The notes under the pieces were generated by a model, which had not been told where the DNA came from, did no database searches, and saw only the letters and a list, made by a program, of their open reading frames with translations. The translations under genes were made by a program, and so were the position numbers. Source: a virus. From it: DNA of 64,000 nt. Below, piece by piece: positions 1 to 64,000 of the stretch (the stretch's first letter is position 1; the number at the start of each line of letters is the position of its first letter). The stretch covers positions 54,057-118,056 of the IMG/VR virus record IMGVR_UViG_3300034374_012521. One strand, given 5' to 3'.

Positions 1-349
1 AGAATGACTCTGGAGAAGCACTTTTATTTTCTATTACATTTTTACCTTCGAACTCAACAGTAGGTAAAATATATGCTATTAGGGTTGGTAAAACCTTTTT
101 TGAAATTCGATTGAAAGCCGCGTTAAAAATCGCACGGTCAGATTTTTTTTCGATATTTCCTGAAGAAATCTCTTTAATGTTTTCAAGCCATGCATCAACT
201 AAAGAAATAGCAATATCATACGGTTTGATGGATTCACCATTAATCTCAATCTCCTTATCTAAGGGTAAGCCAGATCCGGACCAATTAACATTTAATGCTT
301 CGTCAAGGGAAAGAAAGTACCTTTTAGAAAAGCTATGTATGTTTTCCAT
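1..349 (-). CDS. Hypothetical protein, 3' part cut by window edge
   Basis: An ATG at 347-349 opens a frame that stays open to base 1, about 116 residues, so the C-terminus lies outside the window. It begins MENIHSFSKRYFLSLDEA. This loosely resembles the capsid-targeting-type N-termini described elsewhere in this window, but less convincingly than the others. The gene begins 16 nt after the stop of the topoisomerase medium-subunit gene. That stop is part of a GATATATAA element suggesting a late promoter. No family is recognised and no membrane segment is evident. Confidence 0.7.
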   Translation of the reverse strand, partial: MENIHSFSKRYFLSLDEALNVNWSGSGLPLDKEIEINGESIKPYDIAISLVDAWLENIKEISSGNIEKKSDRAIFNAAFNRISKKVLPTLIAYILPTVEFEGKNVIENKSASPESF

Positions 350-365
350 TAGGAAGATTTTTAGC

Positions 366-374
366 TTATATATC
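366..374 (-). promoter_or_regulatory. Late-promoter-like GATATATAA element
   Basis: Read on the minus strand this is GATATATAA, ending 16 nt before the ATG of the partial gene at 349. It overlaps the TAA stop codon of the topoisomerase medium subunit. The same element recurs at this distance before many genes here and resembles the T4 late promoter TATAAATA. Confidence 0.45.
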
Positions 375-1742
375 TTCCTCGTCCTCCTCTTCTAGATCAA
401 AAATCTCAATCTCGGGGTCAATAGAAATGCTCTTAGGTACTATTGATTTAGGAATAAGTGATGCAGATTTGTTTTTCTTTAAGGCATCAGTAACCTTTTT
501 AACAATCTGTTTCTGCTTTGTGATTGCTTTTTTAGTTTCTTGGATACGCTTTTTGATGTCCTTAATCATATTTTCGGTTTCCTTAATATGATCAGATGAA
601 AGCTTCACTATCTGTATTTGAGAAAGTCTGGATGATATCCATTTAGCAAATTTATTGAGAAATTCTACAATCTCCTTATTTTGCCTTTTCTTTTGACTCA
701 TGAAGATAAGGAACTTAAGTTTTGCCTCGAGAAATTCCAGATCAAGCTTAAGGTCTACCTCATCCTTCATTAACCTCTTAAGTCGAACATTTTCTAAATG
801 GACCTTAAAAGAATCTAGATATGACTTTACAGAATCGAACTGAGCTACAGAGCCATCTTTAATGAACACAACATTTTCCCTGACAACTATTTGGGTCTGT
901 TTCTTAATGACATCCACTGCATCTTTAAATTCCTTTGGAGAAACCTTTTTTAGTGATATGCCAATGTCACACTTACTTTGCGAGTTGTTTTGCATATAGT
1001 ATTCATACCCATATGCTTCGAGTTTAGTCAGAAGTTTTTTCATGAAAGACTCGTACCTCATAATTGGAGGAAGATCGAATATCCTGATCGTCTTTTTCCT
1101 TTCATTTATTTCAAATCCACTCTCTATGATCCAGGAATCATCGGAATCTAGTTTATAGATTTTACCAGAAAAGTCTTTAAAATATGGTTTAAGAAGTTTG
1201 TTTTTCCCCTCCAAATATTCTACAATATCCTCAACCTTACGTGGCAAGATGTTGCTTCGATATCCTACAGCAATCCCTACTATGTGAGTTAAGAGACCAA
1301 TTGGTATTTCCAAATGAAGCCAATCGTGACCACCTTCCTCATTTTTTTCATTAAGGTCTTTGTGCTTTTCTACAATATCCTTAATGTTCCTATTAATCTT
1401 AACTGCAGTGTATCTCGGGGCAGAAGGGTTAGGGTTAACAGGGGAACCGAAGAATCCATCACCCTCTAAAATTTCAAAGGAACAACCAAAGGGTCTAGCT
1501 AATTTGGAAATTGCACCAGCTAAAGAAGAATCTCCGTGATGGTATAGACCAGTACGGATAACTTCCCCAACAAGCCCAATTGTCTTATTAAAAGAATTTG
1601 GACTGTTTTCAATAATGATCCTTTGTACTGGAGTTAAGGAATCATAAAAGTTAGGAATTCCTCTTGATTGTAAGACATAAAGGGCATAATCCCTATATTT
1701 CTCATTTATCTGTTCTGTAATAGTTAATGTATTCGCCACCAA
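366..1742 (-). CDS. 52: DNA topoisomerase II medium subunit (T4 gp52-like)
   Basis: This is the cleavage-rejoining subunit of the phage type II topoisomerase, homologous to GyrA/ParC. At 458 residues it is close to T4 gp52. The N-terminal winged-helix region carries the signature around the catalytic tyrosine, AlaProArgTyrThr, with the nucleophile at about Tyr111. The QSRGIPNFYDSLTPVQR stretch near residues 25-41 is the usual GyrA-type DNA-gate entry. The C-terminal third is a Lys/Glu-rich coiled coil ending in an acidic tail. It has no beta-pinwheel, as in gp52. The ATPase subunit is encoded 4 kb upstream on the same strand, at 5864-7642. Confidence 0.93.
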   Translation of the reverse strand: MVANTLTITEQINEKYRDYALYVLQSRGIPNFYDSLTPVQRIIIENSPNSFNKTIGLVGEVIRTGLYHHGDSSLAGAISKLARPFGCSFEILEGDGFFGSPVNPNPSAPRYTAVKINRNIKDIVEKHKDLNEKNEEGGHDWLHLEIPIGLLTHIVGIAVGYRSNILPRKVEDIVEYLEGKNKLLKPYFKDFSGKIYKLDSDDSWIIESGFEINERKKTIRIFDLPPIMRYESFMKKLLTKLEAYGYEYYMQNNSQSKCDIGISLKKVSPKEFKDAVDVIKKQTQIVVRENVVFIKDGSVAQFDSVKSYLDSFKVHLENVRLKRLMKDEVDLKLDLEFLEAKLKFLIFMSQKKRQNKEIVEFLNKFAKWISSRLSQIQIVKLSSDHIKETENMIKDIKKRIQETKKAITKQKQIVKKVTDALKKNKSASLIPKSIVPKSISIDPEIEIFDLEEEDEEDI

Positions 1743-1794
1743 TAATTGATTTACGGTAGTTCTATAATACTGAGGAAAGTTTGTTTCTAATTAT

Positions 1795-2874
1795 TTAAAC
1801 ATCATCTAGCTGGACAACGGCTAACTTAATAGATCTTTGCCCCTCGCTTTTAAGCTTATCTATTACCTCCTTGAGATCCCCAGAATTAGCAAAAACGATA
1901 CAGCCAGCAGAATATGTGTTTACATTCCGTGAGGTTCCTCTTGAACTAGCTCTGTGTATATTGATGCCGAATTTCCCGGTTTCTGTGTTACCAGGGGAAA
2001 AAGTTTTAAAGTCAATTTCTCCAGGCCCATTGACAGGTTCGTAGCGGTCAACAGTAATGTTACCGTTCTGTACAAAAGCTGGATATCCGTTGTGCTTTCC
2101 TATTTTGTAATCATAGACACCAGGTTGTACAATTGCTAACCCCTTAGGGTTAATAATATCTTTTTTGCCGTGTGTCATATACCAGTTCCTAAACTGTTGG
2201 ACCATAAACATTGGCCCGGGTACAGTGGTTGCCTTGAAAGCCCACACTTTATTATCCGACTCTGGAGACATTAGTACCAAAGCGTCAATAAAGTGGTTGT
2301 GAGATCTTTTCTTTTGGCTCAACTTATTCCTTAGGGCAACTAGTGTATATTTGTCCTTGTCGATCTTATTCCATTCTCCAGAAGATTCTAAAAATCCCTT
2401 GACCTTATTCCAAGTTAAACTATTAATTCCTCTATAGGTGTATGGAGAACTTGGCGGAAGTAAGGAAGCATTTGGTTCTATTGCTTCAAATGAGTTATCA
2501 TTACTTCTAGCAATCTCTACGTTTCTTTCAACTCTTTCCCTTTCGGATCTGTTACCCCTGATATAAGATGCTATTTCATCAGATGTTTGTGGGGAATCTG
2601 AAACATTACCAGTCTCTATGTCAGTATTAGCTAATAGCCAATCCTCTAGCCCCCGTCCAACTTTAGTTGCCATTAAGAGGTCTAATCCGCTTATCTTACC
2701 TTTACCAAAAATTGTTCTCTTCTTTTGAGTTCCACCAGAATTTGTGGATTTGGAGGAAGATGAGGTTGGGGAATAAGCCTGATTAGTAGCTTGTTGTATA
2801 AACTCCCCAGCAGTTGAAGCTTCAGCCTCGTCTAATTTTTTCCTGAATTCACCAAAAGACTTTATCCTTCCCAT
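1795..2874 (-). CDS. L,D-transpeptidase-like (YkuD-type) protein with capsid-targeting-type N-terminus
   Basis: 359 residues in two parts. The N-terminus MGRIKSFGEFRKKLDE followed by AEAS matches the capsid-targeting pattern seen in several proteins here, with LDE as a candidate gp21-type cleavage site. A Ser/Thr/Asn-rich low-complexity stretch follows (residues 20-60). The C-terminal region has an IleHisArg motif and then TyrSerAlaGlyCys (SAGC at about 322-325). This resembles the His and Ser-x-Gly-Cys active site of YkuD-type L,D-transpeptidases, which act on peptidoglycan peptides. I infer a cell-wall-active enzyme, possibly carried in the head and injected. The fold assignment rests on these motifs only. 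A GATATATAA element lies 18 nt before the start. Confidence 0.6.
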   Translation of the reverse strand: MGRIKSFGEFRKKLDEAEASTAGEFIQQATNQAYSPTSSSSKSTNSGGTQKKRTIFGKGKISGLDLLMATKVGRGLEDWLLANTDIETGNVSDSPQTSDEIASYIRGNRSERERVERNVEIARSNDNSFEAIEPNASLLPPSSPYTYRGINSLTWNKVKGFLESSGEWNKIDKDKYTLVALRNKLSQKKRSHNHFIDALVLMSPESDNKVWAFKATTVPGPMFMVQQFRNWYMTHGKKDIINPKGLAIVQPGVYDYKIGKHNGYPAFVQNGNITVDRYEPVNGPGEIDFKTFSPGNTETGKFGINIHRASSRGTSRNVNTYSAGCIVFANSGDLKEVIDKLKSEGQRSIKLAVVQLDDV

Positions 2875-2892
2875 AGATTGGAAATATTTATC

Positions 2893-2901
2893 TTATATAT
2901 C
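2893..2901 (-). promoter_or_regulatory. Late-promoter-like GATATATAA element
   Basis: A perfect copy on the minus strand, 18 nt before the ATG of the L,D-transpeptidase-like gene, in the short gap between two genes. Confidence 0.5.
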
Positions 2902-2911
2902 CTATGGAGTG

Positions 2912-3256
2912 TTATTCTTTACCGCTGAAAGAATAAAAGAATACAACCAGACTATTCAATAGCACACTAACCCCGCTTGAAAGAAATCCATATGCAATGG
3001 TAGTAAGAGGATAGGATATCCAAAAATTGTGGGGCTGGGACGAAAGGTCACCCAGAGGATTATAAATAATTTCGCCGGTTGCTAAAATCCCCAGAATTAT
3101 GCCAACCCAGAAACCACTACACTGCATACAGGAAAAAAGCTTATGTAATGTAGGAGCTTTAATAAGAAGGTAGACTCTTAATCGGTCAAAAATAGTTCCA
3201 TTTACTAGGATGGAGGTGATTGACCAGGCAATTAGTATAAAATATAAATCTTTCAT
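2912..3256 (-). CDS. Small membrane protein, DUF1360-like
   Basis: 114 residues. A hydrophobic N-terminus (residues 4-20) is followed by LeuPheSerCysMetGlnCysSerGlyPheTrpValGly and a second hydrophobic segment (about 48-62), then another near the C-terminus. A CxxC pair next to a Trp-Gly membrane entry is the hallmark of the small DUF1360 family of bacterial and phage membrane proteins, whose function is unknown. Its start codon overlaps the DnaJ stop codon at 3256, so the two are translationally linked. The location is presumably the host inner membrane. Confidence 0.6.
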   Translation of the reverse strand: MKDLYFILIAWSITSILVNGTIFDRLRVYLLIKAPTLHKLFSCMQCSGFWVGIILGILATGEIIYNPLGDLSSQPHNFWISYPLTTIAYGFLSSGVSVLLNSLVVFFYSFSGKE

Positions 3257-4275
3257 TAGAAATGATCCTTGTAGTTTTCTATAAATTCTTGCTGATTGGG
3301 GGATAAATTTTTAGGTACTTTTATACCAATCTTAACCAATATATCTCCTCGGTAAGTCGAGTTAAATTCAGGAACCCCCTTACCAGCTAATCTAAAAATC
3401 TTTCCGGGTGGTGTTCCAGGTGGAATTGTAATTTTATATTCTCCTCCGGAAACTAGATTAGGAATATGGACCTCCTTACCAAGGCATGCTTCTGGGAAAG
3501 AAAGATCTACATCACATATCAAATTATACCCATCTCTTCTGAAAAATTCGTGTTTTTTGTCATAGACATTAACAACAAGATCACCAGGGTCTGATGGGGA
3601 TTTAGCATGATCTCCTTTTTGAGGAACTCTAAATGTTATACCAGTAACAGATCCCTTTGGAATCTGAATTTCAATCTGGTCTGGCTTTCTAACAACCCCT
3701 GCTCCTCCACAGGTTTTACACATTGACTTTGGAATCTTTCCTGTGCCTTCACATGCATAACAGGTTTCATCCATTGCCATTTGGCCAAAATTGGTATTTA
3801 CTATTCGTCTTTTAACACCCATTCCAGCACAGACATGGCAGGTATCAAGTTCCGAGTTATGTGCACCAGTTCCTTTACAATCAGAACATTGCATCTTCCT
3901 GTAAAGGTTAGCGTTCTTCTTAGTCCCATTGAGAACCTCTTCTAAGGTAATTTCAACTTTTGCGTTGATGTTGTTACCTTTTTTGATAACATCACCCTCA
4001 TAGAAATTACTACCTCTAAAACCCCCGAAATCACCACCAAAGGGATTTCTACCAAAACCTCCAAAGGGATTTGGATTATCATATTTAGATTTCTTTTCGG
4101 GATTACTGAGTGTATCGTAAGCCTCAGCTATTTCTTTGAACTTTTTCTCAGATTCCGGATCACCACCTGATTTATCTGGGTGATATTTCAGGGCTAATTT
4201 TCGATAAGCCTTCTTTATCTCCTCAGGAGTAGAATTCCTATTTACTCCAAGTATATTGTAATAATCTGGCTTCAT
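3256..4275 (-). CDS. dnaJ: DnaJ-type co-chaperone (full-length, type A)
   Basis: 339 residues with the full class A architecture. The J domain (1-70) has HisProAsp at 32-34. A Gly/Phe-rich linker covers about 70-92. Four CxxCxGxG-type zinc motifs have Cys pairs at about 130/133, 146/149, 172/175 and 186/189. The C-terminal peptide-binding domain includes the ProProGlyThrProProGly segment. It would stimulate DnaK ATPase and deliver clients. No DnaK or GrpE is present in the window, so it probably works with host DnaK, perhaps during virion protein folding. All key residues look intact. Confidence 0.95.
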
Positions 4276-4284
4276 GTATTATCC

Positions 4285-4632
4285 TTAGAAAGAGGATTTA
4301 AGCCATTCTCGAATTACCATTTCTTTCCCTCTGTCTAATGGGGGAATATCAAACCATTTTTTCTTTAGTTGCTTCCTCAGCGAAACTATCTCACCACAAA
4401 TTTCGTAGTCTTCTTCTGATTCCCAATATGAAATCATCCTGCTACAAAAATCATCTATCTTTTCCTCGTCATCGAAAATATAAACGAAATCCTCTGGTTG
4501 TAATCTCAAAGCATTTAGAAACAAGTCCTGTACTGCTCTTTCCACATGGCACTTCAAGATAGCATATTGTGGATGATCGTCAAACGAAGATCCCCAATCA
4601 AAAAAGTGATAGCTTCCAGGTCCTATATTCAT
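4285..4632 (-). CDS. Hypothetical protein
   Basis: 115 residues, acidic, with several aromatic residues (MNIGPGSYHFFDWGSSFDDH at the N-terminus) and a charged C-terminus. No family, signal peptide or membrane segment is recognised. It lies 9 nt upstream of dnaJ and 7 nt downstream of the next small gene, in one apparent transcription unit running from the topoisomerase large subunit to dnaJ. Confidence 0.65.
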   Translation of the reverse strand: MNIGPGSYHFFDWGSSFDDHPQYAILKCHVERAVQDLFLNALRLQPEDFVYIFDDEEKIDDFCSRMISYWESEEDYEICGEIVSLRKQLKKKWFDIPPLDRGKEMVIREWLKSSF

Positions 4633-4639
4633 TGGTTTG

Positions 4640-4891
4640 TTATGAGTCTAAAAATCTATATATCTCTATATAAACCTTTTGGTCGACTAAATCGCTAAAA
4701 TTAACTTTAAGTTTATCCAAAACGAGATCTACCTTATCCTTACCAAAGTTTGAATATAATACATCCCTTTTTATTTGCATTTCCATTTCATCGTCCCTTT
4801 TATATCTTACGGGAGAATCTTTTAGGTTAAGAATCGTTTTTTCAAATTCTTCAAATTTTTTTAGATCTTCTTTTGTTAACTCTTCAGGCAT
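4640..4891 (-). CDS. Hypothetical small charged protein
   Basis: 83 residues, very rich in Lys, Glu and Asp, predicted mainly helical, with no cysteine or membrane segment. No family is recognised. Its start overlaps the end of the uvsE-like gene by 16 bases (4876-4891), consistent with translational coupling. Confidence 0.6.
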   Translation of the reverse strand: MPEELTKEDLKKFEEFEKTILNLKDSPVRYKRDDEMEMQIKRDVLYSNFGKDKVDLVLDKLKVNFSDLVDQKVYIEIYRFLDS

Positions 4892-5823
4892 AGGATTTGT
4901 TCGATATTATTGTGGTAATCTAAAAGGGCTTTATCTTTCTGTTTTACCTCCAATTCTATATCAAATTCAAATCCATATGTTTCGATCTTTTCGTGTATCC
5001 AGTCTGAGTGTGCTAGTTCCTTAGCAGAGGCATCTTCAAACAGTGCTCTGGATTCTGAAAAGTGAGCTAAAGGGGTTATTCCATCTGGCCATGTATCTAT
5101 ACAAACCTTAAGTGATTGCTTTTCAGAAAGTCCTTGTGGTGGATTACAACGATTATGCAGGTAATCGAATGTTATTGGGATACCTATCTGATCATGTACC
5201 ATATTTTTCAAATCGACTGAGGTGTACTGGGAAGTCTTGTCATCAACCTCAACAACCAGTCTTGACTTGACAGATTCAGGGAGCAGATTAAAGTTCTCAC
5301 AGAATCTTTTTGCAGCTTCCGGTTTCGTGGGTTGTGTTGTATTAACATGTATGTTAATCGGATAATAGTGGTTCCTAGGTAAACCCATCAGATCCATAAT
5401 TTCGCCGTGCTGCCTAAGCTCCTTAATTGCGTTTTCAACAACGTCATTTCTCAGCGAAGCTAAAACAGAATATGGTGAAGGATGGAAGGTGATTCTTTGT
5501 CCGGTTGATAAAGCTACTTCTCCTGCTTCTTTAAGGGAAGCTTTTATATCACTTATATGTGGCAGATCATCAAGCTCATATTCTGAACACCAAGGAAACA
5601 TGTCGGAACTCATCCTATACATAAGGATTTCATTTTCATGATTCCATTCAAGAATTCTCTTAAGATCCTTCACGTTTTGCAAAGAAAGTTCAGAAGCATA
5701 CTCGATGCCCTTTGTTAAAAAGGTCTTTTTGGTCATAGACCTATTTGTTGTAATTCTATCCTTCTTTTTGACTCCATCGTTTAGAGAAAGATTGATACAA
5801 CAATATCCGAATTTCCTTTGCAT
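4876..5823 (-). CDS. uvsE: UV damage endonuclease, UvsE/UVDE family
   Basis: 315 residues from the ATG at 5821-5823. A TIM-barrel, metal-dependent endonuclease of this family nicks DNA 5' to UV photoproducts and starts alternative excision repair. Supporting features are ArgLysPheGlyTyrCysCysIleAsnLeuSerLeu near the start (family form LGYxxxNLxL), ThrAsnArg followed by the LeuAsnLeu-type helix, the PheHisProSer strand at about 130, and the metal-ligand-rich segments ValGluValAspAsp and PheAspTyrLeuHisAsn. A longer frame reaches 5925. I chose the internal ATG because the family begins at this motif and the extension would lie inside the topoisomerase gene. Confidence 0.88.
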   Translation of the reverse strand: MQRKFGYCCINLSLNDGVKKKDRITTNRSMTKKTFLTKGIEYASELSLQNVKDLKRILEWNHENEILMYRMSSDMFPWCSEYELDDLPHISDIKASLKEAGEVALSTGQRITFHPSPYSVLASLRNDVVENAIKELRQHGEIMDLMGLPRNHYYPINIHVNTTQPTKPEAAKRFCENFNLLPESVKSRLVVEVDDKTSQYTSVDLKNMVHDQIGIPITFDYLHNRCNPPQGLSEKQSLKVCIDTWPDGITPLAHFSESRALFEDASAKELAHSDWIHEKIETYGFEFDIELEVKQKDKALLDYHNNIEQILCLKS

Positions 5824-5863
5824 AGGGTAATTATAATGCTTTATCCGTTTGATAAAAAATGAA

Positions 5864-7642
5864 TCAGGAAAAATTTGATAACCAAACCTTTCTAGCATCA
5901 GAAGATTTACCAAAAGCCATCTCAAGCATAGAATTGGATTTCCGGTCCTTTACAATCTTTGTAATTTTTTTATTCTTCATTACATAGTCCCAATCATCGA
6001 GGGAAAGAGAGCCTAACCCCTTTAAATATCGAACATTTGAAATTCTTTTACCCTGGCTCTTTGTTTTGAATTCATCCAGTGAATAGTAATAGGTTTTGCT
6101 CCTATCACCAACTGAAACCAGAGGGGTTTCTAAAAAGCTTAATCTTTTATTTTCCACAATCCATGGGAACCATTTGAAGAAAAGATTAATTAAAAGGGAA
6201 GTAATGTGAGCACCGTCAGGATCTTGGTCGGTAGCAATAACTATATTATCATAGGGACAAGACAGATCCGGTCTTTCGGGCTCCAAGTTTAGTATTTGCA
6301 TCAACTCCAGGATCTCTTTGTTGTCAGCAAGATCAGATAAGCTCCTTGCATTTTTTATTTTACCCTTGAGAGCATAAACACCATCTCTATTTGGATTTCT
6401 TTTTTGCAAAATCGATCCCATTGCACTTAACCCTTCAACTATAAAAAGGTTCTCTGCATTTCTTGAGGTTGGTGGAAAATATTTGTTGGAAAATTTTACC
6501 CTAGTATTCTTTTTCTCTTTCCGTATTCTTTTAAGACTTGCATCTCTTTTTCTTGCCTCAACCTCTTTCCTAATTTTCTTAAAAAGGGGTGTGCTGTAAA
6601 ATTTCTTCAGCGAAGAGGAAAAAGTGTTTACAATTATGTTCTCTATATCTTCTCTCCTGGTGACAAATTTGGTCTTATTCTGATCACCGAATTTTACCAA
6701 AGCTGGGGGTAAGTTAATTATTAGACAAAAGTCATAAAAGTGGTGCGCAAGGGAATCGTCTAAAGCATTATTAATTTGATCTGCTATTATCTTCTGGTGA
6801 ATTCCAGTACATATAGCAGAGTTTACGAATGAAAAAGATCCGGAGTTAGGTGTTTTTTCCCAAATTAGAAGCTCTCCTATTTTTGTTTTATATGAAAGCT
6901 GCTTAAATACTGACGTGTCAACCGGAATTGTCTTTCCATCCCAGATGAAATTCAATTTAATATCCTTCGTATTTGATTCAGTCTCAAGTACCCTTTTCTT
7001 TAACAATAGTTGGGAGAGAAGGACATCCTTGTTCCATTTACACTTATCAAAAATATTGGGAAGGGGTGTGAAGCTTACTGTTGTTCCCAATTTATTTCTT
7101 CCTTTCTTTAAGATTTTGGGTTTTTGTGCCTTAAAGTTTTTCCACTCCTGATAATAGTATTCCTTTGCATTAGTGGTCTCAATGGAAAAAAAGCTGGACA
7201 TAGCATTCACAAGGCTTACCCCCATCCCGTTTGTCCCAATTAGGGTTTCAGAGACGTTTTCGTTATCAAAATTTGATCCCGCTCTTAACATCGAAACCGC
7301 AGTTGCAATATTTGTTAAGCCACTTTTTTTATTAATTGAGGATCCATTTGTAAATCCCTCACCAGTGTCTGTAATTTTAATTGTGTTGGTTTTGGAATCC
7401 ACCTCAATTGTAATAGATCCCATGTTCTTTTTCATTCTTTTAGCTTCATCAACACAATTGGAAAAAACCTCATCAAACAGCTTATACATTCCAACTGAAA
7501 GAGAATATCCCACTGAATCTATCCTATCACTTTTGACCGCGGGGACTACCTCCTCACTTAACTTAACAGAGCCAACATAAATAGTAGGCCTTTTTAAAAT
7601 GTGTTCAAAATCGGTTAATACCTGTATATCTTTTGTAGCCAT
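5864..7642 (-). CDS. 39: DNA topoisomerase II large (ATPase/TOPRIM) subunit, T4 gp39+gp60-like
   Basis: 592 residues forming a continuous GyrB/ParE-type protein. The GHKL ATPase domain has the SNCVDEA box (Asn62, Glu66 region), AspThrGlyGluGly at 92-96, and GlyThrAsnGlyMetGlyVal at 136-142. The transducer domain follows. The TOPRIM domain has GluGlyLeuSerAla at 403-407 and AspGlnAspProAspGlyAlaHis at 472-479 as metal ligands. In T4 this polypeptide is split between genes 39 and 60; here it is one gene. It partners with the medium subunit at 366-1742 to relax supercoils during replication. A near-consensus late-type element lies 19 nt upstream. Confidence 0.94.
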   Translation of the reverse strand: MATKDIQVLTDFEHILKRPTIYVGSVKLSEEVVPAVKSDRIDSVGYSLSVGMYKLFDEVFSNCVDEAKRMKKNMGSITIEVDSKTNTIKITDTGEGFTNGSSINKKSGLTNIATAVSMLRAGSNFDNENVSETLIGTNGMGVSLVNAMSSFFSIETTNAKEYYYQEWKNFKAQKPKILKKGRNKLGTTVSFTPLPNIFDKCKWNKDVLLSQLLLKKRVLETESNTKDIKLNFIWDGKTIPVDTSVFKQLSYKTKIGELLIWEKTPNSGSFSFVNSAICTGIHQKIIADQINNALDDSLAHHFYDFCLIINLPPALVKFGDQNKTKFVTRREDIENIIVNTFSSSLKKFYSTPLFKKIRKEVEARKRDASLKRIRKEKKNTRVKFSNKYFPPTSRNAENLFIVEGLSAMGSILQKRNPNRDGVYALKGKIKNARSLSDLADNKEILELMQILNLEPERPDLSCPYDNIVIATDQDPDGAHITSLLINLFFKWFPWIVENKRLSFLETPLVSVGDRSKTYYYSLDEFKTKSQGKRISNVRYLKGLGSLSLDDWDYVMKNKKITKIVKDRKSNSMLEMAFGKSSDARKVWLSNFS

Positions 7643-7661
7643 TAGCTATAATTGTTTGAGT

Positions 7662-7670
7662 TTATATGTC
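7662..7670 (-). promoter_or_regulatory. Variant late-promoter-like element (GACATATAA)
   Basis: One mismatch from GATATATAA, ending 19 nt before the start of the topoisomerase large-subunit gene and just downstream of a terminator. The position matches the other copies. Confidence 0.35.
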
Positions 7671-7692
7671 AAGCGCTTGATTTAATTTCACA

Positions 7693-7717
7693 AAAAAAGC
7701 GGGAAGACCCGCTTTTG
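7693..7717 (-). terminator. Rho-independent terminator
   Basis: On the minus strand, AAAAGCGGG, loop TCTT, CCCGC, then a run of seven T. It lies downstream of the gene at 7738-8268 and separates it from the topoisomerase gene. The A-tract on the other flank could make it work in both directions. Confidence 0.8.
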
Positions 7718-7737
7718 TAAAAGTTTATTCATGATGA

Positions 7738-8268
7738 TTACTCACCTGCTGGCTCAAAATAGATCTCCTCAATCTTGATTGGTAAAATCTTCGCCTCGTA
7801 TCCCTTATCCTTAAGAGAAACTGGGATTCCTATAACATAATCCTTGCCCTCAATTGTTTCTACTCGATCAACAATGAATTCAGAATCAAAGAAAATTGTT
7901 CTTTTATCACCAAATCTGTTTAGATCAAAATCAAACTCTTCAGCATCTACATCTTTATCAATAGATTTTCCGATAGTAGATTTATATTGTCTTGCAAGTC
8001 TTTCCCTTTCTTGGTTAATTATATCCTTTACGTAGTCTGGTGCCCCTTTACCCTGTGTGGGTACTTCTGCAATTGCTGTGATAGATTCAATCTGACCAGC
8101 CTCTTTTTGAGCCAAAAGGTCTCTTAATGTAGGGATTACCTCAGAATATTTAAGCTCCATTTCAGGCCTAACGTTTACGTTTTTTCTGAACTTGGACTCG
8201 TCATAAACAGGAGTTACTCCTTCGTAAATAGAATTAGCAAAATCCTCATATAGTTTTAAATTGTTCAT
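7738..8268 (-). CDS. Hypothetical protein with capsid-targeting-type N-terminus
   Basis: 176 residues. The N-terminus MNNLKLYEDFANSIYE followed by GV fits the recurring pattern (hydrophobic-x-Tyr/Phe-x-x-Phe ... I/L-x-E), with IYE as a possible processing site. The remainder is charged and probably alpha/beta. No catalytic motif or family is recognised. It has its own late-promoter-like element (8287-8295) and is followed by a strong terminator, so it may be a single-gene unit. I infer an internal head protein. Confidence 0.65.
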   Translation of the reverse strand: MNNLKLYEDFANSIYEGVTPVYDESKFRKNVNVRPEMELKYSEVIPTLRDLLAQKEAGQIESITAIAEVPTQGKGAPDYVKDIINQERERLARQYKSTIGKSIDKDVDAEEFDFDLNRFGDKRTIFFDSEFIVDRVETIEGKDYVIGIPVSLKDKGYEAKILPIKIEEIYFEPAGE

Positions 8269-8286
8269 CTCGAAAAATTTGTTTTT

Positions 8287-8295
8287 TTATATATC
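8287..8295 (-). promoter_or_regulatory. Late-promoter-like GATATATAA element
   Basis: A perfect copy, 18 nt before the ATG at 8268, overlapping the stop codon of the upstream gene (8287-8568) in the same way as at 366-374. Confidence 0.5.
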
Positions 8296-8568
8296 TTCAA
8301 GGGTTGGGTGTTTAGTAATCTTTACCTTTAATGTACCACTGCCCTTAATTATTCTATGCCAGGTACCAGCTTTAATAGATATTTCACCATTACATTTAAT
8401 TGGAAGCTGGTTATCAAACTGAAACATCCAATCATTGGGTTCAAAAAATTGTATAGTTCTGTCCTCCCAATCCTGATGCCACTTTAATTCAACCGGATCT
8501 ATCCCAGAGTCAAAGCATCGGATATACTCTGTGCTTGAAATCTTTTCCTCTGAAAATGGCCTTACCAA
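8287..8568 (-). CDS. Cupin-like small protein
   Basis: 93 residues. The core GluLeuLysTrpHisGlnAspTrpGluAspArg is followed by a TrpMetPheGlnPheAspAsn segment, a GlyThrTrpHisArgIleIleLysGly segment and a short beta ending. This matches a small beta-barrel (cupin-like) protein I associate with T4-like marine and environmental phages. The metal-binding role is uncertain. It overlaps the preceding gene by 7 nt (8562-8568), so the two are co-translated. Function unknown. Confidence 0.6.
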   Translation of the reverse strand: MVRPFSEEKISSTEYIRCFDSGIDPVELKWHQDWEDRTIQFFEPNDWMFQFDNQLPIKCNGEISIKAGTWHRIIKGSGTLKVKITKHPTLEDI

Positions 8569-9119
8569 GGGTTAGAAGATTTAAGTCCCAAAAGTTTGTG
8601 ATATCTATGAACATTACAAGACCAATATCTCGGTTTCCATTTTGGCCCAGGTTCAGTACAGCGGTGTCTTGCTCTAAATGACTTTGAAGCTTTTTTATCA
8701 TCGTTTTTTATCCTTTGGCCAGGTTGTCCAAATCTTACCTTTACAACTCTTCCCTCACCGTTTTTTGTGTAAACTGCAAATTTTCGAGTTTCCCCTGGAG
8801 TTCTAAAAGGCTTATTTAACTTTACCTTTCTTCCTTGGTACTCTTCCTCATTGATCTCAAATGGAACATCAAGAATAACCTCTTGACCCCTATAATTAGC
8901 TTTCTCACCAGCATCTGTGCTGATGAGGAAAACATCATCAAGTCCAAGATCAATCTCTTCGTTCAACCAAAGTATCCTAGATTCGTTTATTAGATCCAGC
9001 CAAGAATCTGATTCAATCCGGTAAACGCTTTCCATTAAGGAAAGGCCTTCGTCTAAATGGTACTTAAGAGACTCGCTTATATTGTGGGATGTGTATGATG
9101 TAAAGCTCCTTAATTTCAT
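8562..9119 (-). CDS. Conserved T4-like phage protein with C-terminal His/Cys cluster
   Basis: 185 residues. The C-terminal third is the recognisable part: LysSerPheArgAlaArgHisArgCys, then TyrTrpSerCysAsnValHisArgTyrHis, a small His/Cys cluster that could bind zinc. I know this ending from proteins widespread in T4-like environmental phages, with no assigned function. The N-terminus (MKLRSFTSYTSHNISES) weakly resembles the capsid-targeting peptides. A GATATATAA copy lies only 3 nt before the ATG, unlike the usual 16-20 nt. The gene is coupled to the cupin-like gene downstream. Confidence 0.65.
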   Translation of the reverse strand: MKLRSFTSYTSHNISESLKYHLDEGLSLMESVYRIESDSWLDLINESRILWLNEEIDLGLDDVFLISTDAGEKANYRGQEVILDVPFEINEEEYQGRKVKLNKPFRTPGETRKFAVYTKNGEGRVVKVRFGQPGQRIKNDDKKASKSFRARHRCTEPGPKWKPRYWSCNVHRYHKLLGLKSSNPW

Positions 9120-9122
9120 ACT

Positions 9123-9131
9123 TTATATATC
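9123..9131 (-). promoter_or_regulatory. GATATATAA element at unusual spacing
   Basis: A perfect minus-strand copy, but only 3 nt before the ATG at 9119. If it is a promoter, the transcript would be nearly leaderless or translation would begin further downstream. Confidence 0.3.
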
Positions 9132-9165
9132 GATTAGGTATCGAATAAGGTAGAAATTATAGGGT

Positions 9166-10452
9166 TTATTGAGCAACCGCCTCCTTAGAATTCATCACCT
9201 CAGCTTTCTTTGCAGCTGCTTGTCTATAATGGTCTAAGTTTTTAAGCATCCTTTCTTTCTCGTTAGGAGGCAAATGATTGAAGAAATCCATACGAACTAC
9301 AGCATCCATCTTTTCGAAGGCCAATTCAGGATTACCTGTATGGAAAGCCGCTAGGGCATACTCATCTAAAAGTCTCCATTGCCAAACCTCAGGCTCAACA
9401 AAAAGAATATCTGAGGTCCCAGGGTTTTTTACAGCCATATTTCCATAGGTAAATGAAAGTACCCACCTACCTCTTTCCCTTAGCTTTCTCATGCAATGGA
9501 AAACTGCTTCAAGTCTTTCCGGTCTATATTCCCAAGCTCTAGAGTAAGCTTGGATTACCTCATCTGGATGTCTTCCTAATTGTTCCTTGATTTTACCAAT
9601 CATATACATTGAGTAGTATACTTCTTCCTCCCATCCACCAGCTTCGATTCTTCTCTCATAAGCTTCGATAGCTTTGACCTTTTGGTTAGAATCTCTATAG
9701 CTTTGGGCAAGATAGAACATATACCGTGTGTTTGCAGGCTCATCTTCTAATGCTTTCTCTAGAATTTCTGCATCTTTAGCATATTTCTCCTCAAGTGTAT
9801 TTGCTCTCTTTAGTGGACTAATGTCAGCATTAACGAAACATTTATCTGCAGGTATTTGGTACTGGACTAGAGGTTCCTTTCCAGGTAAATCTAAATACTC
9901 GTGTAGTACACCTTTGTATACCCAATCCTGATCGGACCTGACTATTTGTGCCCTATGGTACTGGAGGTTATTTAGCTTATATAGTATTTGGAAACAATCA
10001 ACTTTTTCTTTTGGCAAATTGCTAAATGGATTAACGCTAGGATTTGCTACCTGGAATGTATCATCAGCATCAATAATCCACCTGTAATCACATTTTCCTT
10101 TTGCAAGCTCAAGACTTTCTGTACGATTGACCTCAAAGTTTACCCATGGTCTTTCGTGGACTTCCCCATCGATACCAAGGTCTTTCATGGTAGAATTAAT
10201 TTCTTCGATAGTATTATCAGAAGAACCTGTATCAACTATAACGTAGTATGAAATGTAAGGAGCAACCTGTGTAAGACATCTTCTAATTGTATCCCCTTCA
10301 TCCTTTACAATCATAACAAGACAGAGAGATATATCCTGCTTAGTTAAATCTAGAGACATCTGTGCAGCATCTTGACTGCTTAGGGTATTGATTTTTTGTG
10401 GTTTTTTAGAAGAAGTGTTTTTAACCTTTTTCTTTTTGCTCTTTGAAGCCAT
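9166..10452 (-). CDS. Family 2 glycosyltransferase fused to TPR-like repeats
   Basis: 428 residues. A Lys-rich N-terminal tail (1-35) precedes a GT-A fold of the SunT-like GT2 type: CysLeuValMetIleValLysAspGluGly at about 42-51, IleValAspThrGlySerSerAspAsnThr near 72-81, and a DxD-type IleAspAlaAspAspThr near 130. The C-terminal half consists of helical repeats with TPR spacing (NTRYMFYLAQSYRD and others). Such enzymes transfer a sugar from a nucleotide-sugar to a protein or glycan acceptor. Target unknown; modification of a virion or host surface protein is inference. A TATAAATA element lies 23 nt upstream, suggesting late expression. Confidence 0.85.
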   Translation of the reverse strand: MASKSKKKKVKNTSSKKPQKINTLSSQDAAQMSLDLTKQDISLCLVMIVKDEGDTIRRCLTQVAPYISYYVIVDTGSSDNTIEEINSTMKDLGIDGEVHERPWVNFEVNRTESLELAKGKCDYRWIIDADDTFQVANPSVNPFSNLPKEKVDCFQILYKLNNLQYHRAQIVRSDQDWVYKGVLHEYLDLPGKEPLVQYQIPADKCFVNADISPLKRANTLEEKYAKDAEILEKALEDEPANTRYMFYLAQSYRDSNQKVKAIEAYERRIEAGGWEEEVYYSMYMIGKIKEQLGRHPDEVIQAYSRAWEYRPERLEAVFHCMRKLRERGRWVLSFTYGNMAVKNPGTSDILFVEPEVWQWRLLDEYALAAFHTGNPELAFEKMDAVVRMDFFNHLPPNEKERMLKNLDHYRQAAAKKAEVMNSKEAVAQ

Positions 10453-10475
10453 AGAAACTAAATAATTGTCGTTTC

Positions 10476-10483
10476 TATTTATA
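10476..10483 (-). promoter_or_regulatory. T4-type late promoter consensus TATAAATA
   Basis: An exact match to the T4 late promoter octamer on the minus strand, ending 23 nt before the ATG of the glycosyltransferase gene, in the gap between genes. Confidence 0.55.
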
Positions 10484-10508
10484 CCCCAAATGTTAGAAAA
10501 ATTTCACC

Positions 10509-11210
10509 TTATCCCCGGGCCAATGAGGTAATTCTTTCTAATATTAGTTCGTCATTTAGAGTCAAAGAAAAGTCTCCGACAGCTTTAAGGTTCTTTTCCT
10601 TTTTTCTAGCAACCAAATCAAGGGTAACAAATCCAGTTTGGTCATCGGGATATTCTATTGCTTTCTTTTTTTCATCTTCGCAAACAGGATCAAAAGCCAT
10701 TCTGCTCATTCCCTTCCCGTTCCAATAAACAAGGGTTAAGTTATCCAATTTACCATCAAGAATCTTAACAACCTGATTTTCCCTTAGACATTCAATTCTT
10801 ATTGTTGATCCACCTCTTTTAAATTTAGTAGAAGGAGTTACCAAAAAATAACCTCTCCCATAAACAAGTCCAGGTACAGTATTATTTTTTGAAGAAAGCA
10901 AAGGTAGAGAGCCTTGGAATCTGTGTCTTTTAAATCTAATTCCAAGTTCCATAAAAAGCTTTTCTATAATGGGAATTAAATCCTCTACATCGGTCTGTGG
11001 TGCATCCAAAATTAGATGTGGGTGCTTACCTCCAATAACTTTGGGCTCTTTAACTTCTATATCAGCAAAATACCTTAGATAATTCAATACTACATCAAGT
11101 ATGGTTTCAAGTTGTTCAATCTCCGATAGATTGACTTTCTTCTTGTACTCTAGCTCAGATTCAACCTTGGCTAAGAAATCATCTACCAATTTCTCGTGAT
11201 GCTTACTCAT
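10509..11210 (-). CDS. Hypothetical protein
   Basis: 233 residues. A helical, charged N-terminal third (about 1-60) is followed by an alpha/beta region with no recognised catalytic motif. No signal peptide or membrane segment. It begins 4 nt after the stop of the gene at 11215-11631, and these with the adenylate kinase form a compact three-gene unit. Function unknown. Confidence 0.65.
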   Translation of the reverse strand: MSKHHEKLVDDFLAKVESELEYKKKVNLSEIEQLETILDVVLNYLRYFADIEVKEPKVIGGKHPHLILDAPQTDVEDLIPIIEKLFMELGIRFKRHRFQGSLPLLSSKNNTVPGLVYGRGYFLVTPSTKFKRGGSTIRIECLRENQVVKILDGKLDNLTLVYWNGKGMSRMAFDPVCEDEKKKAIEYPDDQTGFVTLDLVARKKEKNLKAVGDFSLTLNDELILERITSLARG

Positions 11211-11214
11211 TTTA

Positions 11215-11631
11215 CTATTTTATTCTTTTCCAGGAGAAATCTGTATCTAGCCTAAAGTGCCCAAAGTAGTGGAACTTGTTATTCCACTCTTCAGGAGAAA
11301 TTAGGCTTGCAAAAGTTTCTCCCTTTGAATTTTCATATAGATATATCTCTGATCCAATATGTGCCTCAAAAGACATATTTGAATTCCATACTAGCTCATT
11401 ATCCTCAAATTCCTGTAGAAGCTCAGAAATCTGATCCTTGATCTCCCCTGCTCTTTTGCCAAATTTATGGTTTGAGTGAACTGCAGCACGCTGTTTAAAA
11501 AGTGCTAAACCAGAAACATCTATCTTGGGGGATGATACTGATGTTGCATATGGCTTTAAAAAAGCATCATACTTTTCAGTATCTTCGTTGTATACAATGC
11601 TATCAGGAAGTTTTTTCTTTCCCTTCTTCAT
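11215..11631 (-). CDS. Hypothetical protein
   Basis: 138 residues, basic N-terminus (MKKGKKKLPDS), otherwise mixed alpha/beta with a Trp-rich end. No family is recognised. Its start overlaps the adenylate kinase 3' end by 29 nt (11603-11631), implying translational coupling. Confidence 0.6.
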   Translation of the reverse strand: MKKGKKKLPDSIVYNEDTEKYDAFLKPYATSVSSPKIDVSGLALFKQRAAVHSNHKFGKRAGEIKDQISELLQEFEDNELVWNSNMSFEAHIGSEIYLYENSKGETFASLISPEEWNNKFHYFGHFRLDTDFSWKRIK

Positions 11632-12262
11632 TCTCAGATTTATAAGGAATTCCTATTTTGTCCAGCAACTGTTTATAAACTCTTTCAATTTTTTTAGATG
11701 CATCGACTTTTACAAGTTTCCTACTCTTTTTGTATTTTTTAACCAGAGGAAGTGTTTTTTCTTTGTATTCATTAAATCTTTTGGATATAATCTCTGGATC
11801 CTTATCATCGGCCCTATTTTCCTTTTCAGCCCTTTTCATAATCCTTTGTTTTGCCTTGTCCTCATCAAGTTCCAAATAGATCACGTGGCTAAGACCAACT
11901 CCTAACTTTCCTAGGAGTGAATCTAGCAATTTTATTTGCTTTATATTCCGTGGGAATCCATCAATTATAACACCTCTTTCCAGATCAGCTTTGCCTAATG
12001 CTTTCCTAAGCATTCTTACCATTACCCTATCTGGAATAAACTCTCCCCTTTCAACTGTTTTCTTAAGCTCCTTATCCTTGGAGTTCCTAATTAATTCACC
12101 AGTAGAAATATGAGTGAAATCGTTTCTATCAACAAGCTTCTTTGAAATAGTCCCCTTTCCAGATCCCGGAGGTCCCAGAATAACAAGGATCTCTCCTTGT
12201 TTATCTGGGATTTCTCTTTCGTTTATAGAGATGAAATTTTCAAAGCTACGTACCTTATCCAT
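11603..12262 (-). CDS. adk: Adenylate kinase with capsid-targeting-type N-terminal extension
   Basis: 219 residues. The P-loop GlyProProGlySerGlyLysGlyThr sits at 30-38, followed by the family signatures ThrGlyGlu, AspGlyPheProArg and a short LID region. It would interconvert ATP + AMP and 2 ADP (or act on a related nucleotide). It differs from ordinary adenylate kinases in a roughly 24-residue N-terminal extension, MDKVRSFENFISINE then REIP. This matches the recurring head-targeting pattern with INE as a possible cleavage site. Its neighbours NrdA/NrdB/dUTPase suggest nucleotide metabolism, but the extension suggests packaging in the head. A CATAAATA near-consensus late element lies 13 nt upstream. 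Confidence 0.85.
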   Translation of the reverse strand: MDKVRSFENFISINEREIPDKQGEILVILGPPGSGKGTISKKLVDRNDFTHISTGELIRNSKDKELKKTVERGEFIPDRVMVRMLRKALGKADLERGVIIDGFPRNIKQIKLLDSLLGKLGVGLSHVIYLELDEDKAKQRIMKRAEKENRADDKDPEIISKRFNEYKEKTLPLVKKYKKSRKLVKVDASKKIERVYKQLLDKIGIPYKSENEEGKEKTS

Positions 12263-12278
12263 TATAAAATTTAATTAT

Positions 12279-14750
12279 TTATGAACCACAGGATAAACAA
12301 TCATCCGGGTTGTCCAAGCTACATGTGAGATCGTTCATAGTTTGCTCAGCTAGAGCTTTTAGATCTTCGTTTGCAGCTGTACTCTTCTGCTCAACCATAG
12401 CTGGTTTGGCTGCAGGAGTTTCTTCTACTTTTTTATACTTACTCGTATCAATACCAAGTCCAGAAAGTGCATCTACTGCAGATTTTGTTCTTAGGTAATA
12501 CATACCGGTTTTAAGACCCAATTTCCAAGAATGGAAGTGAGCTGCAGTAAGTTTAGCAGCATTTACTCCTTCTATAAATAGATTTAATGATTGGGATTGA
12601 CAAATGAACTTACCACGATCAGCAGACATTTCAATTAAGTCTTTTTGCTTAATCTCCCAAACTGTTTTATAAATTTCTTTTATGTCGTCTGGAATATTGG
12701 GAATGTTTTGAACCGATCCCTTGTGGATGATAATCAGATTCTTCATATCTTCGTTCCAAAGACCCAAAGAGATTAAATCAGTAACAAGGTGCTTGTTAAT
12801 AATCACATATTCCCCACTTAGTGTTCTTCTTGTATAAATATTAGACGTAAATGGTTCAAAGGCTTCGTTATTACCCATAATTTGGGCTGTTGAAGCTGTT
12901 GGCATAGGAGCAAGTAGCAATGAGTTTCTTACACCATTCTTCATCACATCCTTTCTTAGCTTTTTCCAATCCCATCTTCCAGAAAGATCTTCGTCATTTA
13001 CCTGCCAAAGATTAAATTGGAATTTACCCTCGCTCAATGGTGATCCCTCAAAAGTTTCATAAGCTCCAAATTTCTTAGCAAGATCTTTAGAAGCTGTCAT
13101 TGCTGCGAAGTAAATTGTCTCAAACAATTCAGAGTTAATCTTTCTAGCTTCATCAGACGTAAATGGTATACCCATTGTTGCATAAAGATCAGCTAAGCCC
13201 TGAATTCCAATACCAATTGGGCGGTGTCTCATATTTGATCTTTTAGTCTCTGCCGTAGGATAGAAGTTTACGTCAATTACCCTGTTGAGATTGACAGCAG
13301 TTTGATATGAAACCTCGTATAGGTAATCGTGGTCAACCTCACACTTTCCTCTAGTTATTTTTGATGTTCTTGCATCTGTCGACTTTAAGAACTTATTAAC
13401 TGGTATGGAGGCCAGGTTACAAACTGCTTGTTCGTCCTTATCTGTGTATTCGATAATCTCACAACATAAGTTAGAAGATTTGATGGTCCCTAAATTCTGC
13501 TGATTTGACTTTCTGTTAGCGGAATCTTTGTAAAGAATATAGGGTGTTCCAGTTTCAATCTGGGATTCTATAATCTTTCCCCAAAGTTCCCTAGCTTTAA
13601 TAGTTTTCTTTGCCTTTCCAGCCTCTTCAGCTGCTATGTACATTTCATTAAATTCCTGACCATAAACTTCATGAAGTCCTGGTACCTCGGAAGGAGAAAA
13701 TAAAGACCACGTTTCATCTTTTTCTACCCTTTCCATAAATAAGTCAGAAACCCAGAGAGCAAGGAACAAATCTCTAGCTCTTCTCTCTTCTTTTCCTGTG
13801 TTCTTTCTTAGATCCAAAAAGTCCTCAACGTCAGCGTGCCATGGCTCTAGGTAAATAGCGAAAGATCCTTTCCTTTTACCACCACCTTGATCAACGTATC
13901 TAGCAGTTTCATTGAATACTTTAAGCATAGGTACAATACCATTGGATTTACCGTTTGTACCCCTGATATAAGAGCCAGTTGATCTTACGTTGTGGATAGC
14001 AAGCCCAATACCACCAGCATTCTGAGAAATCATTGCAACATCAGAAAGAGTCTTGTAGATTCCAGGAATCGAATCTTCCTGCATAGTTAAAAGAAAACAG
14101 GAAGATAGCTGTGGTTTTTTAGTACCAGAGTTAAATAGGGTTGGGGTTGCATGTGTCATCATATGAGTTGAGAGAAGCTCGTATGTTTTCAATGCATTTT
14201 TGATATCGTCTCCCCAAATACCTACCGCAACACGCATGTACATATGCTGAGGGGTTTCTGCTGGAATACCGTGCATTTTAAGGAGATAACTTTTTTCAAG
14301 AGTTTTGAACCCAAAATATTCAAAGTTGAAATCCCTATCGTGGATAATTGCAGAATCAAACTTTTTCTTATTCTTCATTATCACCTCGTAGGTTTCATCA
14401 CCAATAAGACCAGCAGGCTTATTCGTCTCTGGATCGATATAAGAATGTAAATCCTCAATCGTTTCAGAAAATTTCTTCTTTGTAGACTTATGCAATCTTG
14501 AAATAGCAATTCTTGCTGCTAGAATAGAATGGTCTGGGTGACTAGGGATGAGTGAAGCTGCAGTTTCAGCAGCTAGATTATCCAACTCTCCAGTCGAAAT
14601 TCCATCATATATTCCAGCGATTACTTTTTGTGAAATGCCCATCCAATCAACAAAGTCGTTGTTAAGGCCATAAGTCATCTTTTTTACGCGGTTAGAAATC
14701 TTATCAAATCTAACCGCTTCTTTGGATCCGTCTCTCTTAGTTACGTACAT
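12279..14750 (-). CDS. nrdA: Ribonucleotide reductase class I alpha subunit
   Basis: 823 residues, full length. An N-terminal ATP-cone (about 1-90, ValThrLysArgAspGly start) indicates allosteric control by ATP/dATP. Catalytic-site motifs are present: SerSerCysPheLeuLeu (first redox Cys), AsnLeuCysCysGluIle (thiyl-radical Cys and Glu), AlaValCysAsnLeuAlaSer (second redox Cys), and GluProPheThrSerAsnIleTyr. The C-terminal tail ends CysLeuSerCysGlySer for thioredoxin/glutaredoxin exchange. It reduces NDPs to dNDPs with NrdB, whose gene ends 19 nt upstream of this start. The dUTPase gene is also upstream, forming a dNTP-supply operon. Confidence 0.96.
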   Translation of the reverse strand: MYVTKRDGSKEAVRFDKISNRVKKMTYGLNNDFVDWMGISQKVIAGIYDGISTGELDNLAAETAASLIPSHPDHSILAARIAISRLHKSTKKKFSETIEDLHSYIDPETNKPAGLIGDETYEVIMKNKKKFDSAIIHDRDFNFEYFGFKTLEKSYLLKMHGIPAETPQHMYMRVAVGIWGDDIKNALKTYELLSTHMMTHATPTLFNSGTKKPQLSSCFLLTMQEDSIPGIYKTLSDVAMISQNAGGIGLAIHNVRSTGSYIRGTNGKSNGIVPMLKVFNETARYVDQGGGKRKGSFAIYLEPWHADVEDFLDLRKNTGKEERRARDLFLALWVSDLFMERVEKDETWSLFSPSEVPGLHEVYGQEFNEMYIAAEEAGKAKKTIKARELWGKIIESQIETGTPYILYKDSANRKSNQQNLGTIKSSNLCCEIIEYTDKDEQAVCNLASIPVNKFLKSTDARTSKITRGKCEVDHDYLYEVSYQTAVNLNRVIDVNFYPTAETKRSNMRHRPIGIGIQGLADLYATMGIPFTSDEARKINSELFETIYFAAMTASKDLAKKFGAYETFEGSPLSEGKFQFNLWQVNDEDLSGRWDWKKLRKDVMKNGVRNSLLLAPMPTASTAQIMGNNEAFEPFTSNIYTRRTLSGEYVIINKHLVTDLISLGLWNEDMKNLIIIHKGSVQNIPNIPDDIKEIYKTVWEIKQKDLIEMSADRGKFICQSQSLNLFIEGVNAAKLTAAHFHSWKLGLKTGMYYLRTKSAVDALSGLGIDTSKYKKVEETPAAKPAMVEQKSTAANEDLKALAEQTMNDLTCSLDNPDDCLSCGS

Positions 14751-14768
14751 GCTTGGTTTATATTTTTT

Positions 14769-15752
14769 TTAGAAGTCTACGTCCATATCGAACGCATTTT
14801 CGGAGGAATTTTTCACTCCAGCTTTTTGGTATTCACCAACTCTCTTTTCAAAGAAGTTAGTCTTACCCTGCAAAGAAATATTTGCCATGAAATCAAATGG
14901 GTTTTCTGTATTGAAAACTTTTGAACATCCAAGATCTACAAGTAATCTATCAGCAACAAACTCTAAGTATTGTTTCATAAGATCTTGATTCATACCAATT
15001 AGCTTAACAGGCAAAGATTCTGTAATAAATTCTTTCTCGATTTCAAGTGCGCTAAGGATAATTTCCTTGATTCTCTCCTCAGGTACTTTATTAGATAAGT
15101 ATTTGTTGTGTAGGAGTACTGCAAAATCACAGTGCATACCTTCGTCTCTCGAAATAAGCTCGTTTGAGAAGCTTAAACCTGGCATTAGCCCACGCTTTTT
15201 AAGCCAGAAGATCGAGCAGAAAGAACCAGAGAAGAATATACCTTCAACTGCTGCGAAAGCAACAAGTCTTTCTTGGAAATGGTCTGATTCAACCCACTTT
15301 AAAGCCCATTCGGCTTTTTTCTTAACTGCTGGTATTGTTTCAATTGCATTGAACAACATTTTCTTCTCAGCAGGATCAGAAATGTAAGTATCTATCAGGA
15401 GGGAATAAGTCTCAGAGTGGATGTTTTCCATCATAATCTGAAAACCGTAAAAGAATTTTGCCTCTGAATATTGAACCTCCCTAACGAAGTTCTCCGCTAA
15501 ATTCTCGTTTACGATACCATCCGATGCAGCAAAGAATGCCAAAACATGCTTGATAAAGTGCCTTTCGTTATCATTCAATTTGTTTCTCCAATCGTCAATA
15601 TCTGCCGAAAGGTCAATTTCTTCTGCTGTCCAGATACAAGCTTCCTGGTTCTTATACATCTCCCAAATTTCCTGGTGTTGGATAGGGAAAATAACAAATC
15701 TATTAGGATTTTCTTGTAAAATCGGTTCCGGTAGCGAATAGTCCTCCTTCAT
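14769..15752 (-). CDS. nrdB: Ribonucleotide reductase class I beta subunit
   Basis: 327 residues. Diiron ligands are visible: Asp78 (AlaSerAspGlyIle), Glu109 and His112 (MetGluAsnIleHisSerGlu), and the later Glu...GluGlyMetHis pair. The radical Tyr is at about 116 (ThrTyrSerLeuLeuIle). Spacing matches E. coli Asp84/Glu115/His118/Tyr122. The PheTyrGlyPheGlnIle...SerGluThrTyrSerLeuLeuIle block is of the eukaryote-like R2 type. It generates the tyrosyl radical used by NrdA and is encoded directly upstream of nrdA. Confidence 0.96.
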
Positions 15753-15777
15753 AATTTAACACTTTGTTTTTTTTAAT

Positions 15778-16245
15778 TTAGTAATTGTTTGCCTGTCTTC
15801 GACGGTTTTCCTCGTTCTTGCTCATGTACATGTTGTACATTTCTTGAGCACTCATTCCAATAGAGGCTGCGTAGTTCATAAAAAAATGGAGCATGTCTAC
15901 GATCTCGAATTTACATTCGATTTTATCAGATTCTGATAAATCCGAAAATCTTTTTTCAGAGTAAGAAGAGTAAGCACTTTTCCATTTTTTCCAGATTGCA
16001 TTCCCATTACCATCTTTGATACCACCAAGGGCATCCGTTGCCTCGTGTATCTCGTCGATTAGAGCGTGATTGTTCATATGCCAAAACTCCATAAGTTCTC
16101 TCAAAGTCATCTCTTTGAAGTTATAGCCATAAACGTTCTCCTGGGTTTCTGCCTGAAGATTTAAAATGTCACCTAGAGTATCTTTAGATTCGGGATAAAG
16201 ATTTTTGATCTGTAGGTCTGCACATTGATTATCTGTATTTGCCAT
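15778..16245 (-). CDS. All-alpha dUTP diphosphatase (dUTPase_2/MazG-like)
   Basis: 155 residues, helical. AspGluIleHisGluAlaThrAsp and the later PheGluIleValAspMetLeuHisPhePhe give the E-x-x-E and E-x-x-D metal-binding pairs of the dimeric all-alpha dUTPase/NTP pyrophosphatase superfamily, with a LysTrpLysSer segment between. It would hydrolyse dUTP to dUMP, keeping uracil out of DNA and feeding dTMP synthesis. It sits 25 nt upstream of nrdB. A GATATATAA element occurs about 50 nt before the start. Confidence 0.8.
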   Translation of the reverse strand: MANTDNQCADLQIKNLYPESKDTLGDILNLQAETQENVYGYNFKEMTLRELMEFWHMNNHALIDEIHEATDALGGIKDGNGNAIWKKWKSAYSSYSEKRFSDLSESDKIECKFEIVDMLHFFMNYAASIGMSAQEMYNMYMSKNEENRRRQANNY

Positions 16246-16296
16246 ATTTGTCTTTTTGCAATAGTTTTTTAAAATCCCTTCCCGTCTCTAGGTTTT

Positions 16297-16305
16297 TTAT
16301 ATATC
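16297..16305 (-). promoter_or_regulatory. GATATATAA element upstream of the dUTPase-nrdB-nrdA unit
   Basis: A perfect minus-strand copy in the 97-bp gap between the truncated polymerase gene and the dUTPase gene, 51 nt before the start codon. This is farther than the other copies, so its role is less certain. Confidence 0.35.
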
Positions 16306-16342
16306 AAGTGGGTCCCTAAAGTGCGGTGATTTTAGGAAAATT

Positions 16343-17755
16343 CTATGTTAATTTTTTTAATTGTTTCTCCAATCCGTCAATTTCTATCTGTAACTCAAGC
16401 ATTCTCTTTTTTGTTGCCTTTCTTTTCGAGTATAAGTCCTTAATTATGGTCTTTAAAATCGGGTTTTCGTCATCCCCACCGAAAAGGGCAGTGGAGGATG
16501 TTTTTACCCATCCCTCCTTGGCTTCAGATATATCTTTCCCGAGCTTACCTTTATAAACCTCAGGAGAAATTCCCCACTGCACAATTGTATTTGGATACAG
16601 GGAAGCAAAGTCATAACAAGCAACCCATTCATGTAGTCCCTTGATAGGCTCTTTCACATATCCACCAATAAACTTGACATGACTTTCTTCTTTCCTTTCA
16701 TTCACAAAGACCTGATTCCTCTCCAAGAACTTTTTGAGCATCATAACCTCCGTCGCCCAAACGGGGGAAAGAGCCCTGCTTATTTCAACGCGGTTCAGAT
16801 TAGCTATTTTGAAGTAGGTTAAAAGGGTTTTTAACTTTACATCTATATAGTGAACCAGCGCACAGTCAATTACGTTGTAGAGAATAAATTTAGGGAAGTC
16901 AGACTGGTAGAGGTCCCTTAGGGATCCATCATATACTATCTTCTTTAATCCTGTAGCCTTCTCAGCAACATAATCTAATCTATTGCTCTCCTTGATCTTA
17001 ATTGTCCGATCCCATTTTTTATAGATCTCAAGATAATCGACCATTAGCAAATGCATAGGAAGATTGTTCTTTCCAATAAGCCAGTTAGCTGGCGAAATTA
17101 CCTTTGGATCGATACCAAGTCTCTTAGCTCTATTCACCAAATATGGCCAGTCATACCCAAACCAGTTCCACCCAGTTATCAATGGCATTTTAGGAGCCAG
17201 CTTCTTAAAGAAGGTATAAAGCATATCGTACTCGGATTCGAACTGATGATATTTAAAAGACCATTCATCACCCATTGGCTCAAGATACTCGTTGGTCTTT
17301 TTGTAAATGTCCGCTTGCTCCTCAGCTGAAAGTGGATCAAGTCCTAGAATTATTGATTTACATCTATCTGTTGCAATACCAATTGAAAGTACCTTATTCT
17401 TAGCATTTGCGGTATCCAAAGAATCTCCCATCTCGTCGGTCATTTCAACCTCAATATCCACAAAGTACTTTTTTGGGATCTGAAAATCCCAAAGAGACTT
17501 AGTTAAATCTGGGTCTGCCTCTTCTAGGATTTGAACCATCCTATATTTGTCATACTTCTGTGTTTTTACCTTCCTTACAGACATTCCATCCCAGGACTCC
17601 CAATCAGCTTCTCTTCTCCTATCATTGGGTGAGCATTTTTCCCATATAAACCTCTCATCCTCCGGAACTGGAACATCAACAAAAATTAAATCACCTTCCT
17701 CAGAGAAAGATGATACCTTTAAATAAGTTCCCTTGTTTTCAATATCTACTATCAT
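16343..17755 (-). CDS. 43: Family B DNA polymerase, N-terminal half (T4 gp43-like, split)
   Basis: 470 residues, about half of T4 gp43. The 3'-5' exonuclease is complete: Asp100-Ile-Glu102 (Exo I), Asn197 to Asp202 (Exo II) and Tyr293...Asp297 (Exo III). Polymerase motif A is present, AspPheAlaSerLeuTyrPro at 382-388. The protein stops at residue 470, around the start of the fingers, after a coiled-coil-like tail. Motif B (KxxxNSxYG) and motif C (DTDS) are missing, and the 97 bp to the next gene cannot encode them. The C-terminal half must be a separate gene elsewhere, as reported for gene 43A/43B in some T4-related phages. No frameshift is visible at the end. Confidence 0.92.
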   Translation of the reverse strand: MIVDIENKGTYLKVSSFSEEGDLIFVDVPVPEDERFIWEKCSPNDRRREADWESWDGMSVRKVKTQKYDKYRMVQILEEADPDLTKSLWDFQIPKKYFVDIEVEMTDEMGDSLDTANAKNKVLSIGIATDRCKSIILGLDPLSAEEQADIYKKTNEYLEPMGDEWSFKYHQFESEYDMLYTFFKKLAPKMPLITGWNWFGYDWPYLVNRAKRLGIDPKVISPANWLIGKNNLPMHLLMVDYLEIYKKWDRTIKIKESNRLDYVAEKATGLKKIVYDGSLRDLYQSDFPKFILYNVIDCALVHYIDVKLKTLLTYFKIANLNRVEISRALSPVWATEVMMLKKFLERNQVFVNERKEESHVKFIGGYVKEPIKGLHEWVACYDFASLYPNTIVQWGISPEVYKGKLGKDISEAKEGWVKTSSTALFGGDDENPILKTIIKDLYSKRKATKKRMLELQIEIDGLEKQLKKLT

Positions 17756-17797
17756 GGAATAAAATTTGAGAGTATAACTTTGACGTAAATCGCAAAA

Positions 17798-17806
17798 GAT
17801 ATATAC
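17798..17806 (+). promoter_or_regulatory. Late-promoter-like GATATATAC element (plus strand)
   Basis: In the 60-bp divergent gap between the polymerase gene (minus) and the small gene at 17816 (plus), one mismatch from GATATATAA, 9 nt before the ATG. It probably drives the two-gene lysis unit. Confidence 0.4.
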
Positions 17807-17815
17807 AACATACTT

Positions 17816-18142
17816 ATGGATAGCAGGATCAAAAGTTTCGAGAATTTCCTTAATGAATATTACATTTCAGCAGCCCCTGGAAGCGTGGTTGTTCCGGGTG
17901 AATGGTACAAGGATAACGTTAACTCAAGAAACTACAGACCTGCATATACACAAACACCGCAGGTTGTTGATTCAATGTTCCAAAGTACCGACCTATACAA
18001 CTACCTAGATACTTTAGCCGAGGAGGAAGAATTTACCAACATGGTGAAGAAAGGAGAGGCACCTAAGGACGTGATCAAGTATTTGAAAAAGAGGATACAC
18101 GAGGAACTTTCACCAAACGCTCGTACTTCCGAAGAAAAATAA
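17816..18142 (+). CDS. Hypothetical protein with capsid-targeting-type N-terminus
   Basis: 108 residues. MDSRIKSFENFLNE followed by YY is one of the clearest copies of the recurring N-terminal peptide, with LNE as a candidate gp21-type cleavage site. The rest is acidic with a Lys/Glu-rich C-terminus (SPNARTSEEK end). No family is recognised. One of only three plus-strand genes in the window, 11 nt upstream of the endolysin gene. It may be an internal head protein or the leader partner of the endolysin; see findings. Confidence 0.65.
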   Translation: MDSRIKSFENFLNEYYISAAPGSVVVPGEWYKDNVNSRNYRPAYTQTPQVVDSMFQSTDLYNYLDTLAEEEEFTNMVKKGEAPKDVIKYLKKRIHEELSPNARTSEEK

Positions 18143-18153
18143 GTACCAAAGAT

Positions 18154-18846
18154 TTGGAGCACATTGATTATCCACTTGCAGAAAGTGCCTATTACCAACA
18201 ACCACATCCAAAAGATGCTATATTCTTGAGGGATTCAACTGGACATTATAGACCAGATTGGCTAATCGATTATTGGGGAAGAGATCGTAAAAATTCTACC
18301 AATAGGATAAGATCATCCAGCGCATTTGTAATTGGTGGATTATCACCGGATGGTAAGGATAAAAAATATGACGGAACAATTTACAGGGCTTTTGATGAGT
18401 CTATGTGGTCGCATCACTTATTCATAAAAGCCAAAAACAACACATTCCTAAATCAGAAAAGCATAGGAATTGACATATGTAATTATGGACCTTTGACAAA
18501 AACCGAAAATGGAGGATTCTACACATCTAGCCATGTTAAAATAAACAAAAGCCAGGTTACAGAGTTAGAGTCCACGTTTAGAGGATCTAAGTATTTTCAC
18601 AGTTATACAAAAGCACAAATACAATCTTTAAAGTCACTTCTTGAGGAATTGAGTGAAAAATATGAAATCAACCTTAAGAGGGGATTACAGAAGGAAATAT
18701 CTAAATTTGGCATTTACGGAGGATTCGAACTTTCAGAAGAAGCTTTGATGGGGGGTCAAGGTCTTTGGTCTCACAGTAATGTTAGAATTGATAGATTGAG
18801 CTGTCCACCACACCCGGATCTAGTTAAGGTTATTCAATCCTTCTAA
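18154..18846 (+). CDS. N-acetylmuramoyl-L-alanine amidase-type endolysin
   Basis: 230 residues from a TTG start. Amidase_2-type features: PheLeuArgAspSerThrGlyHis near the N-terminus, HisHisLeuPheIleLys at about 87-92, SerIleGlyIleAspIleCysAsnTyrGly (family form xIGIExxN), and GlyLeuTrpSerHisSerAsnValArg with SerCysProProHisPro near the end (zinc His and Cys/Asp position). It would cleave the amide bond between MurNAc and the stem peptide during lysis. No ATG lies in frame upstream. A -1 shift from the preceding gene at an A-run just before its stop would also enter this frame. The 3' end overlaps the convergent DNA glycosylase gene by 27 nt. Confidence 0.75.
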   Translation: MEHIDYPLAESAYYQQPHPKDAIFLRDSTGHYRPDWLIDYWGRDRKNSTNRIRSSSAFVIGGLSPDGKDKKYDGTIYRAFDESMWSHHLFIKAKNNTFLNQKSIGIDICNYGPLTKTENGGFYTSSHVKINKSQVTELESTFRGSKYFHSYTKAQIQSLKSLLEELSEKYEINLKRGLQKEISKFGIYGGFELSEEALMGGQGLWSHSNVRIDRLSCPPHPDLVKVIQSF

Positions 18847-19209
18847 ATACATTCTTAGCTTTTTGTCATTAGGAACAAAATCTGTTTTGTTGTTTACAAA
18901 AATTTCCCAGGATTCTTTTGCATATTTACCAACACCTGGCAACTCCTCAACTTCAACAAATCCATCCATCCATTTTTGACTCATGGATATTATCCTTTTG
19001 GCTTTTATATTTCCAAAACCAGTTCCTTTAATAATTGGATAAATCTCATCCGTAGACAGGTTTGAGCACCTTTCCGGGGACTGTATCAGATTAAATAGAG
19101 GGTCTAATACTTTTCTTACCTGCTGATTAGTGGTTTGGTTTAACAGTATACAGATCACAGTCATCTTCCAAGGATTGTCTAAGTAATCTTCCTGTATAAG
19201 CCTTTCCAC
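18820..19209 (-). CDS. HhH-GPD DNA glycosylase, MBD4-like
   Basis: 129 residues, a minimal HhH-GPD domain. TrpLysMetThrValIleCysIleLeuLeuAsnGlnThrThr matches the family's N-terminal helix with the NQT motif. GluLeuProGlyValGlyLysTyrAlaLysGlu is the helix-hairpin-helix. ValProAsnAspLysLysLeu supplies the likely catalytic Asp, in the position of the MBD4 PEDxKL motif. No iron-sulfur cluster cysteines follow. It would excise mismatched or damaged bases (T or U opposite G). It overlaps the next gene upstream by one base at 19209. Confidence 0.78.
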   Translation of the reverse strand: MERLIQEDYLDNPWKMTVICILLNQTTNQQVRKVLDPLFNLIQSPERCSNLSTDEIYPIIKGTGFGNIKAKRIISMSQKWMDGFVEVEELPGVGKYAKESWEIFVNNKTDFVPNDKKLRMYLEGLNNLN

Positions 19210-19421
19210 TACCGATTTCTTAACTTCTTGAGGTGCTCGTTTATTCTTTTGTCAAATTTAGAAGCAGTCTCGGGATAATCTAAACCCATAATCGAAGAAA
19301 GCTTATCTATAATCGACCTTCTGTCCAGGATGACATCATAATCTGGATTTCTCTCCTTTTGAATAATTTCCTGCGCAATCTCTTTTGCAAATCTTTCAAA
19401 TATTTCTTTCTCCCTTGACAT
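19209..19421 (-). CDS. Hypothetical small protein
   Basis: 70 residues from the ATG at 19419-19421 (MSREKEIFERF). A slightly longer frame to 19436 would start inside the terminator hairpin of the upstream gene, so I reject it. Helical and highly charged (Glu/Lys/Arg), ending HLKKLRNR. It is coupled to the DNA glycosylase gene by a one-base overlap at 19209, so it may be a partner of that enzyme. No family recognised. Confidence 0.6.
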   Translation of the reverse strand: MSREKEIFERFAKEIAQEIIQKERNPDYDVILDRRSIIDKLSSIMGLDYPETASKFDKRINEHLKKLRNR

Positions 19422-19424
19422 AAT

Positions 19425-19455
19425 AAAAAAGCTCAATCTTTAATAATCGAGCTTT
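19425..19455 (-). terminator. Rho-independent terminator after hsp20
   Basis: On the minus strand AAAGCTC, a loop of about 14 nt, GAGCTTT and a T-rich run. It lies between the Hsp20 gene and the small gene before the DNA glycosylase. Confidence 0.65.
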
Positions 19456-19486
19456 ATTATTTCTAAATGTAAGAAAAATTTCGGAA

Positions 19487-19843
19487 TTAAGCGATTTTAA
19501 TTTTCTTAGGCATGGATTCTTTCTTCTTACCTATAGAAACTTTTAAAACCCCATCCTCAATTTTTGCTTTAACTGAATCAGTATCAGCTTCATTGGGTAA
19601 CTTGAACTTCTTTGTAAAATCGTCCGTCCAATACGATTCGTTATCCTCACCAGTGATAACTAAGAAAATTCCCTCGACATCAACCGAAATATCATTTTTA
19701 GAGAATCCAGAAACGGGTATTTCTAAAACATACTCGCTATCTTTTTCATCAACAAAGTAATTGCGGCTTTGGATAACCGGATTGGTGTTGTTAAAAATCT
19801 TTTCCATCATCTCCAAAGGGCTGTAGATAGTTGTTCTGTTCAT
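19487..19843 (-). CDS. Small heat-shock protein, Hsp20/alpha-crystallin family
   Basis: 118 residues from the ATG at 19841-19843 (MNRTTIYSPLEMMEKIF). The alpha-crystallin domain runs from about residue 28 to the end: TyrValLeuGluIleProValSerGlyPhe, AspIleSerValAspValGlu, LeuValIleThrGlyGlu, and AspGlyValLeuLysValSerIleGly, the family's A-x-x-x-n-G-v-L signature. It ends KKIKIA. An ATP-independent holdase. Flanked by terminators on both sides, so it is a single-gene unit. A longer frame to 19930 would run into the upstream terminator. Similar sHSPs occur in T4-like environmental phages. Confidence 0.92.
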   Translation of the reverse strand: MNRTTIYSPLEMMEKIFNNTNPVIQSRNYFVDEKDSEYVLEIPVSGFSKNDISVDVEGIFLVITGEDNESYWTDDFTKKFKLPNEADTDSVKAKIEDGVLKVSIGKKKESMPKKIKIA

Positions 19844-19900
19844 AGTTTGTTTTTTTACTATTAATAGTTCAAATCCTATTCCAATACTAAAAAACAAAGA

Positions 19901-19925
19901 AAAAGGTGCCTTTTTGGCACCTTTT
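19901..19925 (-). terminator. Rho-independent terminator
   Basis: A perfect 10-bp stem (AAAAGGTGCC / GGCACCTTTT) with a five-base loop, continuing into T-rich sequence on the minus strand. It ends the transcript of the gene at 19950-20441 and is probably bidirectional. Confidence 0.85.
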
Positions 19926-19949
19926 AGCAATCTTGTATGACTTTTCGTC

Positions 19950-20441
19950 TTATTTCTGCAAAGACTTCATCATCTCTTTGAAATCATCAAAGCTTTTAAT
20001 AACACGATCTTTCTTTTTCTTCTTTTTGCCAGCCCCTTTTGCTGCTGGGGTTCCTACTGTAAGAGAAGGGAACTTATCCCCAGATCCAACTGCTCCGTTG
20101 TAGAAATCTGCATTGGTACCACCAGATGATGGAGCTTCAACATTTCCCATTCCCTGTGTAGTACCTAGAGTAGCGAATGCTCCACCGCCGTCTCCAGCTG
20201 GTGCAGGTGCTCCACCGTCCATTTCTTTGAGTTCGTAGCCTTCACAACCACAACTTTTCATTTCTTCGTCCATTTGCCATTTTTCAACACAATAGTCGTT
20301 TTCGTCCAACCATTCCTTGATTTTAAGTTCCATAGCATCTGGAGTTTCCTGGTCTTCCATTACCGGAACATCTTCACAGCACAAACAAACTAGTGTTCGA
20401 CCATTTGTAGAATTTCCAGTTGGATAATACATTGAATCCAT
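19950..20441 (-). CDS. Cys-containing protein with Gly/Ala linker and C-terminal targeting-like peptide
   Basis: 163 residues. The N-terminal half (1-75) contains CysLeuCysCys and CysGlyCys groups that could bind a metal. A Gly/Ala/Ser/Pro-rich linker (about 76-135) is followed by a run of six lysines and the ending AspArgValIleLysSerPheAspAspPheLys. That ending copies the IKSFxxF core of the head-targeting peptides, but at the C-terminus. No family is recognised. It is adjacent to the gene at 20444 (2-nt gap). Confidence 0.6.
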   Translation of the reverse strand: MDSMYYPTGNSTNGRTLVCLCCEDVPVMEDQETPDAMELKIKEWLDENDYCVEKWQMDEEMKSCGCEGYELKEMDGGAPAPAGDGGGAFATLGTTQGMGNVEAPSSGGTNADFYNGAVGSGDKFPSLTVGTPAAKGAGKKKKKKDRVIKSFDDFKEMMKSLQK

Positions 20442-20443
20442 TT

Positions 20444-20671
20444 TTAATCTAATATTTTTTGAACATTCTTGGCAAATATTCTAAGAGAATTACCCTGCTC
20501 GTCCTTTACTGTGTAACCAACGATGTCTTTATAAGCATCATAGATTGGAGAAATTACGAGTAATTTATTTCCGTTGGTGTCAAGAATAAACTTACCAGAC
20601 AAATCATCATGCTGCTTAGTAGTTTGAGTTGTTGTAGCATTCCTTGATCCCTTATTACATCCACATCCCAT
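20444..20671 (-). CDS. Small protein with Cys-rich N-terminus
   Basis: 75 residues. MetGlyCysGlyCysAsnLysGly at the N-terminus, then a Thr/Gln-rich stretch and a small beta domain (LysPheIleLeuAspThrAsnGlyAsnLys onward). No family is recognised. A TATAAATA-like GATAAATA lies about 24 nt upstream (20696-20703). It pairs with the other Cys-containing gene immediately downstream. Confidence 0.6.
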   Translation of the reverse strand: MGCGCNKGSRNATTTQTTKQHDDLSGKFILDTNGNKLLVISPIYDAYKDIVGYTVKDEQGNSLRIFAKNVQKILD

Positions 20672-20698
20672 TTTATGTTCTTTAAGTTGTTTCTATAT

Positions 20699-21109
20699 TT
20701 ATCTGTAGTCCTTCCTTAATTCCTTTCTCCGTAGATAATTAAAGAGGTATCTTAATGCCTTTTTATATTCCTTACCGTTTCTGAAAGGTGATGGATAAGT
20801 CCTAATAGTATTTCCTTGTCCCTCTGGGGTTTCATTTGATTTGATTGGGTTATAGCGACGAACTACACCTGTTGGGTGTATAGTGTAAAATACCTCACCA
20901 TATCCCCTTACCTCAGGCTGATTCTTTCTTTTGAATTTGAGTGTATTGTTGAGCTCTTGTTGGTCTGAGGTCTCATCAGAAAAGCCAAGCTCTAAGATAT
21001 CCCTATATGCATCAGATTTTCTTATCTTGTCTAGGTCTATGCTTCTCCTTTCATCCTCAAGATATTCAGATTTAGGATCATACTTTTCAAATTCAAAAAG
21101 ATTAATCAT
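20699..21109 (-). CDS. Hypothetical protein
   Basis: 136 residues, charged. It begins MINLFEFEKYDPKSEYLEDE, a weak variant of the head-targeting pattern, and ends in an Arg/Lys-rich helix (RRKELRKDYR). A central ValPheTyrThrIleHisProThrGlyValValArgArgTyr segment looks like a beta hairpin. Function unknown. Its start overlaps the stop of the gene upstream at 21109. Confidence 0.6.
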   Translation of the reverse strand: MINLFEFEKYDPKSEYLEDERRSIDLDKIRKSDAYRDILELGFSDETSDQQELNNTLKFKRKNQPEVRGYGEVFYTIHPTGVVRRYNPIKSNETPEGQGNTIRTYPSPFRNGKEYKKALRYLFNYLRRKELRKDYR

Positions 21110-21543
21110 TACTTCTTTATATCCTTTATCCAGTCTCTATAATCCTTAAGATTCTCGAGATTTCTCTTACCTGCTTTACTCTTTTTAGCATCAGGATTTA
21201 AGTAAGGGATGATAGGTTTTATTCCGTCCCCAAAATTCATCTTAGGAGAGAATGAAGGCATATCTTTAGAATCAATGACCCCGAGGGAAGCACCCTCTTC
21301 ATTAACAGGTTGTCCGTCCTTGACGTTTTCCGGTAAATCCTTAGATTTTGTCTTTGCAAACTTTTTTAGCTCCTTGTCAGTCATAGGTGCAATGAATTTC
21401 CCATCTTTATCCTTATACCCAAAGGCAATCTTTTCAATCTCCTTTCGATATCTTGGGCTGATGTCCTTGAGCTTCAGCTCGTTTTGTCTTAGAGCCCAAG
21501 CTTGACCCATTATTGCCTGCTGTGCTTTACTTACTGATGGCAT
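21109..21543 (-). CDS. DUF3008-like phage protein
   Basis: 144 residues. The N-terminal MetProSerValSerLysAlaGlnGlnAlaIleMetGlyGlnAla, with a later MetThrAspLysGluLeuLysLysPheAlaLysThrLys and LeuProGluAsnVal, matches small proteins of the DUF3008 type, common in T4-like phages and of unknown function. The C-terminus is basic. It starts 2 nt after the gene at 21545. Confidence 0.65.
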   Translation of the reverse strand: MPSVSKAQQAIMGQAWALRQNELKLKDISPRYRKEIEKIAFGYKDKDGKFIAPMTDKELKKFAKTKSKDLPENVKDGQPVNEEGASLGVIDSKDMPSFSPKMNFGDGIKPIIPYLNPDAKKSKAGKRNLENLKDYRDWIKDIKK

Positions 21544-21544
21544 C

Positions 21545-22081
21545 TCAAATCTTATATTTTTCGAAGGGAATAATAATTTTCAAACCCTCTTCTACTTTTT
21601 GCAGTTTAGTGTAGTAGTCAGGATCTTCTACCAAATGATCCTTAGCTATCTCTGAAGCTAGATTCTCATCATCGGTATGTTCCATTTCTACCTTAATCCC
21701 CATCTGAAGTTGTTTTTCTAAGTGCGATAGCATCTTTTCTATAGCATCCCGATCAACATGGTCCATAGAGTCATCATATGTGTGAAGGATAGCGATGTCC
21801 CTCAGGTTCTTATCTGAGGAAACACCACCTTCAATTTTTTCGTCAGAATCCTCCTGCAAATAAAGACCCTTCATCTTTTTCTTTATCTCTGCAGGGCTCA
21901 TTGGCTTGGCGTTTAATTCCCAATTAGCTGCGGGGTTAATGATCTTCTTCTTTCCCTTCTTCCAATCGGGAAACGTCCAAAGCCATCTATTGTAACCCTT
22001 CCCAACTATCTCAAACCCCTTGTCTCCTGGTTGGATAGCAATGGGCGATTGAGGGGGAATATAACTACCTGTATTTGCCAT
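21545..22081 (-). CDS. DUF5661-like protein
   Basis: 178 residues. The segment GluMetGluHisThrAspAsp...AlaSerGluIleAlaLysAspHisLeu...AspTyrTyrThrLysLeu is the core of the DUF5661 family, found in phages and bacteria with unknown role. The N-terminus is Pro/Gln-rich and followed by a Trp-rich segment. It shares base 22081 with the DUF4494-like gene upstream. Confidence 0.7.
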   Translation of the reverse strand: MANTGSYIPPQSPIAIQPGDKGFEIVGKGYNRWLWTFPDWKKGKKKIINPAANWELNAKPMSPAEIKKKMKGLYLQEDSDEKIEGGVSSDKNLRDIAILHTYDDSMDHVDRDAIEKMLSHLEKQLQMGIKVEMEHTDDENLASEIAKDHLVEDPDYYTKLQKVEEGLKIIIPFEKYKI

Positions 22082-22287
22082 TATTCTATAACTGCTTCGA
22101 TTTTGGATTTTGAAATTTGTGTGGTTTCAAAAAATCCTGTTGTTCCATCAAGGAACTCTGCTACCTTTGTTTCAACCTCTAGCACAGACTCAGCTGCGAT
22201 AAGAAATTCTGATTTGTGAATTACTGGATCACCATTTCTTTTGGTTTCAGTTGATTCAAAGCTAACTTTTGCTACGTAATATCCCAT
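22081..22287 (-). CDS. DUF4494-like small protein
   Basis: 68 residues: a beta-strand start (MetGlyTyrTyrValAlaLysValSerPhe), a TyrLeuVal-type central strand (LysSerGluPheLeuIleAlaAlaGluSer), then a helix and a final strand. This arrangement fits DUF4494, known mainly from Bacteroidetes and their phages, which supports the host inference. Function unknown. A perfect late-type element lies 18 nt upstream. Confidence 0.6.
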   Translation of the reverse strand: MGYYVAKVSFESTETKRNGDPVIHKSEFLIAAESVLEVETKVAEFLDGTTGFFETTQISKSKIEAVIE

Positions 22288-22305
22288 ATGTATAAAATTT
22301 ACATC

Positions 22306-22314
22306 TTATATATC
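22306..22314 (-). promoter_or_regulatory. Late-promoter-like GATATATAA element
   Basis: A perfect copy 18 nt before the ATG at 22287. It would drive the run of small genes 22287 down to 19950. Confidence 0.5.
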
Positions 22315-22350
22315 ATAAAGGTAGTTTTATTCCATTTCAGTGTACACAGA

Positions 22351-22372
22351 AAAGGCAGCCGAATAGGCTGCC
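22351..22372 (-). terminator. Rho-independent terminator after the histone H1-like gene
   Basis: A 7-bp stem GGCAGCC/GGCTGCC with a five-base loop, followed on the minus strand by TTTTCTG. It lies just downstream of the small gene ending at 22397. Confidence 0.78.
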
Positions 22373-22396
22373 TAATATCTGTTTGTAATTGGTTTC

Positions 22397-22573
22397 TTAA
22401 GAGTTGTTTTTCATCTCTTGAACGTCCAACCTTACTTGTTGAGCAAGCTTCTTAACTTCTTGCATGGCTTGGCGAACTCTTGTTCCAGCTGCCTTATTGC
22501 CTTTTTCAACAAACTTTGCTACGTCAGCTTCTGCAGCTTCCATAACTTCTTTGATTCGATCGAAATTTTCCAT
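22397..22573 (-). CDS. Histone H1-like DNA-binding protein (Hc1-like), 58 residues
   Basis: A short minus-strand gene encoding 58 residues. It begins MetGluAsnPheAspArgIleLysGluVal, has the hallmark GlyAsnLysAlaAlaGlyThrArgValArg at about 25-34, then AlaMetGlnGluValLysLysLeuAlaGln, and ends MetLysAsnAsnSer. This is the signature of the small histone H1-like proteins (Hc1 family) of Bacteroidetes, helical proteins thought to bind and compact DNA. It has an exact TATAAATA element 18 nt upstream and its own terminator, so it is a complete single-gene late unit. It may help condense the genome or act on the host nucleoid; that is inference. Confidence 0.82.
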   Translation of the reverse strand: MENFDRIKEVMEAAEADVAKFVEKGNKAAGTRVRQAMQEVKKLAQQVRLDVQEMKNNS

Positions 22574-22591
22574 AATTGTTTAAATTTTCCT

Positions 22592-22599
22592 TATTTATA
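22592..22599 (-). promoter_or_regulatory. T4-type late promoter consensus TATAAATA
   Basis: An exact octamer on the minus strand, 18 nt before the ATG of the histone H1-like gene. The spacing equals that of the GATATATAA copies. Confidence 0.6.
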
Positions 22600-22630
22600 G
22601 AATTGTTAAAAGTAAATGTTTCGATTTAGG

Positions 22631-23170
22631 TTATCTACTGATTATGAACGTTCCCTTGTGGGATCCTTCTTGCATAGACCATTCTGGCCCTAAGAAAGAA
22701 AGCAAAACGGATTTTACCATCTCTTCATAGTTTTCAATATCCATATTATCCTGCATTTCGTCAAATATACGAATTACTTTTGGATTTTTCTCAAGATAAT
22801 TTAGTAAAGCTTTGGATACCTGCTCCAAGAATCTGCTTAAATCGTTATCTTTAAGAGTGAACTTAGCATCGTTCAGGTCAGGAATCTCTGATTTCTTAAT
22901 AGCAATGTCCTCTATGATTTCAGGGGCAATCTCATTTACATTGAGAATTGCATAGGAATTTTTAGGTCCCTCCATTGTCTCATACTGTGAATATTTACCA
23001 ACTACCAGCATAAATCCTTTTTGGGATCCATTCTCAAGTTCTAATTGAAAAAGGTAGTTATAAATATCACCATCCTTCACTAGCAAAAAAGGGAAGGTTC
23101 CAAACCCATCTCCTTCGTTGACAGAGCTAGATTTTAGGAAGTCTGAGAAATTCTGTATTCTTTTTTCCAC
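22631..23170 (-). CDS. Hypothetical protein with capsid-targeting-type N-terminus
   Basis: 179 residues from a GTG start. The N-terminus (M)EKRIQNFSDFLKSSSVNE followed by GD fits the recurring peptide, with VNE as candidate cleavage site. The body alternates beta strands (PhePheLeuLeuVal-type) and helices; no enzyme motif is seen. Preceded by both an exact TATAAATA (5 nt) and a GATATATAA (18 nt), supporting late expression. It probably encodes an internal head protein. Confidence 0.65.
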   Translation of the reverse strand: MEKRIQNFSDFLKSSSVNEGDGFGTFPFLLVKDGDIYNYLFQLELENGSQKGFMLVVGKYSQYETMEGPKNSYAILNVNEIAPEIIEDIAIKKSEIPDLNDAKFTLKDNDLSRFLEQVSKALLNYLEKNPKVIRIFDEMQDNMDIENYEEMVKSVLLSFLGPEWSMQEGSHKGTFIISR

Positions 23171-23188
23171 TGGTTTATTTATATTTTT

Positions 23189-23197
23189 TTATATATC
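23189..23197 (-). promoter_or_regulatory. Late-promoter-like GATATATAA element (with adjacent TATAAATA)
   Basis: A perfect copy 18 nt before the GTG at 23170, overlapping the TGA stop of the upstream gene. A separate exact TATAAATA lies at 23176-23183, inside the presumptive leader. Confidence 0.5.
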
Positions 23198-25109
23198 ATC
23201 CCCTGACGCTTGTAATAAGGTCGTTGTAAAGATTAGATACCTCTTTTGGAACCATCTTTTTGAACTTAGAAAAGTCTTGGTCCTTCATAGCTTGTCTAAC
23301 CTCAGTACCGCTCGTTACCCTTGGTGTTTCTACAATACCAAGGTCATCACTTATTTTGTCCTTAATATCAGACATCTTAACATAGTCTATCTGCTTAGTG
23401 TAGTCATCAATTCGGTCGGGGCCTGCACCAATTAACTTGGGATCATATCCCATGTCTACTAGTCTTGCAATAGCAGACCCAAGAAGACCTCTTGTAGCAA
23501 GGACATATCCTTCAATCTCCTCGTTATTAGCAACTATTGCATCCATATATCTTTTGATTGCCTCCTCATCAAATGGGGATTTTCCAGACTTGTTGTGTCC
23601 AGGATAAACCACAACAACAAAAGATGGGAGATCGTTTTTCTCCATGAGATCCTTCGCCATCTTAAGATGTCCCTGGTGGAAAGGCTGGAATCTACCCATT
23701 ATGACATTAACTGGTTTTCTTTCCTCCGTATCTTTCTCCTTGAGCATTTCTACCTCAGCCGGGATCTCCTCGTTATCAATGGTTTCTAACTTGCTGATAA
23801 ATTCCTGATATGAGAAAAAAGGGTCTTCGCTGGAATCCGTATCGTCCTCTTCTTGCAGATATTCTACTGAAGGTAGGTTTTCCTTTCTAAATTCTCCAAA
23901 GCTAATAAATTTAGATTCGTTTACTTTCTTCTCTGGTTTTTTGATGTAGTCCTTAATATCTTTAATCAAAATATTCATCTGATCCTTCATACCAGAAGTT
24001 ATGATACCACCTGCTCTAGTTTTTATCTTCCTAAAGGAATTAAGAATGAGTTTAAATAAAGACTCAAATGAGTCATCCTTCTCAACATATTTAAGAACTC
24101 TTCTGTCTTTAATCTTTTCCTTATTCAGTCTGAATTCATCCCTCTTTAAGTAATCAGGCTCCTCAAAATCAGTACCCTTATACTTCTCCTCATATTCATC
24201 CAGGAATTTAACAAATACGTCTCCCATAAAGGAAATGTATCTCTCGTCTTCAGACTCACCTTCAACTTCAAATTCAGAAAGATCTTTTTCCAAAATGAAA
24301 TTCATCACATCAAGCAATGTGATTCCAAGAAAATCCGAAGGCTTTTTACTCTTTTTGTCAGCAAACTTTTGCTTAGCTATTTCAGTGAATATAGGATCCA
24401 CCATTTTGGCTAATACAGTATCACTATCTCCATCGAGCTCTCCAAATCTAAAAACTATACCCTCGACATCCTTATCTAGGTCGTCGTTAAGAGCAGTTTT
24501 AGTTAAATCCGGGTTTAGGGTCTTAATAACAAACCTAACAAAAGATTGTGTTTTGAACCTTTCAACAAGATCTTTGAACGGCGTGTTCAAAAAATCCATA
24601 AGCTCAGATTTCTGATCTTCGTCCAACACCCCCTGGAAAACGATTGGTGGTCTTTCAACTCCAATCAGATCTGCCCAATTATCCAATTCTTCCTTATCCT
24701 GGATAGTACTTTCTATCTTACCGCCAGTACCCATTTTATGGATATAAGAGAGAATTAGATTATTCTTTGGTAATCTATCATACGAGATCTCTACAGGTTT
24801 GGTGTTTGAAAAATACTCAAGACCAAATCTCCATCCCCTAGGTATTTTTTCCAATATGTTTGGTGGGAGTGATTCAATATACTGGATTGGCTTCTCATAA
24901 TACTTCATGAGTGTTCTGTCCACAAGAGTTATAGGATTTCTTTGATCCCTCCTATAAAACCTAAAATTACCAGATTCTTTATCTCTCTCAAAAGAGAAAG
25001 CTGATCCGTCCATCTTTTCATTGATCGTTACGTAACGATTAAAAAGCTGGTTGACAAAATCAGATCCCTTCTTATTATAAATGTCATATAAGTGATTTAT
25101 TCCCGCCAT
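23196..25109 (-). CDS. Nucleic-acid-ligase-like / nucleotidylyltransferase (NMNAT-like) fusion
   Basis: 637 residues. The N-terminal domain carries LysMetAspGly at 32-35 in the GluLysMetAspGlySer context, resembling motif I of the ATP-dependent DNA/RNA ligase superfamily, with TyrArgArgAspGlnArg and ArgPheGlyLeuGluTyrPhe segments as motif III-like. The C-terminal domain (about 467-637) is a cytidylyltransferase-like fold: GlyArgPheGlnProPheHisGlnGlyHis (HxGH at 478-481) and ThrSerGlyThrGluValArg near 599-605 (the ISSTxxR position). Between them lie two peptides resembling the head-targeting sequence (about 400-420 and 431-442, the latter SerTyrGlnGluPheIleSer). It may seal, cap or adenylylate RNA or NMN. 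The chemistry is not decidable by eye. Confidence 0.8.
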   Translation of the reverse strand: MAGINHLYDIYNKKGSDFVNQLFNRYVTINEKMDGSAFSFERDKESGNFRFYRRDQRNPITLVDRTLMKYYEKPIQYIESLPPNILEKIPRGWRFGLEYFSNTKPVEISYDRLPKNNLILSYIHKMGTGGKIESTIQDKEELDNWADLIGVERPPIVFQGVLDEDQKSELMDFLNTPFKDLVERFKTQSFVRFVIKTLNPDLTKTALNDDLDKDVEGIVFRFGELDGDSDTVLAKMVDPIFTEIAKQKFADKKSKKPSDFLGITLLDVMNFILEKDLSEFEVEGESEDERYISFMGDVFVKFLDEYEEKYKGTDFEEPDYLKRDEFRLNKEKIKDRRVLKYVEKDDSFESLFKLILNSFRKIKTRAGGIITSGMKDQMNILIKDIKDYIKKPEKKVNESKFISFGEFRKENLPSVEYLQEEDDTDSSEDPFFSYQEFISKLETIDNEEIPAEVEMLKEKDTEERKPVNVIMGRFQPFHQGHLKMAKDLMEKNDLPSFVVVVYPGHNKSGKSPFDEEAIKRYMDAIVANNEEIEGYVLATRGLLGSAIARLVDMGYDPKLIGAGPDRIDDYTKQIDYVKMSDIKDKISDDLGIVETPRVTSGTEVRQAMKDQDFSKFKKMVPKEVSNLYNDLITSVRG

Positions 25110-25113
25110 CCTC

Positions 25114-25566
25114 TTAGTTCAATAGAATTTTTACGTTCCCCATGTCATCTGTGTTCTTAATAAGTACAGGCCCAAGTTGAATATCAACTCCAACAGTTAC
25201 TTTTTGGTCCACTATAAGTTTTGCTAAACCTCTTATGATCGTTTCTATAAGAATTTTCGATCTTTCTTGTAATTCCATCTGATGTATTATAGCCAACTCT
25301 TCCAATAAAGATTCAACCTCGGGGGCTTCGTTTCGATTCTCCAATAGATGAAAAACCTCTTTCTCAATTTCATAGTACTTTTGACCCTCCAGAAATACAT
25401 TAGCACTTCCATCTTCCTCCCTCTCAATTACACCATTTAGACCAAGTACAGTGGAAAAAGAAATAAGTCCATCTTCTTCCCTAGCTACAAGTGATGGCGA
25501 ATCCTTTTCCAGAAAAACCTCAAGTGCTCCGTAGATTAAATCATTATGTCTTTGAGTAAATTCCAT
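25114..25566 (-). CDS. Hypothetical protein
   Basis: 150 residues, acidic, with a Glu-rich middle and a beta-strand-rich end (ThrValGlyValAspIleGlnLeuGlyPro). No family is recognised. It overlaps the nucleotidyltransferase gene at 25566 by one base and ends 4 nt before the ligase-like fusion, so the three are probably expressed together. Confidence 0.6.
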   Translation of the reverse strand: MEFTQRHNDLIYGALEVFLEKDSPSLVAREEDGLISFSTVLGLNGVIEREEDGSANVFLEGQKYYEIEKEVFHLLENRNEAPEVESLLEELAIIHQMELQERSKILIETIIRGLAKLIVDQKVTVGVDIQLGPVLIKNTDDMGNVKILLN

Positions 25567-26477
25567 TATTTGATCTCTGTGGGGATTTCAAATCCTCCGT
25601 TTATTAAGTACCTTTCTAGATCATCCCGGATCTCATCCTTCTTGTCTGCATGAACAAAGTTTGGTGAAGAAACTATTTTCCAAGCATCCTCAAAAGATTT
25701 AAGATCTTCCTTCCTAATTCCGCTACCAAACATCATCTCAACAAACTCATCTGGATCCCTAGTTACCAAAGTACTTTCACCTTTAACTGTTTTAGGGCTT
25801 TTGAGTCTTTTTGTAGCTCCTTTGAAGGACTTTCTATTTTTGAAAATACCGTCACTCAATCTTAGGGCATAAGAATAGAAATCTTCAAGTTCGCCATTCT
25901 CGTCCTTAGATATCACTTCCTTCAAAGCAGAAAGGATCGCTTGGAAAAGCCAGTTTCTGTGAGCTGATTTGTATTTACTTTCGTTCTTTCTGTAATCTGG
26001 GGAATAGAAAATAAACTTAGCCCAGTCCATATCAGAAATTGGAATTAGATCCAATTGAACTATACCATTTTCAGCATCACCCTCTATAGGCCAGCCAATT
26101 GAAAGAACGTTGATTCCCCTCATTAATTTCATATCGGGTACAAACCCAAGTTTGTTATGTAGTGTCTCTGAAAGGTTCTTATATAAAGCTCCAAGAACAT
26201 CATCCTCGGAAACACCTAATCTTTTCGAAAGAAACTTTTTATCTATCCCGAGGTCAATATCTCCAGATGTGTCGTTTTGATCTTTCTTCTTACCGATGCT
26301 ACCAATGATAAGGTATTCCTTGTCTACCTCACCACCACCAAGCAAAGGGAAAAGGATTTCTTTGATAGACTCCATAGTTTTTGGAACCTCACTCTCCTTT
26401 ATCCTTCTGGATTCTTTTATCGCCGCTCCGCCTTCAAATAACGAAACGTAATCCCCAAATTTTAGCACGTTTCTCAT
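25566..26477 (-). CDS. Pol-beta-superfamily nucleotidyltransferase with capsid-targeting-type N-terminus
   Basis: 303 residues. The N-terminus MRNVLKFGDYVSLFE followed by GG fits the head-targeting pattern (LFE as cleavage site). The catalytic core is visible: GlySer at 59-60, AspIleAsp at 73-75, and a third carboxylate in GlnLeuAspLeuIlePro (Asp143). This is the G-S...D-x-D...D arrangement of the pol-beta/MNT nucleotidyltransferase fold. Substrate unknown; it could transfer NMP to a protein, RNA or small molecule. It overlaps its upstream neighbour in ATGA style (26474-26477). Confidence 0.78.
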   Translation of the reverse strand: MRNVLKFGDYVSLFEGGAAIKESRRIKESEVPKTMESIKEILFPLLGGGEVDKEYLIIGSIGKKKDQNDTSGDIDLGIDKKFLSKRLGVSEDDVLGALYKNLSETLHNKLGFVPDMKLMRGINVLSIGWPIEGDAENGIVQLDLIPISDMDWAKFIFYSPDYRKNESKYKSAHRNWLFQAILSALKEVISKDENGELEDFYSYALRLSDGIFKNRKSFKGATKRLKSPKTVKGESTLVTRDPDEFVEMMFGSGIRKEDLKSFEDAWKIVSSPNFVHADKKDEIRDDLERYLINGGFEIPTEIK

Positions 26478-26962
26478 TTTTCTAAATCAAAATAGTCTGT
26501 GGCAGAAAAGACGTAATCCTTGTAAAGCTGTTGATCTCTTCCTTGTGGGTTGTTTATATCAAAGTCTTTACCAAAAGTCGACTTACCCTTTCGGATAGCA
26601 TCCCTATAGAAAGTCTCATATTCACCCCTTTTGTTTTTTCCAGAGGCTTTAATTGAATCTCCCCATCTGGATAACACCTGGTCTTTGTTTTTACTTAGAT
26701 CCTCAACATCCATGCTTGCTGCCTTACCAGAATCAAATAGATCAGCAATTCCCTGACCCAATTTTTGCAGTCCCTCTACAGCACCTCTTACAAGTCTCTG
26801 TAAAGCCCCGCCTTCATCATAAGTCATTTGATAGATTTTCTCAGCGCCGGTTTCTGCCTCTATGCTTCTCCTTTTCTGCTTAATCCACTCAGTAGCAGAA
26901 TATGGTTCTCTTCTTTCAACATTCTCGTTGAGAAAACTTTGAAAATCTTTTATGTTATCCAT
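26474..26962 (-). CDS. Hypothetical protein with capsid-targeting-type N-terminus
   Basis: 162 residues from the ATG at 26960-26962, chosen over an in-frame ATG 12 nt upstream because GAGGAAG, a good ribosome site, lies just before it. MDNIKDFQSFLNE followed by NVE is among the best copies of the recurring peptide (LNE cleavage site). The rest is helical and charged; no motif is recognised. A one-mismatch late-type element is 17 nt upstream. It is the first gene of the unit nucleotidyltransferase / 25114 / ligase-like fusion. Confidence 0.65.
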   Translation of the reverse strand: MDNIKDFQSFLNENVERREPYSATEWIKQKRRSIEAETGAEKIYQMTYDEGGALQRLVRGAVEGLQKLGQGIADLFDSGKAASMDVEDLSKNKDQVLSRWGDSIKASGKNKRGEYETFYRDAIRKGKSTFGKDFDINNPQGRDQQLYKDYVFSATDYFDLEK

Positions 26963-26979
26963 TATCTTCCTCATTTATC

Positions 26980-26988
26980 CTATATATC
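26980..26988 (-). promoter_or_regulatory. Variant late-promoter-like element (GATATATAG)
   Basis: One mismatch from GATATATAA, ending 17 nt before the ATG at 26962. It would drive the run of genes from 26962 toward 23196. Confidence 0.4.
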
Positions 26989-26998
26989 GGACAAATGA

Positions 26999-28522
26999 TT
27001 AGAGATTAACATTAAAGATCTTGTACTTGAACTTTTCGTTCTTGTAGATCTCGATCCTTGCTTCGCTGTGTTTGAGGAGGTAATTCTTATATCTTGGGGA
27101 AGAAAAATCGTCAACAAAGTCAATCACATTAACCTTGTCCTTTCCATCCATTTTTCTCATTCCCCTACCAAGACTCTGCTTAATCAGGACCTCGCTCTTA
27201 TAAGATTCAACTAAGAAAATGTTGTGAAGGTTGTTGATTGAGATACCGGTAGAGAAAGTACCGTATGTTGCAACCAGGATTTTATTCTCGCCATTGGCCA
27301 TCCTAGATTTATATTCCTCCCTGAGGGATTCGTCGGTATCACCATCAACATAAAAGACCTCTTTATCGTTGGTTATCTCTCTGAGCATATTCCAGATTTG
27401 CTTACCGTATTCGTCTTTTACGGATTGGAATAGCACTAAGGAATTCTTAGATGTTTTAGATATGAATTCAACGACATAGTTAAGCCTCTTCTCACTTTCT
27501 ATTACAAGCTTTCTTTCAAGGTTATAAAGTTCATTGCCCTCAAGATTTTGTGAATTAGCTTTTAAATCTGCTAGCTTTCCCTTAATCTCATCATCCAGCC
27601 AATTCATCCGTACTACCTTGATGTGAACTGGTGTTGCATGTTTATTTTTGAAAAGGAAATCTGGGGAAATTTCAACGACAACAGGGCCCAAGAATTGCTG
27701 TATGGTTAAATGGTCAGCTGATCCCCTTTTAGTAAGAGTCCCAGTTAAACCAAATCTCCACTTACTGTGCATACATTTAGCAACAATCTTCTTAATCGAC
27801 ATTGAGTTGGTGTGATGAGCCTCGTCAACAAAAACTGCATCAATCTCCTCAAAGAAATCTTCGTCTTTCTTAACCAATGATTGGAAAGTACCTATAATAA
27901 GGTCACACCCATCTCTAAGTTTACTACCCCCTCCGATTTGTTGAATTCTTACCCCCAGTTCACCAATACCATAGTCTATAAAGTCATCATTTCCTTGGAA
28001 GACTAGGTTAGTGTTTGGTACAATCATTAAGAACTTTCTAATAAGTCCCCTCTGCTTAAGAAAAGCAAAAATCATGAAAGATATAAGGGTCTTACCAGAA
28101 GATGTAGCAATCTCAGATACCGAATATCTGTATTTTACAATTTTCCATGCAGCTTCAACCTGATAATCACGCGGGGTAATTTCTTTGTCGTCAAAAAATC
28201 CATCCACCCATTCCTGGAATTCCTCCAGAGTTAAGTCACTGAGTATTATCTTATCAAGGCCCTCAATGTCAATTTCTATATTAAACTCTTTTCCTATTTC
28301 TAGGACCTCCCTCCAGAGACCAATAGGAACCTTCCAAAAGGCACCTTTCTTTTCTATAAAGCAAATATTACCGTCCCAGATCTTCTTCTTAACCAATGGG
28401 TGAAAATACCAGTTGTGTATTTTCTTGGTTAGAGAGATCTCAATTTGCCTTTTTTCTATCTCATCATTAGATTGAGCAAGTATTAGCCATTGTTGATCTT
28501 CGGATACATTAAACTTAATCAT
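26999..28522 (-). CDS. uvsW: UvsW-like SF2 DNA/RNA helicase
   Basis: 507 residues, close to T4 UvsW (503). The N-terminal DNA-binding region (1-115) precedes a superfamily 2 helicase core: Walker A AlaThrSerSerGlyLysThr at 139-145, AspGluAlaHis at 233-236, LeuThrGlyThrLeu (motif III), and SerLeuGlyArgGlyMetArg (motif VI). T4 UvsW unwinds branched DNA and R-loops, driving the switch from origin to recombination-dependent replication. The uvsY-like gene is 9 nt upstream, the same neighbour order as in T4. Confidence 0.93.
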   Translation of the reverse strand: MIKFNVSEDQQWLILAQSNDEIEKRQIEISLTKKIHNWYFHPLVKKKIWDGNICFIEKKGAFWKVPIGLWREVLEIGKEFNIEIDIEGLDKIILSDLTLEEFQEWVDGFFDDKEITPRDYQVEAAWKIVKYRYSVSEIATSSGKTLISFMIFAFLKQRGLIRKFLMIVPNTNLVFQGNDDFIDYGIGELGVRIQQIGGGSKLRDGCDLIIGTFQSLVKKDEDFFEEIDAVFVDEAHHTNSMSIKKIVAKCMHSKWRFGLTGTLTKRGSADHLTIQQFLGPVVVEISPDFLFKNKHATPVHIKVVRMNWLDDEIKGKLADLKANSQNLEGNELYNLERKLVIESEKRLNYVVEFISKTSKNSLVLFQSVKDEYGKQIWNMLREITNDKEVFYVDGDTDESLREEYKSRMANGENKILVATYGTFSTGISINNLHNIFLVESYKSEVLIKQSLGRGMRKMDGKDKVNVIDFVDDFSSPRYKNYLLKHSEARIEIYKNEKFKYKIFNVNL

Positions 28523-28531
28523 CCACCTATT

Positions 28532-28978
28532 TTATTTTATCGTGCTCGCCCTCAAATATTCTTCAAGCGCAATCCTAGATTTTATACCATAGAGCATATG
28601 ATCAACAGTCTGAATTGTTTGGTCGATGAATTTGCGGTGTCCCTCAACTAGCTGTATTTTTTCCACAACGTCTGCAACATCTCCCTCTATAAGTAATTTG
28701 GTCTCGTTTGATCCGTATCTCACATCACTGTTTACAGTATAATCTCTTAGTTTTGAAGCCCTCAACTTTCTTTCCTTTGTAGCAAGTTTGCTGACAATCT
28801 GAGCTAGTTTGTAGCTATATTCTAACAGTATTTGTCTATTAGAAAAAAGCTCTACCTGTGCTTCAGCAACGGTCCTAATGCTTTTTAAGCTCAGTGATAT
28901 TACTTGGATTTTTTCTTTCCATTCAGCTCTTTCACTTTCAAAAAGCTTACCGTAATCAGTTTTTTGTTGCTCTGACAT
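28532..28978 (-). CDS. uvsY: UvsY-like recombination mediator
   Basis: 148 residues, almost all helical. The pattern LeuLeuGluTyrSerTyrLysLeuAla...LysGluArgLysLeuArg...LysLeuArgAspTyr, then TyrGlySerAsnGluThrLys and a closing HisMetLeuTyrGlyIleLysSerArg, resembles T4 UvsY (137 residues): a Tyr-Ser/Lys helix, a Ser-Glu-Met/Thr-Lys turn and an ending around IleLysSerArg. UvsY loads the UvsX recombinase onto gp32-coated DNA. It lies between UvsW and the primase, consistent with T4 gene order. The call is by pattern and position; similarity is modest. Confidence 0.65.
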   Translation of the reverse strand: MSEQQKTDYGKLFESERAEWKEKIQVISLSLKSIRTVAEAQVELFSNRQILLEYSYKLAQIVSKLATKERKLRASKLRDYTVNSDVRYGSNETKLLIEGDVADVVEKIQLVEGHRKFIDQTIQTVDHMLYGIKSRIALEEYLRASTIK

Positions 28979-28979
28979 A

Positions 28980-29198
28980 TTAGAATAATTCGTTGCCTTT
29001 GTTTTTAGTCTTTTTACCTAGCTTTATTTCCTTTACCGAGGATTTCTTAAGTCTTGGGGTTCCTATATCAATATTAGAGGCTTCTACCTTAATATCTTCC
29101 TCATTAAATCTATCAAGAAAAGATACTGGAAATTTTACGTCTCCCTCTTCTGAATTTAAGCTCTCCTCCCATTCATGGGTTTGGTCTATAGTTGGCAT
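28980..29198 (-). CDS. Hypothetical small protein
   Basis: 72 residues from MetProThrIleAspGln (ATG at 29196-29198). Starts at 29207 or 29228 are also possible but would overlap the primase stop. It is acidic in the middle and Lys-rich at the end (KLGKKTKNKGNELF). No family is recognised. It sits between the primase and the uvsY-like gene in the replication-recombination block, with a one-base gap to the latter. Confidence 0.5.
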   Translation of the reverse strand: MPTIDQTHEWEESLNSEEGDVKFPVSFLDRFNEEDIKVEASNIDIGTPRLKKSSVKEIKLGKKTKNKGNELF

Positions 29199-29199
29199 C

Positions 29200-30261
29200 T
29201 CAAGCATATATGAAATCGGATAAATCAAGTATTTCCTCCGTAAAGTAGTTATCCAATCTCCTTATTTTTATTCTCTTCGCTCGAAGAAAATTTACAAGGT
29301 CATTTAAGTCCCATTTCTTATTTATCGGAAGTTCGTGATCCACCAAAAACTTCTTCCAATTGAACACCCTTTTACCTGCAGATAGAAGTTCAGAATGTTT
29401 TTGTCTTCCTGCATTATCCCAGTCATACCAGTATTGTACATTTTCAACATCAAACGGAAATTTGTTTTCTATAGAACAAAGTGCAACCGAATTTTTCCAG
29501 AGCCATGAATCCATTGGACCCTCGAAGATTGTGATGGTTCGGTCAAAAGAAATCCGCCCCACATTAAAAACAAATGATACTGGATCTATCTTTTTTGCCT
29601 CTTCTATCAAATTTTGATCGTCCGTCTTAAGAAGCTTTTCCCATATTCCACTTAGTTTATATGTGTAATATTTGGAACCATATGTGGAATCCATATTTCT
29701 AAATTGCAAACCCAATATCTCATTATCCTTAGATAGATTGAAGAGATATAGTTTACCAGTTTCAGGATCCCAGGCAAACTTGTCATCGGATTGCTGGTTT
29801 CTACGTATCAAATAGTTTTCCATCTTAGAGCCCTTAACCTCCTGGAGTCCCATTTCTTGCATGAATCTTTCCCTTGGAATAACTACGGATTTGAAATCAG
29901 TATCGAAAAACAAAGAAATATCTACGTCGCCATAAGTGGTTTGTCTCTTTTCCTTACCCTTCTTGATCAGGTCAATTATATCCCTTTTTTCATCTCCATC
30001 AAGTTTTGATACAACCTGAAAATCACGAAACATAGAGAAAGCATCCTTGTAAATCCCACAACCACCATTATAGCATTTATAGGTGAGGGTATCAACGTAG
30101 AAATTTCCCCTCTTCTTTCTTGGATTTGAAGAATCCCCACAATATGGACAAGAAATATTTAATCTATTACCAGCCTCATATATCTTTTGTTTGCCAGCAT
30201 TTCCAGCAAACTCTTTTCTTAAAATGTCATCTAAAAGTTCCCTAATTCTACCCAAATCCAT
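29200..30261 (-). CDS. 61: DNA primase (DnaG-type, T4 gp61-like)
   Basis: 353 residues. An N-terminal zinc-binding domain with CysProTyrCys (38/41) and CysTyrAsnGlyGlyCys (63/68) precedes a TOPRIM-type catalytic domain with PheGluGlyProMetAspSer (Glu247, Asp251) and TyrAspTrpAspAsnAlaGly (Asp280, Asp282). It lays down RNA primers for lagging-strand synthesis with the gp41-type helicase, which is not seen in this window. It lies between gp32 and the uvsY/uvsW pair. Confidence 0.85.
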   Translation of the reverse strand: MDLGRIRELLDDILRKEFAGNAGKQKIYEAGNRLNISCPYCGDSSNPRKKRGNFYVDTLTYKCYNGGCGIYKDAFSMFRDFQVVSKLDGDEKRDIIDLIKKGKEKRQTTYGDVDISLFFDTDFKSVVIPRERFMQEMGLQEVKGSKMENYLIRRNQQSDDKFAWDPETGKLYLFNLSKDNEILGLQFRNMDSTYGSKYYTYKLSGIWEKLLKTDDQNLIEEAKKIDPVSFVFNVGRISFDRTITIFEGPMDSWLWKNSVALCSIENKFPFDVENVQYWYDWDNAGRQKHSELLSAGKRVFNWKKFLVDHELPINKKWDLNDLVNFLRAKRIKIRRLDNYFTEEILDLSDFIYA

Positions 30262-30284
30262 ATTAATCCTAGTTTACAGTTAAA

Positions 30285-30321
30285 AAAGAAAGGGGGCAGC
30301 AATTCTCATTGCCAAGCCCCC
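30285..30321 (-). terminator. Rho-independent terminator after gp32
   Basis: On the minus strand, GGGGGC and GCCCCC enclose a second inner stem (GCAAT/ATTGC), followed by CTTTCTTTTTTA. It lies immediately downstream of the gp32 gene, isolating that highly expressed transcript from the primase gene. Confidence 0.82.
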
Positions 30322-30334
30322 ATTCAAGATAGAT

Positions 30335-31288
30335 TTAGAGATCTGCGTATAGGTCGTCTAGGGACGATGAAGTTTCTGGTGCTGAAGGTTGGCTGATGCC
30401 CTTATCCTCTTTTGCAGGTTCGGATCCTACCTTTGTTGAAGAAGCTTCATTATAGAAATCGTTCGTTGAACTAGAAGATGAAGTTGTAGTAGAAGATTGG
30501 TTTACACCTCCTAAAACCTCATTAACTAATCTTCCGTCAGGAACTGAATTCTTAATAACATTCATCACACGGTCGGTAGTATTTTGATCCCAATCCTTGT
30601 ATTCAAATTGTGTGAGGTTATCAGGACCTGTTTTAAGGTATTCCATGATTGCATTCATGTCATCCTGATTCTTAGCCATCTTCTTGCCGTTGATCTCGAT
30701 AGCGGTTCTATCACCAACGAATGAGCAAAGATCGTAGTTGTTCCACTCACCAACTTTTCTTGTATGTACTGAGAAAAGTTTACCTTCAAAAAGATCGTAA
30801 GGGTTGCAAGAATCTCCATATTCAGGCTTGAGCTGTGCTTCGAGCATATCGTTTAGCTTACGTCCAAATTTGAAGATCATAATTTTTCCCTCAAGCTCAG
30901 GATTGTGTTTATCCTGTACGATTTGAATGAGTGAGTAGTAGTCTTCCTTTCTAGAAAAACTTCTTGATAATTCTTGGTCTGCTGCTGAATGTGAATTTTT
31001 CAGCTTCCAGAACATGTCCTTAAGTACTGATTTTTTTCCTACCGTTGACGGACAGTCAACTGGAAATCCATCACCTGTTGTTGGATCGTTTAGATAAACG
31101 TAGTACTTGTGGATTTTTGATTTCGTCGGATCGACGTGGTTAGGAAGAAAACGGATCAGCGATTTGTAAACTCCATCCTTTCCGTTTTCCGGATATGGTT
31201 TGTAAAATTCTGTTCCTTCTGAATTCTCCTTTTTTGCTTTCGTTACGAATGCTTCCGCATCCAAATTGAAAATGTCTAAATTACTCAT
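30335..31288 (-). CDS. 32: Single-stranded DNA-binding protein, T4 gp32-like
   Basis: 317 residues. The core begins after an N-terminal helix (NLDIFNLDAEAFVTKAKKE) that plays the cooperative-binding role. Family segments visible include TyrLysSerLeuIleArgPheLeuPro, LysTyrTyrValTyrLeuAsnAspPro, AspMetPheTrpLysLeuLysAsnSer, and TyrSerLeuIleGlnIleValGlnAspLysHisAsnPro. The Ser/Thr- and acid-rich C-terminal tail (from about 250) recruits other replication proteins. The T4 zinc-binding residues (His plus three Cys after the first OB strand) are not all present: one His and one Cys remain near residues 61-80. It coats ssDNA during replication and recombination. Confidence 0.92.
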   Translation of the reverse strand: MSNLDIFNLDAEAFVTKAKKENSEGTEFYKPYPENGKDGVYKSLIRFLPNHVDPTKSKIHKYYVYLNDPTTGDGFPVDCPSTVGKKSVLKDMFWKLKNSHSAADQELSRSFSRKEDYYSLIQIVQDKHNPELEGKIMIFKFGRKLNDMLEAQLKPEYGDSCNPYDLFEGKLFSVHTRKVGEWNNYDLCSFVGDRTAIEINGKKMAKNQDDMNAIMEYLKTGPDNLTQFEYKDWDQNTTDRVMNVIKNSVPDGRLVNEVLGGVNQSSTTTSSSSSTNDFYNEASSTKVGSEPAKEDKGISQPSAPETSSSLDDLYADL

Positions 31289-31329
31289 GATTTTCTCTTA
31301 ATTATTTTTTAAAATCCTTTATTTAATCT

Positions 31330-32112
31330 CTAAGTGTCCCAAATGTTTCCCCTAGACATTATATATCCAAAACTTTTTTCATCTATTTCGTTTTCTGATA
31401 CTTCGGTCTCCCAAACATTCTTACCTCGGAGTGAAACTTTGACAAACGGCCTAGATAAACCAAATTCAGAACTTTCTATGTGATATCTTAGTAAAGTTTC
31501 AGGGTGGAAGTAAATATCGGATAGAATATACTCCTCCAGATAGTCGAACATTTTGCAGTAATGCTCCATTGCATCTCTACCTCCCCAAGCCAATATATCA
31601 TTTACCCCACCTTTCCAATCAAACCCAGGAGGAACATTGATCTTATCCAAGTCCTGTCCTAAATTCAATTCATTGTGAATCTTAATATCCATTCTTCCCT
31701 TGATGACGCAATCGTACTTTTGACCTACCTGGATTTCATATTCTTCCATCAAGGAGTAAGCTTGTCTAATTTTATACCACATCAAAAAAACAGACACTGG
31801 ATTGATCTCACCAGTCTGTGGACCAAACCCCTCATAAGACCAAGCCCTGTCAATAAACTTTCTAATCGCATCAGAACCAAAATCGTCGGTCTTCAAGTGC
31901 TTGGGTGAATACATCTTTATAAGATCGTCAATGGTTAAGGAGTCCACTAGATCTTTAGTTTCAGCATGTAGAGATTGGTTGATTTCACCCGAGGGATTCC
32001 AAGTTGATATGAAAACATCAGTATCATACTTATCTAAAATTTCTGACTTGATAAACGGGAAGGAATCCTGAGCTTCCCTTATTTGACCAGGAAGTAGCAA
32101 GGCAACCCTCAT
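31330..32112 (-). CDS. Glycosyltransferase-like protein (GQxR / DVFxxTW family)
   Basis: 260 residues. It begins MetArgValAlaLeuLeuLeuProGlyGlnIleArg and has AspThrAspValPheIleSerThrTrp near residue 30. This combination is found in glycosyltransferase-like proteins of polysaccharide loci and large viruses. A Rossmann-like alpha/beta arrangement is plausible; LysTyrAspCysValIleLysGlyArgMetAspIle resembles the nucleotide/metal-binding strand. No verified catalytic residue can be named. It overlaps the GDPD-like gene by 4 nt and is last in the RuBisCO-like operon, so I infer a role in attaching or finishing the sugar made there. Confidence 0.5.
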   Translation of the reverse strand: MRVALLLPGQIREAQDSFPFIKSEILDKYDTDVFISTWNPSGEINQSLHAETKDLVDSLTIDDLIKMYSPKHLKTDDFGSDAIRKFIDRAWSYEGFGPQTGEINPVSVFLMWYKIRQAYSLMEEYEIQVGQKYDCVIKGRMDIKIHNELNLGQDLDKINVPPGFDWKGGVNDILAWGGRDAMEHYCKMFDYLEEYILSDIYFHPETLLRYHIESSEFGLSRPFVKVSLRGKNVWETEVSENEIDEKSFGYIMSRGNIWDT

Positions 32113-32543
32113 GAATAATTCACAATATAATCAGAACATACACCACAACAACTATCAACTTTCTCCTCGTACATCTCAGGTAAAACCGCAATGCTTTTGC
32201 TAATTGGTTGCATCCCAGGAAAAGCCCAAATGAAAGATTTAGAGGTAAGGGTTACCTTGTCGTTTTCGTGCCAAAAAACATTGAGATCTCCATATTCCTT
32301 CAGATAAACCATAGCTGATATGTTTTTACAATGTATCCATAACTTATCCCCTCTTTCTAAAAGCCAAGCAAGATGTATTTTGGTTTCTGGAGAATCGTGT
32401 CCCAAATAGATTGATGCTCCGGAGATCCAAACGTCGATCTCCACATCATACCCCAGATCAAGAGCTTCCTGTATATAGTCAATCGTATTTTCTCTATCCG
32501 GATTTGGACCTTTTAAATTACCTCTATGTGATATTAGCTTCAT
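32109..32543 (-). CDS. Short GDPD-like phosphodiesterase
   Basis: 144 residues. The signature of glycerophosphodiester phosphodiesterases is present: HisArgGlyAsn at 6-9, ArgGluAsnThr at 17-20, ValGluIleAspVal at 34-38, and LeuGlyHisAsp at 47-50. These give the catalytic His, the Glu-x-Asp metal pair and the second His-Asp. At about 60% of the usual 240-residue length it is probably a minimal barrel. It might cleave a phosphodiester on a glycan, lipid or nucleotide-sugar. It starts 2 nt after the RuBisCO-like gene and overlaps the glycosyltransferase-like gene by 4 nt. Confidence 0.68.
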   Translation of the reverse strand: MKLISHRGNLKGPNPDRENTIDYIQEALDLGYDVEIDVWISGASIYLGHDSPETKIHLAWLLERGDKLWIHCKNISAMVYLKEYGDLNVFWHENDKVTLTSKSFIWAFPGMQPISKSIAVLPEMYEEKVDSCCGVCSDYIVNYS

Positions 32544-32544
32544 A

Positions 32545-33780
32545 TCAGAATATTCGATAGTCTAGATCTTCCGAGAAACATTTATTACCCCACTTTTCTA
32601 TTGCTGCTTTATATTCAGGCTCATCATGATCTCCATCGATAGACTGTCTCATTGCCAAGGCACCAGCTCTAGTTCCCTGTGGGTGTCCATGCATAGCACC
32701 GCCAACGTTTGCCATCCAATCGAAGCTTCCTATTGTTGTATTAATATACTCAACAAGCCCTGGATGCATACCACAGCTTAAAGCAGGAACAATGTTATAA
32801 TTCCAAAGGGTTTGTAAGGTATCTTTTATTTCCTGCTCATCTTGGCTCATATAACCGCCGATCATTCCTGCATGGATCGAATCGACTCCAGACCACCCAG
32901 CGATCTTGCACAAAACCGGCCAGTAAATGTGGTTTGGCGCCCTACGGTCAGTAAAGAATTTATCTCCGCTCTTTTGGAAATGTATCCAGAGATTTGGATT
33001 TTGCTTTCTAATAGCACGATAAATTCCCAGGCCGCTCCACACGTTTATGTGTATTCCGTTCCCACCGTTATCTGCTACAAATTTTGCCCTTTCTAAGGCA
33101 TATGGACTATCACCATTTATGCAAAAGCAATAAATTACGTCGGGCGCATTCTCTTTTAACCAAGATGAAATCAAAGGTACTCTTTCTTCAAGAGGGCAGT
33201 GGGAAGGGTTAGCAAGTAATTCATCCTCTTTGATGAAATTCACACCACCATAAACCATTTCCTTCACAGCTTCGAGAAGAACAGAGGGAGACATACCAAC
33301 CTTAGGTTTAACTATTCCACCTAAGAAAGGTCTTTGTTTTATACCATTAAATTTCCTCCATCCATCAATACCATAGGCCGGATTTAAAGAAAATGATCTC
33401 TCAGCATCCTCAGGCAAAGAAATGTCCAAGACATGACATTGTCTTACTTCCTCTATGTCAACCTGACCACCAGCTATATGACAAAGTATTTGAGAGATCC
33501 CATCTTCTTCCAAATTAAGATTTGCTAGAGGAAAAGCTATCTCGATCTCGCCCTCTTTTAGCTGGGTAAGATCTTCTTCGTTTGCAAGAATAAAGCAACT
33601 GTGATTTTCAAACATCTCATCGGTTTCCCACTCGCTCCTATTATTCGGGTTACCTATACTTTGACCTATAGCCAAATTCCAGGAAGCTTCCCTCAAAGAA
33701 GTTTTAGCTTCCAAAAAGTATTTGACTATAAAATACTGGGATGTATCAAAATCCGCCTTATTTTTAAAAATGCTTATCAT
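32545..33780 (-). CDS. RuBisCO-like protein (form IV type)
   Basis: 411 residues, full RuBisCO large-subunit fold by motif: the N-terminal domain (IleGlyGlnSerIleGlyAsn at 38-44) and the TIM barrel. By-eye alignment to spinach numbering keeps Lys175/177 (LysProLys, 158-160), Lys201/Asp203/Glu204 (LysGluAspGlu, 184-187), His294 (His267), His327 (His303), Ser379/Gly381 (Ser335, Gly337) and the GlyGly phosphate loop (360-361). It loses Glu60 (Gly39), Trp66 (Pro45), Asn123 (Gly), Thr173 (Ile156), Arg295 (Phe268) and loop-6 Lys334 (Tyr310). Loss of Lys334 argues against carboxylation. Enolase or isomerase chemistry on a sugar phosphate, as in other form IV proteins, is inferred. It overlaps the cupin gene by 4 nt. 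Confidence 0.88.
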   Translation of the reverse strand: MISIFKNKADFDTSQYFIVKYFLEAKTSLREASWNLAIGQSIGNPNNRSEWETDEMFENHSCFILANEEDLTQLKEGEIEIAFPLANLNLEEDGISQILCHIAGGQVDIEEVRQCHVLDISLPEDAERSFSLNPAYGIDGWRKFNGIKQRPFLGGIVKPKVGMSPSVLLEAVKEMVYGGVNFIKEDELLANPSHCPLEERVPLISSWLKENAPDVIYCFCINGDSPYALERAKFVADNGGNGIHINVWSGLGIYRAIRKQNPNLWIHFQKSGDKFFTDRRAPNHIYWPVLCKIAGWSGVDSIHAGMIGGYMSQDEQEIKDTLQTLWNYNIVPALSCGMHPGLVEYINTTIGSFDWMANVGGAMHGHPQGTRAGALAMRQSIDGDHDEPEYKAAIEKWGNKCFSEDLDYRIF

Positions 33781-34100
33781 TCAATTACAAATTTATCACC
33801 AGGAACCGAGGGGGTCTTAACTATAAAAACTTCACAGTCTTCCAAAAATACGGGGTCAGCAATTTCATCTTTCCTTAGAATAAACACATCCCCCGAATTT
33901 AATTCCCGTCCTTGTATAATCATTTTACCCGATCTGAGGAAGTTTATTTCATCCGCTTCCTTATGGTAATGTTTTGGCCACTCTTCGCCCTTGAAGTGCT
34001 TTTTATAACAAATCTCAAAATCACTAGTTTGGTAAGCTACTGGGGAGAAATCTCCAGCATACCAACCTCCCTTCATATCTTCAATTCTATAAACTTCCAT
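33777..34100 (-). CDS. Cupin-fold protein
   Basis: 107 residues, a single cupin barrel. TrpProLysHisTyrHisLysGluAlaAspGlu gives the metal-binding His44, His46 and Glu51 of cupin motif 1, with Gly at the turn (ArgSerGlyLysMet). Motif 2 (GlyAspValPheIleLeu) lacks a clear His ligand. Candidate roles are sugar-phosphate isomerase/epimerase or a regulatory ligand-binding cupin. It lies 3 nt after the nucleotidyltransferase gene and overlaps the RuBisCO-like gene by 4 nt (ATGA junction). Confidence 0.75.
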   Translation of the reverse strand: MEVYRIEDMKGGWYAGDFSPVAYQTSDFEICYKKHFKGEEWPKHYHKEADEINFLRSGKMIIQGRELNSGDVFILRKDEIADPVFLEDCEVFIVKTPSVPGDKFVIE

Positions 34101-34103
34101 AAA

Positions 34104-34835
34104 CTAAACCAACTTTAAAAATTTATCCAGGTCCTCTGGGGTACCTATCGGAAAGTGAAGGTTATAGAAGAAGGGCAATATTTTCTTTCCACTTTTTATC
34201 ATGTAATTGTAGGTAGGTGCAACATAGAACTCATTATTGTACCGATCGTTTGCTGCTATCATTTGTTCCGCACTTTCCACAAAGTATTTACCATGCTTCC
34301 AAAAATGTAACCCGTTAGTAGCAATGTTGGAAATCACAATTTTTTCCTTCACATCACAGACCTCTCCGTTTGGATCTAACTTAACATAGCTGTTCTTTTT
34401 AGAAGAGGAAAGAAAACATCCCAACAATCCATCACACCCCGTAGTTCTTGCAAAATCTAAAATGAAGTCCAGATTGAAATCCAGAATAATCTGATCACAG
34501 TTAACAACAATGAGAGGCAGATCGTTATTGATCGACTGACTTGCAAAGAGAACCGTTGAAGCTGGTCCTTGTGTTAATGTTGGGGTTGAGAAAATCTCAT
34601 ACGATATTCCCATGTCTGATATATGGGAGTCAAATTCTGTAGGAGAAATATATTCCTCGTTTATCACAAATACAAAGTGTGCATCTTGATGATTTAGGTT
34701 TTTAATCACTGACCTAATCATCGTTTCTCCGCTGACGTCTATAAATGGTTTTATCTGTAGGTATCCAGCGTCGCTGAATCTCCTTCCAGCACCTCCGAGA
34801 GGAATAAGAATGTTAACCTTCTTTGATTGAGTCAT
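34104..34835 (-). CDS. Sugar-phosphate nucleotidyltransferase
   Basis: 243 residues. The N-terminal Rossmann-like fold has LeuGlyGlyAlaGlyArgArgPhe (13-20) with Lys29-Pro, the NTP-binding signature of NTP_transferase enzymes. ValAsnCysAspGlnIle supplies the metal Asp114, and GlyThrProGluAspLeuAspLys near the end is the family's C-terminal motif. It would join an NTP to a sugar-1-phosphate or related phosphate to give an NDP-activated donor. Its 5' end overlaps the RuvC-like gene by 23 nt (34813-34835). It heads the cassette containing cupin, RuBisCO-like, GDPD-like and glycosyltransferase-like genes. Confidence 0.82.
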   Translation of the reverse strand: MTQSKKVNILIPLGGAGRRFSDAGYLQIKPFIDVSGETMIRSVIKNLNHQDAHFVFVINEEYISPTEFDSHISDMGISYEIFSTPTLTQGPASTVLFASQSINNDLPLIVVNCDQIILDFNLDFILDFARTTGCDGLLGCFLSSSKKNSYVKLDPNGEVCDVKEKIVISNIATNGLHFWKHGKYFVESAEQMIAANDRYNNEFYVAPTYNYMIKSGKKILPFFYNLHFPIGTPEDLDKFLKLV

Positions 34836-35484
34836 ATAAAAATAAACATATCCAGGTCGAATCTATAATATCATCCAATGGCTTGTTTACATTACCGGAG
34901 GGAGTTATCCATTCGTCCTTATTTTCTTCTAAAATACTAGTGAAAGACCCTAAATTAGTTTCTGGAAATTTGTGATCAATAAGAGAATTATAAAGTTCGT
35001 GTTTTTTTGCATTTCCCTTAAAAGCGAACTTCTTGATAGAGGTGGGTGAATAAACATAGAAATTATCGCTACCTGTATGATCAACTATTTTCTTACGGAG
35101 TAGAGCTGTGGCCATAGAGATATCAATCAAAGCATTACCATTAGAGGCAAAACTTAGTCCTTCCATAGCTACAACAATATCATCACCTGCACAGATATTT
35201 TCTACTTCAGACCAAAATTCATCAACGAGCTCCTGAAAATAATCTATCTTTATCCTTTCCCTTTCCGAGTAGTCTTCTGGCATTTTATCCTTTGACATAA
35301 ACATAAGAACATAGTCTTCCGTTTTGTCTTCAGATAAAACATAGTAAGGTTTTTTAGCATTTTTCTTAAGTGATTCTGCAGTCCGGTCACTTCTTGTTAA
35401 AGACCCCCAAGTGAATTGATTATCCCTTAGAATACAGAATGCGGGTGAATTAAGGGAAAAGTCTATCCCAACTAATGTTTTCAA
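34813..35484 (-). CDS. RuvC/RNase H-fold nuclease-like protein
   Basis: 223 residues from a TTG start (no in-frame ATG upstream). GlyIleAspPheSerLeuAsnSerPro (Asp8) is the first strand of the RuvC-type RNase H fold; ValAlaMetGluGlyLeu (Glu108) is the second acidic position; AspAspIleIleAspSerThr near 204-210 supplies the C-terminal Asp residues. The four-carboxylate arrangement suggests a Holliday-junction or branch nuclease. Preceded by a GATATATAA (24 nt) and a terminator. Confidence 0.72.
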   Translation of the reverse strand: MKTLVGIDFSLNSPAFCILRDNQFTWGSLTRSDRTAESLKKNAKKPYYVLSEDKTEDYVLMFMSKDKMPEDYSERERIKIDYFQELVDEFWSEVENICAGDDIVVAMEGLSFASNGNALIDISMATALLRKKIVDHTGSDNFYVYSPTSIKKFAFKGNAKKHELYNSLIDHKFPETNLGSFTSILEENKDEWITPSGNVNKPLDDIIDSTWICLFLYDSIKEG

Positions 35485-35508
35485 AATGTATGTGTTTTAG
35501 AATACAAG

Positions 35509-35517
35509 TTATATATC
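35509..35517 (-). promoter_or_regulatory. Late-promoter-like GATATATAA element
   Basis: A perfect copy, 24 nt before the TTG start at 35484 of the RuvC-like gene and thus at the head of the RuBisCO-like operon; it lies between this start and the upstream terminator. Confidence 0.45.
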
Positions 35518-35522
35518 AACAC

Positions 35523-35588
35523 AAAAAAGCTCCCCGTTTCCAGGGAGCTGAAACTCTTATGAGTCGGTCCTTGGATACTATCCAAGGA
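35523..35588 (-). terminator. Terminator region with two hairpins
   Basis: Stem AGCTCCC/GGGAGCT (35528-35549), followed on the minus strand by a run of six T, is a standard terminator for the gene at 35597-35842. A second perfect 8-bp stem (TCCTTGGA/TCCAAGGA, 35568-35588) lies between it and the stop codon. Confidence 0.8.
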
Positions 35589-35596
35589 GAAGTGGG

Positions 35597-35842
35597 TTAC
35601 ATATTAGGCTTTACAACCTCGCCTTTCTTTCCAGTATAGTTGTAATCATTAATGAGCTTGTCATAACACTTTTTCATCTGATCGTCAGTCAAGCAATCAA
35701 CAATATCATTTAGCACCCTCTGATCGTTGCCGGATGCAGCTACTAAAAGATCTTTCATATGTTGCTTTAGGTCATCCTCGCCGTACATTGGCTGACCATA
35801 TTTCATTTCATTAATTTTGGTTAAATCTGAGAACTTCTTCAT
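35597..35842 (-). CDS. Small protein with capsid-targeting-type N-terminus
   Basis: 81 residues. MKKFSDLTKINE followed by MK matches a compact form of the recurring peptide (INE as candidate cleavage site). The rest is helical with ValLeuAsnAspIleValAspCysLeu and a Lys-rich end. No family is recognised. It has its own late-type element 20 nt upstream and a strong terminator. A single-gene late unit, probably an internal head protein. Confidence 0.65.
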   Translation of the reverse strand: MKKFSDLTKINEMKYGQPMYGEDDLKQHMKDLLVAASGNDQRVLNDIVDCLTDDQMKKCYDKLINDYNYTGKKGEVVKPNM

Positions 35843-35862
35843 ACCTTAGTATTTTTTGTATT

Positions 35863-35871
35863 TTATATATC
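35863..35871 (-). promoter_or_regulatory. Late-promoter-like GATATATAA element
   Basis: A perfect copy starting right after the stop codon of the upstream gene (35872) and ending 20 nt before the ATG at 35842. Confidence 0.5.
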
Positions 35872-36432
35872 TTACCTTTCCCTTCCAATTTCAAGATCAA
35901 GACCCAAATAGTTGCATTTGAAGCCCACATTGAAAGTGTAAACAGATGGTGTGTTTTGTGTGTAGTTCAAGTTTAGTTCGGAGAAAGAGGTTAACGTCAC
36001 CTCTTTAAACATAACGGTCGTAAGTATATTTCCCTCGTTGTCCAAGGTCCTTAGTGGCAGATTCTGAATATAGATTCCAGGGTTTTTGAAATCCAGGTAA
36101 TCCAAAACAGTTTCTAACATAATAAAATAGTTTACAAATCCCTCCGCTATTCTGAAAGATATCTGGAATTCCCTATTAAACAAATCCTGGACTGGGGTTG
36201 CACTTTGATAGTTTACCCTTTTACCAAGTTGTCTTACCTGTTCCGACAAGTCCATACTCATAGACGGGAACGTTACACTTTGTATTGTACTATTCATGTA
36301 AGAAGTTAAAGTGTCGTAGGGTGTTGGCTGCTTCTTTAAATAATCAATATACTTTTGATGAACCTCCTCTGGGAAAAAACCCTTAGGGAACACAAAATAA
36401 AAACTATTTGCTCTTGCGTTTAATATAGCCAT
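35872..36432 (-). CDS. Putative tail-tube/baseplate-type structural protein
   Basis: 186 residues, beta-rich and rich in Phe/Tyr. The layout ThrPheProSerMetSerMetAspLeu...ArgGluPheGlnIleSerPheArg...PheTyrThr-type strands, ending in GlyPheLysCysAsnTyrLeu, resembles the gp19/gp54-like tail-tube fold by order of strands only. No sequence signature is decisive. It begins the structural block and follows directly on the small nucleotidyltransferase-like gene (one-base gap). Confidence 0.5.
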   Translation of the reverse strand: MAILNARANSFYFVFPKGFFPEEVHQKYIDYLKKQPTPYDTLTSYMNSTIQSVTFPSMSMDLSEQVRQLGKRVNYQSATPVQDLFNREFQISFRIAEGFVNYFIMLETVLDYLDFKNPGIYIQNLPLRTLDNEGNILTTVMFKEVTLTSFSELNLNYTQNTPSVYTFNVGFKCNYLGLDLEIGRER

Positions 36433-36963
36433 CTATGCAATTTTTTTAAAGGGGACAGTATATTCTCTCTCGTTGAACTTATTCACTGCAGAACTAACAT
36501 CATAATCCCTAAAGTGGTAAAGATCCTCATCCAACGGAGTAACTATCCCGCTCATAGTATATACTCTTCCTTTGCCATTCTCCTCAATATCTTCAACATC
36601 AAGATATGTAATTATCTTTTCCTGACCCAGAAGTTCTTTACCTAGGGCTAGGGTTTTGTTTTTCCAGGAAATATCAATAAGGAGATCGTACTTTTTACCA
36701 ATCTCAAATCCACTTATTAATCCTTTTTTAAGGTTCTTTAAATCAGTTACCCCACCAGATAAGATAATATCAACATCGAGGGTATCATATCTTTTCCCGC
36801 TTGTCCCAAAAATATTCTCACAAAACGCACCAGCTAAATACACATCATACTTTAAATCCCTGTTATGGTCAACATAGTCTTTCAGCCATAACCTGAACAG
36901 TTCCCAAGTGGGGTTTTTAAAGGGTTGATTAGAAAATTGATTTCCTCTCCTATGAAGATACAT
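36433..36963 (-). CDS. Small pol-beta-type nucleotidyltransferase-like protein
   Basis: 176 residues. TyrLeuAlaGlyAlaPhe...GlyThrSer, then LeuAspValAspIleIle (Asp63, Asp65) and LeuLeuIleAspIleSer (third acid at about 97), give the three-carboxylate pattern of the MNT/pol-beta nucleotidyltransferase fold. The classic GS motif is altered. Substrate unknown. Its position between two structural genes is unusual for such an enzyme. Gap to the large gene at 36975: 11 nt. Confidence 0.6.
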   Translation of the reverse strand: MYLHRRGNQFSNQPFKNPTWELFRLWLKDYVDHNRDLKYDVYLAGAFCENIFGTSGKRYDTLDVDIILSGGVTDLKNLKKGLISGFEIGKKYDLLIDISWKNKTLALGKELLGQEKIITYLDVEDIEENGKGRVYTMSGIVTPLDEDLYHFRDYDVSSAVNKFNEREYTVPFKKIA

Positions 36964-36974
36964 TTATGACTTAC

Positions 36975-39446
36975 TTAAGATGGATCAGTTGGAAATTGAG
37001 GTCCACTGTTTGGACTACCATTGTCGCTTCCCGTTTGATTCTTATTTGATCCTTTTTGGGATCCACTTCCCCCGTTTGTTCTTCCAGAAGAAGTGTTACC
37101 ATAATTAAGGAGAAGGCTTAGATCCGCTCTGCTAAATATACCAGTTACTGCTTGTTCAAAAACTTCTTTACTAATTCCACCATAAAGCTTATACCCAGTT
37201 CCAGAAGGGTCTAAGAAATATGAAAGTATATCTGGTGTGCTCCATCCTAGTTCCATTTTTCCTTGGACGTCTGATGCAATAGCATTTCGTAGCTGAGCAG
37301 GGCTTAGGTTACTTAAATTGCTATTACTGGTTCCTGAAGTTCCCTGGGAAGATGTATTTGCCTGAGAATTAACGGATATAGATCCAAACTTTTGCCAAGA
37401 AGATTTACCTGTTATTTCCCTTTGTATTGAGGTTGAGGCTGGTGTATTAGCTGATGTTGCAGAGATGCTACTTAATCCAGTATCTGCAACTACAGTTGTC
37501 TGTGGTGCGGTTTCGTCTTCGCTTATCCAATTACCCCAATAAAGAACAGAAGATGACTTAGAAGAGATTCTAGCGGTATCCATCTTTACTGACGTATTTT
37601 GCTCTGATGCCTTAATACTTTCAGCCCTTAGCTCCGTTATCGAATCATTCAAAGAAACCGACCTTGCTGCTAACTTAGCTGATACATTACTGAGCCTAGA
37701 TACCTTGCTATTTGTATTGCCTGTATTTGCTTCAACCCTAGGTCTATTTGAGATGTAGAATTTCTTGTTGGTGAACTGTAATATCTGAGTTGCTAATGTT
37801 TCATCTATTTTGAAAGCAAGTTCACCCTTAGCTGGTTTAGCAATATTATTATCAACTATTGATGGAGCACTAACCTTTTTGTTTTGGTTATTTATAAATA
37901 CCATAGAATATTCACCAGAAGAAGAGAGATCTATATTTTTTGTAGTTCCATCATTAGCCTTCTGGAAAAAAGTAAACTTATAATAATTATCAAATGGGGA
38001 AATGGTAATATAAGCTTGACCAACACCATAAGAAATTGCTGCTGTTGCAGTTGTATCGTTTGACGTATCTTCCCTTAGAGTAGTTCCATTTACAACCAAA
38101 TTGGTAAGTGAGGTATTCACCAAAGTCCTATCTACAAAAACATTAGAATATTTAGTTATTTGCTTTGGTGTATTCCTATTACCAGAGATTGAAATATTTG
38201 CTCCCCCAGCAACCTTATTGTAAATCTTTTGCTGTTGTGGCAAAACTTGAAGTTGCAATGGTTGGATTTCAGCACCATATCTACTAACATCAGTTGAAGT
38301 ATATGTTGCAACCCTTATTAACCTTGATTGGTCCTTATTGTTTACCAGAGTCATTGTATATCTCAAAGTAAAGGAAGAAGCAACCTGTGGATATCTAACA
38401 ATTGGTCTTAAAAGATTGGGTACGTCATAGGCAGTTGTCTGTATATTGCTGAAGTTTGATGTATTCAATAAAGCACCGCCAACTTGCTCCAATGTTTCTA
38501 TTGTGTGGTTAAGGTAGTAACTATTTCCAATTGAGTTTTGGAAAAGTATAAAATCCTCAGGGAAGCCTCCATTGTCAGTTGCAAAATATTCGAAATAATC
38601 ACCCTGGTCAGATGGAGCAATATAAGCACCAATATTTTTAAAAGGATCTGTTGACTCTAAGGATAAAGAGGCTAAAAGATCGGTTCCGTAAGTATCATAA
38701 CCGTTTGTGGTAGTAGTGCTTAAAATCTCATAAGCCTTTATCCTTATAGGAGCAGCAGTTTGATATCCTTTACCACTCTTGCTGGTAAGACCGGCTAAAG
38801 TATTAGGCTTATTCGGAGAAGTAGCTGCACCATACTTGTTGTTCATATCAACAAGACTTGGTATCTTAACCTCGTAATACTTATCAAAAATATTAGATCC
38901 TATAGTAAGTGGATTAGGACTCAAAGTATATGTTTGAGAGGAACCCTTGGATAACTTTATTTGCGAGAAAGTAACATATGATCCATCCACATCTAAATAT
39001 TGTATTTGCAATACCAGACCATCAACATTATCAAGATTGTATCCTGCTAATATGTGATATCTAACTGAGTCATATACAACTTGAATATTAGAGGTAAATG
39101 TTATTTCTAAATTTGCAGTGTTGGTTAGATTCGAATTAAAGTCATTGTAAGGGACTATTAAGCTCGGATCTAAAGTTACGAATGTGTTTTGATTAGTCTG
39201 TACAACACTATTGTTTCTAGTGTTTTGTGTTACTGACTGATCTTGGTCCAAATTCATTATTTGGATGTCATCAGATGGCTGTCCATTATCATCCTCAAGA
39301 ACACCATTTACCAATTTGTTGAACCCGACAGCAGGAGATCCAGTGTTGACAAAATATGTTTCTGGATTAGGCTGATCAGCATACCGATATTCCATAACCA
39401 AATATGGGGTTAGTTGAACAAATTTTGATGTAGTTGAAAATGCCAT
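36975..39446 (-). CDS. Large structural protein (tail/baseplate type)
   Basis: 823 residues, rich in Ser, Thr, Asn and Gly, beta-strand-like throughout, with no enzyme motif, signal peptide or membrane segment. The C-terminal 100 residues are low complexity (Ser/Gly/Asn/Gln with SGSQKGSNKNQTGSDNG). A helical segment occurs near residues 580-620. This fits a tail or baseplate accessory protein; the precise homologue is not recognised. Its neighbours are the TM/beta-barrel protein upstream and the nucleotidyltransferase-like gene downstream. Confidence 0.65.
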   Translation of the reverse strand: MAFSTTSKFVQLTPYLVMEYRYADQPNPETYFVNTGSPAVGFNKLVNGVLEDDNGQPSDDIQIMNLDQDQSVTQNTRNNSVVQTNQNTFVTLDPSLIVPYNDFNSNLTNTANLEITFTSNIQVVYDSVRYHILAGYNLDNVDGLVLQIQYLDVDGSYVTFSQIKLSKGSSQTYTLSPNPLTIGSNIFDKYYEVKIPSLVDMNNKYGAATSPNKPNTLAGLTSKSGKGYQTAAPIRIKAYEILSTTTTNGYDTYGTDLLASLSLESTDPFKNIGAYIAPSDQGDYFEYFATDNGGFPEDFILFQNSIGNSYYLNHTIETLEQVGGALLNTSNFSNIQTTAYDVPNLLRPIVRYPQVASSFTLRYTMTLVNNKDQSRLIRVATYTSTDVSRYGAEIQPLQLQVLPQQQKIYNKVAGGANISISGNRNTPKQITKYSNVFVDRTLVNTSLTNLVVNGTTLREDTSNDTTATAAISYGVGQAYITISPFDNYYKFTFFQKANDGTTKNIDLSSSGEYSMVFINNQNKKVSAPSIVDNNIAKPAKGELAFKIDETLATQILQFTNKKFYISNRPRVEANTGNTNSKVSRLSNVSAKLAARSVSLNDSITELRAESIKASEQNTSVKMDTARISSKSSSVLYWGNWISEDETAPQTTVVADTGLSSISATSANTPASTSIQREITGKSSWQKFGSISVNSQANTSSQGTSGTSNSNLSNLSPAQLRNAIASDVQGKMELGWSTPDILSYFLDPSGTGYKLYGGISKEVFEQAVTGIFSRADLSLLLNYGNTSSGRTNGGSGSQKGSNKNQTGSDNGSPNSGPQFPTDPS

Positions 39447-39457
39447 TTTATCTTTCT

Positions 39458-40273
39458 TTATTTACCAAATTGCAAGAATTTTGGAGAGTAGTGTAAGCCT
39501 ATACCAATAACAGGACCTGCTTGGTAACCGTTAGTCGTGAAAACCATACCATATCCTACATTAACACCAATACCGAAGGGCTTTCTGGCCCCTCTTAGAG
39601 CTTTTCGAGTTCCCGGATCATCTACCATATCTAAAGCATTTATATCATTAAAAGATATTCCTGGAAATGTAGTAGATGCTCTAACAAAAAGTCTACCGGT
39701 TTTCGGATCCCTATATAAACCTGTCACAAGATCTATCCTTTGCTCAATAGAAAGGTTAGCATAACCAGGTACAATTAAGATCCTTTCATCACCGTTGAAA
39801 ATGGTGTCCTTTGTTGTGTAAGGTAATATTCCATTAACAGCCAATCTGTTATTACCAGGAAGGTCTGGGTCATACGAGAATTTAAGCAAATTTGTGCTAT
39901 CACCAATTTCACTTTGAACTGGGACTAGAATAGTGGTATCCCTGTAAACAATACGTGTCTCTATAACTACACCAGGTTTTCTATTCCTAGCAAGCTCTAG
40001 TTGCTTAATTAATTCTTCTTGGTCCTTAGAGAGTTCGTTGTACTTAAGTTGAAAAGAAGCCTTTTCTGCTAATGCATTACCTAGTTTGGAGGAAATTTTT
40101 CGAACAGTATCTTGTTCAGCCAGAAGATTGTTCATGTTCCTTTCAGCCTCCCTTTTAGCATCCTGAGCTACGTTACACTGCCTTAGAAGCATAAAAGATA
40201 AAACGACTATAGCAACTACAGGGAAATATCTGTTGTTTAATAGGGCCAATATTTTACCTATTGCTGGTGTCAT
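39458..40273 (-). CDS. Membrane-anchored coiled-coil protein with C-terminal beta-barrel-like end (Bacteroidetes-phage type)
   Basis: 271 residues. A single N-terminal membrane segment (about 16-30, PheProValValAlaIleValValLeuSer) is followed by a Cys, an Ala/Glu/Lys-rich coiled coil (about 34-95), a beta region and a terminal GlyIleGlyValAsnValGlyTyrGlyMet...GlyIleGlyLeuHisTyr pattern typical of outer-membrane-like strands. This architecture resembles DUF6808-type proteins of Bacteroidetes phages. A spanin-like or lysis-related envelope role is possible but unproven. It overlaps the next small gene upstream by 4 nt (40270-40273). Confidence 0.65.
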   Translation of the reverse strand: MTPAIGKILALLNNRYFPVVAIVVLSFMLLRQCNVAQDAKREAERNMNNLLAEQDTVRKISSKLGNALAEKASFQLKYNELSKDQEELIKQLELARNRKPGVVIETRIVYRDTTILVPVQSEIGDSTNLLKFSYDPDLPGNNRLAVNGILPYTTKDTIFNGDERILIVPGYANLSIEQRIDLVTGLYRDPKTGRLFVRASTTFPGISFNDINALDMVDDPGTRKALRGARKPFGIGVNVGYGMVFTTNGYQAGPVIGIGLHYSPKFLQFGK

Positions 40274-40506
40274 TGCATATAAATTAGTTTAAATGGATCG
40301 AGTGTTCCCTCCCCATATTTTTCTTTCAGGTTGCCAATAAATTTGGATTCCTGGTCTCTTAATTCCTCTAATTCCCTAATTAGTGTACCTGCCTTTGTAT
40401 TTAAAATATCCATCTCGGACTGTACAGATTCAATCTCTGCCCTAACCGAAGAAAATCTATCCTTCAGAAGACTGGCTTTTTCTTTCTCTTTTCTTGTTAA
40501 TTCCAT
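40270..40506 (-). CDS. Small coiled-coil protein
   Basis: 78 residues: Lys/Glu/Arg-rich heptads through residues 1-60 (GluLeuThrArgLysGluLysGluLysAla start), then a short end. Probably a coiled-coil partner of the adjacent membrane-anchored protein, whose gene it overlaps (ATGA). Function unknown. Confidence 0.6.
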   Translation of the reverse strand: MELTRKEKEKASLLKDRFSSVRAEIESVQSEMDILNTKAGTLIRELEELRDQESKFIGNLKEKYGEGTLDPFKLIYMQ

Positions 40507-40560
40507 CTTAGTTATATTTATCCGACATCTTTATTAGTTAAAAACATTAAGGACCCAACC

Positions 40561-42147
40561 CTATAACCCTAGGAAGCCGCCGCCGGGGCCGGGGCCAACA
40601 TCAGTAGCCGCCGCAACTGTATATGTAATCTGGCCACATTTATAATTGTCATCAGAAAATGCTTCGTAATGAAATTTCTCAGTGACGCTCGAGGGGAAGA
40701 ATGTAATTCTAATATGCTGGCATCCTGCTTCTCCAGCAGCGTTATCGTCTATATAAACTCTGGTTGTAGAACCAAATCCAGAATCAGGAAGAACCCTTAT
40801 TCCGCCAAAGGAATATGCAGAGCTATTTATAAAGAAGTCAAACGTTCTGCTCTGTCCGGCATTTACTAGGCCGCTAGCCCAAGAAAAGTTACTACCTAAG
40901 GACAGCATTATTCGATTAGTCTTTCCATTAGCAGTTGGAATGGATGCTATTAAAAGAGGAGGAATAATAACACACACATCATTTGTAGGGTTACCACAAT
41001 TTACGTAAGAGTCCGTCCCATCGGACAAGAAGCTTTGAGAAGTAGTGGTAATTCCTTTGACCTTTTTAAGTCCTGTTGCTCCGACAGAGCCAAATACAAA
41101 TTTATTTGTTCTTTCAGATTTAATTAAATCCTGGTCCGTAGTGTTTAATATCTGCAGAAGCTCATCGGAGGTTTCAGAGGATGCAGTAACATTTATTCCA
41201 GATCCAGATCCAGAGATACTTACCAACGGAATATATGGGGTAACTGGAGCTGCAATATATCCAGTCCCCCCAGGATTTGAAAGGGTAGCAGAAAATGACG
41301 AAGATGACAAATTAACCAGCGACGAGGAAAGGCTTAAAACACCAGGGGTTGAAAGAGAATAAGCACCACTTGTTCCAGTTGCCGCAGTAAAGTTAACAAA
41401 GCTTTGTGACGAACCCACCACGTTTTGGTTGGAAGTTGACAGAGTCATATTACCTCCAGTAGCAGAATAGTTGGAGGAAATTCCACTTTGCATCCTTATT
41501 TCGTTAGGAAATGTCCATCGATGATTGTAAGAACCTCCAGTTGCTGCCCATTTCATCGAAACTATCTTTCCTGGCGATTGGGTTAAAAACGTTTTTGCAA
41601 AGCCCAAAACTGGAAAGTCAGCAGTTTGTGATGTATCAGTTGAAACCAAAACTTTAGCAAAGTTTGGATTCATTGAAGATGTTGCTCCAGTAGAATCTGA
41701 CAGCACCAAAGTTTTATCTCCCTGGCTACCATTAATGTAAATGGCATTACTCGAGGTTGAATTACCAGGTCCAGATATTCCAGTAATTGTAGAAAATACA
41801 CCGGAAGAAAGAAGTGTTTGTCCACTATTGACCCAAGCTCCTGAAGTATAAATGTAAACCTGTTGGCCTCCAGTAACCCCTATATTAATCCAGATATCTC
41901 CATTCTGAGATACAGAATCACTTGGCTCGGTAGAGGAGAAAAACCAATCAGCAGCTCTTTCGCCAGTTGCACCTGCTTCACCATCTCTCCCAGCTTGACC
42001 TCTAATACCAGTAGTACCAACATAGCCAACAGGACCCTTTTCACCGACACCATTGAAAAATACCTGATAAAAATTGTGATTTATCTTATTGATGATGGTA
42101 TCCTTGTCATCTCCAGGTAATATGTATTTTGTATTAAAATCTGCCAT
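40561..42147 (-). CDS. Tail-fibre-type protein with collagen-like segment
   Basis: 528 residues. An N-terminal GlyAspAspLysAspThrIle...AsnHisAsnPhe motif (about 13-27) is shared with the next two fibre genes. Gly-X-Y collagen-like repeats follow (about 36-65, GEKGPVGYVGTTGIRGQAG). The Ser/Thr/Gly-rich beta shaft ends in a Cys-containing tip (TyrLysCysGlyGln) and a Gly/Pro tail. It resembles phage fibres that trimerise through collagen-like stems. It is clearly paralogous to the gene just upstream at 42156-43688. Confidence 0.75.
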   Translation of the reverse strand: MADFNTKYILPGDDKDTIINKINHNFYQVFFNGVGEKGPVGYVGTTGIRGQAGRDGEAGATGERAADWFFSSTEPSDSVSQNGDIWINIGVTGGQQVYIYTSGAWVNSGQTLLSSGVFSTITGISGPGNSTSSNAIYINGSQGDKTLVLSDSTGATSSMNPNFAKVLVSTDTSQTADFPVLGFAKTFLTQSPGKIVSMKWAATGGSYNHRWTFPNEIRMQSGISSNYSATGGNMTLSTSNQNVVGSSQSFVNFTAATGTSGAYSLSTPGVLSLSSSLVNLSSSSFSATLSNPGGTGYIAAPVTPYIPLVSISGSGSGINVTASSETSDELLQILNTTDQDLIKSERTNKFVFGSVGATGLKKVKGITTTSQSFLSDGTDSYVNCGNPTNDVCVIIPPLLIASIPTANGKTNRIMLSLGSNFSWASGLVNAGQSRTFDFFINSSAYSFGGIRVLPDSGFGSTTRVYIDDNAAGEAGCQHIRITFFPSSVTEKFHYEAFSDDNYKCGQITYTVAAATDVGPGPGGGFLGL

Positions 42148-42155
42148 CTCCTATA

Positions 42156-43688
42156 TTAGAATAAAACTCCACATTCTCCAGCACATGTAGACCAATAACA
42201 TTTATAAGTTGAACCGACATTCATATGAGTAACCTCTACCCGGCTAGCAGAGGTTGAGAACTCAGTAAACGAACTTGGAGGACTACCGGCAAAATATGTT
42301 ATACCATTGAAAAGCTTTCCACTGGCAGCATAATAAACCAAGGTAATAGACTCGTTATTTGAAAGCCACTCTCCCCAATTGGTTGGGTTGTTATTAACAT
42401 TATCTACGTATATTACACGCTTGTTAGATGTCGTCCAATTAGCATACATATTATTCCCAGGACCAAAATCATATATTGTAACAAATGAGCTGTGAGTACC
42501 AGAAACCGGTCCATAACACCAAAGATCACAATCAACTCCCAAGGGGGATAAAGTGGACGTTAAACTACGACCAGTTCCAGTCGGACCATCATCTGATGGT
42601 GTGCTGCTAGCAGTATTATTAGTAGCATTAACTTGTCTTTGGAATGTTACTTTACCATCATTTCTAACACTAAATCTTTCAGTATTAGCACTTAATAGCC
42701 TTAGAAGATAGTACGAAGAAGAAGAGGAAGTAGACTGAATTTTTAGAGTGTCCCCAGAACCACTACTAAGAAGACTAAGGAGTGGGGATTGGGATGTCAC
42801 GCCGCTTATGGTCATAGGAACATTAAGAGCCAACAATGACGATGTTAAATTAAATTTCTGAGAAGAAAAAGTCATTAAGGATGTTCCAGAAGAGAATGAC
42901 ATTGCACCAGTTGAGGTGAAAGTCATTTGAGAACCCGATGTGATATTTAATCCACCATTACCAGAGATGTTAAGGGTAGAAGAAGTCGACTGCAAAAGCA
43001 TACTTCCTCCAGAGGTTACTGTAAAATCATCTTGTGGTACAGAGAAAAGAAGGTCATAATTACTACCAGAAGGGTCTAACCACCTAAATTGCGGGTGCCT
43101 ATTATAATCAGCTGGAGTACCAATTCCACCAACGTTAGTTTTGGAGAATTCCAAAATTGGATAATCGTTGCTTCCGTTGGATGAAATCAGAAACTTAGCA
43201 TAAGTTGGGTTTATAGTTGAAGTTGCAGCTGCAGAATCGCTAATTACCAGTGTATTAAGTTCTGGGAAAGGACTGCTTATAACTATTGCATCCTTTCCAC
43301 CAGTTGGACCAGAAATACCGGATACAACCTCAAATACCTCAGAAGCTTTTAGGTTTTGTCCAGTATCGATCCATCCGGAATCGGTATATTCATAAATAGA
43401 GTTATTAGAAAGTGTTTGAACCCAATAATCTCCAACTCTAATGGGATCACTTGGACCCCCAATAGGTTCTGCTCCTTGAACAAACCATTTAGTTCCTCTT
43501 ATCCCTTCTTGCCCAGGGTCTCCCTTGGGTCCAGCCGGACCAATAGGACCTTGCTTTCCCTGGTCACCTTGCTGTCCCTGAGGTCCACCACCAGCCGCCA
43601 CTACCGAGTCAAAGTTTGAGTTTACCTTTTCCCTAATAGACTCCTGTGTATCACCAGCATTTAAAGCTTTTATGTTCAGATTCGGCAT
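42156..43688 (-). CDS. Tail-fibre-type protein with collagen-like segment (paralogue)
   Basis: 510 residues with the same plan as the preceding gene: an N-terminal GlyAspThrGlnGluSerIle...AsnSerAsnPhe motif (about 12-27), Gly-X-Y repeats from about 34 (GGGPQGQQGDQGKQGPIGPA), a Ser/Thr/Gly-rich shaft with many Phe/Ser strands, and a Cys-rich tip (TyrLysCysTyrTrpSerThrCys...CysGly). The two differ most at the tip, consistent with different receptor binding. One-mismatch late element 19 nt upstream (43708-43716). Confidence 0.75.
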   Translation of the reverse strand: MPNLNIKALNAGDTQESIREKVNSNFDSVVAAGGGPQGQQGDQGKQGPIGPAGPKGDPGQEGIRGTKWFVQGAEPIGGPSDPIRVGDYWVQTLSNNSIYEYTDSGWIDTGQNLKASEVFEVVSGISGPTGGKDAIVISSPFPELNTLVISDSAAATSTINPTYAKFLISSNGSNDYPILEFSKTNVGGIGTPADYNRHPQFRWLDPSGSNYDLLFSVPQDDFTVTSGGSMLLQSTSSTLNISGNGGLNITSGSQMTFTSTGAMSFSSGTSLMTFSSQKFNLTSSLLALNVPMTISGVTSQSPLLSLLSSGSGDTLKIQSTSSSSSYYLLRLLSANTERFSVRNDGKVTFQRQVNATNNTASSTPSDDGPTGTGRSLTSTLSPLGVDCDLWCYGPVSGTHSSFVTIYDFGPGNNMYANWTTSNKRVIYVDNVNNNPTNWGEWLSNNESITLVYYAASGKLFNGITYFAGSPPSSFTEFSTSASRVEVTHMNVGSTYKCYWSTCAGECGVLF

Positions 43689-43707
43689 TTTTTTCTTTTA
43701 TCTTTGT

Positions 43708-43716
43708 TTATATATT
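43708..43716 (-). promoter_or_regulatory. Variant late-promoter-like element (AATATATAA)
   Basis: One mismatch from GATATATAA, 19 nt before the ATG of the fibre gene at 43688. Its presence in front of a structural gene supports the late-promoter reading. Confidence 0.4.
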
Positions 43717-43733
43717 ACAATATCTCTAATCCC

Positions 43734-46700
43734 CTATATTTTTTCAATCTGGAAAGTGAAGGTTGTTGAATAGTTTTTACCACTTTCTAATGGAAGCTCA
43801 AAAGAATAAGAAAGGGCATTTCTTTTTGTAAGCTTATAGTTAGGCTCCGAGTAATATGAATATCTAATTCTATCAGGGCTAGTTAAGTCACCTCTTAACA
43901 ATAATTCAGTAGAGGTTAGGTCTGTTCCTGTCTTTTTGACAAATAGGTCAAAAGTTATACCTTGATAAATAGGAACTATATTTTTATCTATATAAGTTTT
44001 GATGTCATCGTTGATACTCTCTGGGTCTCCAACACCAAATTCACTTATAATATTGTCTACAAACACCTTACTAATCCCAGCATTTAGCAAATATCTTCTA
44101 AGGATTCTGTCTAATCTAATAGATCCATAAAGGGTATTAGTTCTAGTATCTTTTTGCCAGAAAACTTCCACATCTGGATAAATCCCCTCGTCAAAAACTT
44201 GAAGGTCGACGTTTGAAAATACTGTCCCTAGCTGACCAATTCCAGTATTAGATGTTTGTGGGGTTATATTTTGGATTTCACTTAAAGCCTGCTTTGCCTC
44301 AAGGTTAATCTTTTGCACATCAGTTTCACCAGTGGTTCTATTAACCTCCAATGTTATAAAGGTATAAGTAGTAATGGTATAAGGGGTTTGCATCATTTTA
44401 GAACCAAGGAATGATTTATTCTCCCTCATAGATCTGGTTCCAGCAACCGGGGAATTTTGTGTAGCAGAAGTGTAAAGATTAAAATACCCAGGATCCCATG
44501 TTGACAAAAATATAGAAAAGTTCTTCTTTGCAACTGGTGTTTCACCAACAAGAGGATATACTGGACCAAGCGGAAGATTTGCTGATTTTTCAAGTATATT
44601 CTTGCCAAGAGAAACCTTACTATAATTTAGATTCTTTACAGTACCGAAATCTATTTTTTCGGGGGCAAATGTACAGTTTCGGTAACTCAAGTCAGCAGAA
44701 GAATAACCAGAAATAGTATCAGTTTTATCATTCTTATACCTAATAACCTTATTAAAAAGTGGTTCGTATTTACCAGCATATCTTAAAATGTCAGCAGCAT
44801 AATTAGGACCAGCATTTATTTGGTACCCGGTAGGCTGGTTCTGTCCCAAAGTTTGTGGGCCAGAGTAATCAGCAACAGGGTAGGTTCCAGTTGATCTATG
44901 AAGAGCTGTTGGCTGCTGCATATAGATCTGGAAATAATCGCTTCGTACCTCAGTTGTCTGCGTATCCGCATTCCATGAATATGTACGGTATTTAATATAA
45001 GGGCTTTCGTTATTTACACGATCTGAGATCTGGGAAAGCGAAATTCTTCTAATTAGAAAATCAAAGTATTTTTCGCCACCCTCTTCCTGGAAAACCGGAT
45101 AATCAGCATAAGCACTTCTAGGTCCTACTGGAATAGTAACCGGGGATCCGAATGCGAAAGGAATATCAAAAGTGTAATTAGTTCCAACCGGACCGAATGA
45201 TGCTAAATTCTTAGATCTACCAACCGGCCAAGGATATGTTGAGTTAATCGAAGGAACCCTAAAACTTCCCTTTCCTGTTGGAGATAAAGATCCGGTACCA
45301 CCTACAGGATAGATTGTATTGATCTCCTCTCTCAGGTCAGTGTCATAATCTGGATTTGGTATTGTGTAAATAAAACCAGGATTTGTAAACTGAGTAACAG
45401 AACTTTCAGATGTGATAGAAAGATCCAAGGCGGAACTTAGCTTTATATCATCTATCTCATATAAAGGAATTCCAGTTGCTCCTGTAGTACCTGTTACACC
45501 AACACCAGAATCCTTCTTTTTGTCGCTCAAGCTATAAAGCAATAGATAATCAACTGAAGGATTTCCTCCGGTTCCTCCAGTATAGCCAAGGGGTAAAGCA
45601 CGATAGTCTTTTACTACTATCTGACAAACAAATAAGACAGACTTTTGTTGGGTATTCTCAACAATCTCATAACTTACAGGAGACTGGATAGTGTTACCCG
45701 TTTCTGGAACCACCCTTAACACGGAAGCAAATTTATAGTCTTCAAACCCCCTAAAATTGGGTACATATTTTTCAAGATCCGTTTTCGGATTAGTAACTGT
45801 GCTTCTTCTTCTCAAAGAAATCTTTGCCCCCCTAAATACAGTATCATAAAATCCAGTAGATCTATTGTACGTAAACGGGGTAAATAATTCTTTAGTAGTA
45901 TTACTAGCTATATTATAAGGACTTGAATAATCAGCAGGTTCTACAGTGAAGAATGAAGAAAAATATAAACTGTCATCCGGGTCTGCACTTCTTACCTTTG
46001 ATAAATCAATCTTTGCTGGAAGATAGCTATTTTGACTTTCTATCTTATCACTAGGATATCCGTCTGGAACACCTTCCAATAGCATCCACTCATGAGTTAA
46101 ATACATTGGATCTGGAGTTTCCTTCTCGAAGCTAGGAGAAAAATTGGTTGGGCTGAAAGCTGCAGAAGCATTCAATCTGTAGCCGTGGCCTCTTGAATCG
46201 GTTCCGCCAAAGTATCCCCACTTATTAATAAAAGGAACTATCTTAGATCGGTTAGCCCTGGAAGTGGTATAGTTTTCTTCCAGGTAATCATATTCAGTTT
46301 CAAGCTTACCGTAATTGAAAATAAACCCCTTAGTGTTTGATTGTGTTACAGCCTGTGTTTCACTAATAGATTGAATTCCGAAGAAACCATCGAAAGAATC
46401 TAAATTCTTTTCAAAATTTATTAGCTTTGAATTATAAGAAGCTGAAGGATCTTTCCATTGTATTTGTGTAAAAATAGCTGGAACAACTATCGATTCAACA
46501 CCAGTGTTTGTAAACCCGCTATCTATAAAGAAATCTACAGTGGACCCTACGAAAGCCCTTCCCGCAGGCAGGGTTCTTTCATTCACAGTACCAACATCCA
46601 CTACAACTTCACCAGACTTAACCAGGTATTTTACACCATCCTTAATTTGTCCTTTGATTTCAGGTATAAGCTGAAAATATCTATGGAACTCTGGAGTAGG

Positions 46701-49262
46701 TGTTTCACCATAAGAGGAAGACCAAAAATCAAAGTCAAAGTCTTTAATATCAAAGAAGGAGAATACCCCAGTTTTGATCTTTGGCATTTCAAATAAGTTG
46801 AAAGATTGGCTTGTTCCCAAATCAATTACCGCCTTCCGATCCCTCAGATTTGCAATTAATAACTCATTATATCCCTTAAAACCATCAACCCTTCCATTAG
46901 AATCTAATACAGGATCTTCAACATATTTGGTTACGCTTTCAATCATAGAAGCTCCACCTGTTATACCGCTTCCCGATGTTACCTGAATATAATTTCCAGC
47001 CACCACTTTATTAATTTCCTTAATATCAAAAGCCACCCTACAAAGGGGGTAATCAGTTCCCCCACTAAATGAGATAGGCCCATTCAAAGAAGAGGCATCA
47101 GTTCCAGCTATCTTAACAAATCCACTCTGGGAAAAGGTTGAGTATAATTGCCAGTTAGATGAATCTAACGAAGGATCTGTATTTTGAGATCCGGGTATTG
47201 CAGAAGGAATATTATTCTTCGCTTGGTAGTATATGTTAGAACTTAGAACAACATCACCGGTTGAATATGAACTTGTGTTATTCCAAACTCCAATATACAA
47301 GGACTTAAAAGTTGTATAGTCATCATAAGCTACAACCCTATATTCTTTATTGACCTTAGACCCGAAAGCTTTTGTTCTAATAACTGAAGTTGAAGAACTA
47401 GGAGCAGAATCCCATACAACGTCACTTATAGACGATACACACTCACAAAAAGCAGCAGCGATTTCTTCTGTCGTTCCATCAGTGGCGTTAAAGAAATGTT
47501 CTGTCCCTATATTATAAGAAGATCCAGATTTCCACCCCACAAGGGTTCCACCAAATTCTCCAGTCTTAATCAGATCATATCTTCCAGCAGGCTCAGATTT
47601 AGATCCATTTGGCCAGAAAATCTTAAAAACGGCTTCATTTCCGGAAGATTCATTTCCAGTAAATTCTATACCAATATTGGGTCTCCCCTTAGTTCCAGGT
47701 AAAATCCCTTTTATAGAACCTATCTTATCCCCGTACCCAGTGAAGTTTTGTAGATTTACTGATGTGTTACTAACCACCAATGATCCGGTTGTTAGATTGG
47801 GGTTTCCAGTTACACCAAAAGTGCTTCCGTCGTAAGGACCATATTTAGCATATTGTGGAGTATTGTCAATCCAAGTTTTATTAGACGTGTTATAGTTTTC
47901 AAACCTTTTTAAGGAATAGAACCTATCAGATTTGTCGGTAATATAATATAGTTTCTGCGGGTCGTTTACATTTGTATCATAAGATCCTGGTATCCATCCA
48001 GAAGATCCCTCATAATAAAGTCTGACCCCACCTGTGCTACTCTGAAAATTCGGTCTATTGTCTTCATAATGACCGATATTGTTTCTTGAAGGCTTAGGTA
48101 AATTTAGATTGCCGTTGGAGTTCTTAAAATCGTAAAAGTAATCTCCATTTAAGAAAAACTCACCAAGGTCATTTTTCGAAACATAAAATCCAAAATACCT
48201 ATTTATAGTGTATAAATCAGAGTCCGAATCGTTAAACAAGAATTCCATATTCAACACATTAGGACATATCACACCATTTCTTTGGAATCCGTCAGTTACA
48301 TAGTTTTCGAAATCTGATTGTATAGAAGATTGTGGGTTTATCAGATAATCATAAAGTAGCTCTCCCCTTTCTGTAAAAACACCGTCTTTTATACTAACAC
48401 CATTATAATAGGTGTAGGTGTTCTGCTGAAAAGAAAAATCTATTGGAGATTGCTTGTAACCCTTATTATTTACAATGCTTCTTATATAGTCACCAATCTT
48501 AGTTCCAGCCCTCAAATCAAAAGTAGCAACAACACTAGCGTTTGGTAATATTTTTGAGTTGAAGAAAGATTCAACATCATCGACATTTGATTGAAATTTT
48601 AGCTCATTCATCTCAACAACTTTACCAGATCCTGAAACCACTGAATATGAGCTGTACAAGTCTACACCCTCGAAAATTTCATTTGCCTTATATACAATTT
48701 CCTGCCCAGCATTATCCTTTCCGTATGTAATGGAAAAGGTCTCAGAAGAATCTGGGTCCTGAATTAGCTTATAGCTTACCGAGGTTTGAATGTTAGTTAC
48801 ATTGGTAGTATATGGATAGCTTACTGGATTTGGTAACTTAAAAACAACGAAAAACTCAGGTAATTCATTGCGTAGCCAAAGGGGTTGGAAATATCTAAAA
48901 TTCTCAGTGTAGTTTTTGTCAATTAATGTGGAAGCACCACTACCATAAAAGAAGTCGTACTGGAATTCAAAATCCTCTTGAGCTTTTGAACTCCCGTCTG
49001 TGAATTCTCCTACCTGGAAAATAAGATCATTTGCAACAGATCCCTTATCGAAAAAATTGTATAAATCAGTAGCGTAAGAATCCTTTCCTGTTACCTGGAA
49101 CTTTTTAAATTTCTCTGTGCTAAGTGTTGGATTTGCATTAAAGGAGTTTAACCAAACACCGCCAGAGGAATCTAATGACACCTTCACATTGCCGGTAAGT
49201 TTGGGGTTTGTCCTTAATAGTCCAAATGATGAATTATAATCAAATAATTTTGGTGATGCCAT
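43734..49262 (-). CDS. Very large structural protein (baseplate/tail-fibre type)
   Basis: 1842 residues, the largest gene in the window. Rich in Ser, Asn, Tyr, Gly and Thr, with repeated beta-strand-like stretches and many Gly-Thr-Gly segments; no enzyme signature, signal or membrane segment. The size and composition fit a long tail fibre or baseplate wedge/hub accessory protein of a large myovirus. Internal short open frames on the other strand are shadows. The homologue is not recognised. Confidence 0.7.
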   Translation of the reverse strand: MASPKLFDYNSSFGLLRTNPKLTGNVKVSLDSSGGVWLNSFNANPTLSTEKFKKFQVTGKDSYATDLYNFFDKGSVANDLIFQVGEFTDGSSKAQEDFEFQYDFFYGSGASTLIDKNYTENFRYFQPLWLRNELPEFFVVFKLPNPVSYPYTTNVTNIQTSVSYKLIQDPDSSETFSITYGKDNAGQEIVYKANEIFEGVDLYSSYSVVSGSGKVVEMNELKFQSNVDDVESFFNSKILPNASVVATFDLRAGTKIGDYIRSIVNNKGYKQSPIDFSFQQNTYTYYNGVSIKDGVFTERGELLYDYLINPQSSIQSDFENYVTDGFQRNGVICPNVLNMEFLFNDSDSDLYTINRYFGFYVSKNDLGEFFLNGDYFYDFKNSNGNLNLPKPSRNNIGHYEDNRPNFQSSTGGVRLYYEGSSGWIPGSYDTNVNDPQKLYYITDKSDRFYSLKRFENYNTSNKTWIDNTPQYAKYGPYDGSTFGVTGNPNLTTGSLVVSNTSVNLQNFTGYGDKIGSIKGILPGTKGRPNIGIEFTGNESSGNEAVFKIFWPNGSKSEPAGRYDLIKTGEFGGTLVGWKSGSSYNIGTEHFFNATDGTTEEIAAAFCECVSSISDVVWDSAPSSSTSVIRTKAFGSKVNKEYRVVAYDDYTTFKSLYIGVWNNTSSYSTGDVVLSSNIYYQAKNNIPSAIPGSQNTDPSLDSSNWQLYSTFSQSGFVKIAGTDASSLNGPISFSGGTDYPLCRVAFDIKEINKVVAGNYIQVTSGSGITGGASMIESVTKYVEDPVLDSNGRVDGFKGYNELLIANLRDRKAVIDLGTSQSFNLFEMPKIKTGVFSFFDIKDFDFDFWSSSYGETPTPEFHRYFQLIPEIKGQIKDGVKYLVKSGEVVVDVGTVNERTLPAGRAFVGSTVDFFIDSGFTNTGVESIVVPAIFTQIQWKDPSASYNSKLINFEKNLDSFDGFFGIQSISETQAVTQSNTKGFIFNYGKLETEYDYLEENYTTSRANRSKIVPFINKWGYFGGTDSRGHGYRLNASAAFSPTNFSPSFEKETPDPMYLTHEWMLLEGVPDGYPSDKIESQNSYLPAKIDLSKVRSADPDDSLYFSSFFTVEPADYSSPYNIASNTTKELFTPFTYNRSTGFYDTVFRGAKISLRRRSTVTNPKTDLEKYVPNFRGFEDYKFASVLRVVPETGNTIQSPVSYEIVENTQQKSVLFVCQIVVKDYRALPLGYTGGTGGNPSVDYLLLYSLSDKKKDSGVGVTGTTGATGIPLYEIDDIKLSSALDLSITSESSVTQFTNPGFIYTIPNPDYDTDLREEINTIYPVGGTGSLSPTGKGSFRVPSINSTYPWPVGRSKNLASFGPVGTNYTFDIPFAFGSPVTIPVGPRSAYADYPVFQEEGGEKYFDFLIRRISLSQISDRVNNESPYIKYRTYSWNADTQTTEVRSDYFQIYMQQPTALHRSTGTYPVADYSGPQTLGQNQPTGYQINAGPNYAADILRYAGKYEPLFNKVIRYKNDKTDTISGYSSADLSYRNCTFAPEKIDFGTVKNLNYSKVSLGKNILEKSANLPLGPVYPLVGETPVAKKNFSIFLSTWDPGYFNLYTSATQNSPVAGTRSMRENKSFLGSKMMQTPYTITTYTFITLEVNRTTGETDVQKINLEAKQALSEIQNITPQTSNTGIGQLGTVFSNVDLQVFDEGIYPDVEVFWQKDTRTNTLYGSIRLDRILRRYLLNAGISKVFVDNIISEFGVGDPESINDDIKTYIDKNIVPIYQGITFDLFVKKTGTDLTSTELLLRGDLTSPDRIRYSYYSEPNYKLTKRNALSYSFELPLESGKNYSTTFTFQIEKI

Positions 49263-49289
49263 TTAAAATGTTGTTCCTTTATTAAACCC

Positions 49290-52200
49290 TTAGCCTACAT
49301 TTCTAGTTGTTGAAGAGAAATTTGGTGCTGAGAGGGTATCATTTTTATATTTTCCAGTAACCTGCACGTCAAAAGAGAACGGACTTTGGTTTCTAACCTG
49401 TATATCTATTCCTATCTTTTTACTATAGGTTATATTTGTTGGGTTTCCATCAGCTCTAAATCCTCCGATATAACCCAACTTATCATTTGCTCTAAACTGG
49501 AATATTAAAGGAACATTTATAGAATTGGAATCTCCATTCTTAACAAACTTAGAAGCCAATTGAGTTGATCCTTCAACTTGAATAGTTGAAGCTGTTGGTG
49601 GACCTAAGAATAGATAGGCTCCACAAGTATATCTTCCAACCAGATACTCATCATTAGCGGTGAATCCAAGTTTATTTGGATACATTTCATCTTCTCTAGA
49701 AGCAGTAGCTCCCTGTACAAAATCAGTAGACACCTGTTGATATCCCAACTGCTTATAATTGTCCAAAAGTGTAGTATCTGTGTAGAAATAATCTGAATGT
49801 CTGAAGTATGGGTAAACTACAAGACCACCGGAGAAATTAGGTTTCACCAAATTAGTGAACGAAAGACCTGTGGTAAGATCTGGGTGATCCTTGTGTATAC
49901 AGAATTCGCTTAATGTACCATTTCCAATACCAGTATAACTACCAGTTGCCCCAGTAATCACACCACTCCAAATATTAGCATCAGTACCAGAGGCTGTAGG
50001 AACTGAATTATCAGTTGGATCAAAAGGAAGTAATTGACTACCATTTCTAGGTAAACCGCTCACATCGCCAGTATAGAGATAAGAGCCAGCAAAAGTAGAA
50101 GGTGCTATATAGAGTTCATTGTCAAACCCAACCGACTTCCACCTAGGATAAACAAATTGACTATTTGAGTTACCAGAAGCATACGGTGGCGCCTGTCTAA
50201 ACTCTTTAAAAGAATCGTTATTTGCACCTCCAGTGGATCCTACAGGAACTATATCCGATGTGGTAAGGGACGTAATAGAAATTGGCACCGCGCCATATCT
50301 TAAATTAGATGCATATCCTTCGGGTAATGCATAGGAGGAGCTTGTTCCGGCAAGTGTTGTTAAACCACCAGGTAATATAGAAGAAAGCTCCAAGAGACCA
50401 GCGGAAGTGTTGCTTATCTTAATCTCATAAACAGTAGAAGCTATTTTACCTGCATCGCTTGTAGATGCATTTTGGTATATCTGGTTAAAGTAACCAGCAT
50501 TTAGGTTTACAGTTGAACCATTAGTCACCAGTTGTGTGTTTGTATCATCAACAATATAAACTTCTAAAGTACCAGTAGCATTTTCTACAGTTGCTCTTAA
50601 AGAGTTCAATTGATCCTGAAGTTCACTTAGCTTTTGGAAAAGGTCCAAAGGATTACCAGCAGAATCATAGTAGCCACTAAGAATTGAATTTGTTCCCAAA
50701 TAGTAAGTCTTATCACCAGTAACTACCTGTTGATTCAAGAGTCCGTCTATACCCTTAGCTGTTAAATCTTGTTGAATTGCAAGAACAGCCTCGTCTTTTA
50801 AGTTTGTGCTAACACTCTCAGCTGTACTTTGGGTTGAAAGATCGTCAGGGAAAGCTACAACAACAGGATCTGAAAAATCCGATGTTACCGGGTTATCTGG
50901 CCACCCTGCTTCTGAAACCGCTTTAATGCGGATTTCAACTCTTTCTCCTTTTGTAATTGGTATATCAAGTTGATTGATATTAGTAGCATCTGCATTCTCA
51001 GTATCTTCAGGGGCCCAAACATACGTCCCTGTATTAGCATCATATATCTTCTTTCTTACCTCTGATTTTATCTCAGTCCAGTTTGAAAAGGCCCCGGTTT
51101 TTTCTTGACCGTTATCATCAAGGTAACCTATCTGCTGTACCGCAGGAGAAGCTCCAGCCTCTGAAAGGTACCTATACTGTATAATGAACTGAATGACACT
51201 CTGATCTCCAGTAACCGTGCTACTTTTTGGCAAAGGAATGGGCCAAAAACCCCTCACTCTATATTTAGGTTCTACTTTGAACTGGGTATTTGTTTCTGAA
51301 ATAGTAGTGATATCACTTACGACGGAAGCAAGGAGTTGTTGTTTTTGTACTCTTTGCTGGGTCAAAGAATTAAGTGAAGCTATAATCGAACTTGATGCCT
51401 GAGCATTTCCTGTATTAGAAGAAGAAACAGAAGCAATTGAAGAGTTGTTAGCTAAAACACTTGTGGAAGAAACCGAATTTAAATCGGTTCTAGCTTTTGA
51501 TATAGATCCATCTAACTGTTGTATTTCTGATTGCAAAGTTGATTTTAAAGCTACCTTGTCATTCAGAGTTTGGACATCAGTTCCTTCGGTAAGCTGGGTA
51601 TTAACCTGAACCACCCTAAAATTAGTAGCAGAAACTGAAGGAGCATCTGGAACCAACCCATTTATGGCATTTATCTTCTTCTCTTTAGCCATTCCAAGGA
51701 ATATCTGACCAAGATCTGCTACTGAATTAAGATAGAACTGCTCCAGTGTTTGCACACCAGAGTCAGTGTTAATGGTTAATTCATTGCTGAAAATAATAAT
51801 TCCGTTTGACCAAGTGGATCCAATGATATTGAAGTTATCATCTATCTGCTTAAAAAATATTCCCTGCCTTTCGTCAAAACCAACATTAACCTCTATAAGT
51901 CTTGCACTTAATTGGGTTGATTGTAAGGTTAATTGATTATCACCAATTTGTACCGGTTGATACCCAGAATCTCTTTTAAGCTGAACAGATGTCTCCTCTA
52001 TATTAACCGCGGTAATAAGATATCTAGTTCCATCATTAGTTAATAGGGTATCACCAACGGATAATGTCCTCCCGTTGGTAACGTTAGAAGTCGTATCAGT
52101 ATAATTAACTGTATTTAATTTATAGTTCCTTCTAGTTTCCTGGACTTGATTTCCATTTGCATCGGTTATCGTTACTACGTCATCATAAAAGGAAAGAACA

Positions 52201-52844
52201 CCGAAAGATCCTTTATTCCTAATTGACCTCAGTGGTAAGTCAATATTGTCTTCATCAACAAAATAGTCTATACCAGCATCATCCAGCTCATTAATAAAAT
52301 CTTGCTCAGATAGGTCATTCCTTCCATTTAGGTTATTATCAAAATAAGCCTTCTTTTCATCAGTATTAGTATTTGCTATAATTCTTTTAACCCTAACACG
52401 ATCAGCATCATCAGCAACCTGACCGGTTACGTCAATAGAGATGTATAGAAGCGGGCTTAAAAAGCTTTCAAAGAACCAATTATCCCTTGCAGAAAATGTG
52501 CTTGGCACCTGAAGATTGGCAAGAGGTGCAGGATCCTTTATAGGTTGAGACTTATAAACTTGACTATACGTACCATCAGGATTTCTAACGGTAGCAAAGT
52601 TGTCCCCCAGTCCAGCAAGAGACTGGATGTTAGAATCGAGCCTTTCTATTTCACTTCTAAGATAACCATAGGCTGGAATACTAGCGACAGATGGCAAACC
52701 ATTTTCATCTAGTAGCTCGATCTGTACATTATCGTTAGTAGAAGTTGCTACCTCATTGAGGCCGTTAATAATCTCCAATGAATTTTTTTGCAGTCTTAAA
52801 AACTGAGCTACTAGAGAACTTATTGAATTTTGTGTTGATGCCAT
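49290..52844 (-). CDS. Very large structural protein (tail/baseplate type)
   Basis: 1184 residues, Ser/Thr/Asn/Gln-rich. The N-terminus is helical (MASTQNSISSLVAQFLRLQK); a coiled coil occurs near residues 430-500 (SerGluIleGlnGlnLeuAsp...) and again near 740. The last third is beta-rich. Probably a tail-fibre hinge or baseplate protein. Gap of 27 nt to the neighbour at 49262. No exact family assigned. Confidence 0.7.
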   Translation of the reverse strand: MASTQNSISSLVAQFLRLQKNSLEIINGLNEVATSTNDNVQIELLDENGLPSVASIPAYGYLRSEIERLDSNIQSLAGLGDNFATVRNPDGTYSQVYKSQPIKDPAPLANLQVPSTFSARDNWFFESFLSPLLYISIDVTGQVADDADRVRVKRIIANTNTDEKKAYFDNNLNGRNDLSEQDFINELDDAGIDYFVDEDNIDLPLRSIRNKGSFGVLSFYDDVVTITDANGNQVQETRRNYKLNTVNYTDTTSNVTNGRTLSVGDTLLTNDGTRYLITAVNIEETSVQLKRDSGYQPVQIGDNQLTLQSTQLSARLIEVNVGFDERQGIFFKQIDDNFNIIGSTWSNGIIIFSNELTINTDSGVQTLEQFYLNSVADLGQIFLGMAKEKKINAINGLVPDAPSVSATNFRVVQVNTQLTEGTDVQTLNDKVALKSTLQSEIQQLDGSISKARTDLNSVSSTSVLANNSSIASVSSSNTGNAQASSSIIASLNSLTQQRVQKQQLLASVVSDITTISETNTQFKVEPKYRVRGFWPIPLPKSSTVTGDQSVIQFIIQYRYLSEAGASPAVQQIGYLDDNGQEKTGAFSNWTEIKSEVRKKIYDANTGTYVWAPEDTENADATNINQLDIPITKGERVEIRIKAVSEAGWPDNPVTSDFSDPVVVAFPDDLSTQSTAESVSTNLKDEAVLAIQQDLTAKGIDGLLNQQVVTGDKTYYLGTNSILSGYYDSAGNPLDLFQKLSELQDQLNSLRATVENATGTLEVYIVDDTNTQLVTNGSTVNLNAGYFNQIYQNASTSDAGKIASTVYEIKISNTSAGLLELSSILPGGLTTLAGTSSSYALPEGYASNLRYGAVPISITSLTTSDIVPVGSTGGANNDSFKEFRQAPPYASGNSNSQFVYPRWKSVGFDNELYIAPSTFAGSYLYTGDVSGLPRNGSQLLPFDPTDNSVPTASGTDANIWSGVITGATGSYTGIGNGTLSEFCIHKDHPDLTTGLSFTNLVKPNFSGGLVVYPYFRHSDYFYTDTTLLDNYKQLGYQQVSTDFVQGATASREDEMYPNKLGFTANDEYLVGRYTCGAYLFLGPPTASTIQVEGSTQLASKFVKNGDSNSINVPLIFQFRANDKLGYIGGFRADGNPTNITYSKKIGIDIQVRNQSPFSFDVQVTGKYKNDTLSAPNFSSTTRNVG

Positions 52845-52860
52845 TTTACTTTATAAAATT

Positions 52861-55071
52861 TTACCCATTATTTGTTAAGCTTTTACCCACTATATCTGCC
52901 TGGAATACTAAGTTTTCATCGTCAATACAAACGATCTCTATAACTGGCATATAATCATAAGAGGATATGTCAGAATCAACCAGGGAAATAATAAGATTTG
53001 AATATGCAACCCCTGAAGGATTGTTGATCGGATATCTACCAACTGCGTTAGTAAGGAAATTGATTGTGAAATCGTTTGGAATTATCTGATCACCGAAGCT
53101 AAATTTAAGAGCCTGTCCTTTCTTCCATGATGTAATAGAATCATCAACCCTAATAGACAAATCAGAAGTCAGAGTAATTGGGGTACCATTGTTAATGTGT
53201 TTATAATAATTACCAAAACTTCTAAGATCAACCCTATTTAAGGCATTGTTCTGTAGAGTTATGGTTCCGTTACCCTGCCCAAGGTTAAATTCCTGATTAT
53301 TATTTTCAATAGTAACCTGATTAGGTATGGACCTATTAACAAGGACACCAGATCCTTGCTTAATCGTATCAAGATTATATGAGATTTCCACAGAGGTCTC
53401 ATTATTAATAATGGCCCTAATTAACTCATAATTCTGAGTGATTAGACCCATGACAGATTGAGTATTGTTAAACAATGCTTGGTTAGCAGCATAAGAACTT
53501 TCAAGGCTTGTTATTCTTCTATCAAGAGAAGTTGAAGTATCCTGTGTGAGTAACAAATTCTCCATAGCGGAAACCCTCTCTTCCAAATCTATATAGCTTG
53601 CTGCGTTGTTGTTGAGTGTACTTGAAGCATCCTGTAAAACATTTACAGCATCCATAAACATAGTTAGCGAGAATGGGGAATAGTCATTTATCGCTTGCTC
53701 AACACCAGTTTGATCTATATCAACATCAAATTTGATGTTTAGTTTTAATCCATAAGAATTACCATTAAGCTTGGTAACTATATTTGGCTTATACTTTTGG
53801 AATCTAGGAATGCTATAAATTCCAGACCCTGTAGTTTGCACGTCATCTAGAAATAATACCCCGTAGAGGTTTGTAGCAGAATTAGTTGGATTAGCCGGGT
53901 CATAAACATCATAGTAAATTAACACCGCATTAAACTCAAAATCCTCCGAAATGGAAGTAGAGTTAAATTCTTCTAGAGTTGAAATTGATGCATCATCTAT
54001 GATTTGTTTGTAGGAATCTGGGTCAAAATCAATACCAACTGAATCCAGCCTCGTTCTAACGTATTTCTGGAATCCAACACCTGCGGTTGCTCCAGATACG
54101 GATTTAGAAATAATCTGTGCGGTTGGATCTACAAACGAGGAATCTGTAAAATATGTATTTGCAGTATCCCTTGGAGTATACCAATTACCACTTCCTGTAG
54201 TTCCATTGGTGGTATCCTCAAATGTAGCGGAAGGAGATCCTAAAACATCATCATCAAAAATTGCTAAATTGGTTAGACCACTTGGATTCAACTCATCATA
54301 AGATCTACCAGTCAAATATTCCTTGTCTAGTGGATCTGCAGGATTATTAGTCCATTGGTAATCTGGGTAGTAGTTTTCATCCACCACATTCTTAAAAAGA
54401 ACGGTTGGTGTATTACCATCTTTAGTTGGAACATGGACATATACTTCAGAATAGGTATTATTGTTATTCTTAACCGAATTTACAATATCCAAGTTACCAA
54501 TATATTGAACTACTCTATTGTATGTAGAACCTGCTAAGCCATAAGAACCTGTTCCACCCGAAGGATCACCCTCCACATATCTTTTCTGAGTAGATGGCAA
54601 TCCGTTGATAGTCATAACAGTATTTTGATCAAGAGTAGAAACTACCTGATCGGAAGATGCTGGTTGATATCTAATGGCTCCAACTTCCTTCAACCACTTG
54701 AAGAAAACCCTCTCAGAAATGTTTTGCTTTAAATCTGGGTTGTAAACATCAGAGCTTAAAACCGTCGTTTCAAAGTTCAAACAATAGCTTTGGAAACTTT
54801 GTGAGAAATCAGTATTGGCATTACCAGTAATAATGTTTCCAGCGCTTGTGGCATAATCTAAAAACGCACTGTCAGGTGCGTTTAGTTTAATGCTGTTACC
54901 AAGGGGATCTCCAGAATTGATATCAGGAATATTCAGAAGTGCAAATTTGGAAAACTTGAACTTGTCTACTGAATTATTAAACGTAAAGGACAGATCTTCA
55001 GCGGCAGAAGAGAATGCGTAAAAAGTTCCACCCTGTACTTGAAGAGGCCTTATAAATGGGGTTTTTGCCAT
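52861..55071 (-). CDS. Large structural protein (tail/baseplate type)
   Basis: 736 residues, beta-rich with many Asp, Asn, Ser and Tyr. The central part has a coiled-coil-like stretch (about 490-560, AsnAlaAlaSerTyrIleAspLeuGluGlu and repeats). N-terminus MAKTPFIRPLQVQGGTFYAF. No enzyme motif. The neighbours on both sides are structural, so a tail or baseplate component is likely; identity unknown. Confidence 0.68.
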   Translation of the reverse strand: MAKTPFIRPLQVQGGTFYAFSSAAEDLSFTFNNSVDKFKFSKFALLNIPDINSGDPLGNSIKLNAPDSAFLDYATSAGNIITGNANTDFSQSFQSYCLNFETTVLSSDVYNPDLKQNISERVFFKWLKEVGAIRYQPASSDQVVSTLDQNTVMTINGLPSTQKRYVEGDPSGGTGSYGLAGSTYNRVVQYIGNLDIVNSVKNNNNTYSEVYVHVPTKDGNTPTVLFKNVVDENYYPDYQWTNNPADPLDKEYLTGRSYDELNPSGLTNLAIFDDDVLGSPSATFEDTTNGTTGSGNWYTPRDTANTYFTDSSFVDPTAQIISKSVSGATAGVGFQKYVRTRLDSVGIDFDPDSYKQIIDDASISTLEEFNSTSISEDFEFNAVLIYYDVYDPANPTNSATNLYGVLFLDDVQTTGSGIYSIPRFQKYKPNIVTKLNGNSYGLKLNIKFDVDIDQTGVEQAINDYSPFSLTMFMDAVNVLQDASSTLNNNAASYIDLEERVSAMENLLLTQDTSTSLDRRITSLESSYAANQALFNNTQSVMGLITQNYELIRAIINNETSVEISYNLDTIKQGSGVLVNRSIPNQVTIENNNQEFNLGQGNGTITLQNNALNRVDLRSFGNYYKHINNGTPITLTSDLSIRVDDSITSWKKGQALKFSFGDQIIPNDFTINFLTNAVGRYPINNPSGVAYSNLIISLVDSDISSYDYMPVIEIVCIDDENLVFQADIVGKSLTNNG

Positions 55072-55088
55072 TTATCTAATTTTTTTTG

Positions 55089-55979
55089 TTATGACCAAGA
55101 CATATTTGAAGATCCCAGTACTACCCAAGATCCTTCCTGACTACCGCTATCCTTTCCTATCCTCGGCTCCCATTGAAGCTGAATAGAAGATTGGTAAGGT
55201 CTGTTTGCGTCAACTGTAATCCCAGTTGATGGGAATTCTCCATATCCGCTTGCAGTATTAAATCCAGTGTAGTTTGATCCTTGAACTCCAGTTTTAATTG
55301 AACCAGCAGAGGTCTCAGTATTTATAATTGTAATTCTTAGACCAGCAGGAAGGTTAGCTGCTGTAGTTCCTGCAGTTCCAACGCTCATATAGAAGCCAGA
55401 AGAACACTGAGCATATATTACATCCTCTTGAGCAGTGATAACGTAAGGACTTGCAGATGAAGTTCCACGTCCACCACCACCTCCGGTTGCGGATGAAGGG
55501 AAAACGGTTCCTGAAGTTGCACCACTAGCACCAATAGTATTTTGACAAGCAAAATTACCAACAGGACCAAGGGTCATTGTATTATTTAGGGTCGTAGCTC
55601 CGCTAAGTGTTGTCGAACCAGAGAATGTTGAAGTGCCGCTCTGTGTTAAAGTACTTCCAGATCCAAAGCTTATTGTCCCGCTACCAGTTAAATTTGTGGT
55701 TGAGACCGAAGAAAATGAACCAGCTCCAGAAGAATTAATCTGAGCTAGTGCAGTACCTCCGCTTGGAATAACAATAGAATCGAATTTTCCAGTTTTAGCA
55801 GAGATTCTTCCTGTCGATGCACCGGTTAAATTGATAATACCATTTACCGTATCTAGACCGAAAACCGTGTTGTAATTATTAACCCAATTTTCTAGTGTAA
55901 GAAAGTTTGAGTTTATAGTAGTTCTCGATGCAGAAATCGAATCAGAGCCAAGAATGGAAGTAGTGTTTACTGTAGCCAT
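55089..55979 (-). CDS. Tail-fibre-type protein
   Basis: 296 residues. The N-terminus contains the motif GlySerAspSerIleSer...IleAsnSerAsnPhe also seen in the two collagen-bearing fibre genes, suggesting a common anchoring domain. The shaft is Ser/Thr/Gly repeats (GlySerGlyThrIleSerPheGlySerGlySerThr and similar), with a compact Gly/Tyr/Trp-rich C-terminus. No Gly-X-Y collagen run. It starts divergently from the PhoH gene, with a 65-bp gap. Confidence 0.7.
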   Translation of the reverse strand: MATVNTTSILGSDSISASRTTINSNFLTLENWVNNYNTVFGLDTVNGIINLTGASTGRISAKTGKFDSIVIPSGGTALAQINSSGAGSFSSVSTTNLTGSGTISFGSGSTLTQSGTSTFSGSTTLSGATTLNNTMTLGPVGNFACQNTIGASGATSGTVFPSSATGGGGGRGTSSASPYVITAQEDVIYAQCSSGFYMSVGTAGTTAANLPAGLRITIINTETSAGSIKTGVQGSNYTGFNTASGYGEFPSTGITVDANRPYQSSIQLQWEPRIGKDSGSQEGSWVVLGSSNMSWS

Positions 55980-56044
55980 TTGTTGTAATTATTTTGATTT
56001 CTTAAGTTTTGAATATATATCACATTAACTTTTAAATAGTAAAA

Positions 56045-56701
56045 ATGCCAGACTCATCGAAACGTAACCCCAAGGGAGATACGAAGTTTAACATTACTCT
56101 TTCAGAAGAACAAAAATCGGCAAAATCTGAAATCAGGAAACACCCATTCAATTTTATTACTGGAAAAGCAGGAAGTGGTAAGACACTTTTAGCAGTCCAA
56201 ATAGCACTAGATTGCTATTTCAAAAGAGAATGTGAAAAAATAGTAATCACTAGACCAACGGTTTCTAACGAGGATAACGGATTTTTACCAGGATCTCTAG
56301 AGGAAAAAATGGAACCTTGGCTTGTTCCAATTAGATCGAACATGAGAAAGGTTTACAACAAAGCAGACCATTTGGAAAGAATGGAAAAAGATGAGATTAT
56401 CGAATTGGTTTCTCTTAGTCATTTCAGAGGGAGAACGTTTGATAGATCTGTTGTTATTGTAGATGAATTTCAAAATTTAACCAAGCAACAACTAGGTATG
56501 GTACTAGGTAGACTTGGCAAGCATTCAAGAATGATTCTTTGTGGTGATGGACAGCAGATAGATTTGAAATTTGCTAATGATTCGGCTATCCATGAAGTAC
56601 CAAAACTCAAGGATTCAAAATTTGTCTATTCAATAGCTTTGAAAGATAACCACAGACACGAGTCTATAGATGAAGTTCTAAGGCTACTTTATACATTCTA
56701 A
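56045..56701 (+). CDS. phoH: PhoH-like ATPase
   Basis: 218 residues. GlyLysAlaGlySerGlyLysThr (40-47) is the Walker A, ValIleValAspGluPheGlnAsn the Walker B with the family's DExxN signature, and CysGlyAspGlyGlnGln the following sensor motif. PhoH-like NTPases are common in large phages; their role (RNA/nucleotide metabolism) is not settled. It is one of three plus-strand genes and is inserted between structural genes. Its stop codon is immediately adjacent to the stop of the convergent gene at 56702. A TTTAAATA near-consensus late octamer lies 6 nt upstream. Confidence 0.88.
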   Translation: MPDSSKRNPKGDTKFNITLSEEQKSAKSEIRKHPFNFITGKAGSGKTLLAVQIALDCYFKRECEKIVITRPTVSNEDNGFLPGSLEEKMEPWLVPIRSNMRKVYNKADHLERMEKDEIIELVSLSHFRGRTFDRSVVIVDEFQNLTKQQLGMVLGRLGKHSRMILCGDGQQIDLKFANDSAIHEVPKLKDSKFVYSIALKDNHRHESIDEVLRLLYTF

Positions 56702-59700
56702 TTAAAACTGATCGAACGTTGCATCTGGATTATCTTTAATGATTAATCCAGAACCAAAAGGGACAAGGTTTTGAAGCATTATTCTTTTTTGCTCCTCACT
56801 TAAATCTTTAGATAACTCCTTGTACTCAGCCCCACTTATATAAGATGGCTGTTTCCTATATCCATAGTCTGAAGAATTTACAAACTCTGGGTTAGGATCA
56901 TCAGCTGCAGGTATAGTCTGATCTACAACCTTAACAAAAGCAGGTTTTGATATCTGATAAACATTACCGTTACAGTCTTCCACAATATTTTGAATTGAGT
57001 AATATCCGGACACGGAGAATGTGTAAATAAAGAATGGAACATCCTTTACATCAAGCAAAGTTTCACCCGTAGTAGCGTTGGTTAATTTCCACCTATTTGT
57101 GTTTTTACCAAAAATTTTGCTATCGTAATTACTTAGGAAAACTGTTGATAAAAGGGGAACGAAAAGATCCGAATCAGAGTTGTGAACATCTACCCAAGTC
57201 CAAGCTCCAGAACCAGCCCTTGAAATAATATTACCGACATCTTTACCGACACCAGGCTTATAGCTTTCTAACAAAGAGACAAATCCGCCAGTTGCTGAAC
57301 TATAGGGTAGATTTGCTGGTCCAGTTACACCAGCACTAGAGCCAGCAAGGAACACATCTAAATTTGGATTTACATGTATTTTAAGCTGGGATTGGTCCCC
57401 AGTATTTCCCTGTCCAAAAGTAGAAGCAATATCTACATAGGTTCCCGTTACGTTTCTTTTTATAATGGTGTGGCCCCCACCGGTTAGACCAGAGGTTCTT
57501 TGATAATACAAAGCCATATATTGGTCTCCACCAGGCATAGAATCGCTTTGATCGCTAATGAATGATGAGTATGGAATTCCGTACGTTTCTGGTAGAACCT
57601 CATAGGAGGAAAGCTGCTTGTAATTGCCACCAGGTCTAACCGAAAGCGTAAGTACATTCACCCCACCAGAAGTGCCAGTAGCATCTAACTTAGTACTTTT
57701 TGTTATTGGGTAAAGAGCGGGAGTATCTGTATAGAGAGAGTTTATATAGTAACTATCATCTGATCTATATCCAGAAATAGTTTTATACCAAGTTTCATAT
57801 TGAGCTGCTGTCCCTCCAGAATTTTTTATGAAAGCACCAGTTAGTGAGGCGTGGTTAAAATCATTTAAAATGAAATATGGATACGAAAAACCTGGATTCG
57901 GATGTGATACAGTAAGATTACCGACTATGACATCTCTAGTTGAAGTTCCAGTAAGCAGATAGGTCAGAGAATTTTCTAGTGAAGTTATCCCATCAACACT
58001 AGAAGTACTAGAACCGGTAAGCCCAATTTTGAACCCATCTCGCATTGAAAGATTCGAGTTCATATCAATTAAGGAGCCACTTCTGTCATAAGTACTAGAA
58101 TTCTTAGAAGAAAAAATAAACTCAGGCGAACTTGGTAAATCACTAAGATCAAACCATCCATCCTTTAAAACAGATATTCCACCAGAATAATTAGAAATCA
58201 CCCTAACAGAATTCTCAGTAACAGATAGATCCAGATTTTCAATAGATGTAGGCGGGGAGTATGCTGGATCAATTACACCCGTTGGATCGTAGCTGCCGCT
58301 AGCTCCTGGGAAATACCTAAAGTTCTTAAGAGAAAATTGATTTAATGCAGAATAATCAGTCGTGAAGTCCATATCACCATAGCTAACTTTGCTACCAAGA
58401 TCAATTTCAACTTCAGCCATAAAGATAGCCTCAGTATCGCCAAGAATAGAGGTCTCCGGTAAATAAATCCCGCTGGTTGCACCGGTTGCACCGTTAAGTA
58501 TCCAAGGATAAGCATAAGATGCAGTTAAACCAGGAGAGGATATATTAGAGAATCCTACAGGACCTCCAGTAGGACCGGTTACACCTGTTACAGTCATATC
58601 AGATGCACCCGGATATTTACTAGAATAAATAAACTCGCCAGCTTCAAGGTATTTACGGAATGTACCTAAAACATAAATGGAGGAATTATCTGTAGATGGT
58701 AATGCCTTATAAACTCTTGTCGAGAACCCCCTGAAAGGAACTACTGTCTTAACTTGTCCGCCATCACTATAAAGTGCAACAAAACCAAGATCTCCAGTGC
58801 CACCAGCAGAATCTGTTGGGTTTGGATTAGATAAAGTGTAATTTGGAGTAAGGTTGTTCTTCTCACCAAAGTTTATAGACGATTCACTTGAATATCCAGT
58901 CAATACATTATAATCACGGTACTTACTAGCAGAGGTTACTGTAAAAGTAGTTGTGTCTGTGAGCCAGTCAGAATCTGCTATAAGTTTAGAAAGCTCTTCA
59001 TCACTGTAAGGGATTATTTCACCATTATTCCAATAGGGCTGTTCCCCTGCTTTACCGCTTGCAATGTCTTTGAAATTGGTTTCCAAAAACAAGTTTCTTG
59101 GATCTAAACCAGGATGGAGGTTTTTTAGGTATTCGTTATCGTATCCTCTCCAGGTAGGGTATTTCCAAGTGTACTTGTCAGCTTTCGGAAGTCTAGCAGT
59201 ATCAGTAGTTCCGCCCTCTGTGGTGTGTGTATAATAAACAAAATTCCATCCTGTGGTTCCTGTATACTTAGATGTTCCATATACGTGAGGCAAAGTGTAA
59301 TCAAAGAGGCAAATATTATTACCAGCAACAATCCAAAGATCCTCCTCGTAAACCTTCCTTGTTCCAGCTAGAGATTTTTCTTCGACCTTCATTAATTCAA
59401 TCACCCTATTATCGGGCAGATTTGTATTGGAAGAAGTTAAATGGGTGAAGGAATCCCCATTAAAATGATAGAATCCATTTGAAGTAGAAGGCTGATCAAA
59501 AGGATTACCTATCCTAAAGAAGACGTGTCCATTCTTCCTTGCTACTACCTTAGTTACACCTACTCCGGATCCAACATTCCAGTTATAAAATTTCTTACCA
59601 TCCCAATATGTTATACCATTCTCGGTACCAGCCCAATAGTTGCCATCCTCATCAAATGAAACATCATATACAATATCACCACCAATGCCAGAGGTAATGG

Positions 59701-60364
59701 AATTGTATTTAGAAAGCTGCTTAATTGCAAGCTCACCATTATCCAAAGTTATAGGATCAAGATTTCCCTGTGGAATAGTTTGGAGTCCGTCATTTGTGCT
59801 TAGATAGTACTCAAATGTATTACCACCTTCACCCTTAGCTGTTATCTCGTATATGTGAGGCCATGTATATCCTGGACTTACCTCGCTCCATTGTTCAGCA
59901 ACTTTATCATACCTCCAAAGATATCCCCCGGTCACCCCGGTGTTTCCAGTTCCGCCAGTTCCAGCACCACCATTCAGTGGTGAGATAAAAGCAAGAACTT
60001 CCTCCGTGTAGGGACTTGCGTAAATAGTAGGTACTTCCCAATTAGGAGACTGCGAAGAATAATTTCCAAATTGACTTAAAGACCAACTTTCCCCAGTAGC
60101 AGCCTGACTTCCAACAGCCTTAAAAACTAATTCCTGAGATAAAGAAGCAGTTACCGCACACCCAACCCATTTGCTGTTTTCATTATCAATAGAGATTGAC
60201 CTAGTATCCAAGAAGTATGGATCATTGCTAGGAACCACCGAATTTTGGTAATTATAGTATGACCAATTTTCGCCATCGTATTTGGTAAGATCTCTTCCCA
60301 CAGCCCAAACGTCCCCAAAGGAATCAAGAGCTGCAGTGTTTATATAGAAAAAAGTTGTTGGCAT
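56702..60364 (-). CDS. Large tail protein with N-terminal beta-propeller repeats
   Basis: 1220 residues. Roughly the first 350 residues contain repeats of the two-component-regulator propeller type: AspSerPheGlyAspValTrpAlaValGly, SerIleAspAsnGluAsnSerLysTrpValGly, and SerPheAspGluAspGlyAsnTyrTrpAlaGlyThrGluAsnGlyIleThrTyrTrpAspGly. The rest is Ser/Gly/Thr/Tyr-rich beta structure with no enzyme motif. Such propellers bind glycans or proteins in Bacteroidetes, so this may be a receptor-binding or adhesin tail component. A GATAAATA element lies 7 nt before the ATG. Confidence 0.72.
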   Translation of the reverse strand: MPTTFFYINTAALDSFGDVWAVGRDLTKYDGENWSYYNYQNSVVPSNDPYFLDTRSISIDNENSKWVGCAVTASLSQELVFKAVGSQAATGESWSLSQFGNYSSQSPNWEVPTIYASPYTEEVLAFISPLNGGAGTGGTGNTGVTGGYLWRYDKVAEQWSEVSPGYTWPHIYEITAKGEGGNTFEYYLSTNDGLQTIPQGNLDPITLDNGELAIKQLSKYNSITSGIGGDIVYDVSFDEDGNYWAGTENGITYWDGKKFYNWNVGSGVGVTKVVARKNGHVFFRIGNPFDQPSTSNGFYHFNGDSFTHLTSSNTNLPDNRVIELMKVEEKSLAGTRKVYEEDLWIVAGNNICLFDYTLPHVYGTSKYTGTTGWNFVYYTHTTEGGTTDTARLPKADKYTWKYPTWRGYDNEYLKNLHPGLDPRNLFLETNFKDIASGKAGEQPYWNNGEIIPYSDEELSKLIADSDWLTDTTTFTVTSASKYRDYNVLTGYSSESSINFGEKNNLTPNYTLSNPNPTDSAGGTGDLGFVALYSDGGQVKTVVPFRGFSTRVYKALPSTDNSSIYVLGTFRKYLEAGEFIYSSKYPGASDMTVTGVTGPTGGPVGFSNISSPGLTASYAYPWILNGATGATSGIYLPETSILGDTEAIFMAEVEIDLGSKVSYGDMDFTTDYSALNQFSLKNFRYFPGASGSYDPTGVIDPAYSPPTSIENLDLSVTENSVRVISNYSGGISVLKDGWFDLSDLPSSPEFIFSSKNSSTYDRSGSLIDMNSNLSMRDGFKIGLTGSSTSSVDGITSLENSLTYLLTGTSTRDVIVGNLTVSHPNPGFSYPYFILNDFNHASLTGAFIKNSGGTAAQYETWYKTISGYRSDDSYYINSLYTDTPALYPITKSTKLDATGTSGGVNVLTLSVRPGGNYKQLSSYEVLPETYGIPYSSFISDQSDSMPGGDQYMALYYQRTSGLTGGGHTIIKRNVTGTYVDIASTFGQGNTGDQSQLKIHVNPNLDVFLAGSSAGVTGPANLPYSSATGGFVSLLESYKPGVGKDVGNIISRAGSGAWTWVDVHNSDSDLFVPLLSTVFLSNYDSKIFGKNTNRWKLTNATTGETLLDVKDVPFFIYTFSVSGYYSIQNIVEDCNGNVYQISKPAFVKVVDQTIPAADDPNPEFVNSSDYGYRKQPSYISGAEYKELSKDLSEEQKRIMLQNLVPFGSGLIIKDNPDATFDQF

Positions 60365-60385
60365 TGCTTTCTATTTATCAAAATT

Positions 60386-62011
60386 TTAGAATATGGTATT
60401 TCCGTACACTATTCGCTTACCCTGCTCAAAGTAATCGTTTGTAGGTAAGATTAAATCAGGTGGCATACCAGAGCAAGAAAGAACATTTGAGCTACCAGTA
60501 TAATAATAAGCAAATGGAGCTAAGTTCAAAGAAAGTGATGCATTTAGTGTAGCAGAGTTATCTTTTATTTGCACAGTTTCGATACTCTCAATTTTAACCT
60601 CCATTTTTAAACCATAATAATTAGCTGGGGTTCCAAGTGAATTAATATTATAATTTTGAACTGCAGTAAATTCAATAGAACCAGTACCGCCTGGTATTGA
60701 TGATGAAGCAATGGCAGCATTCAACTGTGTAGCAACCCCATCATTTCCTCCAGCATCTTGCATTACATAATATTCAAAATTAAGTGACCCAGGCTCATTT
60801 CCCTGGCCAGAATTAGCATTAACAGTACACGTGGCATTGAAAGAGCCGTTAACAGTTATGTAAATCTCGTAAGCATTACCACTATACCCAAGATTCGTGA
60901 AATATTGTGGTGAATAAACCACGGGATTAAACCCAGAACTTTGGCTAGTAATCGGAAATCTTGGAGACCAATAATCACTCTGTGCTGAATTTAACTGCGG
61001 ATAAACATTATTTAAGATATCTGCAATTAGTGACAGAGAATAATTTCCGTTGGTAACCAGATCCGTGATATTTCCGGATTGACCATCGTCTGCAAAGTAA
61101 AGCTGTTTTGGCCTTCCGAGGTTAGGTAGGGTAGGGTATATGTAGCGCCCAGTTATTATTTCTATATCACCACTCGCATAAAAATAGTCCTCCACAATAA
61201 TATAACCATTAACACGCGAAACCCCTGTGGTTACAAAAAGTGGGTTGCCACTAAGACCTGTACATGCTATGTAAGCATCCTCTTGAGTAGAGTGAAATCC
61301 AGTAACAAATTGACCACTCGCGGCGGAAGAAAAGTCAATCTCAAAAACATAGGAATTAGTAGGATATCCAAAGACACCTGTTTGTCTTCCGGTACTTGTG
61401 ATAACCCCCTCCTGTGAATAAGGTTGGGCTGGACCAATCCTGTTTATATAATTGGTTTCTTGTACCCCGGTTTTAGTAACTGTTATTGAAGAAGAACTAG
61501 TATCAGTGGCAAAAGAACTTGTGGCATCAAGTCTCGTAGAAACAAGCACAGTTGATCCCGGAGCAGCTGCTATATTAGCTCCAGGGACGAGTTTCCAATC
61601 ATCGTATTCTAGAGTAGGGTTAGTACTTGTTGAATAGTTAGATCCTCCTATAACCCATTGATAAGAGGTAGGTGCTTCTGGTACCCCAGTGGAAGTATTG
61701 GTAAATTGTGCTTCCTGTGACATCAGAACTGGGTTTGGTGCAACACTAAAGGATGAAGTTACCGAAGCTGTCAATACTTCTATACCGTTGGTGGAGGTAA
61801 ATGAATTTGTAACATTATTAAAATCAGTTACCGTTAGTGTAGCAGTGTACTGTCCTGGAGTATTATACCTAACCTGTGCAGTTGCTCCTGTTGCTGAAGC
61901 AATGTCACCTCCATTGAAAGTCCATCTCCTATTATATGGAGGCAAACCGCCATATGTAGTGTCTGTAAAAATGACTGATTGCGTTTCGTATATTTGAATT
62001 GTTGAAGACAT
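60386..62011 (-). CDS. Tail protein with PKD-like domains
   Basis: 541 residues. The N-terminal region has two PKD-type immunoglobulin-like domains: first with ArgTrpThrPheAsnGlyGlyAsp and TyrAsnThrProGlyGlnTyrThrAlaThrLeuThrVal (about 28-62), second with TyrGlnTrpValIleGlyGly (about 115-121). The remainder is Ser/Thr/Gly/Tyr-rich. PKD domains decorate phage tail proteins and may bind host glycans. It lies between two other decoration-type genes. Confidence 0.75.
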   Translation of the reverse strand: MSSTIQIYETQSVIFTDTTYGGLPPYNRRWTFNGGDIASATGATAQVRYNTPGQYTATLTVTDFNNVTNSFTSTNGIEVLTASVTSSFSVAPNPVLMSQEAQFTNTSTGVPEAPTSYQWVIGGSNYSTSTNPTLEYDDWKLVPGANIAAAPGSTVLVSTRLDATSSFATDTSSSSITVTKTGVQETNYINRIGPAQPYSQEGVITSTGRQTGVFGYPTNSYVFEIDFSSAASGQFVTGFHSTQEDAYIACTGLSGNPLFVTTGVSRVNGYIIVEDYFYASGDIEIITGRYIYPTLPNLGRPKQLYFADDGQSGNITDLVTNGNYSLSLIADILNNVYPQLNSAQSDYWSPRFPITSQSSGFNPVVYSPQYFTNLGYSGNAYEIYITVNGSFNATCTVNANSGQGNEPGSLNFEYYVMQDAGGNDGVATQLNAAIASSSIPGGTGSIEFTAVQNYNINSLGTPANYYGLKMEVKIESIETVQIKDNSATLNASLSLNLAPFAYYYTGSSNVLSCSGMPPDLILPTNDYFEQGKRIVYGNTIF

Positions 62012-62023
62012 ATCGGTAATTTT

Positions 62024-64000
62024 TTATGGTCCTGTTGCTACTACAAAAGCTACAACTAGAGGTGGTGGTGCTCCAGGGACCGAAGCCGGAACTGCACCAG
62101 TTCCACCCGTTGCTGCAAACGGGAATAAAGATACAGAAGAAGGCCCTGCAGTGGTTAATGTTGCAGTTGCGGTTTCTGGAATAACCCTGTAATAAAAGTT
62201 TGTAATATTTGGATCCGAAGAAGCGTTCAATTGGCTAGCAGCAGATCCCAAGGTCAAATAAGCAGAAGCACCTGTTCCACCACCAGTAGGTCCAAAAGTA
62301 ACACCAACGGGGAATGGGAAAGGTTCGCTACCTGTACTTATTTTAACGTTATCACCAACTTTAGCACTATGTATTTCATATCCCCCGAGCCATCCTGTCT
62401 CAAACTCTAAATCGTCCCAGGAATGAGCATAGGCATTGTCCCAGGATGCTTGAGTAAAGGTTTGCCATTTGAGATTTTTAGTTCCAAAATATTTAAGATT
62501 TTCTACCGGGTTTGATCCAGAAGAAGCATCCCAATCAACATAACTAAATCCTCCAGTTACACCACCAGAAAGTTGGGAATCTATAGATGTTAAAGTTAGT
62601 GACCCAGTTAGAGATACGGTGAGATTGTCACCGTTACCTATATTTCCACTCTCAGTACCAGCTACGATATTAATCGTTACTGGACTTTCTGTTGGATCAA
62701 AAGTTTGTGCAAAGTAATCTGGTTGGGTTTCTACCTTGTTTATCTCCTGTATAATGGAGTTAGCGGTAGACTGTAAATTCGAGCCAGAAGCTGTAGCACC
62801 AATAACACGTCCATTAACAGACACACTAATTGATCCACCTCCGGTTACTTTCTGACTCGGATAAGAACTCGACAAAACATAATACCCAGTTCCACCCACA
62901 ATAGAAGACGGACCTGATGTTGCCCCTACACCAGGCTGGCTACCTAGTATGTAAGGTATTTGGAATGAATATCCAGTTGCTCCGGGAGGTATAGAAATTT
63001 TCCAAGACTTGTTTAAATCATCAATGCTTCCAGTTATAAAAACATCTGAACCATCAGTAAAATTGTGTGGCTGTGTTGTGAATACATTTGCAAAGCTATA
63101 TTGGCTACCTGATATTAAGATAGAGTATACCTTAGAGATGTCTAATATGTTTTGGGAAATCTTAATATCTCCAGAAGCCCCAACTGGAGGTAGATTTTTG
63201 CCGACTTTGAAAATTTGCCCGTCTATAGCATTGTTTCCATAGATTGCAAAGTCAAGAAGCTGCTCTGGAATTTCTTTCTTAACTTCATTCTCAGTTTTAC
63301 CCTCAGCTGGATATTCCCAGATGGAATCATAACTATCCCAATCTCTGATTGTTAGATCCCATGAATATCTTTCATTTTCTCTATATCGAGTCCATCCATC
63401 TATTAATACAGTTCTAGGAGAAACAGTGACCGAGGACTTAACAATTTTTCTATTCTTAAAGTTAAAAGCATCGTATAAGTAACAGGTTACATCATATTCG
63501 CCTGTATAAGGAAGGAAATGTGCTAGTCTATAAAAATCTATAGCATATCCCCTATGCGAGAAATTGTAACCTGTACCAGTCTGGGTTTCAGATTTATTAA
63601 TTACCCATTCAATTTCATTGTAGGCAGAAAAATCTATGGTTCTCCAAGTTAAAGCACTATTTTGACTCTGAAAAGATGGAAGATTCAAAGAATCCCACGA
63701 CATTCCCATTTCATCCCAATCCCAGGTATCAGGAAGTAATTCAAGGATCACCGGCATCCCAACAGGAACACCACATTCAGAGTTATCTAGATTCACATTA
63801 GTATTTATCCTTATATTATTAGGTACCAGAATTGGGGTGCTTGTGGGTGTGGGGGTAGGGGTTGGGGAAACAGTAGGGGTAGGGGTTGGTGTTGGTGAAA
63901 CAGTAGGTGTTGGGGTTGCTGTAGCAGGTACAGGGGTTGGTGTACTCGTAGCAGTAGGTGCTGGAGTAGGTGTTGGGGTTGCTGTAGCAGGTACAGGGGT
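62024..64000 (-). CDS. Tail/surface protein with PKD-like region and Pro/Thr-rich stalk, 5' end beyond window
   Basis: The frame ending at 62024 is open to the window edge (base 64000), so at least 659 residues are encoded and the true start lies outside. The portion upstream of 63796 encodes a Pro/Thr stalk (ProThrProThrProThrValSer units) before LeuValProAsnAsnIleArg and the folded part. The folded part has a PKD-like segment (GluTrpValIleAsnLysSer...TyrThrGlyGluTyrAspValThr) and Ser/Gly-rich beta regions. A GTG at 63794-63796 is in frame but is not the start. No enzyme motif is seen. Confidence 0.75.
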   Translation of the reverse strand, partial: TPVPATATPTPTPAPTATSTPTPVPATATPTPTVSPTPTPTPTVSPTPTPTPTSTPILVPNNIRINTNVNLDNSECGVPVGMPVILELLPDTWDWDEMGMSWDSLNLPSFQSQNSALTWRTIDFSAYNEIEWVINKSETQTGTGYNFSHRGYAIDFYRLAHFLPYTGEYDVTCYLYDAFNFKNRKIVKSSVTVSPRTVLIDGWTRYRENERYSWDLTIRDWDSYDSIWEYPAEGKTENEVKKEIPEQLLDFAIYGNNAIDGQIFKVGKNLPPVGASGDIKISQNILDISKVYSILISGSQYSFANVFTTQPHNFTDGSDVFITGSIDDLNKSWKISIPPGATGYSFQIPYILGSQPGVGATSGPSSIVGGTGYYVLSSSYPSQKVTGGGSISVSVNGRVIGATASGSNLQSTANSIIQEINKVETQPDYFAQTFDPTESPVTINIVAGTESGNIGNGDNLTVSLTGSLTLTSIDSQLSGGVTGGFSYVDWDASSGSNPVENLKYFGTKNLKWQTFTQASWDNAYAHSWDDLEFETGWLGGYEIHSAKVGDNVKISTGSEPFPFPVGVTFGPTGGGTGASAYLTLGSAASQLNASSDPNITNFYYRVIPETATATLTTAGPSSVSLFPFAATGGTGAVPASVPGAPPPLVVAFVVATGP
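63840..64000 (-). repeat. Pro/Thr-coding direct repeat, 63-nt period
   Basis: A 32-base segment at 63906-63937 recurs identically at 63969-64000, giving a 63-nt (21-residue) period. The surrounding bases are shorter imperfect repeats of the GGGGTAGGGGTTGG type. On the minus strand all of it encodes Pro-Thr, Val-Ser-Pro-Thr and Ala-Thr-Ala-Thr units in one open frame. The array continues beyond the window. Confidence 0.85.

What the first reader, a model, noticed from the sequence alone, without database searches (positions are those of the whole stretch)
32545..33780. A RuBisCO-like protein encoded by a phage, with a non-carboxylase active site
The 411-residue product keeps the RuBisCO LysProLys strand, the LysXxxAspGlu carbamate/metal box, both active-site histidines and the phosphate-binding GlyGly loop. 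It lacks loop-6 Lys334 (Tyr310) and Glu60/Thr65/Trp66/Asn123/Thr173/Arg295 equivalents. In known RuBisCO-like (form IV) proteins such losses go with enolisation or isomerisation of sugar phosphates (for example DK-MTP-1-P enolase). A RuBisCO homologue among T4-like core genes is unexpected and may be a new RLP clade.
Basis: partly seen in the sequence, partly recalled or inferred. Interest (0 to 1): 0.92.

Follow-up and report, generated by a model that had tools for sequence, protein, structure and literature searches.

The report
Phage RuBisCO-like protein in sugar-nucleotide cassette
A tailed phage carries a relative of the CO2-fixing enzyme RuBisCO that has lost the residues needed to fix CO2 and sits in a compact gene set that looks built to make an unusual activated sugar, so the "RuBisCO genes" reported in phages should not be read as carbon fixation without checking these residues.

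Summary
The gene is real, on the minus strand (33780-32545): 411 residues, full RuBisCO fold (model pLDDT 91; best PDB match form III RuBisCO, TM 0.84). It is not a carboxylase: Glu60, Thr65, Trp66, Asn123, His294, Arg295 and Lys334 are replaced, while Lys175, Lys177, carbamate Lys201, Asp203, Glu204, His327 and the phosphate loops stay. At least 355 IMG/VR contigs encode relatives; INPHARED, PHROGs and BFVD show none. Same-tool scans of IMG/VR with form I, II and III queries found none. Viral and sparse bacterial/archaeal homologues form one clade (100/100 support) apart from the reference groups included, with its own invariant active site. The RLP lies in a tightly coupled operon: nucleotidyltransferase, cupin, RLP, GDPD-like protein, GT-A glycosyltransferase. 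The nucleotidyltransferase is within three genes in 88 of 97 viral and 18 of 23 cellular loci; Legionella adds LicD. Most likely it enolises or isomerises a phosphorylated sugar that is then nucleotide-activated for glycan decoration. Substrate unknown. Published viral "rbcL" claims need re-checking; their sequences were not compared here.

The parts
32545..33780 (-). RuBisCO-like protein (411 aa) of a new clade; inferred sugar-phosphate enolase/isomerase
   Evidence: PF00016 4e-33; AF2 pLDDT 91.3, Foldseek to form III TM 0.84; residue table; clade 100/100
33777..34100 (-). Small cupin (107 aa) with conserved HxH...E metal site (H44, H46, E51)
   Evidence: phrog_24762 8.9e-30; weak Pfam cupin; PDB profile hit to a cupin named mannose-6-phosphate isomerase 6.5e-4; conservation over 94 members; within 3 genes of RLP in 86/97 viral loci
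34104..34835 (-). Nucleotidyltransferase of the sugar-1-phosphate nucleotidyltransferase superfamily (GxGxRF..KP, D114)
   Evidence: PF00483 2.6e-10; PDB profile 4evw 3.6e-33, then sugar-1-P nucleotidyltransferases; near RLP in 88/97 viral and 18/23 cellular loci
32109..32543 (-). Short GDPD-like protein (144 aa) keeping the HR...ExD...GHD catalytic motifs
   Evidence: phrog_34507 6e-31; PDB profile hit to glycerophosphodiester phosphodiesterase 5.8e-4; H6 R7 E35 D37 H49 conserved over 88 members; Pfam GDPD protein at this place in L096
31330..32112 (-). GT-A-like glycosyltransferase (260 aa)
   Evidence: AF2 pLDDT 85.9; top Foldseek hits all GT-A glycosyltransferases, TM 0.41-0.47
34813..35484 (-). 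RuvC-like phage gene just upstream, overlapping the nucleotidyltransferase start; marks the insertion site
   Evidence: phrog_159 3.9e-14; same site RuvC-like/cassette/gp32 in 16 of 97 viral loci
30335..31288 (-). gp32 single-stranded DNA-binding protein just downstream (T4-like core)
   Evidence: PF08804 1.8e-12, phrog_224 2e-33
35528..35549 (-). Terminator-like hairpin with T-run upstream of the operon
   Evidence: consensus match only; number of such sites not above shuffles

Best explanation
The protein is a RuBisCO-like enzyme that does not fix CO2. It uses the kept half of the RuBisCO active site (K184, probably carbamylated, with D186 and E187 holding Mg2+; K158 and K160 as acid/base; phosphate gripped by S335-C-G337 and G360-G361, with H303 and K270 at the other end) to pull a proton off a phosphorylated keto-sugar and return it elsewhere, i.e. 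an enolisation, isomerisation or epimerisation. Its product, perhaps after a further step by the metal cupin, is joined to a nucleotide by the adjacent nucleotidyltransferase, and the activated sugar or polyol-phosphate is placed by the neighbouring GT-A glycosyltransferase (in Legionella perhaps LicD) on a glycan of the host surface or of the virion. Shown: fold, residue pattern, clade, operon and its conservation. Inferred: catalysis, pathway order, product and target. Substrate and nucleotide are unknown.
For: Catalytic Lys/Asp/Glu invariant in all 46 clade members while the carboxylation-specific residues are replaced, also (nearly) invariantly. Nucleotidyltransferase near the RLP in 88/97 viral and 18/23 cellular loci down to 34% identity (Legionella, Elusimicrobia, Bacteroidota, archaea), so the pairing is not a phage-only accident; cupin 86/97, GDPD-like 69/97. 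Overlapping stop/start codons along the operon. GT-A fold for the last gene. LicD (PF04991, 3e-43), by general knowledge a family of phosphocholine/phospho-alditol transferases, beside RLP-nucleotidyltransferase in Legionella. Other neighbours, read by eye, are epimerases, methyltransferases, UDP-sugar dehydrogenase and glycosyltransferases. Strong purifying selection.
Against: No biochemical data; substrate not identified. Guilt by association cannot tell whether the RLP acts before the nucleotidyltransferase or on another intermediate. A few RLP loci show no nearby nucleotidyltransferase in the DNA held (L092, L096, L097, L099, L101). Cyanophages have nucleotidyltransferase plus cupin in a glycan cluster with no RLP, so the RLP is not essential to the other two. 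The glycosyltransferase is not recognised by sequence models, only by fold.
Confidence: 0.6

Rival explanations
1. A viral RuBisCO that fixes CO2 (rbcL auxiliary metabolic gene), as viral rbcL genes are usually read.
For: Best family score is to type III RuBisCO. Published reports list viral rbcL as carbon fixation (PMC8506154, PMC12607003, PMC13390420) and one claims activity of a soil viral rbcL1 (PMC12615777).
Against: K334, E60, H294, R295, N123, T65 and W66 are replaced throughout the clade. No phosphoribulokinase or small subunit recognised in the operon. Clade separate from forms I-III. The published sequences were not compared here, so they may be other proteins.
Confidence: 0.03
2. 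A methylthio-sugar salvage enzyme like the R. rubrum RLP, which works with a cupin to turn methylthioribulose phosphate into deoxyxylulose phosphate.
For: RLP next to a cupin, as in R. rubrum (own knowledge of Erb et al. and Warlick et al. 2012; not tested by sequence). Enolase residues kept.
Against: The constant partner is a nucleotidyltransferase, then a GDPD-like protein and glycosyltransferase, not the known salvage enzymes. Legionella and Elusimicrobia have the nucleotidyltransferase without cupin. Scores to the two MtnW models are 119 and 89 bits against cut-offs of 409 and 514.
Confidence: 0.1
3. A sugar-phosphate aldolase, lyase or decarboxylase (OiaX-like chemistry) rather than an isomerase, within the same activated-sugar pathway.
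For: The OiaX model is the third-best NCBIfam match (125 bits); the active-site core is compatible with retro-aldol or decarboxylation chemistry.
Against: OiaX-like references keep E60, T65, N123, H294, R295 and K334, which this clade has lost; separate branch.
Confidence: 0.2
4. A non-catalytic scaffold or binding protein with a decayed active site.
For: Several active-site residues lost.
Against: The lost positions hold other residues that are themselves invariant, and K158, K160, K184, D186, E187 never vary; low dN/dS.
Confidence: 0.04

Closest known systems
Archaeal form III RuBisCO (P. horikoshii 2cwx/2d69, T. kodakarensis 3a12)
   Same: Whole-chain fold (TM 0.84), 28% identity, Mg2+/carbamate box, KPK strand, phosphate loops
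   Different: E60, T65, W66, N123, H294, R295, K334 all replaced; separate clade
Form IV RuBisCO-like proteins: MtnW/YkrW (2oej, 2zvi), 3qfw type, OiaX-like, C. tepidum RLP (1ykw), B. fungorum RLP (3nwr)
   Same: RuBisCO fold with part of the carboxylase residues lost; enolisation core kept
   Different: Different set of replacements (here G39/N44/P45/G105/Q269/K270/Y310/C336); best PDB score 171 bits against at least 305 inside the clade; sugar-nucleotide operon instead of sulfur salvage
GOS RuBisCO homologues of unknown group (Yooseph et al. 2007, PMC1821046; perhaps the 'IV-GOS' RLPs)
   Same: Marine RuBisCO homologues not grouping with known forms; could include the same proteins
   Different: Sequences not available here, so not tested; that paper lists K177 as poorly conserved across its whole set, whereas it is invariant here
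Reported viral rbcL genes (PMC8506154, PMC12607003, PMC12615777, PMC13390420)
   Same: RuBisCO homologues on viral contigs; the landfill one grouped with 'RbcL-like' proteins
   Different: Read there as carbon fixation; I found no active-site or operon analysis in the passages read; sequences not compared here
Cyanophage glycan clusters (SynMITS9220M01, Bellamy)
   Same: Related nucleotidyltransferase (about 31%) and cupin (42%) in a sugar-nucleotide cluster
   Different: No RLP

Membership tests
RuBisCO carboxylase (forms I-III) | Catalytic Lys334 (loop 6), Glu60, His294, Asn123, Arg295, Thr65 | tested here: not met
   Y310, G39, Q269, G105, K270, N44; invariant or nearly so in the clade
RuBisCO carboxylase (forms I-III) | Groups with form I, II or III in a tree | tested here: not met
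   Own clade, UFboot/SH-aLRT 100/100
RuBisCO-like protein superfamily (form IV, broad sense) | RuBisCO fold over both domains | tested here: met
   Model pLDDT 91, Foldseek TM 0.84, PF00016 4e-33
RuBisCO-like protein superfamily (form IV, broad sense) | One or more catalytic carboxylation residues lost | tested here: met
   K334, E60, H294, N123, R295 and others lost; K158, K184, D186, E187 kept
RuBisCO-like protein superfamily (form IV, broad sense) | No RuBP carboxylase activity | not testable with these tools
   Needs enzyme assay
DK-MTP-1-P enolase (MtnW) | Reaches NCBIfam equivalog cut-off | tested here: not met
   119 bits vs 409; 89 vs 514
DK-MTP-1-P enolase (MtnW) | Methionine-salvage gene neighbourhood | tested here: not met
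   Neighbours are nucleotidyltransferase, cupin, GDPD-like, glycosyltransferase
3-oxo-isoapionate-4-P decarboxylase (OiaX) | Reaches NCBIfam equivalog cut-off | tested here: not met
   125 bits vs 700
R. rubrum-type RLP (methylthioribulose-1-P isomerase, with cupin) | Sequence grouping with the R. rubrum enzyme | not tested
   No R. rubrum sequence was brought in
IV-GOS RLP group | Groups with the 2007 GOS sequences | not testable with these tools
   Sequences not held

The most novel reading that the evidence does not exclude
A phage-dominated RuBisCO-like clade carries out a sugar-phosphate rearrangement not seen before in this fold, making a nucleotide-activated sugar or polyol not yet described, which phages use to decorate virions or remodel the host surface; and it accounts for most 'viral rbcL' in metagenomes.
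Probability: 0.4. Interest if true: 0.9.

Novelty: new variant of a known kind. Interest (0 to 1): 0.78.

Why it matters
RuBisCO homologues on phage contigs have been reported as genes that boost host CO2 fixation. Here the only RuBisCO-family members I could find in IMG/VR are RLPs lacking carboxylase residues and tied to sugar activation, so that ecological claim becomes testable by a simple residue and neighbour check. It also offers a defined enzyme family (RLP plus nucleotidyltransferase, often with cupin) whose reaction can be assayed, and adds a probable new job to one of the best studied protein folds.

Tried and rejected
INPHARED tblastn (0), PHROGs (0) and BFVD Foldseek (best TM 0.40, only partial barrel matches) hold no relative. 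Host-contaminant reading rejected (uniform GC, phage genes on both sides, same site in 16 contigs). Translation of the plus strand is full of stops; the gene is on minus. Form I, III and II scans of IMG/VR gave no confirmed relative; these are seed-pattern scans (form II with one protein only) on a collection already filtered for viral contigs, so absence is not proof. Rfam, tRNA and tandem-repeat scans of the window gave nothing bearing on it. The nucleotide used (CTP, UTP, GTP, dTTP) could not be read from sequence: profile hits spread over several kinds. LicD homologues were sought near the viral RLPs with the Legionella proteins and not found. One Pfam call failed on a wrong coordinate and two genome searches on a wrong handle. 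Literature: no paper found linking RLPs to nucleotidyltransferases or glycan clusters; subscription papers and preprints are not held.

Full report
What was checked. The finding is an open reading frame of 411 codons at 33780-32545 on the minus strand. It matches RuBisCO large chain (PF00016, E 4e-33) but reaches no curated subfamily cut-off. The alignment-guided AlphaFold2 model is confident (pLDDT 91.3, pTM 0.89) and matches form III RuBisCO over both domains (2d69, TM 0.84, 28% identity). The window lies in a 118,056-base virus record. The genes around it are those of a T4-like phage: topoisomerase II subunits, ribonucleotide reductase, DNA polymerase, helicase, primase and gp32 on one side, RuvC-like and tail-fibre genes on the other. 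GC is even.

Active site. In a joint alignment with reference forms I, II and III and several RLP groups, the enolisation half of the site is kept in every member of the clade: K175, K177, K201, D203, E204, plus S379, G381 and G403 where alignable (nearly all for H327 and G404). The carboxylation half and the neighbour-subunit loop are gone: E60 to Gly, T65 to Asn, W66 to Pro, N123 to Gly, H294 to Gln, R295 to Lys, K334 to Tyr, and G380 to Cys. These replacements are themselves invariant or nearly so in 45-46 proteins from phages, SAR11, Legionella, Azospirillum, Elusimicrobia, Verrucomicrobia, Bacteroidota and DPANN archaea. That is a conserved, different active site, not decay. Roles of the residues are taken from general knowledge of RuBisCO.

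Distribution. In IMG/VR, 355 contigs gave a confirmed relative with the clade profile, against none for form I, form III and one form II query run with the same tool. The annotated phage collection, PHROGs and BFVD hold none. In cells it is rare: 23 loci in the GTDB collection of 84,980 species genomes by seed search, 4 of 143 genomes of the Legionella order, and 2 of 247 of the SAR11 order, both already known to carry it. The careful tree puts all members on one side of a branch with 100/100 support, and profile scores drop from at least 305 bits inside to at most 208 outside. Viral sequences nest among cellular ones, with Legionella/Azospirillum and Elusimicrobia outermost (midpoint root), which suggests that phages took it from cells and spread it; a SAR11/Bacteroidota group and one Patescibacteria contig lie among or beside the viral ones. 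The tree lacks C. tepidum, DeepYkr and R. rubrum RLP sequences; no PDB chain, C. tepidum RLP included, scores more than 171 bits against the clade profile.

The operon. The order RuvC-like, nucleotidyltransferase, cupin, RLP, GDPD-like, GT-A glycosyltransferase, gp32 has overlapping or abutting stop and start codons from the first to the glycosyltransferase. Across 97 viral loci the nucleotidyltransferase is within three genes and on the same strand in 88, the cupin in 86, the GDPD-like protein in 69, the glycosyltransferase in 54, in many different genome settings; 16 share the RuvC-like/gp32 site. In cells the nucleotidyltransferase is there in 18 of 23 and is the partner kept at the greatest distance. 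SAR11 loci often have one on each side of the RLP. Legionella has a divergent LicD gene next door. The partners keep their catalytic motifs: cupin H44, H46, E51; nucleotidyltransferase G15, G17, R19, K29, D114; GDPD-like H6, R7, E35, D37, H49. The glycosyltransferase call rests on a fold match. In L053 and L067 the same site carries an RLP only 52-54% identical while the nucleotidyltransferase and cupin are 68-70% identical, so RLP alleles seem to have been exchanged on their own, as if interchangeable.

How it most likely works. Enolisation chemistry on a phosphorylated sugar, followed by nucleotidyl transfer and transfer to a glycan, fits the kept residues, the constant partner and the neighbours. 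The specific substrate, the nucleotide and the decorated molecule are not known. The main rivals are a different chemistry in the same pathway (aldol or decarboxylation, 0.2) and methylthio-sugar salvage (0.1). Carbon fixation is very unlikely (0.03).

Relation to the literature. Viral rbcL genes have been listed as carbon-fixation AMGs in Great Salt Lake (PMC8506154), landfills (PMC12607003, where the protein grouped with RbcL-like proteins), an estuary (PMC13390420), and mining soils, where activity of one is claimed when expressed with rbcS and the AMGs studied are 25-36% identical to known genes (PMC12615777). I could not compare those sequences, so I do not say they are this clade; I say the check is easy and needed. 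The 2007 ocean survey already saw RuBisCO homologue groups of unknown kind (PMC1821046), which may include this clade. So RuBisCO homologues on phages are not new as a sighting; the defined clade, its distinctive site and its operon were not found in the library searched.

Noticed in passing
23196-25109 (-): 637-aa protein with a C-terminal cytidyltransferase domain (phrog_3041, phrog_395); could matter if the cassette's product is CDP-activated.
   Followed up: no
9166-10452 (-): Second phage glycosyltransferase (phrog_13126, beta-1,4-glycosyltransferase) away from the cassette.
   Followed up: no
L102:4919-7930, L103:4666-7895, L104:4791-7963: Legionella maceachernii, nautarum and drozanskii carry RLP plus nucleotidyltransferase with a divergent LicD gene; 4 of 143 genomes of the order have the RLP.
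   Followed up: partly
L087, L089, L090, L091, L093, L094: SAR11 loci have two different nucleotidyltransferases, one on each side of the RLP, plus the GDPD-like gene.
   Followed up: partly
L008:4304-5677, L035, L060, L062: A HAD_2 phosphatase/phosphomutase-like domain fused to a nucleotidyltransferase in some RLP cassettes.
   Followed up: partly
L020:4113-4946: Transaldolase-like gene with a HAD gene and a second nucleotidyltransferase beside the RLP cassette in about seven viral loci (read by eye).
   Followed up: no
L154, L155: Alphaproteobacterial RuBisCO homologues next to form I in the tree that have lost K175, K201, D203 and E204 altogether: probably another function or none.
   Followed up: no
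63846-64000: Degenerate tandem repeats (period 21-30) at the end of the window.
   Followed up: no
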